A stretch of DNA of 46,148 bases, from the NCBI GenBank assembly GCA_938017905.1, contig CALIKX010000022.1, positions 1 to 46,148 of the forward strand, in the 5' to 3' direction. Positions within the stretch are counted from its first letter, which is position 1, and every line of letters starts with the position of its first letter. Below the pieces are notes generated by a model. It had not been told where the DNA came from. It ran no database searches and saw nothing but the letters and a program-made list of their open reading frames with translations. Positions 1 through 46,148 of the stretch are shown here, piece after piece. A program made the translations under genes and the position numbers. Source of the stretch: an uncultured Thermoleophilia bacterium. Lineage in GTDB: Bacteria; Actinomycetota; Thermoleophilia; Miltoncostaeales; Miltoncostaeaceae.

Positions 1-483
1 TACGTGCTGGGCCTCGTCCTCGCTGCGGCATGGACCACGGCCGGCGGGGCGCTGGCGTTCGCGCTTCCGGGCGCGGGCGTGCAGTCGGCCGGGCAGGTGA
101 TCGCGGCGGGCGCGTGGTTCACGCTGTGGTCGTTCGCAGGCCTGCTCGTGCTGCCCTCGGTGAGCCGGCCGGCCGTCTACGCCGCGGATTCGGCAGCGCT
201 GCAGGACCACCCCGCGGAGGAGGTCGCACGGGCCATCCGTGCGCTGGACGCACTGCAGGATGACGAGCCCGAGCGGCCAGACGGAATCGAGGTGATCTTC
301 CATCCCATCCCGTCTGCGGGCCGCCGCATCCGTCGGCTGGGACAGGCCGCACCGGGCATCAGGCCCTGGCACGTGGCGCGGCTGGCGCTGCCGATGTCGT
401 GGTGCCTGCTGGGGCTGATGGGACGCGCGGTGCACTGCAACGCCGGGCGCCCCGAACTCTGGGTGCTGCTGCCCTCCGACTGA
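1..483 (+). CDS. C-terminal part of an uncharacterised membrane protein
   Basis: The reading frame is open from the first base, so the gene starts outside the window and only about 160 C-terminal residues are visible. There are two hydrophobic stretches near the visible start (about residues 2-22 and 28-52, the second ending in LLVLPSVSRP) and a third, weaker one near the C-terminus (RLALPMSWCLLGLMGRA). Between them lies a soluble acidic segment with EEVARAIRALDAL and a FHPIPSAGRRIRRL stretch. The order membrane helix, SRPAVYAAD, helix and P-S-x-x-x-R-I-R-R-L recalls the C-terminal half of M48 family membrane peptidases, but the zinc motif would lie upstream and cannot be seen, so this is only a hint. 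Confidence 0.6.
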   Translation, partial: YVLGLVLAAAWTTAGGALAFALPGAGVQSAGQVIAAGAWFTLWSFAGLLVLPSVSRPAVYAADSAALQDHPAEEVARAIRALDALQDDEPERPDGIEVIFHPIPSAGRRIRRLGQAAPGIRPWHVARLALPMSWCLLGLMGRAVHCNAGRPELWVLLPSD

Positions 484-503
484 CGTCGCCGGGGAGACGC
501 GGC

Positions 504-941
504 CTACGCGAGCCCGTCCACCACCCGCACGTTGCGGATGTCGAAGTCGTCCTCGCCCCAAGGGGCGGTGAGGAACGCCCCGGTGGTCTCCACCGCCACG
601 GCGGGGGATGTGGCGCGCATGCTCATCACAAGCAGGTTCGCGTGGTTGTACTTGCGCGCCAGGCGGGCCGTCTCGGCATCGGCGCACAGCGCAGCGCGCG
701 CGCCCTGCACCTTGTTGGCGGCGATGCAGGCCCCCGTGCCGCTCCAGCAGAAGAGGACGCCGACGTCCGCATCGCCTGAGGTGACGGCGCGCGCGGTGGC
801 GGCGGACGCCTCGGCCCACTCGGTGTCGTCACCGTCCACGAGGGGCCCGATCAGCGTCAGCTGATGCCCCTGGTCGCGCAGCCACTGCACCACGGCATCG
901 GTGACGGGCTGGCGCATGTCGGATCCCACGGCGATGCGCAT
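504..941 (-). CDS. RpiB/LacAB-family sugar-phosphate isomerase-like protein
   Basis: The 145-residue product starts MRIAVGSD and carries the hallmark RpiB stretch C65-WSGTG-ACIAANKVQGARAAL, followed by N-H-A-N around residue 99 where the family usually has N-D-A-N. RpiB enzymes interconvert ribose 5-phosphate and ribulose 5-phosphate using this cysteine. Here two residues (W66, S67) separate the cysteine from the GTG loop, and the H usually following GSD near the N-terminus is M, so substrate or activity may differ. The start at 941 is chosen because family homology begins there and a TACATT hexamer ends 6 bases upstream. The gene is divergent from the hydrolase at 982. Family assignment is firm; the precise reaction is not. 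Confidence 0.85.
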   Translation of the reverse strand: MRIAVGSDMRQPVTDAVVQWLRDQGHQLTLIGPLVDGDDTEWAEASAATARAVTSGDADVGVLFCWSGTGACIAANKVQGARAALCADAETARLARKYNHANLLVMSMRATSPAVAVETTGAFLTAPWGEDDFDIRNVRVVDGLA

Positions 942-953
942 AGCGCAAATGTA
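942..953 (-). promoter_or_regulatory. -10 element of the rpiB-like gene, leaderless
   Basis: On the minus strand TACATT occupies 953-948 and is followed by the six bases TGCGCT and then the ATG at 941. There is no Shine-Dalgarno sequence. The predicted transcription start coincides with the A of the start codon. No convincing -35 hexamer is seen. Confidence 0.45.
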
Positions 954-968
954 CCGGCGCCCGGGCGC

Positions 969-974
969 TACCGT
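969..974 (+). promoter_or_regulatory. -10 element of the MBL-fold hydrolase gene, leaderless
   Basis: TACCGT lies seven bases before the ATG at 982, with no Shine-Dalgarno sequence between them. It sits in the 40-base gap shared with the divergent rpiB-like gene, so the two promoters overlap back to back. Confidence 0.4.
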
Positions 975-981
975 GCTGCGC

Positions 982-1617
982 ATGATCGTTCGTGGAGGTA
1001 CCTTCGGACCCGTGGCCACCAACACCTACGTGGTGGCCGACCGGGAGGGCGGCAGCGCCCTCATCGTGGACCCGGCGGCCGGCAGCAGCCGCTGGGTGGC
1101 TGAGACGCTGTCGGCGCTGGCGGTGGAGCCCGTGGCAGTTCTGGACACCCATGGCCACTGGGACCACGTGGTGGAGAACCACGTGTGGGATGCCCAGGGC
1201 ATCCCCGTGTGGGTGGGACGCGGCGATGAGGGCTGGCTGGAGGCACCGGCGCCGTTCAACCCTGCGCTGTTCGGCAACCCCCCGCCCACGCCGGGCGTGA
1301 CACCCGCCGCCATCCTCGAGGATGGCGACACCATCACCTGCGGCGACCTGGTGTTCCAGATGCTGGCCACCCCCGGGCACTCGCCCGGCCTGCAGGTGGC
1401 CTACAACGCGGAGGCCGGGCAGGCGCTGGTGGGCGACCTGATCTTCGCGATGGGCATCGGCCGGACCGACTTCCCCGGCAGCGACCATGGCGACATGGTG
1501 CGCTCGCTCACCCGCCTGTTCGACGAGATCCCGGGCGACACGGTGATCTACCCCGGCCACGACCGGTGGGGAATGACGCTGGCCGATGCCGAGCCCTACG
1601 CACGGATGTTCATGTGA
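982..1617 (+). CDS. metallo-beta-lactamase-fold hydrolase, glyoxalase II-like
   Basis: The 211-residue protein has the zinc-binding signature H57-G-H59-W-D61-H62, then H133 in PGHSPG, D152 in VGDLIFAMGIGRTDFPGSD, and H193 in YPGHD. This is the full metal-ligand set of the binuclear hydrolases of the glyoxalase II type (hydroxyacylglutathione hydrolase-like thioesterases). It is cytosolic, with no signal peptide. The start at 982 is preferred over upstream ATGs in the same frame because the fold begins with IVRGGTFGPVATNTYVV. The mrp gene begins inside its stop codon (GTGA at 1614), so the two are cotranslated. The real substrate cannot be told from sequence; small thioesters or persulfides are common for this branch. 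Confidence 0.88.
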   Translation: MIVRGGTFGPVATNTYVVADREGGSALIVDPAAGSSRWVAETLSALAVEPVAVLDTHGHWDHVVENHVWDAQGIPVWVGRGDEGWLEAPAPFNPALFGNPPPTPGVTPAAILEDGDTITCGDLVFQMLATPGHSPGLQVAYNAEAGQALVGDLIFAMGIGRTDFPGSDHGDMVRSLTRLFDEIPGDTVIYPGHDRWGMTLADAEPYARMFM

Positions 1618-2714
1618 GCGTCACGCGTGACGATGTGATCGCGGCGCTGGACCGCGTGCTCGACCCGGAATTGCACCGCAGCATCGTGGCGCTCGGCATG
1701 GTGGGCGCGGTGGAGGTGGACGGTCCGCGGGTGGCAATCACCATCAAGCTCACGGTGGCGGGATGCCCGCTGAAGGCCGAGATCCAGCGGCGCGTGAGCG
1801 AGGCCGTGGCCGTCCTCCCCGGCGTGGAGGGCGTGCAGGTGGGCCTCGACACCATGACCGACGAGGAGCGCGCCGGGGTGCGCGAATCCATCATCGGCGG
1901 GCCGCGCCGCGACAGCCCCTTCACGCCCGACGCGCGCACCCGGGTGATCCTGGTGTCATCGGGTAAGGGCGGCGTGGGCAAGTCGAGCGTCACGTGCAAC
2001 CTGGCGGTGGCGCTGGCGGCGCAGGGTCATTCGGTGGGACTGCTCGATGCCGACGTGTACGGGTACTCGATCCCACGGATGATGGGCGCCACGCAGCAGC
2101 CGGTGATGCTCGACGACCTCATCATCCCGGTCGAGAGCCACGGGGTGCGGCTGATGAGCATCGGCTTCATGACGGCCGACGACAACCCCGTCATCTGGCG
2201 GGGCCCCATGCTGCACAAGGCGCTCACCTCATTCGTGACCGAGGTCTTCTGGGACGACCCCGACGTGCTGCTGGTGGACCTGCCGCCGGGAACGGGCGAT
2301 GTGGCGCTGTCGCTGGCGCAGTTGCTGCCCGCGGCACAGGTGCTGGTGGTCACCACGCCGCAACTCACCGCACAGCGGGTGGCCCGACGGGCGGCCGCGA
2401 TGGCGAGCCGGGTGGAGCTGCCCGTACTGGGCGTGATCGAGAACATGTCGTGGTTCGTCGCCCCGGACACGGGCGCCCGCTACGAGGTGTTCTCAGGGGG
2501 CGGTGGGCAGGCACTTGCCGATGACCTGGGCGTTCCCCTGCTGGGGCAGGTGCCGCTCGAGTCGGATGTGGCCCGGGCCGGTGACGAGGGAATGCCCGTG
2601 GTGGCCGCGCGGCCCGACAGCCCGGCAGCGCGGGCCCTCGTAGGCATCTCCGCCCAGGTGGCGGGTGCGGCGGGCATCCCGACGGCATCGGGCATCCCCC
2701 TCACGGCCGGGTAG
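1614..2714 (+). CDS. mrp: Mrp/ApbC-family Fe-S carrier P-loop ATPase
   Basis: The 366-residue protein has an N-terminal MIP18/DUF59 domain (about 1-85, with DPELH near 17-21 and AGCPLK at 49-54) followed by a SIMIBI-class ATPase domain with the deviant Walker A SGKGGVGKSS at 116-125, LLDADVYGYSIPRMMG and the DLPPGTGD motif. Mrp/Nbp35/ApbC proteins carry Fe-S clusters to apo-targets. The C-terminal CxxC that bridges the cluster in many homologues is absent (ENMSWFVAPDTG instead), as I recall for actinobacterial Mrp. GTG at 1614 is chosen since it overlaps the preceding TGA and the DUF59 domain begins right there; an upstream ATG at 1566 lies inside the hydrolase gene. A ferredoxin follows. Confidence 0.92.
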   Translation: MSVTRDDVIAALDRVLDPELHRSIVALGMVGAVEVDGPRVAITIKLTVAGCPLKAEIQRRVSEAVAVLPGVEGVQVGLDTMTDEERAGVRESIIGGPRRDSPFTPDARTRVILVSSGKGGVGKSSVTCNLAVALAAQGHSVGLLDADVYGYSIPRMMGATQQPVMLDDLIIPVESHGVRLMSIGFMTADDNPVIWRGPMLHKALTSFVTEVFWDDPDVLLVDLPPGTGDVALSLAQLLPAAQVLVVTTPQLTAQRVARRAAAMASRVELPVLGVIENMSWFVAPDTGARYEVFSGGGGQALADDLGVPLLGQVPLESDVARAGDEGMPVVAARPDSPAARALVGISAQVAGAAGIPTASGIPLTAG

Positions 2715-2750
2715 ACTGCCCCCCGTTCGGCGGACCCGGTTGGGGGTCTG
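2712..2750 (+). promoter_or_regulatory. candidate ferredoxin promoter and leader hairpin
   Basis: TAGACT at 2712-2717 overlaps the mrp stop codon and could be a -10 element. Downstream, CGGACCC (2731-2737) and GGGTCTG (2744-2750) pair across a six-base loop, with one G-U pair. No T-run follows, so this may be a 5' leader hairpin, an mrp 3' end or both. No good -35 is visible. Confidence 0.25.
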
Positions 2751-2776
2751 CGAAGCGATCGCCTGAGGAGACTCCG

Positions 2777-3088
2777 TTGGCCTACGTCATCACCGAGCCC
2801 TGCATCGGCACCAAGGACACCTCCTGCGCGGATGTGTGCCCCGTCGACTGCATCCACCCCGCACCGGGCGAGGACAACGCCGACACGGCCACGATGCTCT
2901 ACATCGACCCGTCCGAATGCATCGACTGCGACGCCTGCGTCGAGGCCTGCCCGGTTGACGCCACGATGGCCGAGGACGACGTCCCGGCCCAGTGGGAGGT
3001 CTTCAAGGAGATCAATCGCGCCTACTACGAGCAGGGCCACGAGGCCGGCGAGACGATGGTGCAGGAGTTCCTGGCCGCCCGCGGGTAG
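2777..3088 (+). CDS. fdxA: 7Fe ferredoxin ([3Fe-4S][4Fe-4S])
   Basis: The 103-residue acidic protein begins at a TTG codon, seven bases after a GAGGAG ribosome binding site at 2765-2770. Cysteines lie at 9, 17, 21, 25, 48, 51, 54 and 58. C48-xx-C51-xx-C54-xxx-C58-P is a classical motif, and the C9-x7-C17-x3-C21 spacing is that of 7Fe ferredoxins, in which C9, C17 and C58 hold the [3Fe-4S] cluster and C21, C48, C51 and C54 the [4Fe-4S] cluster. The long C-terminal extension (WEVFKEINRAYYEQG) is also typical. It is a soluble electron carrier; its partner enzymes are not encoded here. It follows mrp and ends at a strong convergent terminator. Confidence 0.93.
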   Translation: MAYVITEPCIGTKDTSCADVCPVDCIHPAPGEDNADTATMLYIDPSECIDCDACVEACPVDATMAEDDVPAQWEVFKEINRAYYEQGHEAGETMVQEFLAARG

Positions 3089-3112
3089 CGACACCCCTAA
3101 ATGCAGTACCCG

Positions 3113-3139
3113 CGAAGGGCGCCCACCGGGCGCCCTTCG
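3113..3139. terminator. bidirectional terminator between ferredoxin and SirB1-like gene
   Basis: CGAAGGGCGCCC (3113-3124) and its exact reverse complement (3128-3139) form a 12-base-pair stem with a three-base loop between two convergent genes. There is no long T-run, as is usual in very GC-rich genomes. Confidence 0.75.
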
Positions 3140-3166
3140 TCGTTCCGGGCCACCTCAGCCGGGCGC

Positions 3167-3946
3167 CTAGTTGAGGCGGGCGGCACGGATGTCGTCCAGG
3201 GTCGATTCCGCCACCCGCACCGCAAGGGATGGCGGGGTGGTGGTGAGCAGGGAGCCCAACAGGGCCTCGGCCTCGTCGGAGTCCCCCATCGCCACCAGCA
3301 CCTCGGCCAGCCGCACACGGGGCGCCGGGTCATCCGGGTTCACGAGGGCCTGCAGCCCGAGGCACCAGCGCACGTCGGACAACCGGTCCCGACGCCGGTA
3401 GGAGCCCTCGAGGTTGAGCAGCATCCGGATGACGGTGACCTCGGCCGGTGCGGGCGAGAGGTGCCCGGGCTCGAGGTCCGTGCCGGCGGTGTCACGCGCG
3501 ATCCCGGCGAGTTCCGCCACGGTCCGCGGCGCCCAGCCATGGAACGGATCCACGTAACGGACGCGCCCATCGGACACATCGGCCACGATGTAGTGACCGG
3601 GCATCGCGACGCCCTCGATGCGCGCGCCGGTGCGACGCCCCACCGCCACGGCCAGCGCCGACAGCGCGATGGGCAGGCCCCGGCGCCTCCGCAGCACATG
3701 GTCGAGGAACGAGTTGCGCGGGTCGTCGTAGGCGTCGGCATCCCCCGCATAGCCTTCGTCGCGCAGCAGGTCGAACACCGCGGTGGCGTCGGTGCCCCCC
3801 GCCATCACGGCAAGGCGGTCCACTTCATCCAGCCAGCGCTCGCAGTCGAGCCCCGGCCGCCCCTCCGCTGCGATGCGCAGGTTGGCCTCGGCCAGGTCGG
3901 GGTCGGGCGCCCGCATCAGGTCGACCAGACGGGCCCGGTTCTCCAT
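3167..3946 (-). CDS. SirB1/transglutaminase-like protein with C-terminal TPR
   Basis: The 259-residue protein begins MENRARLVDLMR. Its centre carries the features of the SirB1 N-terminal (transglutaminase-like) family: DDPRNSFLDHVLRRRRGLPIALSALAVAVGRR, GVAMPGHYIVAD and YVDPFHGW. The C-terminal quarter (VRWCLGLQALVNPDDPAPRVRLAEVLVAMGDSDEAEALLGSLL) forms a tetratricopeptide pair. The family resembles transglutaminases but usually lacks the catalytic cysteine, and no Cys-His-Asp triad is evident here. The function of these proteins is unknown. The start at 3946 is two bases after the stop of the preceding small gene, making it the last gene of a five-gene minus-strand operon. Confidence 0.8.
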   Translation of the reverse strand: MENRARLVDLMRAPDPDLAEANLRIAAEGRPGLDCERWLDEVDRLAVMAGGTDATAVFDLLRDEGYAGDADAYDDPRNSFLDHVLRRRRGLPIALSALAVAVGRRTGARIEGVAMPGHYIVADVSDGRVRYVDPFHGWAPRTVAELAGIARDTAGTDLEPGHLSPAPAEVTVIRMLLNLEGSYRRRDRLSDVRWCLGLQALVNPDDPAPRVRLAEVLVAMGDSDEAEALLGSLLTTTPPSLAVRVAESTLDDIRAARLN

Positions 3947-3948
3947 CG

Positions 3949-4212
3949 TCACGGCGCACCGCCGAGCAGGTCGGCCTGCGCCTCCTGCAGGCCCATCCGG
4001 CACAGCGACAGGGCGGCCTGCCGCACGGCCTCGCGCTCGGGTGCCGCGCGCAGCAGCCGGGCGGCCTCTGCCAGCACATGGCCTGCCGGCATCCCGTCCG
4101 CCGCGCGCGCCGCCTGGGCCAGCAGCGGGCCGGCCACGGCGTCCCTGCGAACCAGTGCCATCTCGGCCTGGGCCGCCAGCGCGATCACGCGCAGGACGTC
4201 GGGGGCGCTCAC
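3949..4212 (-). CDS. hypothetical 87-residue helical protein
   Basis: A short alanine-rich, all-helical product (SAPDVLRVIALAAQAEMALVRRD...) with 87 residues. It starts at a GTG whose last bases form the TGA of the upstream amidohydrolase (GTGA at 4209-4212) and ends two bases before the SirB1-like start. The tight coupling on both sides and the sensible composition support a real gene. The pattern of paired helices with AAxAxxAL spacing could be a single TPR-like unit, which would fit with its TPR-bearing neighbour. I do not recognise the family. Confidence 0.6.
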   Translation of the reverse strand: MSAPDVLRVIALAAQAEMALVRRDAVAGPLLAQAARAADGMPAGHVLAEAARLLRAAPEREAVRQAALSLCRMGLQEAQADLLGGAP

Positions 4213-5060
4213 GGCGCGACGCCTCCGAGCAGGCGTCGGGCATTGCCGCCCAGCACGGCCCGGAGCGCGGCCGCATCCCACCCGGCGACGCGCGCGGCCG
4301 CACCCACCAGGTGCAACGCCTGCGCATGGTCTCCGTAGGGCCGGTCCGACCCGAAGACCAGGCGCTCGGGGGGAAGCATCACCAGATCCGGCAGCGCCGC
4401 GATCGAGGTGTCGAACAGCACGTCCGGGTACGCCGCGGTGGCGGCCGCGAGCGCACGGTGGTCACCGCGGCCCCCATGGGCCAGGATCAGGCGCGCACTC
4501 GGCACGCGCTCGAGAAGCGCGGCGAAAGCAGGGCCCAGGGGTCGGGCGCCGAACCCGGCGTGGAACACCACCGGCCACCCCATGTCGGTCGCCAGCCGCA
4601 CCGCCGCCACGCAGGGGTCCGACTCCGGCCGAAAGCGCTGCGCCACCGGATGCAACTTGAGGCCACGGGCGCCGCCACGGTGCGCCTCCTCCATCACGGC
4701 CTCGAACGGTCCGGCGGGGTCCACCCGGCAGAACGGGATGATGCGCCCCGGGTGCGCGGTTGCGGCGTCGCACACCCGGAGGTTGGCCTCGCGGAAGTCG
4801 CCCGATGCGCCGGGCTCATCCGCCGGAAACGCCGCCGCGGCGGCGATGCCGTTGGCGTCAAGGTCGCGGACAAGGTCATCCGCACCCAGCGCATGCCCAT
4901 CGCGGTCGATGCCGAGGTGCACGTGCATGTCCACGATGCCGGTGCCATCGGGAACCACCACGCTGCGCCGCGCCCACTGCTCGATGCCCGCCAGCGCGTC
5001 CACATCCGCCCCGGCCGCGCCGAGCACCGCTGCGTCCTGGCCGAGAAGGCGCCCGCTCAA
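4209..5060 (-). CDS. amidohydrolase-2 family metal-dependent hydrolase
   Basis: The 283-residue protein is a TIM-barrel metal hydrolase. Visible ligands are H46-V-H48 (IVDMHVHLGID), K135-x-H137 (GLKLHP), H167 (VVFHAGFG), H195 (ILAHGG) and D239 (FGSDRPYGD). This fits PF04909, which contains decarboxylases and hydrolases of cyclic or aromatic acids. I start it at TTG 5060, because TTG overlaps the TGA of the thioesterase gene (TTGA at 5057-5060) and any longer frame would run through that gene. The barrel strand with HxH lies about 45 residues in, a little further than usual. It is coupled to a thioesterase upstream and a small protein downstream; substrate unknown. Confidence 0.8.
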   Translation of the reverse strand: MSGRLLGQDAAVLGAAGADVDALAGIEQWARRSVVVPDGTGIVDMHVHLGIDRDGHALGADDLVRDLDANGIAAAAAFPADEPGASGDFREANLRVCDAATAHPGRIIPFCRVDPAGPFEAVMEEAHRGGARGLKLHPVAQRFRPESDPCVAAVRLATDMGWPVVFHAGFGARPLGPAFAALLERVPSARLILAHGGRGDHRALAAATAAYPDVLFDTSIAALPDLVMLPPERLVFGSDRPYGDHAQALHLVGAAARVAGWDAAALRAVLGGNARRLLGGVAP

Positions 5061-5509
5061 TGCGTGCGCGCCTCGAAGTCCTCGATCATGCGGCGGAAGC
5101 CGTCGGGCAGCGGCGTGGCATCGCCACCCTCCCACGACTCCACGCCCACGATCACCGCGCGGGCGTCGGCCACGTGCAGCGCCCCGTCGGCGTCGATGCG
5201 CTCGAGGCGGGCCTCCATCGAGTGACTGCTCGTGCCGATCCGGGCGCACCGGACGAATACCTCGACGTCGTCGTCGAACCGCAGCGGCGCATGGAAGTCC
5301 ACCCCCATCGACCGCACCATGAACACGTGGCCGGGCTCGCCCACGAGGGGCAGCCCCGCGGCGCGCCGGTATTCGATGATGGCGCGCTCCAGGTACCGCC
5401 CGTAGCGCCCGAAGTAGACGACGCCGCCGGCATCGGTGTCGGCGAAGTCCACGCGCATCCGGGTGCTGAAGCCGAACGGTGGATGGTCATGGTCGCTAGC
5501 CGACGACAC
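5057..5509 (-). CDS. hot-dog fold acyl-CoA thioesterase (4HBT/YbgC type)
   Basis: The 150-residue protein has the 4-hydroxybenzoyl-CoA thioesterase signature RVDFADTDAGGVVYFGRYGRYLERA, with the catalytic aspartate at about residue 24 or 26. The remaining hot-dog strands (MVRSMGVDFHAPLRFDDDVEVFVRC, SSHSMEARLERI) are intact. The GTG at 5509 is preceded by a GGAGGGGAGAG ribosome binding site that lies within the end of the SDR gene, so the genes overlap by 14 bases. It presumably releases free acid from a CoA or ACP thioester cytosolically. Lying with an SDR and an amidohydrolase, it may belong to a small acid or lipid-modification pathway, but this is inference. Confidence 0.88.
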   Translation of the reverse strand: MSSASDHDHPPFGFSTRMRVDFADTDAGGVVYFGRYGRYLERAIIEYRRAAGLPLVGEPGHVFMVRSMGVDFHAPLRFDDDVEVFVRCARIGTSSHSMEARLERIDADGALHVADARAVIVGVESWEGGDATPLPDGFRRMIEDFEARTH

Positions 5510-6269
5510 GGCTCTCCCCTCCGTCGATGAGTATCGATGCGCCCGTGATGAAGGCCGCGCGCTCGGACGAGAGGAATGCCACCAGGTCGCCCACCTCCGC
5601 CGGATCCCCCACGCGCCCGGTGGGGTTGCGCGCGCCACGCTCAGCGATCGCCGCCTCCAGGTCCGGCGCCGCGGACAGCAACTCGCGCATGCGATCGGTG
5701 AGGATGGGCCCGGGCAGGACGTTGTTCACCGTGATGCCATCCCCTGCCACCTCCCGGGCCACCGTGCGCACCGCACCGGCCACACCCGCGCGCGTGGCAT
5801 TCGACAGGGCGAGCCCGTCGATCACCTCGCGCACCGATGTGCTGGTGATCGTGACGATCCTCCCCCATCCCCGGTCACGCATCGCGGGCAGGGCGGCGCG
5901 CATCAACCGCACGGTGCCGAGCAGGTTCTGCTGCACGGCGAGGTCCCACCCGGCGTCATCCGATCCCATGAACGGTCCCGGCGGCGGACCCCCGGCATTC
6001 GCCACCACGATGTCCACGGCCCCGAGGGCCTCCTGCGCCGCGGCCAGCGCGCGGGCCGGGCCTGCCGGGTCGCCCATGTCGGCCACCACGCCGTGGGCGT
6101 CGGCCCCGGCGGCGCGGAGCGCTGCCACCGTGGAATCCACTCCAGCGACGCCCCGGGCGGCCACCACCACGCGCACGCCCTCACGCGCCAGCGACTCCGC
6201 CGCGGCCCGGCCCATGCCCCGGGTGCCGCCGGTCACCAGCGCAGACCGCCCTCTGATTCCGAGGTCCAT
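5496..6269 (-). CDS. short-chain dehydrogenase/reductase with atypical active site
   Basis: The 257-residue Rossmann protein has the nucleotide motif TGGTRGMG at 13-20, D-M at 64-65, NAGG at 91-94 and the C-terminal GRVGDPAEVGDLVAFLSS...GASILIDGG block, all as in FabG-like SDRs. The catalytic Y-x-x-x-K is missing: the equivalent segment is LSNATRAGVAG (residues 155-165), giving S and R in place of Y and K. Similar substitutions occur in a recognisable subgroup of SDRs of unknown reaction, so this need not be a pseudogene. The ATG at 6269 has a GGGGGG ribosome binding site. It is the first gene of the minus-strand operon ending at 3167. Confidence 0.88.
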   Translation of the reverse strand: MDLGIRGRSALVTGGTRGMGRAAAESLAREGVRVVVAARGVAGVDSTVAALRAAGADAHGVVADMGDPAGPARALAAAQEALGAVDIVVANAGGPPPGPFMGSDDAGWDLAVQQNLLGTVRLMRAALPAMRDRGWGRIVTITSTSVREVIDGLALSNATRAGVAGAVRTVAREVAGDGITVNNVLPGPILTDRMRELLSAAPDLEAAIAERGARNPTGRVGDPAEVGDLVAFLSSERAAFITGASILIDGGESRVVG

Positions 6270-6324
6270 CGCCCCCCTTGCCCATACGCGGCCATGTCGC
6301 CGCGTGGTCCGTCACGATACGCCC

Positions 6325-6888
6325 ATGAGCAGTACGCAGATCCTCGCGCAGCTGGTCGGTGCCGTCGGCATCGCCCTGCTGCTGTCGTCCACCCTCATGC
6401 GCCAACGGGTGATGCTGCTCGCGCTGGACGCCGGCGGTTCCGCCGTGATGGGCATCCACTGGGCGCTGCTCGGCGGCACCGCCGGGATCGCCATCAGCGC
6501 GGTGGTGGTGGTGATGGACCTGGCGGGCACCGACCCACGGGATCCGCGCGGGCGACTGGTCCTGATCGCGAGCCTTCCGGTCACGGCCGTGCTGCTGGCG
6601 GTGTTCTGGACCGGCCCCGTGGACATCCTCGCCGGGCTCGGTCTGCTGGGCATCGCGCTGTCACGGCTCTCGGCGGGCCAGATCCGGCTGCGTGCGCTCT
6701 CGATGGCCGCATGCGTGCCGTGGATCAGCTACGGGGTGCTGATGGTGTCGATCCCGCAGATCGCGTTCAGCGCCGCGTACTTCGTGTTCATGGGCGTCAG
6801 CATCCTGCGCATCCGTAGCGGCCGGTGGCCCATGCCGGCGGCCACCACCGCCGCCGATGCCGCTATCCTGCCCGCCGATGGCCCCTAA
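6325..6888 (+). CDS. YgjV-like polytopic inner membrane protein
   Basis: The 187-residue protein is almost wholly hydrophobic, with about six membrane spans (for example QLVGAVGIALLLSSTLM, ALLGGTAGIAISAVVVVMDLA, LVLIASLPVTAVLLAVFW, DILAGLGLLGIALSRLSAG, and a final IAFSAAYFVFMGVSILRI). The pattern LLSSTLMRQR..LLALDAGGSAVMGIHWALLGG matches the YgjV/PQ-loop-related inner membrane family, whose role is not established. The ATG at 6325 has no Shine-Dalgarno sequence; a weak CACGAT hexamer six bases upstream may give a leaderless message. It overlaps the next small membrane gene by 11 bases. Confidence 0.7.
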   Translation: MSSTQILAQLVGAVGIALLLSSTLMRQRVMLLALDAGGSAVMGIHWALLGGTAGIAISAVVVVMDLAGTDPRDPRGRLVLIASLPVTAVLLAVFWTGPVDILAGLGLLGIALSRLSAGQIRLRALSMAACVPWISYGVLMVSIPQIAFSAAYFVFMGVSILRIRSGRWPMPAATTAADAAILPADGP

Positions 6889-7168
6889 GAAGAACAAGCC
6901 CAAGCGCGCCGGCGGACGCCGTGCCAACTACGCACCGCTGGCGCACACCGTGGGCGCGCGGCGCTTCTTCCCCTTCGGCTGGATCATGTGGGTGGGCTGG
7001 CTCATGTTCGGCCTGCTCGCCGTGGCCATGTTCGTGGAGATCTTCATCGCGGCCGCCGCGGCAACCCAGGACGGGTACTGGGGCGATGTATTCGGGGCGG
7101 TCCTCATGACCGTCCTGTTCGGCTGGATCTTCTGGCTGTTCGGGACCAGCCGCCTGAAGGAGCTCTAG
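6878..7168 (+). CDS. small two-span membrane protein, unknown
   Basis: The 96-residue product has a strongly basic N-terminus (MAPKKNKPKRAGGRR), then two hydrophobic segments (WIMWVGWLMFGLLAVAMFVEIFIAAAA, and VFGAVLMTVLFGWIFWLFGTS). The positive N-terminus should stay in the cytoplasm. The start overlaps the end of the preceding membrane-protein gene by 11 bases, and the stop shares the bases CTAG (7165-7168) with the stop of the convergent sufR gene. I do not recognise the family. Confidence 0.65.
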   Translation: MAPKKNKPKRAGGRRANYAPLAHTVGARRFFPFGWIMWVGWLMFGLLAVAMFVEIFIAAAAATQDGYWGDVFGAVLMTVLFGWIFWLFGTSRLKEL

Positions 7169-7905
7169 GGCCCCTCGTCCTCCACCACCAGGGCCGCGCA
7201 CGCCGCATCGCCCTCGGCCGTGGAACTCGCCCCCGACAGCGTGGCGTCGGGATTGAACGCCGACAGCACACCGCGCCAGATCGCGCGGTCCAGCCCGCAC
7301 ACCCGCTGCGGGTCCACCTTGGCCATCTCCTCGAACGGGCACGCGCGCAGCGTGATGCGCCCGTCGTCGTTCGCCGTCGCACCGAACCCGAAGCGCGTGA
7401 GCACCCCCACCACTCCGGCCACGGCGTCGGTGGTGGATGAATACGACGGGCTGCGGCCGGCATCGCGCTCCGCCTGCCCCAGTTCGCGGCCGAACTCATA
7501 CCCCACCCGCTCCAGCACCTCCTGCGGGTCCTCGCCAGAGCGATCACTCATGGCCTTCAGCAGGAGCTCGGCGAGCAGGTCGTAGTGCTTCACCTGCAGG
7601 CGCGAGTCCGCCTCGGCCCCGTCGAGCGCGTACAGCTTCGCGGGGCGCCCCGCGCCGGGGCCACTGCGCCCCGTGCGGCGCTGGAACTCCGCCCGCAGGA
7701 ACCCCTGCTCCACCAGCTTGTCCAGGTGGAACCCCGCCAGCCGGCGGGTGATGCCCACGGCCTCGGCCACCTCGTCCTTGCCCATCAGCACCCCGGCCTC
7801 GCGCACCGTGAAGAACACCCGGCGACGCGTGGGGTCGCCGAGCGCGGAGACCATCCGCTGGATCTCCTGCTCGTCGTCGGGAAGGGTTGCCGGGTCGGTC
7901 GTCAC
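7165..7905 (-). CDS. sufR: SufR-like Fe-S-sensing transcriptional repressor
   Basis: The 246-residue regulator has an ArsR/DeoR-like winged helix at about 18-75 (SALGDPTRRRVFFTVREAG...EVAEAVGITRRLAGFHLDKLVEQGFL) and a C-terminal ligand region with cysteines at 189 (RACPFEEM), 203 (RVCGLDRAIW) and 236 (DAACAAL). Spacing C-x13-C-x32-C resembles the cluster-binding cysteines of SufR from mycobacteria and cyanobacteria, where the [4Fe-4S] form represses the suf operon and itself. It lies divergent from sufB with a 153-base intergenic region. GTG at 7905 follows GAGAGGA. It shares its stop bases CTAG with the convergent membrane gene. Family match and location make the name likely. Confidence 0.8.
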   Translation of the reverse strand: MTTDPATLPDDEQEIQRMVSALGDPTRRRVFFTVREAGVLMGKDEVAEAVGITRRLAGFHLDKLVEQGFLRAEFQRRTGRSGPGAGRPAKLYALDGAEADSRLQVKHYDLLAELLLKAMSDRSGEDPQEVLERVGYEFGRELGQAERDAGRSPSYSSTTDAVAGVVGVLTRFGFGATANDDGRITLRACPFEEMAKVDPQRVCGLDRAIWRGVLSAFNPDATLSGASSTAEGDAACAALVVEDEGP

Positions 7906-7935
7906 GCGAGTCCTCTCGGGTGCCTGCCTCGCGCA

Positions 7936-7964
7936 AGGATACGACGACTGGGCGATGGTGCCGA
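7936..7964 (-). promoter_or_regulatory. sufR promoter
   Basis: On the minus strand TCGGCA (7964-7959) and TATCCT (7941-7936) are separated by 17 bases, a reasonable sigma-70-type pair about 30 bases upstream of the sufR GTG start. The -35 element falls within the inverted repeat at 7957-7979. Confidence 0.45.
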
Positions 7965-7979
7965 ACCGGTCGGCTCACC
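7957..7979. promoter_or_regulatory. imperfect inverted repeat, candidate SufR operator
   Basis: GCCGA (7960-7964), five spacer bases and TCGGC (7970-7974) form an exact inverted repeat. Allowing a two-base bulge, outer arms GGT(G) and (C)ACC extend it to 7957-7979. It covers the sufR -35 and lies 12 bases upstream of the sufB -35. The 5-5-5 geometry resembles the arrangement reported for SufR sites. Binding is inferred, not shown. Confidence 0.35.
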
Positions 7980-7991
7980 CGTCCGTACCGC

Positions 7992-8019
7992 TTGATTGTT
8001 CGGGAAATGCACGTAGCCT
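7992..8019 (+). promoter_or_regulatory. suf operon promoter
   Basis: TTGATT (7992-7997), 16 bases, TAGCCT (8014-8019) gives a plausible promoter with start near 8026 and a leader of about 33 bases. An alternative offset pair in the same place is TTGTTC (7996-8001), 17 bases, TTTAGA (8019-8024). Confidence 0.45.
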
Positions 8020-8058
8020 TTAGAGTCGTCCCACGTCCACCGCGAAGGAGCGTCCGCA

Positions 8059-9465
8059 TTGTCGACGGCGAAGCCCGAACTCGACATCGACACCACCTAC
8101 AAGTTCGGTTGGCACGACCCGGCCAACTACGTCTTCGAGCCCAAGAAGGGCCTGAATGCCGACATCGTCCGCGAGATCTCCATGCTCAAGGGCGAGCCCG
8201 AGTGGATGACCAAGTTCCGGCTGCGCTCGCTGGAGATCTTCGAGGGCCGCGAGATCCCCGATTGGGGCGGCGACCTCTCCGAACTCGACTACCAGGACAT
8301 CTACTACTACATCAAGGCGGCCGAGGAGCAGGGCCGCTCGTGGGACGACGTGCCGGATGACATCCGGAAGACCTTCGACCGCCTGGGCATTCCCGAGGCC
8401 GAGCAGAAGTTCCTGGCCGGGGTCTCGGCGCAGTACGAGTCGGAGGTCGTCTACCACTCCATCCGCGAGGACCTGGAGCAGAAGGGCGTCATCTTCTGCG
8501 ACACCGACACCGCGCTGCGCGAGCACGAGGACCTCTTCCGCGAGCACTGGGCCACAGTCATCCCGCCCGGTGACAACACCTTCGCCGCGCTCAACTCGGC
8601 CGTGTGGTCGGGGGGCTCGTTCATCTGGGTGCCCGAGGGCGTGGAGGTGGAGATCCCCCTGCAGGCCTACTTCCGCATCAACGCCGAGAGCATGGGGCAG
8701 TTTGAGCGCACGCTCATCATCTGCGAGCCGAACTCCTACGTGCACTACGTAGAGGGCTGCACCGCCCCCACCTACTCGGCCGACTCGCTGCACTCCGCGG
8801 TGGTCGAGATCATCGTGAAGAAGGGCGCCCGCTGCCGGTACTCGACCATCCAGAACTGGTCGAACAACGTCTACAACCTGGTCACCAAGCGCGCGGTGGC
8901 GCACGAGGACGCCGTCATGGAGTGGATCGACGGCAACCTGGGCAGCAAACTCACCATGAAGTACCCGGCGGTGTGGATGGTGGGTCCGCGCGCCCGCGGC
9001 GAGGTCCTCTCGGTGGCCATGGCTGGCGAGGGAATGCACCAAGACGCCGGCGCCAAGATGGTGCACGTTGCGCCCGACACCTCCTCCACGATCGTCAGCA
9101 AGTCCATCTCGCAGGGCGGTGGCCGCACCAGCTACCGCGGCCTGGTGAAGGTGGAGCCCGGTGCCCGTCGCGTGAAGGCGTCGGTGGTGTGCGACGCCCT
9201 GCTCCTCGACGAGGACAGCCGCTCGGACACCTACCCCTACATGGACATCCAGGAGGAGGACACCTCCATCGGCCACGAGGCGACGGTCAGCAAGGTTGCC
9301 GACGACCAGATCTTCTACCTCATGAGCCGTGGGCTCAGCGAGGAGGAGGCCATGGCCATGATCGTGCGTGGGTTCATCGAGCCCATCGCGAAAGAGCTGC
9401 CCATGGAGTACGCGGTGGAGCTGAACCGCCTGATCGAGCTGCAGATGGAGGGCTCCATTGGCTGA
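8059..9465 (+). CDS. sufB: Fe-S cluster assembly scaffold SufB
   Basis: The 468-residue protein is full-length SufB, part of the SufBC2D scaffold on which Fe-S clusters are built. Diagnostic stretches are [19 protein letters not shown] at the N-terminus, YYHS-type [72 protein letters not shown] and the C-terminal [27 protein letters not shown]. The cysteine in EGCTAP and those near KKGARC are retained. Translation starts at TTG 8059 after an AAGGAG ribosome binding site (8045-8050). It is the first gene of the suf operon and overlaps sufD by eight bases. Confidence 0.97.
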
Positions 9466-10681
9466 GGCACCCGCCTGGGCCGCCGAGGCCCGCAGCGCCG
9501 CCACCGCGGCGCTCGACGCGCTGCCCACCCTCACCGGCACCGAGGAGGAGTGGCGCTTCACGCCCCCCACCGACCTCGGCATGAACGGCGATGCCGCCAC
9601 GGGCGGCGCGGCCACGGGCACCGTGGAGATGCCCACCACCGCAGGGCGTTCCGCGCGACTGGCGTTTATCGACGGCGCACCCGCACCGGCCGCGGTGGCC
9701 GACCTGCCCGATGGCGTCATCGTCTCGGAGCTGGGCGACGCCCTCGCTGTGCACGAGGACCTGGTGCGCGACCGCCTGTACTCGCTGGCCGGTTTCGACG
9801 ACCGCCCGGGGGCGCTGAACGCCGCCGGGTGGGATGCCGGCACGTTCGTGTACGTGCCGCGCGGCGTCGAGGTGGAGCTTCCGATCGAGGCCATCCTCAC
9901 CGCGACCGGCGACCGCGGCCACGTATTCGGCCGCACGCTCATCGTGGTGGAGGAGGGCGCTCGTGCCACGGTGGTTGACCGCTATCTGTCGCCCGACCTC
10001 GACGGCGCCGTGAATGCCTCCACCGTGGTGGAGATGTTCGTGGCCGACGGCGGCGAACTGGAGCACGTGTCGTACATCGGCTGGGGCAGCGGCGTACGCC
10101 ACCAGGCCACCATCCGCGCGGCCGCCGGCAAGGACGCCCGCGCGCGGTCGGTGAACGTCACGCTGGGCGGCGACGTCGTGCGCGTGGAGCCCACCATGTA
10201 CTGCCGCGGATCGGGCTCGGATGCCCGCGCGCTCGGCCTGTACTTCGCCACGGGCTCGCAGCACTTCGAGCACCGCGTGGTGTCACGGCACGAGGCGCCC
10301 CAGGCGTACTCGAACCTGCTGTACAAGGGGGCCATCCAGGACACCGCCCACACGGTGTTCTTCGGCAACCTCGTGGTGCCCCCGGGTGCCCCGGGCACCG
10401 ACGCCTACCAGACCAATCGCAACCTCATCCTCAACGAGGGCGCCCGCGCCGACACGATCCCCTTCCTCGAGATCGAGACCGCGGAGGTCAAGTGCTCGCA
10501 CGCGGGCGCCGTGGGCCGGGTGGACGACGAGCAGCTCTTCTACCTGATGAGCCGGGGCGTGCCCGAGCTGGAGGCCAAGCACCAGATCGTCTACGGGTTC
10601 TTCCAGGAGGTCCTGGATGAGATCTCGTTCGACGAGCTCCGCGAGGAGCTCGAGGCCGCAGCCCGCGCCAAGGTGCGATGA
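9458..10681 (+). CDS. sufD: Fe-S cluster assembly protein SufD
   Basis: The 407-residue SufD paralogue of SufB pairs with it and SufC. It contains [13 protein letters not shown], a [23 protein letters not shown] block parallel to that of Suf[22 protein letters not shown], and the C-terminal [37 protein letters not shown], where the histidine of CSHA is the functionally important one in SufD. The TTG start at 9458 overlaps the sufB end; the stop overlaps the Rieske gene start (ATGA). Confidence 0.96.
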
Positions 10682-11022
10682 GCCAGGTGGACGTCGCGGC
10701 GGCTGACGAGGTGCCGCCGGGAACCATGGTGCGGGTGGAGGTGGTTGGCCAGCCGGTGTGCCTGGCCAACGTGGACGGCACGTTCCATGCCGTGCACGAC
10801 ACCTGCACCCACGGCATGGCATCGCTCAGCGCCGGCTGGCTGGACCCCGACATGGGCCGGGTGGAGTGCCCGCGCCATGGCGCGTACTTCCGCCTGGACG
10901 ACGGCGCCGCCATCACGCCGCCCGCCACGGCACCCCTGCCGGTATTCCCGGTGGAGGTGCGCGACGGCCGCGTGCTCGTCGGCACCACCCCCAGCACCCC
11001 GCATCCGTTCGACACCCCGTAA
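10678..11022 (+). CDS. Rieske-type [2Fe-2S] ferredoxin in the suf operon
   Basis: The 114-residue single-domain protein has C43-T-H45 (CTHGMASLSAG) and C64-P-R-H67 (ECPRHGAYF), the two Cys-His pairs that bind a Rieske [2Fe-2S] cluster. It resembles the small ferredoxin components of non-haem iron oxygenases. It is translationally coupled to sufD (ATGA at 10678-10681) and followed by sufC. A Rieske gene at this exact place, between sufD and sufC, is a known arrangement in Streptomyces and relatives, suggesting an electron-supplying role in cluster assembly, but no function has been settled as far as I know. Confidence 0.9.
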   Translation: MSQVDVAAADEVPPGTMVRVEVVGQPVCLANVDGTFHAVHDTCTHGMASLSAGWLDPDMGRVECPRHGAYFRLDDGAAITPPATAPLPVFPVEVRDGRVLVGTTPSTPHPFDTP

Positions 11023-11043
11023 CGCACAAGGAGAACCGCTTCC

Positions 11044-11808
11044 GTGGCTGACCCCATCCTGAAGATCGAGGGCCTCGAGGTGGCCGTTGATGACAAGCCC
11101 ATCCTGAAGGGCGTCGACCTCGAGGTGCCGCAGGGCGAGGTGCACGCGCTGATGGGACCGAACGGCTCGGGCAAGAGCACGCTGGCGTACGCACTCGCCG
11201 GCCACCCCCGCTACGAGATCACGGGGGGCTCGGTGTTCTTCGACGGCAAGGACCTGGCCGAGATGGAGGCCGACGAGCGTGCCCAGGCGGGCCTCTTCCT
11301 CGCCATGCAGTACCCGGTTGAGGTGCCGGGAGTATCGGTGATGAACTTCCTGCGCAGCGCCGTCAACGCCACGCGGGGCGAGGAGCTGCCCGTCCGCGAG
11401 TTCGCAAAGCTCTTCAAGGAGAAGAGTGCGCTGCTGCAGTTCGACCCGTCGTTCGCCGACCGCTACCTGAACGAGGGCTTCTCGGGCGGCGAGAAGAAGC
11501 GGCACGAGATCCTCCAGATGGCCCTCCTCGAGCCGAGGTTCGCGATCCTCGACGAGACCGACTCGGGCCTGGACGTCGACGCCCTACGCATTGTGTCGGA
11601 GGGCGTCAACGCCCAGCGCGGGCCCGACCTCGGCGTCCTCATCATCACCCACTACACGCGCATCCTGAACTACATCCAGCCGGATGTCGTGCACGTGATG
11701 TTCGAGGGCCGCATCGCCCAGACCGGTGGCCCCGAGTTGGCGCAGCACCTCGAGGAGAAGGGCTACGTGGAGTTCGGCTCGGCCGAGGCCGCCACCTCGC
11801 CCCGCTAG
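11044..11808 (+). CDS. sufC: Fe-S assembly ATPase SufC
   Basis: The 254-residue ABC-type ATPase has Walker A GPNGSGKST at 38-46, a Q-loop in AMQYPVEVPGVSVMNFL, the signature FSGGEKKR at 146-153 and Walker B FAILDETDSGLD at 167-178. SufC powers the SufBCD scaffold and is soluble, not a transporter. GTG at 11044 follows AAGGAG at 11028-11033; the 21-base gap before it is the widest in the operon. Confidence 0.97.
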   Translation: MADPILKIEGLEVAVDDKPILKGVDLEVPQGEVHALMGPNGSGKSTLAYALAGHPRYEITGGSVFFDGKDLAEMEADERAQAGLFLAMQYPVEVPGVSVMNFLRSAVNATRGEELPVREFAKLFKEKSALLQFDPSFADRYLNEGFSGGEKKRHEILQMALLEPRFAILDETDSGLDVDALRIVSEGVNAQRGPDLGVLIITHYTRILNYIQPDVVHVMFEGRIAQTGGPELAQHLEEKGYVEFGSAEAATSPR

Positions 11809-11815
11809 CGCGCAG

Positions 11816-13066
11816 ATGGGGAACCCCGCGCAGATCGCACTCGACTCCGCGAGACTCCGCGCGGAGTTCCCCATTCTCGCTGCGCCGCGTCCCGATGGCG
11901 GCGCGCTGCACTACCTGGACTCCGCCGCCACCTCGCAGAAGCCGCAGCGGGTGCTCGATGCGATGGACGCCTACTACCGCGAGGCGAACGCGAACGTGCA
12001 CCGCGGCGTGTACCACCTGGCGGCCGAGGCCACCGACCGGTTCGAGGCCGGCCGCGATGCCGCGGCACGGCTGGTGAACCATCCACGCGAGGGCACGGTG
12101 TTCACGAAGAACGCCACCGAGGCCATCAACCTGGTGGCGTGGGCGTGGGGCGCGCGGGAGCTCACGGCGGGCGACGAGGTCGTGGTGACCATGATGGAGC
12201 ATCACTCCAACACCGTCCCCTGGCAACTGGTGGCCGCCATGACGGGCGCCGTGGTGCGCTTCTGCCCGGTCACGCCCGAGGGCGACATCGACATGGACGC
12301 CCTCCGGGGCATGATCGGCCCGCGCACGCGCATGGTGGCGGTGGTGCACGTGTCGAACACCCTCGGCACCATCAACCCGGTCGGTGAGATCGTGGCGATG
12401 GCACATGCCGAGGGATCGCTCACGCTGGTGGACGCCACGCAGAGCGTGCCCCACATGCCGGTGGACGCCGCGTCCATCGGCAGCGACTTCATCGTGTTCA
12501 CCGGCCACAAGATGTGCGGCCCGACCGGCATCGGGGTACTCGCCGCGGCGCCCGGTCACCTGCGCGCCATGGAGCCGTTCCTCGGCGGCGGCGAGATGAT
12601 CTCCGACGTCACCACCGACGGCTCGACGTGGAACGACATCCCCTGGAAGTTCGAGGCCGGCACGCCGCCGATCGCCGAGGCGGTCGGCCTCGGCGAGGCC
12701 GTGCGCTTCCTGGAGGACGTCGGCCCGGACCGCATCCGCGCGCATGAGCAGGAGATCGCGCGCGTGATGCTCGACGCCCTCGACGAGGTGCCGGGGCTCA
12801 CCCTGTACGGCCCGCGCGACCCACAGCGCCGCGGGGCGTCGTTCAGCTTCGCGCTGGACGGCGTGCACCCCCACGACATCGGGCAGTTCCTCGACAGCCG
12901 CGGGGTGTGCGTGCGTGCCGGCCACCATTGCACCAAGCCGCTCATGCGGGCGCTGGGCGTGCAGAGCACCGCGCGCGCCAGCGCCTACCTCTACACCACC
13001 GCCGACGACGTCATCGCCCTCCGCGATGCCCTGGTGGAATGCCGCCAGTGGTTCGGGGCCGCCTGA
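11816..13066 (+). CDS. sufS: cysteine desulfurase SufS
   Basis: The 416-residue class V PLP enzyme takes sulfur from cysteine for cluster assembly. Visible features are the N-terminal YLDSAATSQKP, ANVHRGVYHLAAEAT, MEHHSNTVPW, VDATQSVPH, the PLP lysine K232 in FTGHKMCGPTGIG and the persulfide cysteine C372 in VRAGHHCTKPLM with a short active-site loop typical of group II (SufS) desulfurases. The ATG at 11816 lies seven bases after the sufC stop. Its stop overlaps the sufU ATG (TGATG). Confidence 0.97.
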   Translation: MGNPAQIALDSARLRAEFPILAAPRPDGGALHYLDSAATSQKPQRVLDAMDAYYREANANVHRGVYHLAAEATDRFEAGRDAAARLVNHPREGTVFTKNATEAINLVAWAWGARELTAGDEVVVTMMEHHSNTVPWQLVAAMTGAVVRFCPVTPEGDIDMDALRGMIGPRTRMVAVVHVSNTLGTINPVGEIVAMAHAEGSLTLVDATQSVPHMPVDAASIGSDFIVFTGHKMCGPTGIGVLAAAPGHLRAMEPFLGGGEMISDVTTDGSTWNDIPWKFEAGTPPIAEAVGLGEAVRFLEDVGPDRIRAHEQEIARVMLDALDEVPGLTLYGPRDPQRRGASFSFALDGVHPHDIGQFLDSRGVCVRAGHHCTKPLMRALGVQSTARASAYLYTTADDVIALRDALVECRQWFGAA

Positions 13067-13515
13067 TGGGAGGCCTCGACGACCTCTACCAGCAGCTGAT
13101 CCTCGACCACTACCGCAACCGGCGTGGCCGTGGCCGCCTCGAGGGCGCCTCGGCGTCGGTGCACGAGAACAACCCGGTATGCGGTGACGAGTGCTTCCTG
13201 GACATCCTCGTGGAGGACGGCCGCCTCGCCGACATCCGCGCCGATGGGGACGGCTGCTCCATCTCGCAGGCCGCGGCATCGATGCTCACCGAAGCCGCGC
13301 GGGGACGGGACCTGGACGATGCACTCGCCCTGGTGGAGCACTTCCGCCTGGTCATGCACGGCGACGCCGAGCCGGAAGAGGACCTGCTGGGCGATGCCGT
13401 CGCGCTCGAGGGCGTGGCCCGCTACCCGGTCCGGGTGAAGTGCGCGCTGCTGTCATGGCTGGCGCTGCGTGATTGCATAGCCGAATACCGCGAGACGACC
13501 GCGATGGGAGGGTGA
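13066..13515 (+). CDS. sufU: sulfur transfer protein SufU
   Basis: The 149-residue zinc protein accepts the persulfide sulfur from SufS. It carries C39 and D41 (NNPVCGDE), C64 (DGDGCSISQAAASML) and C126 (RVKCALLSWLALRD), the ligand set of SufU zinc sites, and the insertion between helices that separates SufU from IscU. The ATG overlaps the sufS stop by one base. The SufS-SufU pairing is that of Firmicutes and Actinomycetota. Confidence 0.95.
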   Translation: MGGLDDLYQQLILDHYRNRRGRGRLEGASASVHENNPVCGDECFLDILVEDGRLADIRADGDGCSISQAAASMLTEAARGRDLDDALALVEHFRLVMHGDAEPEEDLLGDAVALEGVARYPVRVKCALLSWLALRDCIAEYRETTAMGG

Positions 13516-13517
13516 CG

Positions 13518-13829
13518 ATGGTGGACCAGGACGACATCCGCGAGGCCATGAAGCAGGTGGATGACCCCGAACTCGGCATCAACGTCGTGGACCTCGGGCT
13601 GCTGTACGGCGTGTCGATGGACGAAGGCGGGGCGGTCACCCTCGACATGACCCTTACCTCCATGGGCTGCCCCCTCACCGACCAGATCATCGCCGACGTG
13701 CGCAAGTACGTGGAGCCGCTCGACGGGGTCACCTCGGTGGACGTCAACTGGGTGTGGGATCCGCCGTGGGGCCCCGACAAGATGACCGACGACGGCAAGC
13801 TCATGATGAAGGTGATGGGCTATGGCTGA
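13518..13829 (+). CDS. DUF59/MIP18 Fe-S maturation factor (SufT-like)
   Basis: The 103-residue protein contains VDDPELGINVVDLGLLYGVSM and a conserved cysteine in TLTSMGCPLTDQI, with the C-terminal VWDPPWGPDKM motif, typical of the small MIP18 proteins at the end of actinobacterial suf operons. These help Fe-S protein maturation. The ATG at 13518 follows GGGAGG by six bases; a GTG at 13512 would be too close to that site. It overlaps the next gene by eight bases. Confidence 0.93.
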   Translation: MVDQDDIREAMKQVDDPELGINVVDLGLLYGVSMDEGGAVTLDMTLTSMGCPLTDQIIADVRKYVEPLDGVTSVDVNWVWDPPWGPDKMTDDGKLMMKVMGYG

Positions 13830-14262
13830 GCCCACGGCCCCGGACCGCCCCCTCACGCTGGAGGAGAAGAAGGCGGCAGCGCGCGCCCGCGCGCGCGCGG
13901 CGCGCGAGGCCCAGCAGGAGGGCGCGGGCGCAGGCCTCACGGTCACCGACGACGCCGCCGCCTACATCCGGGAGTGCGCCGACCGCGACGGGCTGCCGCA
14001 TGCGGTGCGGCTGCGCATCCATGCCGGCGGGTGCTCGGGGCTCGAATACTCCATTGACCTGGCCGGCGGCGACGTCGCCCCCGGGCCTGCCGAGCGCTCC
14101 ATCGAGAGCAACGGCGTGACCGTGCTGCTCGACCTGAAGAGCGCCATCTACGTGAGCGGATCGGTCATCGACTACACCTCGTCGCTCATGCGGCGTGGCT
14201 TCGTCATCCGGAATCCCAACGCCACCACCACCTGCTCGTGCGGCGACTCCTTCGGGGTGTAA
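13822..14262 (+). CDS. A-type Fe-S carrier (IscA/SufA/ErpA family)
   Basis: The 146-residue protein has the three cysteines of A-type carriers: C71 (GGCSGLEY), C138 and C140 (TTTCSCGDSF). The fold core spans about 38-146. It has an unusual alanine/arginine/lysine-rich N-terminal extension of about 37 residues (LTLEEKKAAARARARAAREAQQ), coded by a run of alternating G and C (13879-13906). It is the last gene of the suf operon and would deliver clusters to target proteins. Confidence 0.93.
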   Translation: MAEPTAPDRPLTLEEKKAAARARARAAREAQQEGAGAGLTVTDDAAAYIRECADRDGLPHAVRLRIHAGGCSGLEYSIDLAGGDVAPGPAERSIESNGVTVLLDLKSAIYVSGSVIDYTSSLMRRGFVIRNPNATTTCSCGDSFGV

Positions 14263-14263
14263 T

Positions 14264-14277
14264 GGCGCACGTGCGCC
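14264..14277. terminator. terminator between suf operon and M23 gene
   Basis: GGCGCAC directly followed by GTGCGCC makes a 14-base perfect palindrome in the 21-base gap between convergent genes. No T-run follows on either strand. Confidence 0.5.
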
Positions 14278-14283
14278 GGTGAT

Positions 14284-15675
14284 CTAGCGCACGGGGATGG
14301 CGTCGCCCTCCGATGCCCCCGGACCGGGGACATCGTCCACGGGCTCGGCGTCCAGCAGCAGCGCGCCGGCCGCGGGCACGTGGCCCGTCGCCTGCGTGGC
14401 GGCGGTAAAGGCCTGCGGCACGGCGGCGTTGCGCTCCCAGGCCATCAGGTAGGGATACGGATTGACGCTGTCACCACCGCCGGGGTGGATCTCGAAGTGC
14501 AGGTGCGGAGGAGTGGTGATGGCCTGCCCCGTGTTGCCGAGGAAGGCGATGACCTGTCCGGCGCGCACCCGCGCGCCATCGGCCGTGGCAGGCGCGTAGG
14601 CCGAGAGGTGCGCGTAGTAGTACTCGGTGCCGGCATCGTCGGTGAGCCACAGGCGGTTGCCGCCCAGCGTGTTGACGCCCACCTTCGACAGCGTTCCGTC
14701 AGCCACCGCCACCACCGGGGTGCCCATGGCCGCGAACAGGTCGGCCCCGTGATGCCATCCGGTGCCCGCCCGCGGCGCACCGTAGTCGTCGCTGTAGCCC
14801 ACGCCATTCCCAAGCACCGGGAACACGTAGCCCTGCGGCGAGGGCGTTCCCGCTGCGGCACCCGGGTCGCGCCGGGGAAGCCCCAGCGAGGGAGAGGCAT
14901 CCGGTGCCGAGACGGCAGGCGGCACATCGCCCCCCGCGGCAGGGCCGGAGGACACGGGGGGCGCTGTCGGCAGGGGCGCCCCTGCCTGCGCCCCATCCGC
15001 CGAGGGCGTGGCCGCCCCGGGTGCGGATGGCGCGCTGCCGGGGTCCGGCGACGGCGGCTCCGGGAGCACCTCGCCGGTCTCGGCCTCCACGCGGCCGATC
15101 ACCAGCTGCGTGCCGGGCGCGAGCCCCGTGGCCGGGTCGCTCACCTCGATGCGCAGGGCGTTGGCGGTCACCTCGCCGCCCGTCACCAGGCGCTCGACGA
15201 GCACCATGGTCCCGAGGCCGGGAATCTCCACCGGCGCCCCAGGCTGCTCCTCGATGGCCCGACCATCCACCACGATGTCCGCGGCCCACTCGGTGACGCC
15301 CGCCGTGGTGCCCTCTGCGCCGGTGTCCGACCGCACGCCCACCCGGAGGGAGTTGACCACCACGCGACCGCCCATAAGGCTCACGCCCGAGGCCTCGGCA
15401 ATGGTGGCCGCAAGATGCCCGCCACCACGTGGCCCGGCCGCAGCGCGCACCGACACGCGGCCGCCCGACGCCACGGACCCGCGCGGCTCCGCCGCGGCTG
15501 TGCGCACCGGGTTGCGCGGCGATGCGGCGGCCGAGGCCACGTTGCCATCCGGGAGGATCGCCCCGATGCCACGGGCTGAGGGATCCGCCATCCCCGGGGC
15601 CACGGCGAGCGAGGCCGCGCACAGCAGGCCGGTGCCGCAGGCACCCAGCGCCAGAAGTCGACGTGTGCCGATCAC
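14284..15675 (-). CDS. secreted M23 (lysostaphin/LytM-type) peptidoglycan endopeptidase
   Basis: The 463-residue protein has a signal peptide (RRLLALGACGTGLLCAASLAVA), a beta-rich region at about 85-200, a proline/alanine/serine linker at about 205-282, then an M23 domain. Zinc ligands are H309 and D313 region (GWHHGADLFAAMGTPV) and H391-x-H393 (PPHLHFEIHPGG), so the domain is likely active rather than a LytM decoy. It would cut cross-bridges outside the membrane. The GTG at 15675 has no Shine-Dalgarno but sits at the predicted transcription start of a very good promoter. It is divergent from an NlpC/P60 hydrolase. Confidence 0.9.
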   Translation of the reverse strand: MIGTRRLLALGACGTGLLCAASLAVAPGMADPSARGIGAILPDGNVASAAASPRNPVRTAAAEPRGSVASGGRVSVRAAAGPRGGGHLAATIAEASGVSLMGGRVVVNSLRVGVRSDTGAEGTTAGVTEWAADIVVDGRAIEEQPGAPVEIPGLGTMVLVERLVTGGEVTANALRIEVSDPATGLAPGTQLVIGRVEAETGEVLPEPPSPDPGSAPSAPGAATPSADGAQAGAPLPTAPPVSSGPAAGGDVPPAVSAPDASPSLGLPRRDPGAAAGTPSPQGYVFPVLGNGVGYSDDYGAPRAGTGWHHGADLFAAMGTPVVAVADGTLSKVGVNTLGGNRLWLTDDAGTEYYYAHLSAYAPATADGARVRAGQVIAFLGNTGQAITTPPHLHFEIHPGGGDSVNPYPYLMAWERNAAVPQAFTAATQATGHVPAAGALLLDAEPVDDVPGPGASEGDAIPVR

Positions 15676-15681
15676 GCCACG

Positions 15682-15710
15682 ATTGTGACCGCGTCGCCGG
15701 ACGGGGTCAA
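15682..15710 (-). promoter_or_regulatory. promoter of the M23 gene, leaderless
   Basis: On the minus strand TTGACC (15710-15705), 17 bases, CACAAT (15687-15682), then CGTGGC and the GTG start at 15675. Both hexamers and the spacing are near consensus, and the predicted start of transcription is the first base of the coding sequence. Confidence 0.7.
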
Positions 15711-15755
15711 CGCGCAGTGCACGCGGGTGTCACGTGCAACCGTGATTTCCCTGCT

Positions 15756-15761
15756 CAGGAT
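15756..15761 (+). promoter_or_regulatory. -10 element or ribosome site of the NlpC/P60 gene
   Basis: CAGGAT ends six bases before the ATG at 15768. It can be read either as a -10 element of a leaderless message or as an AGGA Shine-Dalgarno; the sequence alone does not decide. Confidence 0.3.
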
Positions 15762-15767
15762 CAATTC

Positions 15768-16844
15768 ATGAGAAGGTCGTCGACCGTGCGGCACGCAAAC
15801 GCCACAACGCCCCTGCGCGGCTTCGCGGCCGCGCTCGCCGGATGCGCCATGATCGGCGCAGCGGCCCTGCCCTCCACTGCGATGGCCGACCCGGCCTCCG
15901 TGGCCGCGAAGAAGCGCGAGGTGCGCGAGCTGAAGGCCAAGCTCGACAGCATCGGCGCGCGCGTGGGGGTCGTGGCCGAGCGCTACAACGGCGCGCGGTG
16001 GCGGTTGTCGGTGATCCAGGGCCGTCTGGATAAGAACCAGAAGGTGCTGGCCAAGGCGATCGAGGACCTCAAGGCATCCCAGCGGATCCTGGGTGACCGC
16101 CTCGACGCCCTCTACCGCCGCCCCGAACCCAACCTGGTCGAGGTGCTGGTATCCAGCGGCAGCCTCACCGATGCCATGAGCGAGATGGAGGGGATCGAGC
16201 GGGCCGGGACGGAGGATGCGCGCGTCGTGGGCAAGGTGCGCCGGTTCCGCGACCGCACACGCACGGTGCGCGTGGAGCTCGCCAAGGACCGCGAATCCGC
16301 GAAGGTCCAGGTGCGCAAGGCGGCCGCGGCCAAGCGACGCGCCGAGGCCATCCTCGCCGAGCGCAAGCGCCTGCTGGAGAACGCGCGCGCCGACCTGCGC
16401 CAGGCCATCGCCGACGAGCGCCGGCGCCGCGCAGCGCAGGCACGGTCCCTCGCCTCATCCGGCTATTCGGCCTTCCGCGGCCCGCTGCCCGACGGCGCCG
16501 GCAATGCCGAGGCCGCGCGTGTCGCGCTCTCGTTCCAGGGCGTGCCCTACGTGTGGGGCGGCGCCTCGCCCTCGGGCTTCGACTGCTCGGGGCTGGCGTC
16601 CTACGCATACGCGCAGATCGGCAAGAGCGTCCCCCATTACACCTACGCCATCTGGGGACAGTTCCCGCAGGTGCCGTCCGACCAACTGCAGGCCGGTGAC
16701 CTGGTGTTCTTCAGCGGCCTGGGCCACATGGGCATCTACATCGGCGGCGGGAACTTCGTGCATGCGCCCCAGACCGGTGACGTGGTGCGCGTGCAGTCGC
16801 TCGCCAGCCGCTCGGGCAACTACGTGGGGGCCGTTCGCCCGTAA
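15768..16844 (+). CDS. secreted NlpC/P60 endopeptidase with coiled-coil domain
   Basis: The 358-residue protein has a signal peptide (to about residue 40, ending PSTAMA-DP), a long coiled coil (about 44-228), and a C-terminal NlpC/P60 domain (about 245-358). The catalytic cysteine is C273 (GFDCSGLASYAYAQ), and H320 (GHMGIYIGGG) and H332 (NFVHAP) complete the site. This is the RipA/CwlO-like layout: peptidoglycan endopeptidases acting in cell separation and kept in check by partners binding the coiled coil. The ATG at 15768 begins the signal peptide. It is divergent from the M23 gene and ends at a hairpin. Confidence 0.93.
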   Translation: MRRSSTVRHANATTPLRGFAAALAGCAMIGAAALPSTAMADPASVAAKKREVRELKAKLDSIGARVGVVAERYNGARWRLSVIQGRLDKNQKVLAKAIEDLKASQRILGDRLDALYRRPEPNLVEVLVSSGSLTDAMSEMEGIERAGTEDARVVGKVRRFRDRTRTVRVELAKDRESAKVQVRKAAAAKRRAEAILAERKRLLENARADLRQAIADERRRRAAQARSLASSGYSAFRGPLPDGAGNAEAARVALSFQGVPYVWGGASPSGFDCSGLASYAYAQIGKSVPHYTYAIWGQFPQVPSDQLQAGDLVFFSGLGHMGIYIGGGNFVHAPQTGDVVRVQSLASRSGNYVGAVRP

Positions 16845-16850
16845 CCGCGA

Positions 16851-16869
16851 CGTGGCGCCCGGCGCCACG
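16851..16869 (+). terminator. hairpin terminator after NlpC/P60
   Basis: CGTGGCGCC (16851-16859) and GGCGCCACG (16861-16869) form a near-continuous stem a few bases after the stop codon. There is no T-run. Confidence 0.5.
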
Positions 16870-16886
16870 GGGAGGGGGTGCAGGCC

Positions 16887-16892
16887 TACAAT
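16887..16892 (+). promoter_or_regulatory. -10 element for the CxxC gene and lgt
   Basis: TACAAT, one mismatch from consensus, lies just after the preceding terminator and 25 bases before the ATG at 16918. No clear -35 is present. Confidence 0.4.
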
Positions 16893-16917
16893 GGCCGCAT
16901 CCGCCCCGGAGGAACCC

Positions 16918-17118
16918 ATGTGCGTCGTCTGCCAGAACGTCCCGGCCATCATGACCGCCCTGTCCGGGGCGGGACTCATGACCCGGTCCGTCGTGCGCAG
17001 GGTGCAGGCGGGTCGCACGGACGCTGACGAGCCCGCCGGGCAGCCGCCCACGCCGATGAGTGCCGCGCCCGTGCAGTGCACGCCCCCCCGGGTGCTGACA
17101 CCCACCACGCGCGCCTAG
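16918..17118 (+). CDS. 66-residue CxxC protein, unknown
   Basis: A small frame starting ATG-TGC-GTC-GTC-TGC (MCVVCQNVPAIMTALSGAGLM) behind a perfect GGAGGA ribosome binding site (16908-16913). The CxxC follows immediately after the initiator methionine; then comes a mildly hydrophobic stretch, a basic stretch (RSVVRRVQAGR) and a proline-rich tail with one more cysteine. It has its own -10 element, lies between a terminator and lgt, and ends three bases before the lgt start. An N-terminal cysteine pair could bind metal or carry a disulfide. I do not recognise it; the strong initiation signals argue that it is real. Confidence 0.6.
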   Translation: MCVVCQNVPAIMTALSGAGLMTRSVVRRVQAGRTDADEPAGQPPTPMSAAPVQCTPPRVLTPTTRA

Positions 17119-17121
17119 CCG

Positions 17122-17895
17122 GTGCTCCCCGAATTCGGGTCCGTCGGGCCCTTCACCTTCTACTCGTTCGGCCTGATGGTGGCGCTCGCCATCGTCGTCG
17201 CCGCGGTATTCCTGGCCACGGACATGAGGCAACGCGGACTGGACGGCTCATGGGCCATGGAGGTCGCATTCGCCGCAGGGCTCGGGGGCTTCATCGGCGC
17301 ACGGCTGTACTACCTCATCGAGAACTGGGGCGAGCCCGGGATGGGCCTGTTCTCCACCACCGGGATCGTCTGGTACGGCGGGGTGGCCGGCGGGTTCCTC
17401 GGGGTGGTGCTGTGGAGCGTCTGGCGTCAGATTCCACTGGGACTCGTGGCCAACATGACCGCCGCTCCGCTGGCAATCGGCTACGCGATCGGGCGCATCG
17501 GGTGCCAGTTGGCGGGCGATGGCGACTACGGCGACCTCACGACGCTGCCATGGGGCATGGCCTACCCCGAGGGCACGGTGCCCACCACGGACATCGTCCA
17601 CCCCACGCCCGTGTACGAGACCCTCGCAAGCCTCGTGATCTTCTGGATCCTCTGGCGCATGCGGGGCCGCCTCACCGCGCCCTGGGCGCTGTTCGGCCTG
17701 TACCTGGTGCTCGCGGGGGCCGAGAGGTTCCTCGTGGAGTTCGTGCGCGCCACGCCCATCGTCGCCGGTGGACTCACGGCGGCGCAGTTCATCTCTCTGG
17801 GAATCATCGCCGTCGGCGCGATCCTCGTGTGGCGGGGCTGGAACCGCCGCGACCCGGCGTGGGTCGGTGAGCCCGCAGGGAGCCCGGCCGGCTAG
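17122..17895 (+). CDS. lgt: prolipoprotein diacylglyceryl transferase Lgt
   Basis: The 257-residue, seven-span membrane enzyme transfers diacylglycerol from phosphatidylglycerol to the lipobox cysteine of prolipoproteins. It has the Lgt signature AIGRIGCQLAGDGDYG, the GARLYYLIENW and WYGGVAGGFLG stretches, and HPTPVYE before the last spans. GTG at 17122 lacks a clear Shine-Dalgarno sequence and lies three bases after the small CxxC gene, so reinitiation is likely. Its TAG stop shares the bases CTAG (17892-17895) with the convergent adenosyltransferase. Confidence 0.95.
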   Translation: MLPEFGSVGPFTFYSFGLMVALAIVVAAVFLATDMRQRGLDGSWAMEVAFAAGLGGFIGARLYYLIENWGEPGMGLFSTTGIVWYGGVAGGFLGVVLWSVWRQIPLGLVANMTAAPLAIGYAIGRIGCQLAGDGDYGDLTTLPWGMAYPEGTVPTTDIVHPTPVYETLASLVIFWILWRMRGRLTAPWALFGLYLVLAGAERFLVEFVRATPIVAGGLTAAQFISLGIIAVGAILVWRGWNRRDPAWVGEPAGSPAG

Positions 17896-18473
17896 GAGCC
17901 GCCCCCCGGAACCCAGAGCACATCCGGGCGGCCCGCGGACGCATTGGCACCACGGGCGAGGATGAAGAAGAGGTCGGAGAGCCGGTTGAGGTAGGCGATC
18001 ACGGTCTCGCCCACCGCGCCGGTGGGCTCGTGGTCGGCCAGCATCACCACCGCGCGCTCGGCACGGCGGCACACCGTGCGCGCCACGTGCAGGTGCGCCG
18101 CGGCGGGACTGCCGCCGGGCAGGACGAAGCTGGTCAGGGCCTCGAGCCCGGAGTTCACCTCGTCACACCACTGCTCCAGCCACGCCACCCGCTGCGGGGC
18201 AATGCGCAGGCGCCCCTCCTCCGACTCGGGATCAACGGGGACGGCGAGGTCGGCACCCACGTCGAACAGGTCGTTCTGCACCTGCCCCAGGCGGGAATCC
18301 CACCCCTCTGGCAGGTCACACAGGCGCACCACGCCGACCATGGCGTTCAGCTCGTCCACCTCGCCATATGCGTTCACCCTCAGGTGGTCCTTGCGCACCA
18401 GCGTCATGTCGCCCAGGCGGGTGTCGCCCTGATCGCCTTGGCGCGTGTAGATCTTGGTCAGGTGGATGCCCAT
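17892..18473 (-). CDS. PduO-type cob(I)alamin adenosyltransferase
   Basis: The 193-residue protein makes adenosylcobalamin from ATP and cob(I)alamin. It shows the PduO signature at the N-terminus (KIYTRQGDQGDTRLGDMTLVRKDHLRVNAYGEVDELNA), the FVLPGGSPAAAHLHVARTVCRRAERAVV motif and LNRLSDLFFILAR near the C-terminus. The ATG at 18473 has no Shine-Dalgarno sequence; a TATGGT lies exactly six bases upstream, suggesting a leaderless message. No other cobalamin gene or B12 riboswitch is seen in the window. Confidence 0.95.
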   Translation of the reverse strand: MGIHLTKIYTRQGDQGDTRLGDMTLVRKDHLRVNAYGEVDELNAMVGVVRLCDLPEGWDSRLGQVQNDLFDVGADLAVPVDPESEEGRLRIAPQRVAWLEQWCDEVNSGLEALTSFVLPGGSPAAAHLHVARTVCRRAERAVVMLADHEPTGAVGETVIAYLNRLSDLFFILARGANASAGRPDVLWVPGGGS

Positions 18474-18479
18474 GGCGGC

Positions 18480-18485
18480 ACCATA
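18480..18485 (-). promoter_or_regulatory. -10 element of the adenosyltransferase gene, leaderless
   Basis: TATGGT on the minus strand (18485-18480) is followed by six bases and the ATG at 18473. The spacing leaves no room for a 5' leader. Confidence 0.45.
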
Positions 18486-18512
18486 GACCGCGCGCCGGTC
18501 GGACGCGCGTCG

Positions 18513-19937
18513 CTACGGAGCCGCGGAGTGGCGGGCATCCCACGTACGGGCGAACGCCTCGGCGGTGCGGGCGTCGTGCACGCGCCCCATTAGCTGCTCC
18601 TCGCGCGTCGCCGCCAGCAGGTCGGTGAGCCACGGGCCGGGAGGGCGTTCGAGCAGCCCTGCGAGTTCACGGCCATCCAGCGGCGGGCGGATCGGCTCGA
18701 GCGCCGCGATGCGCGCGTGCGCCGCCAGCATGTCGCGCGCCAGGGACAGGTGCCGGGTGATCTGGATGGGCGTGGTGCGCGGCCCATCCGTGGCCAGGCG
18801 GTCCGCCACCGAGAGCACCATGGCCTCGACGGGGTCGGGAGCCACCCGTCGCAGGTAGCGGTCGTACTGGGCCAGCGTGAGCGGCTGGCGATGCACCATG
18901 AACCCCAGGGCCAGGTGGTGGCGCACGCCGCGCACCACGAACTCGCGCAGGTCGTTTGACGTCCGCATGTGCCGGCACCATGCATCCGCCATGTCGGCCC
19001 CCACCCGGTCGTGGTGGGGGAAGATGACGCGCCCGCTGTCCAGCACCCCCCGCGTCGCGGCCTTCGCCATGTCGTGGAGGAGGGCCGTGATGCGCAGCGC
19101 CTGGCCACGGGTGAGTCCGTCCGCGAGGGGCACCGCGAGCGACGCGGGGACCAGGTGCGCGTCGGAGCGAAAGACCTCCCCGGGGTCATGTTCGATCGCG
19201 ACCACGTTGTCCAGCACCTCCAGCGTATGGCCGAGGACGTCGAGATGGTGGTACGCGCTCTGGTCCACCCCTCGGCAGTCCTCCAACTGGGGCACGAGGC
19301 CACCAAGGCCACCGACGGAATCGAGGACACGGACGGCCCGCCCCGGGTCCGGGGCGGTGACGATGCGCGCGAACTCCTCCATCACGCGCTCGCCGGGGGC
19401 ATCGGCGATCCCCGCGGACGCCACGCGCGCCGCGTCCACGGCGGCGGCATCCATCGAGAAGCCGAGGGCGTCGGCGATGCGCGCGAGGCGCAGCACTCGT
19501 ACCGGATCGTCGCGAAGGGCGGTCGGCCCCACCAGCGCCATGCGCTTCGCGCGCAGGTCGTCCACGCCGCCATGGCGATCGATGATGTCCCCGGCGCCAT
19601 CGGCCCGCAGGGCCAGGGCGTTGACGGTGAAGTCCCGGCGCGAGAGGTCATCCTCGAGTCCCTCGCCCAGCACCGGCATGATGTCCACCTGGCACGGGAG
19701 GTCGCCGCCCGTTACGCGCCACGCACCGAAGTCCCGCGACAGGCGGAACCGGGACGCCCCGTGCGCGCGCCCGAGCGCCCGGGCCTCGGCCTCCGGATCC
19801 CCTGCGGTGACCACGTCGAGGTCGGCCACCGGCCGGCCCAGCAGGGCGTCGCGCAACCCGCCGCCCACCACCCATGCGGGCGCGGTGAGCGGCGCGAGCG
19901 GCGCGGTGAGGCCACGGGCGTCGAGGTCGGCCGTCAC
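18513..19937 (-). CDS. cca: CCA-adding tRNA nucleotidyltransferase/poly(A) polymerase family
   Basis: The 474-residue protein has a class II nucleotidyltransferase head (WVVGGGLRDALLGRPVADLDVV, with the two DxD carboxylates), the RRDFTVNALAL and RDDPVRVLRLARIADALGF blocks, and a C-terminal HD domain (YHHLDVLGHTLEVLDN, LLHDMAKAATR, FPHHDRVGADMA). This is the layout of the tRNA 3'-end CCA-adding enzymes with HD domain found in Gram-positives. The GTG at 19937 overlaps the alr stop (GTGA), making it the last gene of the long rplM operon. Whether it adds CCA, only A, or only C cannot be read from sequence alone. Confidence 0.9.
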   Translation of the reverse strand: MTADLDARGLTAPLAPLTAPAWVVGGGLRDALLGRPVADLDVVTAGDPEAEARALGRAHGASRFRLSRDFGAWRVTGGDLPCQVDIMPVLGEGLEDDLSRRDFTVNALALRADGAGDIIDRHGGVDDLRAKRMALVGPTALRDDPVRVLRLARIADALGFSMDAAAVDAARVASAGIADAPGERVMEEFARIVTAPDPGRAVRVLDSVGGLGGLVPQLEDCRGVDQSAYHHLDVLGHTLEVLDNVVAIEHDPGEVFRSDAHLVPASLAVPLADGLTRGQALRITALLHDMAKAATRGVLDSGRVIFPHHDRVGADMADAWCRHMRTSNDLREFVVRGVRHHLALGFMVHRQPLTLAQYDRYLRRVAPDPVEAMVLSVADRLATDGPRTTPIQITRHLSLARDMLAAHARIAALEPIRPPLDGRELAGLLERPPGPWLTDLLAATREEQLMGRVHDARTAEAFARTWDARHSAAP

Positions 19938-21055
19938 CCCCGGTGGTCCCGCGCGACGCGCGGGCTCACCCCGCACGTCACCTCATAGGCGATGGAGCCA
20001 CGCCACGCCGCGACCTCCTCGGCCGTGAGGCGCTCGGTGCCCTGGCGGCCGATGATCACCACCTCCTCCCCACCCCGCTCATCCGCCTCGGGCCCCAGGT
20101 CCACGGCAAGGAGATCCATCGAGACCGTGCCCACCACGGGCACGCGACGGCCACCCACCAGCACCTGCGCCCGGTTGGAGAGGTCGCGGGCGAAGCCATC
20201 CGCATAGCCCACGGGGACGATGCCCACCCAGGTGCCGCGCGCCGCCCGCCAGGTGCGCCCGTACCCCGCGCTCATCCGGGACGTGAACGGCTTCACCACC
20301 GCCAGGCGCGAGCGCCATGTCATCACCGGCACCAGGTCATCATCCGAGGGGTCACCCCCGAAGGGCGAGCACCCGTACAGCGCGATGCCGCATCGCACCA
20401 TGTCGAACGCGGCGGACGGATCGCGCAGGGTGGCGGCGCTGTTGGAGGCATGCACGACGACCCCGGGGAACCGCTCGCGCACGCCGGGCACGACCTGGCG
20501 GAACCGGATGAGCTGCTCGCGCATGAAACCCGCCTCGGGCCCATCGCGCTCATCCGCGGTGGCGAAGTGCGTCATGAGGCCCGCCACCTCGCAGCCGACC
20601 GCTGCCGCGTGGTCGGCAAGGGCGCGTACATCCGCGGGCGCGACGCCCAGGCGGCCCATCCCCGTATCCACCTCGACGTGCACGCGCGCACGGCGACCCG
20701 CATGCGCGGCGGCGTCGGCGATGGCGCGCACGCAGGCGGCGCTCCCCACCACCACCTCGCAGTCCGCGGCGACGGCCCGGGCCGGGGCGGCCCCGGCGAG
20801 CGGACTCATGATGAGGATGCGCGCGGAGATGCCACCGAGGCGCAGCTCCTCGGCCTCCTCCACGCTCGCCACGGCCAGGCTGCCCGCCCCGCCATCCAGG
20901 GCGGCGCGCGCGCAGGCGACGGCGCCGTGGCCGTAGCCGTTGGCCTTCACCACCGCCATCAGCTCCGCGTCACCGGCGGCACGCGTGAGGCGGGCCGCGT
21001 TGTGGCGCAGGGCGTCCAGGTCGATGACGGCCGTTGAGCGCGCGTCGGATGTCAT
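19934..21055 (-). CDS. alr: alanine racemase
   Basis: The 373-residue fold-type III PLP enzyme makes D-alanine for the cell wall. K37 in VVKANGYGHGA is the PLP lysine, the second-domain tyrosine lies in RMSAGYGRTW, and HASNSAATL, DMVRCGIALYG and VGTVSMDLLAVDLG are all present. The ATG at 21055 overlaps the stop of the nnr gene (ATGA). Confidence 0.95.
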   Translation of the reverse strand: MTSDARSTAVIDLDALRHNAARLTRAAGDAELMAVVKANGYGHGAVACARAALDGGAGSLAVASVEEAEELRLGGISARILIMSPLAGAAPARAVAADCEVVVGSAACVRAIADAAAHAGRRARVHVEVDTGMGRLGVAPADVRALADHAAAVGCEVAGLMTHFATADERDGPEAGFMREQLIRFRQVVPGVRERFPGVVVHASNSAATLRDPSAAFDMVRCGIALYGCSPFGGDPSDDDLVPVMTWRSRLAVVKPFTSRMSAGYGRTWRAARGTWVGIVPVGYADGFARDLSNRAQVLVGGRRVPVVGTVSMDLLAVDLGPEADERGGEEVVIIGRQGTERLTAEEVAAWRGSIAYEVTCGVSPRVARDHRG

Positions 21056-22578
21056 GCGGCGGCCTCCATGCGCGCCCGGGGCAGGGCCTCGATGATGTCG
21101 CCGGCCATCGTGCCATCGCCCAGACCGGCCATCGCCCCGGCCCGGGCATGCAGCGCCGCGCCGCACACGGCGGCATCGGCCGGCGGCATGCCGCGCGCGA
21201 GCAGGGCCGCGATGACCCCGGACAGGACATCGCCGGAGCCGGCCGTGGCCAGCACGGCCGAGCCCTCATCGATCACCACCGGCAGGGCGCCGGGTGCGCA
21301 CACGAGCGTGCCGGGCCCCTTCAGCAGCGCCACCGCATCCGATCGCCCGCACAGGTCACGTGCCGACTGCAGCCGGGACGCGGTCACCTCTTCCCGCGTG
21401 CGCCCGAGCAGGCGCGCCGCCTCGCCCGCATGCGGTGTGATGACGGTGGGCCCCGGTCGTTCACGCAGTGCGCCGAGGTCGTCGCCCAGGTGCCACAGGC
21501 CGTCGGCGTCGAGAACCACGGGGAGCTCCAGCGCGGCCAGCAGGGCGCGCACGAGCGGCGCGGAACCGGCATCCCGGCCGATCCCCGGGCCGATGACCAC
21601 CGCGCCCGCGCGCGCGGCCTGGTGCATCACCGCATCGAGCGACCGTGGCGATACCCCCGAGTCACCCGGTACCCCCACCACCATCACCTCGGGCGTGCCC
21701 ATCGCGACCTCCGACCGGACGGCCTCGGGCACGCATGCCACCACCAGGCCGGCACCGGCGCGCAGCGCCGCGCGGGTGCACAGGCGCGCGGCGCCGCTCA
21801 TCCCCGGGGCACCCGCCACGGCGAGCACGGCCCCTGCGCGGTACTTGTCCGCAGCAGGATCGCGCGGAGGGATGGCACCGATCACCCCGCGGGTGGCGCG
21901 CCACGCACAGGGCTCCGGCCGCAGCTCGCGCGGGATGCCGATGTCGGCCACCACGATCTCGCCCGACAACTCGCGCCCGGGCGCGATGCGAAGCCCGGCC
22001 TTCTCCTCCGCGAAGGTGACCGTGAGGCAGGCGCGCACCGCGGGGCCCGGGGCCTCGCCGGTGTCGGCGTCCACGCCGGTCGGCACATCCAGGGCCGCCA
22101 CGGGCGCACCGGATGCACGGAGCGCCGCGACGGCCTCGGCCACCATCCCCCGCGGGGCACCGCGCGTGCCCGTGCCGAGCAGCGCGTCCACTACCACGCG
22201 CCCGCCGGCCCGCAGCGCACCGAGGTCGACATCATGGATGGCGATGCCGGCGTCGGCCGCCCGGGCCGTCATCAGCGCGCCGTCCGGCGACTCCGGCGCG
22301 CGGGCCCCGGGAGCCTGCACGCGCACGTCCCACCCGGCCTCCGCGAGGTGGCGCGCCACCACCATGCCATCGCCGCCGTTGTTGCCGGACCCCACCAGCA
22401 CGGTCACCGCCGAGCCCGCGGGAAATGCCCCGGCGATCGCCCGCGCCGCACGCAATCCGGCGGTCTCCATGAGGATCTCGCCCGGGGTGCCCGCGGCGAT
22501 CGCGCGCGCATCCGCGTCGCGGACGGCGGCGGCATCGAAGAGCGGGAGCATTCCGTCAAGCGGCGGCATGCCCCACAT
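21052..22578 (-). CDS. nnr: bifunctional NAD(P)HX epimerase/dehydratase
   Basis: The 508-residue protein joins two repair enzymes for hydrated NAD(P)H. The N-terminal YjeF_N epimerase half (about 1-215) has VGSGNNGGDGMVVARHL, DALLGTGTRG and ALDVPTGVDADTG. The C-terminal carbohydrate-kinase-like dehydratase half (about 230-508) has KYRAGAVLAVAGAPGMSGAARL, VIGPGIGRD, TPHAGEAARLLG and the GSGDVLSG motif. Starts at ATG 22578, 22569 or 22551 are all possible; the last begins MLPLFDAAAVRDADARAI and is closest to the usual family start. It overlaps alr by four bases and follows acpS closely. Confidence 0.93.
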   Translation of the reverse strand: MWGMPPLDGMLPLFDAAAVRDADARAIAAGTPGEILMETAGLRAARAIAGAFPAGSAVTVLVGSGNNGGDGMVVARHLAEAGWDVRVQAPGARAPESPDGALMTARAADAGIAIHDVDLGALRAGGRVVVDALLGTGTRGAPRGMVAEAVAALRASGAPVAALDVPTGVDADTGEAPGPAVRACLTVTFAEEKAGLRIAPGRELSGEIVVADIGIPRELRPEPCAWRATRGVIGAIPPRDPAADKYRAGAVLAVAGAPGMSGAARLCTRAALRAGAGLVVACVPEAVRSEVAMGTPEVMVVGVPGDSGVSPRSLDAVMHQAARAGAVVIGPGIGRDAGSAPLVRALLAALELPVVLDADGLWHLGDDLGALRERPGPTVITPHAGEAARLLGRTREEVTASRLQSARDLCGRSDAVALLKGPGTLVCAPGALPVVIDEGSAVLATAGSGDVLSGVIAALLARGMPPADAAVCGAALHARAGAMAGLGDGTMAGDIIEALPRARMEAAA

Positions 22579-22579
22579 C

Positions 22580-22978
22580 CTATTGACGGGGCTCGCCGCC
22601 CCTCAGGATCGCGACGGCGGCAGCCATGCCCCGCGAGTGCGTGAGGGACAGCATCACCTCGACCACGCCGAGCATGGACGCCCGCTGCAGGCAGCGGCCC
22701 GCCAGTATCACGGTGGGCGCGCCGCGCCCACGCACGACCTCGGCCTCGTGCCACCGGGTCATGCCGATGCCCAGGGCCTTCCCCACCGCCTCCTTGGCGG
22801 CGAACCGCGCGGCGAAGTGCTGCGGGGGGTAGGCACGCGACTCGCAGTAGGCCTGCTCGGCCGGGGTGAAGCAGCGCTCGGCGAAGCGGGGGTGGCGCTC
22901 CAGCGCGCGCTCGATCCGGTCGATCTCGATGAGGTCGATGCCAACACCCACGATGCCCGGACCCATCGGGGGGCTCAT
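22580..22978 (-). CDS. acpS: holo-[acyl-carrier-protein] synthase
   Basis: The 132-residue phosphopantetheinyl transferase has GVGIDLIEIDRI with the Mg-binding aspartate near the N-terminus, and the second motif RFAAKEAVGKALG. It moves phosphopantetheine from CoA to ACP for fatty acid synthesis. The ATG overlaps the glmS stop (ATGA at 22975-22978). Confidence 0.95.
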   Translation of the reverse strand: MSPPMGPGIVGVGIDLIEIDRIERALERHPRFAERCFTPAEQAYCESRAYPPQHFAARFAAKEAVGKALGIGMTRWHEAEVVRGRGAPTVILAGRCLQRASMLGVVEVMLSLTHSRGMAAAVAILRGGEPRQ

Positions 22979-24813
22979 TCCACCGTGACCGTCTTCGCGA
23001 GGTTGCGGGGCTGGTCCACGTTCAGCCCGCGGGCGCGCGCCACGGCATAGGCGAACAACTGGAGGGGCACCACCGCCAGCACCGATGCCAGGAGCGGTGG
23101 GGTGCGCGGCACGAACATGACGTCATCGGCGTGCTCCGCAATCTCCTCGTTGCCCTGGGTGGCCACCGCGATCACCTCGGCGCCGCGGGCACGGACCTCC
23201 TGGATATTCGAGACGACCTTGTCGAACACGTGCCCGTCCGTGGCCACCACGACCACGGGCGATCCGTCATCCAGCAGGGCGATGGGGCCATGCTTCATCT
23301 CGCCGGCCGGGTAGGCCTCGGTGGGCACGTACGAGATCTCCTTCAGCTTCAGCGCGCCCTCGTACGACACCGGCATTCCCACATGCCGGCCGAGGTACAG
23401 GAAGAAGGGGCGGTCGGCGTACTTCGCGCCGACCACGAGCGCGTGCGCGGCGTCATCGGAATCGAGGTACTCCTGCACCAGGTCCGGCACGCGGTGGAGT
23501 TCGTCGCCGAGGTCCGCGGCGCCGGCGGCGGAGAGCACGTGCCGCGCGCGGCCCAGCTTCAGGGCAAGAAGGGCAAGCGCCACCACCTGCGCCGTGTGGG
23601 TCTTGGTGGCGGCCACGCCGATCTCCAGCCCGGCGCGGGTGTAGAGCACCCCATCGGCGTCGCGGACGGCCTGCGAGCCCATGATGTTGGTGAGCGCCAC
23701 GACGTGGGCACCGCGCTCGCGGGCCACGCGCATGGCGGCGAGGGTGTCGGCGGTCTCGCCGCTCTGGGTGATGCCGATCACCAGGTCGCCGGGCCCGGCG
23801 AGGCAGGTGCGGTACCGGTACTCACTGGCCACCTCCACGTGCACCGGCACCTGCGCCCAGTCCTCGATGAGGTAGCGCCCCACCAGGCCGGCATGGAATG
23901 ACGTGCCGCAGGCGACGATGTGCACGCGCTCCACACGCCCCAGCGCGGCGTCGTCGAGGCCCAGCCCCGGCAGGTCGATCTCCCCCTCGGGGCGCAGGCG
24001 GTCGCCGATGGTGTCGCGCAGGGCCGCGGGCTGCTCGTGGATCTCCTTGAGCATGAAGGTGTCGTAGCCGCCCTTCTCGGCGGCGTCCTCGTCCCAGTCG
24101 ACGCGGGTGATGTCACGCGTGATGGCCACATCACCCTCGTGGATGGTCACCGAGTCGCGCTCCACCACCACGATCTCGCCCGATTCGACCGCGATGGTGT
24201 CGCGGGTCTCGGGCAGGAATGCGGGGATGGCCGAGGCCACGAAGCGCTCGCCCTTGCCCACGCCTACCACCAGCGGGGTCTCCTGCCGGTATGCCACCAA
24301 CCGGCCGGGCTCATCGGCGGCGGACGCCACGATGGTGAAGTGGCCCTCGAGGCGGTCGATGGCGGCGCGCATGGCGTCCACGAGGTCGCCCGCGTAGTGG
24401 CGGGCGATGAGATGCGGGATCACCTCGGCATCGGTCTCGCTCAGGAACACCACGCCCTCGTCCTGCAGTTCGGCACGCAGGCGGGCGTAGTTCTCGACGA
24501 TCCCGTTCATCACCACGTTAATGCGACCCGTCGCGTCCGCGTGCGGGTGCGCGTTGGCCTCGGTCACGCGTCCATGCGTGGCCCAGCGGGTGTGGCCCAT
24601 CCCGACGGTCGCCGTGGAGGCGTCGGTGCCGCGGTCATGCGCCGCCCGGCGCAACTCGGCCAGGTTCCCCACGGCGCGCACGGTGCGCGGGCCGTCGTCC
24701 TCCATCAGCACCACGCCCGCCGAGTCGTACCCCCGGTACTCGAGGCGCTCGAGGCCCGCGAGGATGAGCTCCTCGCACGGCCGCCCCCCCACGTATCCGA
24801 TGATGCCGCACAT
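22975..24813 (-). CDS. glmS: glucosamine-fructose-6-phosphate aminotransferase (isomerizing)
   Basis: The 612-residue enzyme makes glucosamine 6-phosphate from fructose 6-phosphate and glutamine. C2 (MCGIIGYVG) is the glutaminase nucleophile; GHTRWATHG, HPHADATGRINVVMNGIVENY and SETDAEVI complete that domain. Two SIS isomerase domains follow (ACGTSFHAGLVGRYL, TQSGETADT, LGRHVGMPVSYEGALKLKEISYVPTEAYPAGEMKHGP) and the C-terminal LNVDQPRNLAKTVTVE. The true start is the ATG at 24813 because Cys must follow Met. It overlaps the glmM stop by one base (TGATG). No glmS ribozyme could sit here. Confidence 0.97.
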   Translation of the reverse strand: MCGIIGYVGGRPCEELILAGLERLEYRGYDSAGVVLMEDDGPRTVRAVGNLAELRRAAHDRGTDASTATVGMGHTRWATHGRVTEANAHPHADATGRINVVMNGIVENYARLRAELQDEGVVFLSETDAEVIPHLIARHYAGDLVDAMRAAIDRLEGHFTIVASAADEPGRLVAYRQETPLVVGVGKGERFVASAIPAFLPETRDTIAVESGEIVVVERDSVTIHEGDVAITRDITRVDWDEDAAEKGGYDTFMLKEIHEQPAALRDTIGDRLRPEGEIDLPGLGLDDAALGRVERVHIVACGTSFHAGLVGRYLIEDWAQVPVHVEVASEYRYRTCLAGPGDLVIGITQSGETADTLAAMRVARERGAHVVALTNIMGSQAVRDADGVLYTRAGLEIGVAATKTHTAQVVALALLALKLGRARHVLSAAGAADLGDELHRVPDLVQEYLDSDDAAHALVVGAKYADRPFFLYLGRHVGMPVSYEGALKLKEISYVPTEAYPAGEMKHGPIALLDDGSPVVVVATDGHVFDKVVSNIQEVRARGAEVIAVATQGNEEIAEHADDVMFVPRTPPLLASVLAVVPLQLFAYAVARARGLNVDQPRNLAKTVTVE

Positions 24814-26180
24814 CAGTGGCCTCCCCCGACCAGGCCCAGGGCATGACCCGCGGCCTCGGCGATCCCTGCGGCGATCTTCTCGCACTGCTCGGACGTCGGT
24901 GCCTCAACCATCACGCGCACCAGCGGCTCCGTGCCGGACGCCCGAAGCACGATCCGGCCATCGTCACCCAGGTCGGCCTCGTGGGCGCGCACCAGGTCCC
25001 AGACCTCCGCGGCGTCGTCCAAATCGCCCTTGCGCTCGACGCGGATGCTCACGAGCCGTTGCGGCATGCGGGTCATCACGGCCGCGGCATCGGCGAGGGT
25101 CAGCTCGCGCTCCGCGAGGGCGGACAGCAGCATGAGCCCGCCGGCAAGGCCGTCGCCGGTGGGACCGCTCGACAGGTTGATGAGATGCCCGCTCTGCTCG
25201 CCCCCGAGGGTGAACCCGTGCTCACGCATCTCGGCCAGTACGTAGCGATCGCCCACGTCGGTCCAGCGCACCTCGATCCCGTGCTCGGCCATGGCCCGGC
25301 GGAACCCCAGGTTGGTCATCGTGGTGGTGACCACCGCGGGGCCGGGCAACTCACCGCGACCGTTCAGCCACACGGCCAGGACCGCCAGGATCTGGTCGCC
25401 ATCCACCACCGCCCCCGTGGCGTCGACGGCCAGCACGCGATCGCCGTCGCCGTCGAAGGCAAGGCCGAGCGCGGCATCCTCGGCCACCACGGCAGCCTGG
25501 AGCGCGTCGAGGTGGGTGGACCCGCACGCGACGTTGATGTTCACGCCGTCGGGCTCTGCTCCGATCACCACCAGGTCGGCCCCGAGGGCCCGGAGCACGG
25601 CAGGCGCGGCGGCGACGGTGGCTCCGTTTGCGCAGTCCACCACGATGCGCTGGCCTGAGAGGTCGAGCGGGAAGCGCTGCACCAGGCGTGCGCGGTAGGC
25701 CTCGACGGCGTCGTCCCAGCGGGTGATGGATCCCACGTCGCCGGCGATGGGACGGGCATCGTCGTCGGACCGGATCAGGGCCTCGAGCGCGGCCTCCACG
25801 TCGTCCGGCAGCTTGAAGCCATCCGGTCCGAACACCTTGATGCCGTTGTCGGGGAACGGGTTGTGCGAGGCGCTGATGACCACGCCATTGGTGAAGCGGT
25901 CGTCATGCGCCACCAGTTCGGCCACCGCCGGGGTGGGCATGACCCCGCCCAGCACCACGTCCGCACCGGCAGACGCGATGCCCGCGGCCAGCGCGGCCTC
26001 CAGCATCGGGCCGCTCCGGCGGGTGTCCTGACCCACCAGCACGGTGCCCGACCCCCCGGACGCGCGGCCGAGGGCACGCCCGATGGACATTGCCAGCTCG
26101 GGCGTGAGGTCGGCGTTCGCGACCCCGCGGACGCCGTCCGTCCCGAAGAGGCTCCGGGCCGGGGGCGCCTGTCCGCTCAG
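24813..26180 (-). CDS. glmM: phosphoglucosamine mutase with putative CTG start
   Basis: GlmM converts glucosamine 6-phosphate to glucosamine 1-phosphate. The frame contains the catalytic serine (VISASHNPFPDNGIKVF, S105), the metal loop DGDGDR and C-terminal RASGTEPLVRVMVEA. The first ATG (26090) is too late: the conserved start RSLFGTDGVRGVANADLTPELA is coded upstream of it. In that upstream stretch there is no ATG, GTG or TTG as far back as I traced into rpsI; the only candidate is CTG at 26178-26180, whose last bases overlap the rpsI TGA (CTGA), the same geometry as the ATGA, GTGA and TTGA overlaps elsewhere. With CTG the product is 455 residues, normal for GlmM. Confidence 0.88.
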   Translation of the reverse strand: MSGQAPPARSLFGTDGVRGVANADLTPELAMSIGRALGRASGGSGTVLVGQDTRRSGPMLEAALAAGIASAGADVVLGGVMPTPAVAELVAHDDRFTNGVVISASHNPFPDNGIKVFGPDGFKLPDDVEAALEALIRSDDDARPIAGDVGSITRWDDAVEAYRARLVQRFPLDLSGQRIVVDCANGATVAAAPAVLRALGADLVVIGAEPDGVNINVACGSTHLDALQAAVVAEDAALGLAFDGDGDRVLAVDATGAVVDGDQILAVLAVWLNGRGELPGPAVVTTTMTNLGFRRAMAEHGIEVRWTDVGDRYVLAEMREHGFTLGGEQSGHLINLSSGPTGDGLAGGLMLLSALAERELTLADAAAVMTRMPQRLVSIRVERKGDLDDAAEVWDLVRAHEADLGDDGRIVLRASGTEPLVRVMVEAPTSEQCEKIAAGIAEAAGHALGLVGGGH

Positions 26181-26575
26181 CGCTTCGAGAACTGCGGACG
26201 CTTGCGGGCGCCCTTGAGGCCCGCTTTCTTGCGCTCCTTCTCGCGCGCGTCGCGCGTGAGGAAGCCCTCGCGCTTCAGCTCGGGCCGCAGGTTCTCGTCC
26301 ATCTCCACAAGCGCGCGGGCGACCGCGTGACGCAGCGCGCCGGCCTGGCCGGAGATCCCGCCGCCGTCGAGGCGTGCGGTCACGTTGAACTGGCCGTCCA
26401 CGCCGGCGATCACCAGGGGCGAGCGGGCCTCGGTGACCAGCACCTTGCGGCCGAAGAAGTCATCGATGGGGCGCCCGTTACAGGTGATGGTTCCATCGCC
26501 GGGCTCGAGCACGATGCGGGCCACCGACGTCTTGCGCTTGCCGGTTGCCTGGATGCGGACCTGGACGGTGCTCAT
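26177..26575 (-). CDS. rpsI: 30S ribosomal protein S9
   Basis: The 132-residue protein ends with the invariant basic tail RKRPQFSKR and includes GKRKTSVARI, GRPIDDFFGR, GGGISGQAGALRHAVARAL. The C-terminal tail reaches the P-site tRNA. Its ATG overlaps the rplM stop (ATGA) and its TGA overlaps the proposed glmM CTG. Confidence 0.98.
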   Translation of the reverse strand: MSTVQVRIQATGKRKTSVARIVLEPGDGTITCNGRPIDDFFGRKVLVTEARSPLVIAGVDGQFNVTARLDGGGISGQAGALRHAVARALVEMDENLRPELKREGFLTRDAREKERKKAGLKGARKRPQFSKR

Positions 26576-27039
26576 GCGGTGACCTTCCTCTCGAGCCGGA
26601 GGGGCTCGGGCGACTGCGCTTCGTGCGGGTGATCGGGGCCGGCGTACACCTTCATCTTCAGCAACTGCTTCCGGCCCAGCGAGTTCTTGGGGAGCATCCC
26701 GCGGACGGCCATGCGGATGACCTCCTCGGGACGGCGCTCCAGCTGCTCACGCAGCGTGCGCTTGCGGATGCCGCCCGGGTAGCCCGAGTGGCGCCAGTAG
26801 AGCTTGTCGTCCATCTTCTGGCCCGTGACCGCGATCTTCTCGGCGTTCACGACCACCACGAAGTCACCGCAGTCGGCGTGCGGCGTGTAGAACGGCGACC
26901 GCTTTCCGCGGAGCGTCTCGGCGATGGTGGCGGCGAGGCGGCCGAGGTTCTGTCCCTCGGCGTCGACGATGTACCAACGGCGATCCACATCGCCGGGCTT
27001 GGCGCTCTTCGTCGACTTGGTGGGGTGAGCGGTGGGCAC
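26572..27039 (-). CDS. rplM: 50S ribosomal protein L13
   Basis: The 155-residue protein has RRWYIVDAEGQNLGRLAATIAETLRGK, VVVVNAEKIAVTGQKMDDKLYWRHSGYPGG and MAVRGMLPKNSLGRKQLLKMKVYAG. It is chosen to start at GTG 27039 behind GGAGGATC; an earlier in-frame codon would lie upstream of the predicted transcription start. It heads the operon rplM-rpsI-glmM-glmS-acpS-nnr-alr-cca. Confidence 0.97.
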   Translation of the reverse strand: MPTAHPTKSTKSAKPGDVDRRWYIVDAEGQNLGRLAATIAETLRGKRSPFYTPHADCGDFVVVVNAEKIAVTGQKMDDKLYWRHSGYPGGIRKRTLREQLERRPEEVIRMAVRGMLPKNSLGRKQLLKMKVYAGPDHPHEAQSPEPLRLERKVTA

Positions 27040-27059
27040 GATCCTCCGATGGGTGAGCA

Positions 27060-27077
27060 GGCGAAAGCGTTTCCGCC
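27060..27077 (-). promoter_or_regulatory. rplM leader hairpin
   Basis: In the transcribed leader, bases 27060-27066 pair with 27070-27077 through a 3-base loop and one bulged base. L13 autoregulates through leader RNAs in several bacteria; whether this small hairpin takes part is unknown. Confidence 0.25.
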
Positions 27078-27092
27078 CGGGAACGACGGCGA

Positions 27093-27121
27093 ATCGTAGG
27101 GAAGCCCCCGCGTCGTCGCAA
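27093..27121 (-). promoter_or_regulatory. promoter of the rplM operon
   Basis: On the minus strand TTGCGA (27121-27116), 17 bases, TACGAT (27098-27093). Transcription would start near 27086, leaving a leader of about 47 bases with a GGAGGA ribosome binding site. I saw no other promoter as good inside the eight-gene string. Confidence 0.65.
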
Positions 27122-27184
27122 CCGACCACGGCGCAGGGGCACAGGACGTGCCGGAACCACCCATCCGGCCAGCCTTACACTGTC

Positions 27185-27193
27185 TGGTAGGAT
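27185..27193 (+). promoter_or_regulatory. extended -10 promoter of the small Cys/His gene
   Basis: TGGTAGGAT (TGn plus TAGGAT) lies about 30 bases before the ATG at 27224. The same extended form occurs upstream of guaB3 (TGGTAGGTT) and the carboxypeptidase (TGGTACGAT). Confidence 0.45.
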
Positions 27194-27223
27194 GGAATGC
27201 AATTCAGCACAGCGGAGCTCCCC

Positions 27224-27475
27224 ATGCGCCAATCGACATCCACCATCAATCGCTGCCAGGCCGTCGCCACCCACGGGCGTCGCTGTCGGCAGACGCCGTT
27301 CATGACCAGCCCGTTCTGCTGGCACCACACGGCGGCCGCCGATCGCGATGCGCTGCGCCGGGAGTCCCTTCGCGGCGACGATCAGGCCAAGGAACTCGTG
27401 GACCGCATCGTGAACGCCGATCTCACCGAGGAGCAGGTGCAGCGCATCGAGCGCGCGCTCGCAGCGCGTTCGTAG
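27224..27475 (+). CDS. small Cys/His (zinc-ribbon-like) protein, unknown
   Basis: The 83-residue protein begins MRQSTSTINRCQAVATHGRRCRQTPFMTSPFCWHHT, giving three cysteines and a C-x-x-H-like end (RC-x-A-x5-G-x-RC-x8-FCWHH). This motif appears at the start of many small actinobacterial proteins of unknown role and looks like a compact metal site. The C-terminal half is charged and helical (DQAKELVDRIVNADLTEEQVQRIERALAARS). ATG 27224 follows GGAG by seven bases; an ATG at 27197 is in frame but too near the predicted transcription start. It is divergent from rplM and convergent with guaA. Confidence 0.7.
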   Translation: MRQSTSTINRCQAVATHGRRCRQTPFMTSPFCWHHTAAADRDALRRESLRGDDQAKELVDRIVNADLTEEQVQRIERALAARS

Positions 27476-27477
27476 CA

Positions 27478-27522
27478 CCGGCACGATCTCGCGGGAGGGC
27501 TACTCCCACTCGATCGTGCCGG
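27478..27522. terminator. long bidirectional hairpin at the guaA 3' end
   Basis: CCGGCACGATC (27478-27488) pairs perfectly with GATCGTGCCGG (27512-27522). Within the loop GGGAG (27493-27497) pairs with CTCCC (27503-27507). The right arm and inner stem lie inside the last codons of guaA, whose stop codon is in the innermost loop, so the hairpin serves both convergent genes. Confidence 0.65.
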
Positions 27523-29068
27523 GGGGCTTGCTGGTCACATCCAGCACCACGCGGTTCACGCCCGGCACCTCATTGATGATGCGGCTCGAGATCTTCTCGA
27601 TCAGGTCGTAGGGCAGGCGGGCCCAGTCGGCCGTCATGGCATCGTCGCTGGTGACGGCACGGATCACGATGGGGTAGGCGTATGTACGGCTGTCGCCCTG
27701 CACGCCCACCGACCGCACGGCGGGCAGCACGGCAAACGACTGCCACAGGTCGCGGTACATGCCGGCGAGGCGGATCTCCTCCTGCAGCACGAAGTCCGCA
27801 TGCCGCAGGATCTCCAGGCGCTCCGCCGTGACCTCGCCGATGATGCGGATGGCAAGGCCGGGGCCGGGGAACGGCTGGCGCCACACCATGCGCTCGGGAA
27901 GGCCGAGCTCCTCGCCCACGAGGCGCACCTCGTCCTTGAACAGCTGGCGCAGCGGCTCAACCAGCTCCATCTCCATGTCATCGGGCAGGCCCCCGACGTT
28001 GTGGTGGCTCTTGATGGTGGCCGCGTTCGTGCCGCCGCCCGACTCGATCACGTCGCTGTAGAGCGTGCCCTGCACCAGGAACTTCTCGTTGCCCAGCCGG
28101 GCGGCCTCGGCGTCGAAGGTGTTGATGAATTCGGCGCCGATGATCTTGCGCTTCTGCTCCGGATCGGTCACGCCGGCAAGCCGTGACAGGAACTGCTCCT
28201 GCGCGCGCACATGCACCAGCGGCACGTGGAAGTGGTGGCCGAAGGCCTCCTCCACCTGCTCCCCCTCGTTCATGCGCAACATGCCGTGGTCCACGAACAC
28301 GCAGGTGAGGTTGTCGCCGATGGCGCGGTGCACCAGCAGGGCCGCCACGGCGCTGTCCACGCCACCCGACAGCCCGCAGATGGCCCGGCGGTCGCCCACC
28401 TGCTCGCGAATGCGCCGCACCTGGTCGTCGATGACGTTGGCGGGGGTCCACGTGGGCGCCAGGTCGCAGGCGTCGAACAGGAAGGCCTTCAGCAGATCCG
28501 TGCCGAAGGGCGTGTGCACTACCTCGGGGTGGAACTGCACGCCGAAGCGCCGGCTGGCCCGGTCCTCCATCGCGGCGATGGGAGCGCCCTGGGTCTGGGC
28601 CGTGACGGTGAAGCCCTCGGGCGCCCCGGTGACCGCGTCGCGATGGCTCATCCAGCACGTCTCCGCAGGGAGGTCCCGGAACAGGCCCTCGCGCGACAGC
28701 ACGCGGATGTCGGTGCGGCCGAACTCGCCGGAGCCGTTGTTGGTGACCACGCCGCCCAGCGCCTGCGCCATCGACTGCATGCCGTAGCAGATGCCCAGAA
28801 CGGGAATCCCCAGCTCCAGCAGGCGGCGATCCAGCGCGGGCGCGCCATCCTCGTACACCGATGCCGGCCCGCCCGAGAGGATGATGCCGCCGGGGGCGAT
28901 GCGCGCGACCTCGGCAGGGTCGATGTCGTGCGGCACGATGGCCGAGAACACCCGGCATTCACGCACGCGGCGTGCGATCAACTGGCTGTACTGGGCTCCG
29001 AAGTCGGCGACCAGGACGCCCCCTGCGGCCTGGTGCTCGAGCTCGGGGGCGAGGTGGAACGCCCCCAC
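27500..29068 (-). CDS. guaA: GMP synthase (glutamine-hydrolysing)
   Basis: The 522-residue enzyme aminates XMP to GMP. The class I glutaminase half has [25 protein letters not shown], the nucleophile C94 in [12 protein letters not shown] and FHPEVVHT. The ATP pyrophosphatase half has the P-loop [30 protein letters not shown], and the C-terminal dimerisation part ending [20 protein letters not shown] 29068 lies one base after the guaB3 stop. The two are cotranscribed. Confidence 0.97.
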
Positions 29069-29069
29069 G

Positions 29070-30230
29070 TCAGCCCATGCCGACCGACTGCGCCTGCTGG
29101 AGCTTCTTGCCCTCGGTCTTCAGTGCAGGGGCGATCATGACCTCGCACTTCTGGAAGCTCTGGATCGACTCGTAGCCGCAGGTGGCGAGGGCGTTGCGCA
29201 GTCCGCCGATCAGGTTGAGCGACCCGTCGTTCTCATGGGCCGGCCCCATCAGGATCTCCCGGAGGGTGCCGATGGAGGTGGTGCGCACGCGGGTTCCGCG
29301 CGGCAGCTCGGGGTGGAACGTGGCCATGCCCCAGTGGTTCCCGTGCCCGGGTGCCTCGGCCGCCTTCGCCAGCGGTGATCCCACCATGCAGGCGTCCGCA
29401 CCGCAGGCAATGGCTTTGGCCAGGTCGCCGCCATATGCCATGCCGCCATCGGCGATCACGTTCACGTACTGGCCGGTCTCGAGCAGGTGCTGCATGCGCG
29501 CGCCCGCCGCATCGGCGATGGCCGTGGCCTGCGGCACCCCCACGCCGATCACCTGGCGTGTCGTGCACGCCGCGCCCGGGCCCACGCCCACCAGCACCCC
29601 CACGGCGCCGGTCCGCATCAGGTGCAGGGCCGTGGAGTACGACGCGCACCCGCCCACGATCACGGGGACCGGCAGGTCGGCGATGAACTGCTTGAGGTTG
29701 AGGGGCTCGACCGACGACGACACGTGCTCGGCCGATACCACCGTCCCCTGAATCACCAGGATGTCGAGGCCGGCGTCGAGGGCCGGGCCGATGAACTGCT
29801 CCACCCGCTGCGGGGTGAGCGACCCCGCGGTGAGCACCCCCGACGCCTTGATCTCGCGGATGCGCTCCACCATCAGGTCGGGGTCCACGTCGCGGGCGCG
29901 GTAGATGTCCTGCAGGCCCGCGGTGGCGGTCTCGGGCGGGTACCCGGCGATCTTCCGCAACTCGGCGTCCGGGTCCTCGTACCGGCTCTGGATGCCCTCG
30001 AGGTTCAGCACGCCCAGGCCGCCCAGCTTGCCGATCGCGATCGCCGTAGCCGGCGACACCACCCCGTCCATCGCCGAGGCCAGGAGCGGGATCTCGAGCG
30101 CGTGGGGACCGAGCTGCCAGGAGAGGTCGACGTCCTCGGGATCGCGGGTGCGCCTGCTGGGGACGATCGCGATCTCGTCCAGGCCATATGCCCGGCGCCC
30201 GCGCTTGCCCCGGCCGATCTCGATCTCCAC
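29070..30230 (-). CDS. guaB3: GuaB3-family IMP dehydrogenase-related protein
   Basis: The 386-residue TIM-barrel protein belongs to the IMPDH/GMP reductase superfamily. It has the active-site cysteine loop [53 protein letters not shown], and no CBS domains, which distinguishes GuaB3 from canonical GuaB. GuaB3-type proteins are common in Actinomycetota and some act in IMP or GMP interconversion. GTG 30230 ([30 protein letters not shown]) is preferred over a TTG at 30266, which overlaps the predicted -10 element. It precedes guaA by one base. Confidence 0.9.
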
Positions 30231-30264
30231 CCGTGCCCCCCGTGTATCGCTCGCTTGGGCGGGC

Positions 30265-30273
30265 AACCTACCA
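30265..30273 (-). promoter_or_regulatory. extended -10 promoter of guaB3-guaA
   Basis: On the minus strand TGGTAGGTT (30273-30265) predicts a start near 30258 and a leader of about 28 bases with a GGGGGG ribosome site before GTG 30230. Confidence 0.45.
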
Positions 30274-30311
30274 CCCCCGCCCGGACGGCCGGACGGGGCA
30301 TTCGGGGGGGC

Positions 30312-30336
30312 CGAGGGGGCCCCTCAGTCCCCCTCG
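30312..30336 (-). terminator. terminator after the PfkB kinase gene
   Basis: CGAGGGGG (30312-30319) and CCCCCTCG (30329-30336) form an eight-pair stem around the kinase stop codon, just upstream of the guaB3 promoter. Confidence 0.45.
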
Positions 30337-31283
30337 GGGACCTCCTCCACGGTCACCTGGCGCGCCAGTGCATCCACGTCGGCGCGGTCCACCACACCAG
30401 CACCGAGCAACTGGGTGCTGGCGGCGCCGGACGCCACGCCGCGGCGCAGCGCCTCCTCCTCCCCCGCGCCGTCGTAAGTGCCGGCCAGGTAGCCGGCCAG
30501 GAAGGCATCACCCGAGCCCACGCTGCTCACCACGTCGGTGCGCACGTCGATGCGCGCGCGCAGGGTGCGACGGCCATCGCCGTCGGGCTCCGCGAGGCGC
30601 GCCACGCACCCGCTCTCGTCATGCACCAGCGAGGAGCGCGCGCCCAGGCCGCACAGGGCCTCGGCGCCCACCACCGCGTCCTCCTCATCGGAGAACTCGT
30701 TACCCACCACCTCCTCCGCCTCGCGGGCGTTGGGGCTCACCAGCCACGGCTCGGCGGCGAGGGCGGCCCGCATCGCGGGGCCGGGCACGTCCACCACGAT
30801 GGGCAGGTCGGGACGGCCGATCTCCGCGGCCATCACCGCGTAGAAGTCCACCGGGACATCACGCGGCAGGGACCCGGCGAACACCACGATGTCGGCGCCC
30901 TTCGACAGGTACGCCAGCTTCTCCATCAGCAGTTCCAGCTCCGAATCGGCCACCGACGGGCCGTACTCGTTGATCTCGGTCTGCTGCATGGACGTGGGGT
31001 CCACGACCGCGGTGGACGTCCGTGATTCGTCCCCGATGCGGACGAAGTCGTTGAGGATCCCCTCGGCGGTGAGCTGCTCGATGATGGACGTGCCGGTGCG
31101 CCCGCCGGCGAGCCCGGTGGCGATGACCGGCTGCCCCAGGTTGCGCAGCGCGCGCGCCACGTTCACGCCCTTGCCGCCCGGCAGGGTGAGGGCGTCGCTT
31201 GCCCGGTGGCGCCGGCCGGCCTGGAAGTTCGGCACGCTCAGGGTGCGGTCGAGCGCGGCGTTGAGGGTGACCGTGAGGATCAT
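30324..31283 (-). CDS. PfkB-family hexose kinase, 1-phosphofructokinase-like
   Basis: The 319-residue protein begins MILTVTLNAALDRTLSVPNF and has GGKGVNVARALRNLG, the substrate lid and VSSVGSGDAFLAGYLAG with the catalytic aspartate, the profile of 1-phosphofructokinase, tagatose-6-phosphate kinase and related enzymes. No fructose PTS genes lie nearby, so FruK function is uncertain and a phosphofructokinase or other sugar-phosphate role is possible. The ATG overlaps the stop of the D,D-carboxypeptidase gene (ATGA at 31280-31283). Confidence 0.88.
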   Translation of the reverse strand: MILTVTLNAALDRTLSVPNFQAGRRHRASDALTLPGGKGVNVARALRNLGQPVIATGLAGGRTGTSIIEQLTAEGILNDFVRIGDESRTSTAVVDPTSMQQTEINEYGPSVADSELELLMEKLAYLSKGADIVVFAGSLPRDVPVDFYAVMAAEIGRPDLPIVVDVPGPAMRAALAAEPWLVSPNAREAEEVVGNEFSDEEDAVVGAEALCGLGARSSLVHDESGCVARLAEPDGDGRRTLRARIDVRTDVVSSVGSGDAFLAGYLAGTYDGAGEEEALRRGVASGAASTQLLGAGVVDRADVDALARQVTVEEVPEGD

Positions 31284-32419
31284 GTGAACACGGACCCTAT
31301 CCCGGCGAACGCCGTCCTGACCGAGTCGGTGAAGCCCGCGGCGCCGACCGCGCGATCGGCAGCGAGGGGTGCGCGCGCAACCACGCGGTCCCCCTGCATC
31401 ACCTCCACGCGCCCGATGCGCTGGCCCTGCGTCACCGGGGCCATCGCCATCGCCGGGGCGGTCACCCGCAGGCGGATTGGCTCGCCCAGGCGCACGGTCG
31501 CCGCCAGGGGAGCCCGTGGCGCGAGCCCCACGGTCGCGCCCGGCACACCCTGCACCTCCAGCGACGCCACCGGCTGGCCACGGCGCACCACGACGGGCCT
31601 TGAGAACTGACCGAACCCCCACTCGAGCAGCGCCTTCGCGTCCCGTGCGCGCGTCTGGCGGTCCGGCTCGCCCATCAGCACCGCGTACATATCACGGTCG
31701 AGCGCCGGCGAGGTGGCATGGGCCACCAGCGTGTACCCGGCGTCGTCGGTGTGGCCGGTCTTGATGCCATCCGCCGACGGCATGATCGCCAACAGGTCGT
31801 TCTGCGACTGCAGCCGCCGCGACCCCTCGCCGCCCGGGCCGGGAAGGGTGACCACGCGGTCGCCCACCAGCGACTGCAGGAGCGGCACCTTCATCACCTC
31901 GCGCCCCAGCACGGCCAGGTCGCGCGGGGACGACTCGTGCCCGGGCTCATCAAGCCCGTGCGGGTTCGCGAACCGCGTGCGGGTGAGGCCCATTTCGGCG
32001 GCGCGTTCGTTCATCCGCTGCACGAACTCGGCCTCGGAGCCGGATACCGCGTAGGCGATGGCGATGGCCGCGTCGTTTCCGCTGCCCACCATGAGGCCGC
32101 GGACCAGGTCGCGCATTGTGATGCGCTCACCGGCGCGGAGCCCCGCCGAGGACTCCCCCACCGCCACGGCGCCCGGCGCCACGGTGACGACGCGGTCGAG
32201 ATCACCCGACTCGATCGCCACGAGGGCGCTCATCATCTTGGTGAGGCTGGCCATGGGCCGGGCGGTGTCGGCGGCCCGCTCGGCCAGGACCTCGCCGGTC
32301 GGCCCGTCCACCAGGAGCCACGCCGACCCCGCCGGGGACGGCGGCCGGTCCGCGGCGAGCGCTGTGGCCGCGGGGGCCATGAGCACGGCCGCAAGGGCCA
32401 CCCGGAGGACGCGTCGCAC
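31280..32419 (-). CDS. D-alanyl-D-alanine carboxypeptidase (penicillin-binding protein, S11)
   Basis: The 379-residue secreted enzyme has a signal peptide (VRRVLRVALAAVLMAPAATALAA), then the S11 active-site motifs S58-L-T-K61, S113-G-N115 and K220-T-G, and a C-terminal beta domain (about 285-379). It trims the terminal D-alanine from cell-wall peptides. Unlike typical DacA proteins there is no clear C-terminal membrane anchor helix. GTG 32419 directly follows a TGGTACGAT element by seven bases with no ribosome binding site, so the message is probably leaderless. It is coupled to a PfkB kinase. Confidence 0.93.
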   Translation of the reverse strand: MRRVLRVALAAVLMAPAATALAADRPPSPAGSAWLLVDGPTGEVLAERAADTARPMASLTKMMSALVAIESGDLDRVVTVAPGAVAVGESSAGLRAGERITMRDLVRGLMVGSGNDAAIAIAYAVSGSEAEFVQRMNERAAEMGLTRTRFANPHGLDEPGHESSPRDLAVLGREVMKVPLLQSLVGDRVVTLPGPGGEGSRRLQSQNDLLAIMPSADGIKTGHTDDAGYTLVAHATSPALDRDMYAVLMGEPDRQTRARDAKALLEWGFGQFSRPVVVRRGQPVASLEVQGVPGATVGLAPRAPLAATVRLGEPIRLRVTAPAMAMAPVTQGQRIGRVEVMQGDRVVARAPLAADRAVGAAGFTDSVRTAFAGIGSVFT

Positions 32420-32426
32420 ATGTTTG

Positions 32427-32435
32427 ATCGTACCA
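32427..32435 (-). promoter_or_regulatory. extended -10 promoter of the carboxypeptidase gene, leaderless
   Basis: TGGTACGAT on the minus strand (32435-32427), then seven bases, then GTG at 32419. It lies in the 69-base region upstream of the divergent ATPase, or inside that gene if the ATPase uses its earlier ATG. Confidence 0.5.
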
Positions 32436-32488
32436 GCGACCCCCCTCCGGGCGAGGCGCGCCGGGCCCGTGGGTGCAACGCTTCGGGG

Positions 32489-34930
32489 GTGGCCACCGAC
32501 ACCGCCGAGACGGCCGTGATCACCGCGGCAACGGGGCCGCGCGGGCTGACGGAGGACGAGGCACGCGCCCGCCGACCCGCGGGCCGGCGCCGCACCGTCG
32601 GCCGCTCGTACGCGAGCATCGTGCGGGCCAACGTCTTCACGCTGTTCAACCTGATCCTCGTCACGTTCGCGGTGATCACGCTGGTGTTCGGCGACTGGCG
32701 CGATGTGTTCTTCCTCGCGATCCTCGTCATCAACATCTCCATCGGCATCGCCCAGGAGGTGCGCGCCAAGCGCGCCGTGGCGCGGCTGGCCGCCCTGGTG
32801 GCGCCGACCGCCCGCGTGATGCGCGATGGCACCGAGCGCCACGTGGATGTGGACGACGTCGTACCGGGGGACCTCGTGCTGATCGGCGCCGGGGACCAGC
32901 TGGTGGCCGACGGCACCCTGCGCGAGGCCGCAGGGCTCGCGCTGGACGAGGCCGTCCTCACCGGGGAGTCGCGGCCCGTCACCCACGAGGCCGGGGACCC
33001 GGTGCGCGCCGGGGCCTTCTGCGCCGAGGGCTCCGGTGCCTACGTGGCCGAGGCCGTGGGCGACGACTCCTACGCGGGGCACGTCTCGGACATCGCGCGG
33101 TCGTTCCGCCATCCCCTCTCGCCCCTTCAACGCGGGATGAACCGGCTGCTCGTCGCGATGGTGGCGATCATGATCCCGCTCGGGGCCGTGCTGGCGCTCG
33201 CCCTGTGGCGCACCAGCCCCGACCTCGAGGAGGCGGTCTCCACGGCCACGGCGGCCATGGTCACCCTCATCCCCGAGGGGCTCATCCTGCTGGCCAGCAT
33301 CACCTACGCGGTCAGCACCATCCGCATGTCCAGGCGCGGTGCGCTCGCGCAGCAGCTCTCGGCCATCGAGGCACTGGCCTCGGCCGACATGGTCCTGGTC
33401 GACAAGACCGGCACCCTCACCACCGGCGAGGCCCGGCTGGTGCACCGCCAGCCCGCGGATGACGGCGACCCGGCCGCGCTGGACGCCGCGCTGGCCAAGT
33501 ACGCGGCCTGCTGGCGCGACGGGGACGAGACCCTCGACGCCATCGCCGCCGAGCTGCCGCACGATCCCCTGGCCCCCGACGGGGCCGTCCCCTTCACCTC
33601 GCGCCGCCGCTGGGCCGGCGTGCGCGTGGAGGGCCGTACGCTGGTGCTCGGCGCCCCGGGGGTGGTGAACCCCGGTCCGCTGGCCGATGTGGTGCACCGG
33701 GAGTCCGGCCACGGGCGACGGGTGCTGGTGCTCGCCACCGGCGACGCGCCCCTCGGTACGCCGGGCCCTGACGATCCGCCACCCGCCGGCCTTCGCGCCC
33801 TGGGAGTGATCGCCCTGGCCGAGACACTGCAACCGGGCATCAAGGGGGCCATCGAGTTCCTCGGGCGCGAGGGAATCCCCGTGCACGTCGTCTCGGGCGA
33901 TGCGCCTGCCACGGTCGGCGCCATCGCGGCCGACTGCGGCATCCACTCGAGCTCGCCCATCCTCGCCGCCGAGCTGCCCACCGACCCCACGGCGCTGTCC
34001 CGTGTGGTCACCGGTGCGGGCATCGTGGGCCGCGCGACGCCCGACGACAAGGAGCGCATCGTCAGCGCCCTCGCCGACGAGGGCTACAACGTCGCGATGA
34101 TCGGCGACGGCGTGAACGACGTGCCGGCCCTCAAGCGCTCGCGCATCGCCATCGCCCCCGCCGAGGCCAGCCAGATGGCGCGGGCGGTCGCCGACATCGT
34201 GATGGTGCGCGGCGGGTTCGCATCCCTCGCGCCGATGATCCTCGAGGGCCGCCAGGCCCTGCGGAACCTGCAGCGGGTCAGCAAGCTGTTCGTGGCGAAG
34301 TCGTTCCTGGCCGCGTTCCTCATCCTCACCATCGGGCTGGTGCCCACCACCTACCCGTTCCTGCCGCGTCACCTGACGCTGCTGTCGTTCCTGACCGTGG
34401 GCATCCCCGCGTTCTTCCTGGCACTCGCTCCCAGCACCGGGGCATGGAAGGCGCGCGACTACCTGGGCTCCACGTTCCGGTTTGCCCTGCCCGCGGGCGT
34501 CGCCGCCGGGCTGGGCGTGGTGTCGAGCTACCTCTTCGCCCTGAACGTGGTGTTCACCGACATCCCGGTCGCGCGCACCGTGGCCGTGACGGCCCTCATG
34601 GCAATCGGCCTGTGGCTCGTGCTCATCCTCGAGGTATCCGGCGTGAAGCGGAGCGCCTGGGTGATCATCATGTGCCTCGTCATGGCCGGCCTGTACGTGA
34701 TGTTCATCCTGGTCGCACCGCTCCGCGAGTTCTTCGAGCTCACCACCATCGGCGCCATCGACGCCGTCGTGGCGCTCTCCGGCGCCGCCATCACGGCCAC
34801 CGGCCTGTGGATGCTCGACCGCCGGTTCCGCCCGGAGCCCCTGCGCGGCCCCCTCCCCCGCTGGCTCGCGCGACTCCTGCCAGACTCCTTCCGCGCGGAC
34901 CCCGACCCCGTGGTGCCGCACGACGACTGA
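32489..34930 (+). CDS. CtpE-like cation-transporting P-type ATPase
   Basis: The 813-residue membrane ATPase has actuator motif TGES (158-161), the membrane motif IPEGLILLAS (about 261-270), phosphorylation site D305-KTGT, and hinge MIGDGVNDVPALKRS. Its N-terminus (RSYASIVRANVFTLFNLILV) and PEGL-x-LL-x-S motif resemble mycobacterial CtpE, reported as a calcium uptake ATPase. It lacks N-terminal heavy-metal domains and the CPC motif. About ten membrane helices are visible. GTG 32489 gives a family-like length; the alternative ATG 32420 (MFDRTSD) would abut the divergent carboxypeptidase start and add 23 residues of low similarity. No promoter is obvious. Confidence 0.88.
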   Translation: MATDTAETAVITAATGPRGLTEDEARARRPAGRRRTVGRSYASIVRANVFTLFNLILVTFAVITLVFGDWRDVFFLAILVINISIGIAQEVRAKRAVARLAALVAPTARVMRDGTERHVDVDDVVPGDLVLIGAGDQLVADGTLREAAGLALDEAVLTGESRPVTHEAGDPVRAGAFCAEGSGAYVAEAVGDDSYAGHVSDIARSFRHPLSPLQRGMNRLLVAMVAIMIPLGAVLALALWRTSPDLEEAVSTATAAMVTLIPEGLILLASITYAVSTIRMSRRGALAQQLSAIEALASADMVLVDKTGTLTTGEARLVHRQPADDGDPAALDAALAKYAACWRDGDETLDAIAAELPHDPLAPDGAVPFTSRRRWAGVRVEGRTLVLGAPGVVNPGPLADVVHRESGHGRRVLVLATGDAPLGTPGPDDPPPAGLRALGVIALAETLQPGIKGAIEFLGREGIPVHVVSGDAPATVGAIAADCGIHSSSPILAAELPTDPTALSRVVTGAGIVGRATPDDKERIVSALADEGYNVAMIGDGVNDVPALKRSRIAIAPAEASQMARAVADIVMVRGGFASLAPMILEGRQALRNLQRVSKLFVAKSFLAAFLILTIGLVPTTYPFLPRHLTLLSFLTVGIPAFFLALAPSTGAWKARDYLGSTFRFALPAGVAAGLGVVSSYLFALNVVFTDIPVARTVAVTALMAIGLWLVLILEVSGVKRSAWVIIMCLVMAGLYVMFILVAPLREFFELTTIGAIDAVVALSGAAITATGLWMLDRRFRPEPLRGPLPRWLARLLPDSFRADPDPVVPHDD

Positions 34931-34957
34931 TCGCGGCCATGAGCCCCGGGGAGGGTG

Positions 34958-35632
34958 TTAGTCGACCGGTCGTCCGCCGCGCAGGTCGGGGTGCACGCGG
35001 ATGAGCCGCTCGTCGAGGTCGTCGAGCCCCCGGGCGCGGGCGACGCCGGGGAGCGCGCCGACCCGGCGGTAGTGATCGGCAACGGCGGGCCCGCCAAGGC
35101 GGATGTCGTCGTAGTAGTTGCTCCAGCCCACGAGCATGTAGGCGTAGATGTCGCAGACGCCGGGCCGGTCGCCGGCGAGCCATTCATGGTCGGCGAGCCA
35201 CCGCTCCAGGTGGTCGCCGGCGCGCAGGATGTTGCGGCGGCCACCGGCATCGAGGGCGGCGGCGGCGCCCGGGTCGTCACCGATGTAGAAGAAGGGCGCC
35301 ATGATGGGCCACCAGCCCACGTGCAGCGTGTTGGCGCACCAGGTGACCCACCGGTAGTGGTCGGCGCGCGCGGGCGTGCCGACGGCCGGGGCCAGGTGCG
35401 CATCCGGGAACCGGTCCCCGAGCCAGAGGAGGATGGCGCCGGTCTCGGAGATGCGCACGTCGCCCTCGCGCAGCGCGGGGACGCGCTTCAGGGGGTTGGC
35501 ATCCGCGAAGCCCGGGGCATCATCGCGCCGACGGGGGTGGACGTCCACCACCTCGTACTCCGCACCTGCGCACTCGAGCGCAGCGCGCACTGCGAACGAC
35601 GACGAACCGGTGATCTGAAACAGGGTGATCAT
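34958..35632 (-). CDS. glutathione S-transferase-like protein
   Basis: The 224-residue protein has the N-terminal thioredoxin-like GST domain (TLFQITGSSSFAVRAALECAGAEYEVVDV, NPLKRVPALREGDVRISETGAILLWLGDRF) and an all-helical C-terminal domain with ERWLADHEWLAGDRPGVCDIYAYMLV. The cis-proline and ES/ET motifs are present. Since most Actinomycetota lack glutathione, the true thiol or function may differ. The ATG overlaps the stop of the upstream dehydrogenase (ATGA). Confidence 0.88.
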   Translation of the reverse strand: MITLFQITGSSSFAVRAALECAGAEYEVVDVHPRRRDDAPGFADANPLKRVPALREGDVRISETGAILLWLGDRFPDAHLAPAVGTPARADHYRWVTWCANTLHVGWWPIMAPFFYIGDDPGAAAALDAGGRRNILRAGDHLERWLADHEWLAGDRPGVCDIYAYMLVGWSNYYDDIRLGGPAVADHYRRVGALPGVARARGLDDLDERLIRVHPDLRGGRPVD

Positions 35633-36474
35633 GCATCCCCTCCGGGCAGGTCCATGAGCAGTCGGGCGACGGCGCCGTAGTCCAGCGCGCCGTCGACATC
35701 CCCGAAGAGCGCGGCAGCGGGATCGCCGATCGCGAGTGGCGCACCCGCCATGTCGCGCGCGTGCCCGAGGTCCTTGCGCAGGTCGCGGGCACGGAACCCC
35801 GGCGCGTGGTCACCGGCGAGGACGCGCGGGAACAGGTTGCGCAGTTGCCACGAGTCGCCGGACGACGCGGTCACCACGCGCGCCAGCACCTCCGGGTCCA
35901 CGCCCGCGCGCTGGCCGATGCCGAATGCCTCGGCCGTGCCCGCCGAGATCACCGCCACGAGCAGGTTGTTCACCAGCTTCGCGACGAGGCCCGAGCCCAC
36001 GGGGCCGCAGTGCACGCGCTTCGCCGGATCGCCGATGAGGTCGAGCAGCGGGGCGGCGGCGGCAACGCCGTCGGCCGTCCCCCCGCACATCACGGCCAGC
36101 GTGCCCGCCTCGGCACCCGGGGGGCCACCGCTCACCGGGCAGTCGAGGTATTCGGCCCCCGACGTGGCCGCGATGGCAGCTGCCTCGCGTGCCGCCGCCG
36201 GGGCGATGGTGGAAGTGTCGATGATGATGGGGGGCGGTTCGTCCGCCGCCATCACGAGTGCCACGACCTCCAGCACGTCGGCGGAGTCGGTCACCGACAG
36301 CAGAGCGGCATCGGCGCCGTGCGCGGCGCCGGTGATGTCCCGGGCGGGCTCCGCGGGCAGGCCGTCCGCCTTTGCCGGGGTGCGGGCGTGCACGACCACC
36401 TCGTGGCCGCCCGCCGCGATGTTGCGGATCATCCCGGCCCCCATGAGGCCGGCTCCCACCACTGCCACGCGCAT
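35629..36474 (-). CDS. beta-hydroxyacid dehydrogenase (3-hydroxyisobutyrate dehydrogenase family)
   Basis: The 281-residue NAD(P)-dependent protein begins MRVAVVGAGLMGAGMIRNI with the Rossmann GxGxxG, then IIDTSTIAP, the substrate motif DCPVSGGPPGAEAGTLAVMCGG, and the catalytic lysine in GLVAKLVNNLLV. The family includes 3-hydroxyisobutyrate, tartronate semialdehyde and glyoxylate/succinic semialdehyde reductases; substrate cannot be resolved. The ATG at 36474 has a TAGGTT element seven bases upstream and no ribosome binding site, so it is probably leaderless. It is cotranslated with a GST-like protein. Confidence 0.9.
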   Translation of the reverse strand: MRVAVVGAGLMGAGMIRNIAAGGHEVVVHARTPAKADGLPAEPARDITGAAHGADAALLSVTDSADVLEVVALVMAADEPPPIIIDTSTIAPAAAREAAAIAATSGAEYLDCPVSGGPPGAEAGTLAVMCGGTADGVAAAAPLLDLIGDPAKRVHCGPVGSGLVAKLVNNLLVAVISAGTAEAFGIGQRAGVDPEVLARVVTASSGDSWQLRNLFPRVLAGDHAPGFRARDLRKDLGHARDMAGAPLAIGDPAAALFGDVDGALDYGAVARLLMDLPGGDA

Positions 36475-36481
36475 GCGCGAA

Positions 36482-36487
36482 AACCTA
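36482..36487 (-). promoter_or_regulatory. -10 element of the hydroxyacid dehydrogenase gene, leaderless
   Basis: TAGGTT on the minus strand (36487-36482) is separated from the ATG at 36474 by seven bases. It overlaps the 3' end of the upstream gene. Confidence 0.45.
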
Positions 36488-37063
36488 TCCGTCCCCATGC
36501 GCCGCATCGCGGGCATGCCGCTCGCGATCGGCACCGGGCCCGAGGTCGCCGCGCCATGAGCACCCGGGGCAGCGGTCCTCGCCCTCGATGTGCCCTTCGG
36601 CCCACGCGCGGGCCGCCACCATCGGCAGTACCCGCTCGGCAGGCCGGCCCTCGCGCAGCAGGGACAGCGCCCCGAGGACGATGGCGACAAGCACCGGATC
36701 CGCCGGATCCGGGAATGGGGGGACCGGACCGGGGGGTGCGAGTCCCGGCACCGCTCCCGCGCCCGCCGATCCGCACGCACCTGCCACCTGCGCCGGCCGG
36801 GTGGCATCGCGGGGAAAGCCGCATGCGGCATCACAACCGGGGCAGTGGTCCTCCCCCTCGGCGTGCCCCTCCATCCACGCGTGCACGGCCAGATCCACCA
36901 CCGCCTGGGCATCCGAGCCCTCGCCTGCGATGCGGGTGGCGCGACCCAGGAGCGCGGCGAACACGGACGACCCGGCATCCGGTGCGGGTGGCACCTCGAC
37001 GTCGCCCGAGAACAGCGGGTGGGCCACCGGGCGGAAGCCGGTGGGGTGCTCGGATGCGCTCAC
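36485..37063 (-). CDS. protein with duplicated W-x-EGH-x-EGED-x-CPGC motif, unknown
   Basis: This 192-residue soluble protein contains two copies of a helical unit ending in a metal-site-like motif: AWMEGHAEGEDHCPGC at 62-77 and AWAEGHIEGEDRCPGC at 153-168, each preceded by about 30 residues of matching helix (SVFAALLGRATRIAGEGSD..., PVLVAIVLGALSLLREGRP...). The H-x-E-G-E-D-x-C-x-x-C set would suit a zinc or Fe-S site. A proline/glycine-rich linker (about 98-122) separates the units; extra cysteines follow the first copy. GTG 37063 overlaps the stop of the upstream membrane protein (GTGA). I do not recognise the family. Confidence 0.72.
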   Translation of the reverse strand: MSASEHPTGFRPVAHPLFSGDVEVPPAPDAGSSVFAALLGRATRIAGEGSDAQAVVDLAVHAWMEGHAEGEDHCPGCDAACGFPRDATRPAQVAGACGSAGAGAVPGLAPPGPVPPFPDPADPVLVAIVLGALSLLREGRPAERVLPMVAARAWAEGHIEGEDRCPGCSWRGDLGPGADRERHARDAAHGDG

Positions 37064-37857
37064 GTCGCGTCGCGCACGCGCGTCATGCGGCCGGCGATGA
37101 ACCTCCACGCGGCAAGGGCGGCGGGCGCGAGCGCCAGCGCGGCGATGTCGAACAGCACGTACCCGGCGGCGGCGCCGCTCGGCGGGTTCCCGTTGCCGAT
37201 GCCCAGGAACGGGACCGTGGGCTCCCAGTACCAGGTGGATACCCAGGTGCCCCAGATCTCCAGGAAGGCGACGAAGAAGAAGACCCCGGCATACAGGGCG
37301 GGCGCGCGGCCGATCAGCAGGAAGACGACGAGGAAGGCCACGGCGATCGCACCGGCCACGTCCACGCGACCGAGGGACCCGGAGAGCCCCACGATGCCCC
37401 ACGCGAGGGCGCCGACGACGGCCGCCCCCACGACGATGCGGGGATGCACCCGGGCCAGCCGCGTCTGCGAGAAGCGGTAGCCGGCCAGGTACACCAGGCC
37501 GTGACCGGCGGGCACGAACAGCGGGAGGTTGCCCAGGCGGTAGTCGTAGACGCCGAGCCAGGTGGAGAAGATGAGCTCCGCGGATGTGGCCACCACGACA
37601 ACCACGAACACGCGCGCCCGGTCCAGCGGACCCAGCGGCACGCAGGCCGCGATGAGGACCACCCAGGCGATGGCCGACAGCGTCAGCTGCCATGGGAGCC
37701 CGCCCAGGGAGTCCAGCCACAGGCCCAGCGACGTGAACACAAGGAGGAACGGGATGAAGAGCCACGGCCGCTCCAGCACCACCAGCGCGCGCGTCCATAC
37801 GCGCCGGGCGAGCGGTGCGGGCGAAGCTGCGCGCGGGGAGGCGTCGAGCGTGCTCAC
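37060..37857 (-). CDS. polytopic membrane protein, unknown
   Basis: The 265-residue protein has about seven to eight membrane helices after a 30-residue basic N-terminus (for example WLFIPFLLVFTSLGLWL, LTLSAIAWVVLIAACVPLG, VFVVVVVATSAELIF, VAGAIAVAFLVVFLLIG, YVLFDIAALALAPAALAAW). Loop motifs stand out: STWLGVYDYRLGNLPLFVPAGHGLVYLAGY and IWGTWVSTWYWEPTVPFLGIGNGNPPSGAAAGY; the GHG and aromatic W/Y clusters near the membrane could bind a lipid or pigment. GTG 37857 has a TAACCT seven bases upstream and no ribosome binding site. It is coupled by GTGA to the duplicated CPGC protein. I cannot name its function. Confidence 0.75.
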   Translation of the reverse strand: MSTLDASPRAASPAPLARRVWTRALVVLERPWLFIPFLLVFTSLGLWLDSLGGLPWQLTLSAIAWVVLIAACVPLGPLDRARVFVVVVVATSAELIFSTWLGVYDYRLGNLPLFVPAGHGLVYLAGYRFSQTRLARVHPRIVVGAAVVGALAWGIVGLSGSLGRVDVAGAIAVAFLVVFLLIGRAPALYAGVFFFVAFLEIWGTWVSTWYWEPTVPFLGIGNGNPPSGAAAGYVLFDIAALALAPAALAAWRFIAGRMTRVRDAT

Positions 37858-37864
37858 GCATCCG

Positions 37865-37870
37865 AGGTTA
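37865..37870 (-). promoter_or_regulatory. -10 element of the membrane protein gene, leaderless
   Basis: TAACCT on the minus strand (37870-37865), seven bases, then GTG at 37857. No Shine-Dalgarno sequence intervenes. Confidence 0.4.
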
Positions 37871-37917
37871 GACCGGGCTGCGCCGCCCCGGAGGGGCAAC
37901 GGTGGCGCCGGGGACGA

Positions 37918-38091
37918 CTAGCCCTCGCGGGCCTCCTCGGCGTCGTCCTCCTCGGCCTCGGGCAGCGCCTCGGCGCGGGCGCGCTCCTCCGCCGCCTCGA
38001 GCGCCTCAATGGCGTCCAGGCGGGACAGCACGTCATCCCCGCTCTGCATGGTCCGGAAGCTGCTCCGGCGCTCCCGCTTGGCCTTGGCCAT
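37918..38091 (-). CDS. 57-residue charge-segregated protein, unknown
   Basis: A short frame with a strong GGAGGT ribosome binding site five bases before the ATG at 38091. The product has a basic head (MAKAKRERRSSFR), a middle helix (DDVLSRLDAIEALEAAEERARAEAL) and a very acidic tail (PEAEEDDAEEAREG). It follows the Nudix gene by 14 bases and ends in TAG. The good initiation site and operon position argue that it is real. The composition suits a small coiled-coil or nucleic-acid-associated protein; no family is recognised. Confidence 0.7.
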   Translation of the reverse strand: MAKAKRERRSSFRTMQSGDDVLSRLDAIEALEAAEERARAEALPEAEEDDAEEAREG

Positions 38092-38105
38092 CTGAACCTC
38101 CGTGT

Positions 38106-38561
38106 TTACCGGCGGGATGGTACCCGGCGACGGCGGCGTCTCCGGCGGGCACGTCGCCTGCGGCGCCCAATGCGGTCAGTTGCCAGTGCCTGGACGAGCC
38201 GATCGTCAGCAGGGGGGAACCGGTAGCCGGGCAGGTCCTCATGCCGCACCCAGCGGAACTGGGGGCTCACGAGCGCGCGCGGTCGCTGCAGGGCGGGGTA
38301 CCGGCACTCGTAGAAGCGCAGGCGGAGCGGTCCGGCGTCCTCGCGCCAGATCATCCGCGGATCCTCGACCTCGATGCCGAGTTCCTCGCGCAGTTCGCGC
38401 CGGAGCGCCTCAACATCGCGCTCACCCGGCTCGCGCTTGCCGCCCGGGAACTCCCAGAGCCCCGCGTGGCCCGACCCCTCCGGGCGCTGGGTGATAAGTA
38501 TCCATGGCCCCCGACGGATGATGGCCGCGACCACGATGACGGGCTGCCCACGGCGGCTCAC
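38106..38561 (-). CDS. Nudix hydrolase, MutT-like
   Basis: The 151-residue protein has a perfect Nudix box, G41-x5-E47-x7-REL-x-EE-x-G (GGKREPGERDVEALRRELREELG), and an N-terminal strand (VIVVAAIIRRGPWILITQRP) and LWEFPGG as in 8-oxo-dGTP diphosphatases. Its gene overlaps the mutY stop (GTGA), so both belong to oxidised-guanine defence. The last 22 residues are strongly arginine-rich (RIGRRRRRARRRRRRRRVPS), far beyond what MutT needs, suggesting nucleic-acid binding or lax constraint. Confidence 0.9.
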   Translation of the reverse strand: MSRRGQPVIVVAAIIRRGPWILITQRPEGSGHAGLWEFPGGKREPGERDVEALRRELREELGIEVEDPRMIWREDAGPLRLRFYECRYPALQRPRALVSPQFRWVRHEDLPGYRFPPADDRLVQALATDRIGRRRRRARRRRRRRRVPSRR

Positions 38562-39355
38562 GCGGCGCTCCCCGCTGGCACCAGCACGGCACCGCGCCGG
38601 TCCGCCAGCCCCTCGGCCACCAGGGTGGCCGCGGCCTCGGGATCGGAACCCACGCTCACGCGCCCGTCGGTCGCGAGTGCGCGCAGCAGATGCCCCCGGC
38701 GCTGGCGCATGGACCCCTCATACCGTGCCTGCCGTCGCGCGCGCGGCGTGACCTCGTCCACCACCCCGGCATCGGCTGCGGGGCACCCGGCGCGCATCGG
38801 GCAGCCGTCGTCACACCGGGGGGCCCGCGCGCGGCAGAACTCCCTGCCGAGATCCATCATCGCCTGCCCGGCGTGCCAGGACCGTCCCCGCGCGGCGCCG
38901 GGCCAGCCATCCGGGAACCGGCGCGCCACCACGCGCCGCACGTTGACGTCCTCGGGCAGCACGGGCTGCTCATCCGCGAAGCAGCGCAGCGCATCGGCCG
39001 TGTAGCGCCCCACCCCGGGAAGGTCTTCGTAGCGCGTGGGCGCGGGCCACCCGTTCGCGGCGATCACGCCGGCCGCCGCATGCAGGTTGCGTGCGCGGCG
39101 TGGGTACCCCAGGCCCTGCCACGCGGCGAGCGCCTCACCCACGGTCACCGCTGCCAGGTCCCCGGGCGCGGGCCACCGGCGCATCCAGTCCTCGTAGTAG
39201 GGGACGACGCGGGCGACGGGGGTCGCCTGCAGCATGACCTCCGACACCAGCACGGCCCAGCGGTCGCGCGTGCGCCGCCACGGGAGGTCGGGGCCATGGC
39301 GGTCGAACCAGCGGACGAGGCGGCGTACCGCGGCGCGGTCGGCGTCGGAAGTCAC
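38558..39355 (-). CDS. mutY: A/G-specific adenine DNA glycosylase, short form
   Basis: The 265-residue helix-hairpin-helix glycosylase has the catalytic E39 (VSEVMLQATPVARV), the HhH motif LPGVGRYTADAL (112-123), the catalytic D136 (EDVNVRRVVARRF), and four cysteines C174, C181, C185, C191 for a [4Fe-4S] cluster. Two points are odd: the cluster spacing is C-x6-C-x3-C-x5-C instead of x2 in the middle, and the protein ends at about 265, without most of the C-terminal 8-oxoG-recognition domain (also Nudix-like) of E. coli MutY. A separate Nudix gene overlaps its end. GTG 39355 is chosen because homology starts there. Confidence 0.88.
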   Translation of the reverse strand: MTSDADRAAVRRLVRWFDRHGPDLPWRRTRDRWAVLVSEVMLQATPVARVVPYYEDWMRRWPAPGDLAAVTVGEALAAWQGLGYPRRARNLHAAAGVIAANGWPAPTRYEDLPGVGRYTADALRCFADEQPVLPEDVNVRRVVARRFPDGWPGAARGRSWHAGQAMMDLGREFCRARAPRCDDGCPMRAGCPAADAGVVDEVTPRARRQARYEGSMRQRRGHLLRALATDGRVSVGSDPEAAATLVAEGLADRRGAVLVPAGSAA

Positions 39356-39386
39356 TGCGTGAGTCTCCCACGCGTGCAGGTGGTGG

Positions 39387-40265
39387 TCAGGCGGCTGCGG
39401 CCGCCCCCGGGCCGCGACGGGAGGACGGCTGGCCAATCGCCATCACGGCGTCGAGCGTGGTGCGGGCGCCGTGGGACAGCCTTCCGATGAGGGCCAACAG
39501 CACCTCCGCCGTGGCCTCGGCGTCAGCAAGCGCCCGGTGCGACGGCATCACGGCGGTGCCGGCCCACGCCGCGAGCGTGGCCAGATCGTGCCGGGGCACC
39601 ACCCCATCGAGCAGCCGTCGCGAGAGCACCAGGGTGTCCAGCCAGGGCTGGGTGAAGTAGCCGTCGCGCAGGCGCAGGCGTTCGTAGTTAAGGAAGCGCA
39701 GGTCGAAGGGTGCGTTGTGGGCGACCAGGACATCGTCGCGGGCGAAGTCGATGAAGGCGGGCAGCGCGACGTCGATGGCCGGCTGGCCCCGCACCATGCC
39801 GTCGTCGATGCCGGTGATGTGGGTGATGTGGGGCGGGATGGCGTGTCCCGGGTCGACCAGGGTGGAGAACCGCTCGGTCACCCTGAGGCCCTCGACGCGG
39901 ACCGCGCCGATCTCGGTGATGCCGCACGACCCCGGGGCGCCGCCCGTGGTCTCCAGGTCGACGATGCAGAAGGGCATCGCGGCCAGCGGCGAGAGGTCAC
40001 GCCGCCCCCCGGCGTCCGCGATGAGGTCATCCGCCCAGGCAAGGCGCGCGTCCTGCGCAACGATGTCCCCGGCCAGCCGGCGGGCGACCGGCTCCGGACA
40101 GCCGGCGATCCCCAGGGCCTCCAGGGCCACCTCGGCCGCGCTCACGGGCCTGCCCTCGCGGGCGATGAGGTCGCGCACCCTGTCCCCCGCCGTCCGCGCG
40201 CCTTCCGACCCGGGCGTGGGGCGCGCCGCGCGCGGCGCCTGCGGGGGCGGCTCGGGTTCTCCCAT
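39387..40265 (-). CDS. DEDDh 3'-5' exonuclease (DnaQ-like)
   Basis: The 292-residue protein has the exonuclease motifs D103-x-E105 (FCIVDLETTGG), H-N-A-P-F-D (VLVAHNAPFDLRFLNYERL) and the final SHRALADAEATAEVL, the DEDDh set of DNA polymerase III epsilon-like enzymes. About 100 N-terminal residues form an extra region with a helix-turn-helix-like pattern (DRVRDLIAREGRPVSAAEVALEALG...VARRLAGDIVAQDARLAW), perhaps winged-helix. It may proofread or process DNA. The ATG at 40265 has a TAGGAT eight bases upstream and is probably leaderless or nearly so. Confidence 0.88.
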   Translation of the reverse strand: MGEPEPPPQAPRAARPTPGSEGARTAGDRVRDLIAREGRPVSAAEVALEALGIAGCPEPVARRLAGDIVAQDARLAWADDLIADAGGRRDLSPLAAMPFCIVDLETTGGAPGSCGITEIGAVRVEGLRVTERFSTLVDPGHAIPPHITHITGIDDGMVRGQPAIDVALPAFIDFARDDVLVAHNAPFDLRFLNYERLRLRDGYFTQPWLDTLVLSRRLLDGVVPRHDLATLAAWAGTAVMPSHRALADAEATAEVLLALIGRLSHGARTTLDAVMAIGQPSSRRGPGAAAAA

Positions 40266-40273
40266 CCCGCCGG

Positions 40274-40279
40274 ATCCTA
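40274..40279 (-). promoter_or_regulatory. -10 element of the exonuclease gene
   Basis: TAGGAT on the minus strand (40279-40274) lies eight bases before the ATG at 40265, leaving at most one or two leader bases. Confidence 0.4.
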
Positions 40280-40345
40280 CGAACGGCCCCCGACGCACCC
40301 CGCGGCGCCCAACCGTTCGCACGCCTGCGGACCCGGCATGGTGCA

Positions 40346-40351
40346 TACGCT
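40346..40351 (+). promoter_or_regulatory. -10 element of the MarR gene, leaderless
   Basis: TACGCT is followed by six bases and the ATG at 40358, with no ribosome binding site. Confidence 0.4.
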
Positions 40352-40357
40352 TCTGAC

Positions 40358-40825
40358 ATGGCACGTGTCCTGCCCACGGATCTCGCCGGCCTGACCGACC
40401 AGGAGATGCTGGCCTGGGCCGGCTTCCTCCGGGTGCACGCCGCGGTGGTGCGCCGGCTGGACGGTGAGATGCAGGCGGAGCACGGCATCACCCTCACCCA
40501 GTACGAGGTCCTGCTGATGCTGGTGACCGCCGACGGCGGGGAGCGGCGCCTGAGCGACCTGGCCGATGGCGCCCTGCTGTCGCTGTCCGGGCTCTCGCGC
40601 CTGGTGGACCGCCTGGTGGCGCGGGGACTGGTGGAGCGACGCCAGTGCCCTGACGACCGCCGCGGCGCATTGGCGCACCTCACCGACGACGGGCGTGCGT
40701 GCTTCATGGCGGCGCGCCCCACGCACCTGGACGGCGTGCGGCGGCTGTTCATCGAGCCGCTGCCGCCCGGCGCGGTTCAGGCGCTCGCGGGGGCGTGGGA
40801 CGCCCTGGAGGGCGCGGACGACTAG
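40358..40825 (+). CDS. MarR-family transcriptional regulator
   Basis: The 155-residue winged-helix protein has the MarR layout: dimerisation helix (MLAWAGFLRVHAAVVRRLDGEM), HTH (RLSDLADGALLSLSGLSRLVDRLVARGLVERRQCPDDRRGALAHLTDDGR) and the C-terminal dimer helix. It probably represses itself or a neighbouring gene in response to a small phenolic ligand; the divergent exonuclease is the nearest possible target. Its stop shares CTAG (40822-40825) with the convergent amidase gene. Confidence 0.93.
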   Translation: MARVLPTDLAGLTDQEMLAWAGFLRVHAAVVRRLDGEMQAEHGITLTQYEVLLMLVTADGGERRLSDLADGALLSLSGLSRLVDRLVARGLVERRQCPDDRRGALAHLTDDGRACFMAARPTHLDGVRRLFIEPLPPGAVQALAGAWDALEGADD

Positions 40826-41865
40826 CGGCGGCGGGCCGGCACCTTGGCGCGTGCCGCAACCTTGATGCCGGGCATCGCCACCGCCACCACCACGCGGCCC
40901 TTTCGCCGCGGCACGGCGAGCAGCGCCTTGCCGTCGGGTCGGCTGGTGGTGTTCACGCCTTTCCCGTTGGGCAGGCGTGCACGCACGGGGATGCTCGACA
41001 TCGGGGCGCCCGAGGCATCGCGCACCGTGGCGACCCACAGGTCACCGCGCTTCGGGTTGATGCCCGCGCGCTGGGTGAGCTTGCGGCCCGCACGCGTGAG
41101 CACGATCTTCTTGGGCACGGGCGGCGGCGCCACGCCCACGCCGGAGCAGATCGGACCCGGGTCGCCCAGGCCCGCGTACTGGAAGATGGCACCGCCGATG
41201 GCCTCGGCCATCCGCTGGCGCACGTCCGGGCTGGCCAGCATCCCCGCGTCCACCTCATTGGACAGGAACGCGCCCTCAACCAGGATCGCGGGCATCGCCG
41301 TGTTCCGCAGCACGTAGAAGGAGCGCTCCTTCACCCCGCGGTCGGGCAGGCCCAGGCAGGCCACGAGCGTCCTCTGCACTCCCGCCGCCAGCAGGTGCGT
41401 CACCTCCGGCGCACTGCTGCGCACGTAGGTCTCCGTGCCGCTCGCACCGGTGCGCCGCGAGCTGTTCTGGTGGATCGACACGAAGATCTCGGCGAGCGCG
41501 GCGTTCGCGGCATCGGTGCGCGCCTTGAGGTCCGCGCCCTCGGAGATGTACGGCACGTCCCCGCCGGCGTTGTCGGTGGAGCGCGTCATGAGGGTCGGGA
41601 AGCCGCGGGCTGCCAGCCACGCGTTGAGGCGGTTGGCGACATCGAGGTTCACGTCCTTCTCGAGCAGCACGGGCTGCAGGAAGGGGTTGAATCGCGGCTC
41701 GAGCCCGGTGACCGCCTCGGGCGCAAGCGCGCCGATGGCACCGGAATCCGACCCGCCGTGACCGGCGTCGATTGCCACCACCGGAAGTGCAGCGGCCGAC
41801 GTCGCAGCCACCAGCGTTGCGCCGAGGGCGCCGAGGAGTGTGCGGGAACAAGGCACGGCGGGCAT
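40822..41865 (-). CDS. secreted N-acetylmuramoyl-L-alanine amidase (Amidase_3)
   Basis: The 347-residue protein has a short signal peptide (TLLGALGATLVAATSAAA) and an amidase_3 zinc domain with DAGHGG, the glutamate in LLEKDVNLDVANRL, SIHQNSS and the catalytic glutamate in ILVEGAFLSNEVD. It cleaves the bond between muramic acid and the stem peptide. The C-terminal 100 residues are a basic beta region (CSGVGVAPPPVPKKIVLTRAGRKL...) that may bind the wall. ATG 41865 has GGGAGAA upstream. Its start is divergent from a beta-propeller gene. Confidence 0.92.
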   Translation of the reverse strand: MPAVPCSRTLLGALGATLVAATSAAALPVVAIDAGHGGSDSGAIGALAPEAVTGLEPRFNPFLQPVLLEKDVNLDVANRLNAWLAARGFPTLMTRSTDNAGGDVPYISEGADLKARTDAANAALAEIFVSIHQNSSRRTGASGTETYVRSSAPEVTHLLAAGVQRTLVACLGLPDRGVKERSFYVLRNTAMPAILVEGAFLSNEVDAGMLASPDVRQRMAEAIGGAIFQYAGLGDPGPICSGVGVAPPPVPKKIVLTRAGRKLTQRAGINPKRGDLWVATVRDASGAPMSSIPVRARLPNGKGVNTTSRPDGKALLAVPRRKGRVVVAVAMPGIKVAARAKVPARRR

Positions 41866-41917
41866 CTAAGACGTTCTCCCGGCCGCATGCGGGCGGGATG
41901 TCGCGCGGGCACGTGGC

Positions 41918-41937
41918 CGCCCCGGCGCGCCGGGGCG
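41918..41937. repeat. 20-base perfect palindrome between divergent genes
   Basis: A continuous 20-base perfect palindrome (centre between 41927 and 41928, half-site CGCCCCGGCG) lies 5 bases upstream of the beta-propeller -10 element, over the -35 position. It could be a DNA-binding site or a hairpin. Confidence 0.55.
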
Positions 41938-41942
41938 CTTTG

Positions 41943-41948
41943 TAGCCT
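41943..41948 (+). promoter_or_regulatory. -10 element of the beta-propeller gene
   Basis: TAGCCT lies eight bases before the ATG at 41957, the same hexamer as in the suf promoter; there is no ribosome binding site. Confidence 0.4.
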
Positions 41949-41956
41949 GATCCCCC

Positions 41957-43765
41957 ATGCCCCGCCGCAGCACGATGGGCCTTGCCGCCTGCGCCATGGC
42001 CCTCGCCCCGGTCGCCGCTTTCGCCGCGCTCGGCGACGTCAGCCCGCAGGGGTACCTGCCCGGCGGCGCCGCCGCGCCCACCGACGTGGACGGCGCGGCC
42101 TTCTCCCCGGATGGCCGGTACCTGCTCTTCACGTCGACGTCGCCCATCAGCGGCCAGCCGACGGGCGGGATGCGCCAGCTCTTCATGCGGGATCTCCTCA
42201 CGGGTGCGGTGCAGATGGTTTCGACGACCACCGACGGTCGCCCTTCCGCGGCAGCGGTGGACGACGACGCCGACGCACCGCCCTTCGCGGCATCCCTGGA
42301 CGGGCGCTTCGTGGTGTTCTCGTCCACCGCTGCCGACCTGGTGCCGGGCGACGCGAACGGCGGTGCCCGTGATGTGTTCCGCAAGGACACCCGGACCGGC
42401 CGCATCACAATCGTCTCGCGCGACCACCTGCGCCGGCAGGTGCCCTCCGGGGTCATCGGCCAGCCCTCGATCTCGTCCGACGGATCGCGCGTGGCCTTTG
42501 CCTCCGGCGCCGAACCGCTCGCCCCGGGCGACGCGAACGGCGTCGCCGACATCTACATGACCGACCTTCGGGCGCGGGCGCTCGTGCTGGTGTCGCGTAC
42601 CGCCGCAGGCGCGCAGTCGCCTGAGGCAGTCGAGCAGCCGGCGATCAGCGCGGATGGGCGGGCCGTGGCCTTCCAGGGGACGGGCGCGGCGGCCGTGCTT
42701 GCGGGCGGCGATGCGAACGGCCTCGGCGATGTGTATGTCGCGCGACCCGCGGCACGGTCGATCGTGCTGGCAAGCGTGGCCGATGGGGGGTCGGCGGCGG
42801 GCACCTCGTCGCTGCCCTCGATCTCCGGCGACGGATCGCGCGTGGCGTTCGCCTCCACCGCTCCACTGGTAGCCGGTGACACCGGCACCACGCCGGATGC
42901 ATACGTGCGGGACCTCGCGGCGGGCACGACCCGCCGCGCGTCGGCCGGCGCGTCATCCGGCCGACCCGCACTCAGCGTGAACGGAGCACGGGTGGCCTAC
43001 GCGGACGCATCCGACGTCCTCGTGCACGACCTGTCCTCGGGCGCGGTCTTCCGGGCATCACGCCTGCCCGACGGCAGTCCCACGCCGGGGCCCGCCACCC
43101 GTGCCGCGATCACCGGGGTGGGGTCGGTGGCGTCGTTCACCACGCAGCCCGCAGGCGCGACCGCCTCGGGGGTGTTCGTCACGGAGGCCGGGGCGGTGAA
43201 CGCCACCGCACCGGCGCTCACCGCGCGCGCCACGCTGTCCGGGCGGCGCGTGACCGTGGCCGGTCACGCCAGCGACCCCGCGGGAATCGCGCGGGTGGCG
43301 GTGGGCCGGCGGGTGGCCCGGATCGGTGACGACGGGGCGTACTCGGTCTCATTCACCGCGCGACTGGGTACCGAGGAGGTCGCGGTACGCGCGACATCGG
43401 GACTGGGCGCCGAGTCCGCCACCGCCGTGGGCGTCACGCGCACAGCGGTAGCACGCGGGCAATCGGACCGCGCACCACGGCCCCGGGCCCTCCGCGCATC
43501 GGCGGCGCGGCCATGGGTGCGGGCGACGTTCCGCCTGCCCGTGCGGGCGGCGTGGCGCGTGGAGGTGCGCCGGAGGATCTCCGGCATCGCCCGGGCACGG
43601 GCCTTCCGCATGGTCGTGGCGCGATCGGGCACGTCGCGCAGTGGGCGGCGCTCGGTCCGCCTGAGGATCCCCGCGCGGACGGCCCCGGGCAACTACCAGG
43701 TGCGGGTGCTGATCTCCTCGGCCCGGGGCCTCGGGACGAGCGCGCGTACCATCAGGATCCGGTGA
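41957..43765 (+). CDS. secreted TolB/PD40-like beta-propeller protein with Ig-like C-terminus
   Basis: The 602-residue protein has a signal peptide (MGLAACAMALAPVAAFAA), then five or six PD40-type blades with repeated SxDGRxVxFxS motifs. GDANG-x-x-D recurs in three consecutive blades exactly 60 residues (180 bases) apart, with matching DNA at about 42348, 42528 and 42708; this D-x-N-G-x-x-D pattern is common in such proteins and may bind calcium. About residues 415-500 form an Ig-like domain (RVTVAGHASDPAGIARVAVG), and the last 100 residues are a basic beta region. It is probably exported; role unknown. The next gene overlaps by GTGA. Confidence 0.82.
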   Translation: MPRRSTMGLAACAMALAPVAAFAALGDVSPQGYLPGGAAAPTDVDGAAFSPDGRYLLFTSTSPISGQPTGGMRQLFMRDLLTGAVQMVSTTTDGRPSAAAVDDDADAPPFAASLDGRFVVFSSTAADLVPGDANGGARDVFRKDTRTGRITIVSRDHLRRQVPSGVIGQPSISSDGSRVAFASGAEPLAPGDANGVADIYMTDLRARALVLVSRTAAGAQSPEAVEQPAISADGRAVAFQGTGAAAVLAGGDANGLGDVYVARPAARSIVLASVADGGSAAGTSSLPSISGDGSRVAFASTAPLVAGDTGTTPDAYVRDLAAGTTRRASAGASSGRPALSVNGARVAYADASDVLVHDLSSGAVFRASRLPDGSPTPGPATRAAITGVGSVASFTTQPAGATASGVFVTEAGAVNATAPALTARATLSGRRVTVAGHASDPAGIARVAVGRRVARIGDDGAYSVSFTARLGTEEVAVRATSGLGAESATAVGVTRTAVARGQSDRAPRPRALRASAARPWVRATFRLPVRAAWRVEVRRRISGIARARAFRMVVARSGTSRSGRRSVRLRIPARTAPGNYQVRVLISSARGLGTSARTIRIR

Positions 43766-44145
43766 TCTTCCCGCTTCGCACCTCGCGCTGGACGCGCTTC
43801 CTCACCTCCACCACCGGCCCGTTCGAGGCCGAGGTCGCAGACGGCATTGTGGGCGTGCGAATCGGGTGGGTAGGCCATGCCGAGATCCCCGTCGCGCGCA
43901 TCGCGCGCATCTCCTCGCGCCGCTGGCCGTGGTGGGGCGGCCTCGGCGTGCGCATCGCGAAGGGCATGGTGGCGTTCGTGCCGGCGCCCGGTGATGGCGT
44001 GCTGCTGGAGTTCGACGGCCCCGTCACCGTGCACGCGCCCATGTCATGGGAGACCGATCGTGTACTGGTGATGGTGGCCGACCCCGAGCGCTTCGCCGCG
44101 AAGGTGGCCGCCGAGCGCGAGGCCGCCCTGCCGCCTACGCCGTGA
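43762..44145 (+). CDS. small PH-domain-like protein, unknown
   Basis: The 127-residue protein starts at GTG 43762 overlapping the propeller stop (GTGA), with AGGA five bases upstream. The pattern of beta strands and conserved positions (FEAEVADGIVGVRIGWVGHAEIPVARIARISSRRWPWWGGLGVRIAKG, then a valine-rich strand and C-terminal helix AAKVAAEREAAL) resembles small bacterial PH-like domain proteins of Actinomycetota, whose function is not known. The WPWWGG-x-G motif is typical of those. Its 3' end overlaps the convergent VOC gene by 11 bases. Confidence 0.68.
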   Translation: MIFPLRTSRWTRFLTSTTGPFEAEVADGIVGVRIGWVGHAEIPVARIARISSRRWPWWGGLGVRIAKGMVAFVPAPGDGVLLEFDGPVTVHAPMSWETDRVLVMVADPERFAAKVAAEREAALPPTP

Positions 44146-44488
44146 TCTGAACCGCCACCAGGCGGTTGCCGTCGGGGTCGAGGAACTCCATCGACAGGGC
44201 CCCGCCCATGTCCTCGATGGGGTCCCGCTTCGCCCCCGCGGCGTCCAGCGCGGCATCGAGCGCGCGGATGTCGCCGACGCGGAAGGTGACCGTCGCGCCA
44301 CCCTGGTGCGGAGCAGTGGCGAGCTCGCCGAACAGGCCGAGTTCCGTTCCCCCCACGGTGAACTGCGCCCAGTCGTTGCCGGCGCGCTGGCTGAGGTCGA
44401 GGCCGAGGACTCCCTCATAGAAGGATACGGAGCGGTCCATGTTGCAGACCCCGTAGAAGACCACATCCACGCCCTCGATGAGTGCCAC
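44135..44488 (-). CDS. VOC-family (glyoxalase/dioxygenase fold) protein
   Basis: The 117-residue single-domain protein shows the beta-alpha-beta-beta-beta pattern of the vicinal oxygen chelate fold: NMDRSVSFYEGVLGLDLSQR, WAQFTVGGTELGLFGE and LSMEFLDPDGNRLVAVQI, the last with the usual metal-ligand glutamate. Substrate and metal are not predictable. GTG 44488 has a GGGGG ribosome site. Confidence 0.88.
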   Translation of the reverse strand: MALIEGVDVVFYGVCNMDRSVSFYEGVLGLDLSQRAGNDWAQFTVGGTELGLFGELATAPHQGGATVTFRVGDIRALDAALDAAGAKRDPIEDMGGALSMEFLDPDGNRLVAVQITA

Positions 44489-44552
44489 GCCAACCCCCGT
44501 CGCTCATGGCCCCCGGCGGGGGCCTGCTGCCTCGATGCTACCCGTGCGGGAG

Positions 44553-44558
44553 TACGAT
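44553..44558 (+). promoter_or_regulatory. -10 element of the permease gene
   Basis: TACGAT lies 28 bases before the GTG at 44587, giving a short leader of about 22 bases. No good -35 is visible. Confidence 0.35.
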
Positions 44559-44586
44559 GCCGCGCCGAAAGAGGCACAGGTAGAAA

Positions 44587-46148
44587 GTGGCCATCCGGCG
44601 CCGTCGGCGCGAGCGGATGGAGCGCGTGGTCGGGGTCCCCGGGCTCTGGGCCACGGCCTACGGCAACGTCGGGTCGTCGATCTACTACGCCCTCGGGCTC
44701 GTGGCCGCGTACGCGCTGGAGCTCACCCCGCTGGTGTTCCTGTTCGCCGGCCTCATCTTCGCCGCGACCGCCATCACCTACACCGAGGGGACGGCGATGT
44801 TCCCCGAGGCGGGCGGGTCGTCGTCGTTCGCGCGCCATGCGTTCAACGAGGGCGCGGCCTTCGGGGCGGCCTGGGGCCAGATGCTCAACTACATCATCAC
44901 GATCGCCATCTCGGCGTTCTTCGTGCCCCACCACCTCGGGGTGTTCTGGGAGCCCCTCAACTCGAACCCCTGGGACATCATCGTGGGGATCGGCGTGGTG
45001 GCCCTGCTCGCGGTGCTGAACATCGTCGGCATCAAGGAGGCCGCCAAGCTCAACCTGGGCCTCGCCGTGCTGGACCTGGGGACGCAGGTGCTGCTGGTGA
45101 TCGTGGGGCTGTTCGTGCTGTTCTCGCCCACGGCCCTCTGGGACAACATCGTGTGGAGCGTGGCGCCGACATGGACCAACGTGGTGATCGGCGTGACACT
45201 CGCGATGATCGCCTACACCGGCATCGAGACCATCTCGAACATGGCCGAGGAGGCGCAGGTACCCGAGCGCACCATCCCCGCCTCCATCCGCGCCACCGTG
45301 ATCACCGTGCTGGTGATGTACGCCCTCATCCCCATGGTGGCCCTCTCCGCACTGCCGGTGACCCGGCAGCCCGACGGCACCTACTCCACCGAACTGGGCA
45401 CCACCTACGCCGGCGACCCCATCCTGGGCATCGTCGAGCAGTTCGGCTTCTCCGGCGTGCTGCATGACGTGGTGATCGGCTTCGTGGGCATCCTGGCCGC
45501 CACCATCCTGCTCATCGCCACCAACGCGGGGATCATCGGCGTGTCGCGGCTGACCTACGCGATGGGCTCGCACCGGCAACTGCCGTCGGGAATCCGCAGC
45601 CTGCACCCGCGCTACAACACCCCGGCCGTCGCGATCATCATCTTCTGCGCCATCGCCGCCCTGGTGATGATCCCGGGCCAGGCGGTATTCCTATCGAACC
45701 TCTACGCGTTCGGCGCGATGCTGTCGTTCAGCATCGCCCACCTGGCCATCCTCTGGATGCGCTGGCGCCGCCCGGAGATGCGGCGGCCCTACCGCGGCCG
45801 CCCCAACATCGCGATCCGCGGCCGCAGCATCCCGCTGTTCGCGGTGTTCGGGCTGCTGGGTACCGGCGGCGCGCTGGTCGCGGTGCTCATCCTCCGCCCG
45901 GACGCACGCTGGGTGGGCATCGCCTGGATGGCGGCGGGCTTCGGCATGTACCTGCTCTACCGGCGTCATATCGGGGTGCCGTGGACCCGCACGGTCACGA
46001 TGGAGAGGCAGGAACTGGCGATGGAGGTGGACGTCGCCTACACGAACATCCTCGTGCCGGTGGTGGCCGCCGAGTCGTCCGAGGAGATGATGGCCACCGC
46101 GGGCAAGCTGGCCGCAGACCGGGGAGTGACCATCCACGCGATCACCGT
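44587..46148 (+). CDS. APC-superfamily amino acid permease fused to a UspA-like domain (3' end cut)
   Basis: The frame is open to the window end, so the C-terminus is missing; about 520 residues are visible. About twelve membrane helices carry APC features: the early GLWATAYGNVGSSIYYALGLVAAYALELTP, FPEAGGSSSFARHAFNEGAAFGAAW, IAYTGIETISNMAEEAQVPERTIPASIRATV and GVSRLTYAMGSHRQLP. After the last helix the frame continues with AMEVDVAYTNILVPVVAAESSEEMMATAGKLAADRGVTIHAIT, the start of a universal stress protein domain. Permeases with such a tail are known. GTG 44587 and ATG 44617 are both possible starts, since neither has a strong ribosome site. Substrate is probably a cationic or neutral amino acid, unproven. 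Confidence 0.88.
   Translation, partial: MAIRRRRRERMERVVGVPGLWATAYGNVGSSIYYALGLVAAYALELTPLVFLFAGLIFAATAITYTEGTAMFPEAGGSSSFARHAFNEGAAFGAAWGQMLNYIITIAISAFFVPHHLGVFWEPLNSNPWDIIVGIGVVALLAVLNIVGIKEAAKLNLGLAVLDLGTQVLLVIVGLFVLFSPTALWDNIVWSVAPTWTNVVIGVTLAMIAYTGIETISNMAEEAQVPERTIPASIRATVITVLVMYALIPMVALSALPVTRQPDGTYSTELGTTYAGDPILGIVEQFGFSGVLHDVVIGFVGILAATILLIATNAGIIGVSRLTYAMGSHRQLPSGIRSLHPRYNTPAVAIIIFCAIAALVMIPGQAVFLSNLYAFGAMLSFSIAHLAILWMRWRRPEMRRPYRGRPNIAIRGRSIPLFAVFGLLGTGGALVAVLILRPDARWVGIAWMAAGFGMYLLYRRHIGVPWTRTVTMERQELAMEVDVAYTNILVPVVAAESSEEMMATAGKLAADRGVTIHAIT

Follow-up and report, generated by a model that had tools for sequence, protein, structure and literature searches.

The Tandem Gene and Its Locus

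The window, a stretch of 46,148 nucleotides from an uncultured Thermoleophilia bacterium, encodes on its minus strand a protein of 192 residues, between genes for a membrane protein and for a dehydrogenase-like enzyme (Table 1), with a GST-like gene (34958–35632) further downstream. Elsewhere in the window, on the plus strand, the translation of a long open frame at 31718–34930 resembles a cation-transporting P-type ATPase (DKTGTLT motif).

The pattern W.EGH..GED.C..C is found twice in the tandem protein, at residues 63 and 154, exactly 91 residues apart. The two halves of the protein align with a Smith–Waterman score of 131 over 55 columns, whereas 2000 shuffles averaged 32 and never exceeded 62; the two related units about 91 residues apart, proposed in an earlier note on this DNA, are therefore real. 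The 16-residue motif described there is present in both copies, but the repeat extends beyond this motif and the helical lead-in noted with it, comprising a unit of about 57 residues that starts at PPxP and continues through a predicted helical hairpin to W-x-x-GH-x-x-GE-[DE]-x-C-x-G-C. Similarly, the near-identity of the motif, EGHxEGEDxCPGC, holds for the two window copies, whereas in homologs it is relaxed to W-x-EGH-x-x-GE[DE]-x-C-x-[GA]-C. The small, probably cytosolic tandem protein thus contains an undescribed domain twice, each copy about 57 residues long.

Table 1. Coordinates of the tandem gene, its repeated units and motifs, and the adjacent genes in the window.
Feature	Coordinates	Strand	Remarks
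Gene for the 192-aa tandem protein	36485..37063	−	GTG start, TAG stop
Unit 1: PPxP, predicted helical hairpin, WMEGHAEGEDHCPGC	36827..36991	−	Profile A2, E 1.8e-24 (unit 1 is itself a row of A2)
Unit 2: PPFP, predicted helical hairpin, WAEGHIEGEDRCPGC, then WRG	36557..36721	−	Profile A2, E 6.8e-27 (unit 2 is itself a row of A2)
Motif 1, residues 62–77	36833..36880	−	Putative ligands H67, E71, C74, C77; columns invariant in 17 homologs
Motif 2, residues 153–168	36560..36607	−	Putative ligands H158, E162, C165, C168; columns invariant in 17 homologs
GTGA overlap of the tandem gene start and the membrane-protein gene stop	37060..37063	−	Seen in the sequence
Upstream membrane-protein gene, order-wide	37060..37899	−	No Pfam family; listed TTG start uncertain
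Downstream gene for a 3-hydroxyisobutyrate-dehydrogenase-like NAD(P) enzyme	35629..36474	−	Syntenic in most of the genus

Conservation Within the Order

The tandem gene is present in 17 of the 20 genomes of the window's genus (the window's own counted) and, elsewhere in the order, in a single genome from a different genus, G028; among 299 genomes of the class, the unit is limited to these. As for the three members of the genus that lack it, in G005 the contig edge directly follows the membrane-protein gene; G016 is 64% complete; and in G018, which is near-complete, the gene is partly deleted, with about 29 N-terminal codons left and both neighbors intact (L041, 1498–1600). Informative titles of the homologous loci mostly name Thermoleophilia, Miltoncostaeales, or actinobacterial metagenome-assembled genomes; a few look mislabeled. 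Contigs of this Thermoleophilia-type genus are deposited as Bifidobacterium breve (L021, L029, and L033) and as Acidobacteria (L025), probably through mislabeled records.

The gene is real and under purifying selection, with dN of 0.15–0.34 against dS of 0.98–1.37, and changes at third positions nearly three times those at other positions. A spurious open reading frame is ruled out by this ratio, which is well below 1 throughout, and by the conservation.

In the alignment of 17 homologs, unit 1 retains W63, E65, G66, H67, G70, E71, D72, C74, and C77, and unit 2 retains W154, E156, G157, H158, G161, E162, C165, and C168, so that W, E, G, H, G, E, C, and C are invariant in 17 of 17 in each copy independently; the strict constraint on the motif suspected in the earlier note is borne out. 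Cys81, just after motif 1, is invariant in unit 1 only; unit 2 additionally keeps W170, R171, and G172. The residues between the two cysteines vary (PG, EG, DG, GG, TG, AA, EA).

Family and Structure Searches

Neither the tandem protein, nor its relatives, nor the single units have a significant match in Pfam-A, NCBIfam, PHROGs, or PADLOC, in agreement with the initial description of the protein as unrecognized. Searching PDB sequences with the unit profile retrieves no known family, the matches being mainly designed helical proteins, and the motif strings were not found in the literature searched. Within these four libraries and this literature, the domain is, as judged from sequence, undescribed.

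AlphaFold2, run with 17 sequences, predicts with modest confidence two helical hairpins, formed by helices 33–47/51–72 and 123–137/142–163. The full-length model, which contains no metal, has a mean pLDDT of 62 and pTM of 0.62, with mostly 72–86 in the hairpin blocks and lower values at the CxGC stretch; a unit modeled alone adopts the same hairpin (mean pLDDT 68, pTM 0.49). Comparison of this modest model with solved structures stayed at noise level both in Foldseek (best E 8.3) and in VIA-align (best Z 3.9).

Relatives Outside the Order

Relatives outside the order were collected with the unit profile A2 and tblastn. The tandem protein, the proteins of Streptomyces elements, and those of linear plasmids form one domain family: both window units can be aligned with every group, and in a set of 15 units W, G, H, G, E, C, G, and C are invariant. 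Independently of this set, the query P0001 retrieves the plasmid proteins in tblastn and the 77-residue protein in BLASTP (E 7e-16 for the pair).

The first group comprises single-unit proteins of 77–79 residues from Streptomyces-like genomes (e.g., L125–L129), which we take to be Streptomyces, as they match named Streptomyces plasmid records. These proteins share about 40–49% identity with the window units and preserve the unit from PPFP through W-x-EGH-x-x-GED-x-CPGC to [FY]RG (WRG in window unit 2). Unlike the tandem protein, with its stable chromosomal setting, they carry one unit and are found in a context of mobile genes: several are encoded near genes for an integrase, a MobA-type relaxase, or a DUF2637 protein, and hence probably lie on integrative or mobilizable elements. 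The prevalence of the unit in the Streptomyces-like genus is low (17 of 229 genomes); in one Streptomyces copy, L169, the second Cys is replaced by Arg, which speaks against a metal site.

The second group consists of proteins of about 186 residues encoded on linear plasmids from Streptomyces, Kitasatospora, and Embleya (pSV2 and SAP1 among them). Their C-terminal part contains the unit, in the form AW-x-AGHIHGEDGCxGC; they differ from the tandem protein in having one unit, an HTH-like N-terminal segment, a C-terminal tail, and Ala in place of the first Glu of EGH. Due to this substitution, that Glu is probably not a ligand. The N-terminus of the SAP1 protein weakly matches Pfam HTH_Tnp_ISL3 (E 0.043), whereas the tandem protein has no such segment. 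In SAP1 (L073, 4671–5231 and 6672–7265), about 1.4 kb separates the unit gene from a gene for an HTH product resembling a telomere terminal protein, at roughly 12 kb from the plasmid end; several other linear plasmids likewise have their unit gene at a distance of 6–15 kb from an end. Tpg, the telomere terminal protein of Streptomyces, has about 185 residues and a helix-turn-helix (PMC3572947). A possible identity of the plasmid protein with Tpg was considered for the similar length only and set aside; in SAP1, the unit gene and the Tpg-like neighbor are separate genes.

The third group is represented by a protein of 114 residues with a true unit, encoded on the IMG/VR contig L124, which also carries ParB-like genes; the match on a second IMG/VR contig, L182, was discarded as chance, and the weak phylum-wide matches L092–L095 also look like chance on reading of the sequences. 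A phage origin was rejected as well, since no phage record matches the tandem protein or the unit of the integrative elements, and the other units give weak partial matches only.

A tree of the units separates unit 1, unit 2, the plasmid group, and the integrative-element group; as it is built on 68 columns, it does not settle duplication within this lineage as the origin of the tandem.

Not every member of the wider family has the motif. Two distant actinobacterial relatives from other families, G851 (E 5.5e-14) and the weaker match G147 (E 2.2e-5), retain PFPxxDNxxL together with the hairpin and LAVHAW[FY]EG, but have HAWFEGGVAGYDRGRG and HAWYEGALQT, respectively, in place of the motif, so that its His, Glu, and both Cys are absent together. 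Based on these two sequences plus a decayed fragment from G1096, the joint absence agrees with a single metal site in each unit.

Putative Metal Site

A metal site formed by His, Glu, and two Cys in each unit is the most economical reading of these patterns, given that W, G, H, G, E, C, and C are invariant across the units of the genus, of the Streptomyces integrative elements, and of the linear plasmids. We infer that each unit is a helical hairpin, the second helix of which ends in W-x-E-G-H-x-x-G-E-[DE]-x-C-x-G-C, and that it would bind one metal ion, most likely zinc, through these four residues; the metal would anchor this helix end to the turn that comes next. Since a single His and two Cys are general in each unit, the fourth ligand, as a guess, would be this Glu or, in unit 1, Cys81. 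The two units of the tandem protein would pack as an internal pseudo-dimer of four helices, which the structure comparisons leave unconfirmed, as no fold match rises above noise, and the single-unit proteins of Streptomyces elements may act as homodimers. The most likely role would be that of a non-enzymatic binding or regulatory module; it is proposed because, in the linear-plasmid proteins, the unit follows an HTH-like N-terminal segment. We give about an even chance to this reading as a whole, that is, an undescribed helical hairpin that probably binds zinc, would form an internal pseudo-dimer through its duplication, and would serve as such a module, where metal, packing, and function are inferred.

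An iron–sulfur cluster is disfavored relative to zinc because no more than two cysteines in each unit are general. We know of no zinc module with the spacing H-x6-C-x2-C. ZAS (zinc-associated anti-sigma) domains are likewise small and helical and hold zinc by His and CxxC, but their spacing is H-x3-C-x2-C; as every aligned homolog of the unit has H-x6-C-x2-C and none matches Pfam ZAS, membership in that family was rejected.

C-x-x-C pairs are common redox motifs, and the preservation of CxGC in both units, as well as the GST-like and dehydrogenase-like genes downstream, would be consistent with a thiol redox protein, in which CxGC cycles between dithiol and disulfide, His and Glu tune its reactivity, and metal is absent or bound in the reduced form only. 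However, the residues between the cysteines vary, unlike those of tuned redox motifs, the Cys pair in the full-length model follows a helix rather than starting one, and Glu and His are kept as strictly as the cysteines; zinc is preferred to a pure redox pair because of this equal constraint and the free CxxC interior, and we consider the redox protein unlikely.

It is also quite unlikely that the unit is a hitherto undescribed metal-responsive module of actinobacterial mobile elements, which employ it singly and, on linear plasmids, behind a possible DNA-binding segment, and that it was duplicated into a stable Thermoleophilia chromosome to act there as a sensor or regulator.

The membrane protein encoded upstream, which has no match in Pfam, NCBIfam, or the PDB, was suspected in the earlier note to act together with the tandem protein. 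The two genes are likely cotranslated in the window species, and both their GTGA overlap and their adjacency, preserved in the loci of the genus where the region is assembled (with the dehydrogenase-like and GST-like genes next in most loci), would suit a tandem protein that is the partner or chaperone of its membrane neighbor. A functional pairing is weakened, however, by the distribution of the genes. The membrane-protein gene occurs in 41 of 42 genomes and all 12 genera of the order, mostly without the tandem protein; in G028 it lies close to the dehydrogenase-like gene on contig C50, with the tandem gene on C112 among other genes; G018 has lost the tandem gene and retained this neighbor; and no such neighbor was seen in the Streptomyces flanks examined. 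An obligate partnership is thus not supported, although overlap and adjacency stand, and a partner or chaperone role appears very unlikely.

Finally, we regard as highly improbable a two-metal enzyme in whose four-helix core the His and Glu of the two units would face each other and bind a catalytic pair of metals, with the Cys as accessory ligands. In the full-length model, H67/E71 and H158/E162 are indeed spaced by four residues, or about one turn of the second helix of each unit, and a pseudo-symmetric core could arise from the tandem arrangement. However, the 77-residue single-unit proteins would have to dimerize, the two ligand-less relatives retain the hairpin, and no di-metal helical-bundle enzyme emerged as a fold match (weak as an absence, given the modest model).

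Biological Meaning

Small Cys/His domains with no assigned role are common, and as a kind, a metal-site domain such as the putative zinc-binding hairpin would be ordinary. The relatives in which the putative ligands are missing together are natural variants that provide a ready test of metal binding. The family itself is a small domain family missed by the protein libraries searched, and it connects hypothetical proteins encoded on integrative elements and linear plasmids of Streptomyces to a protein conserved in uncultured Thermoleophilia.
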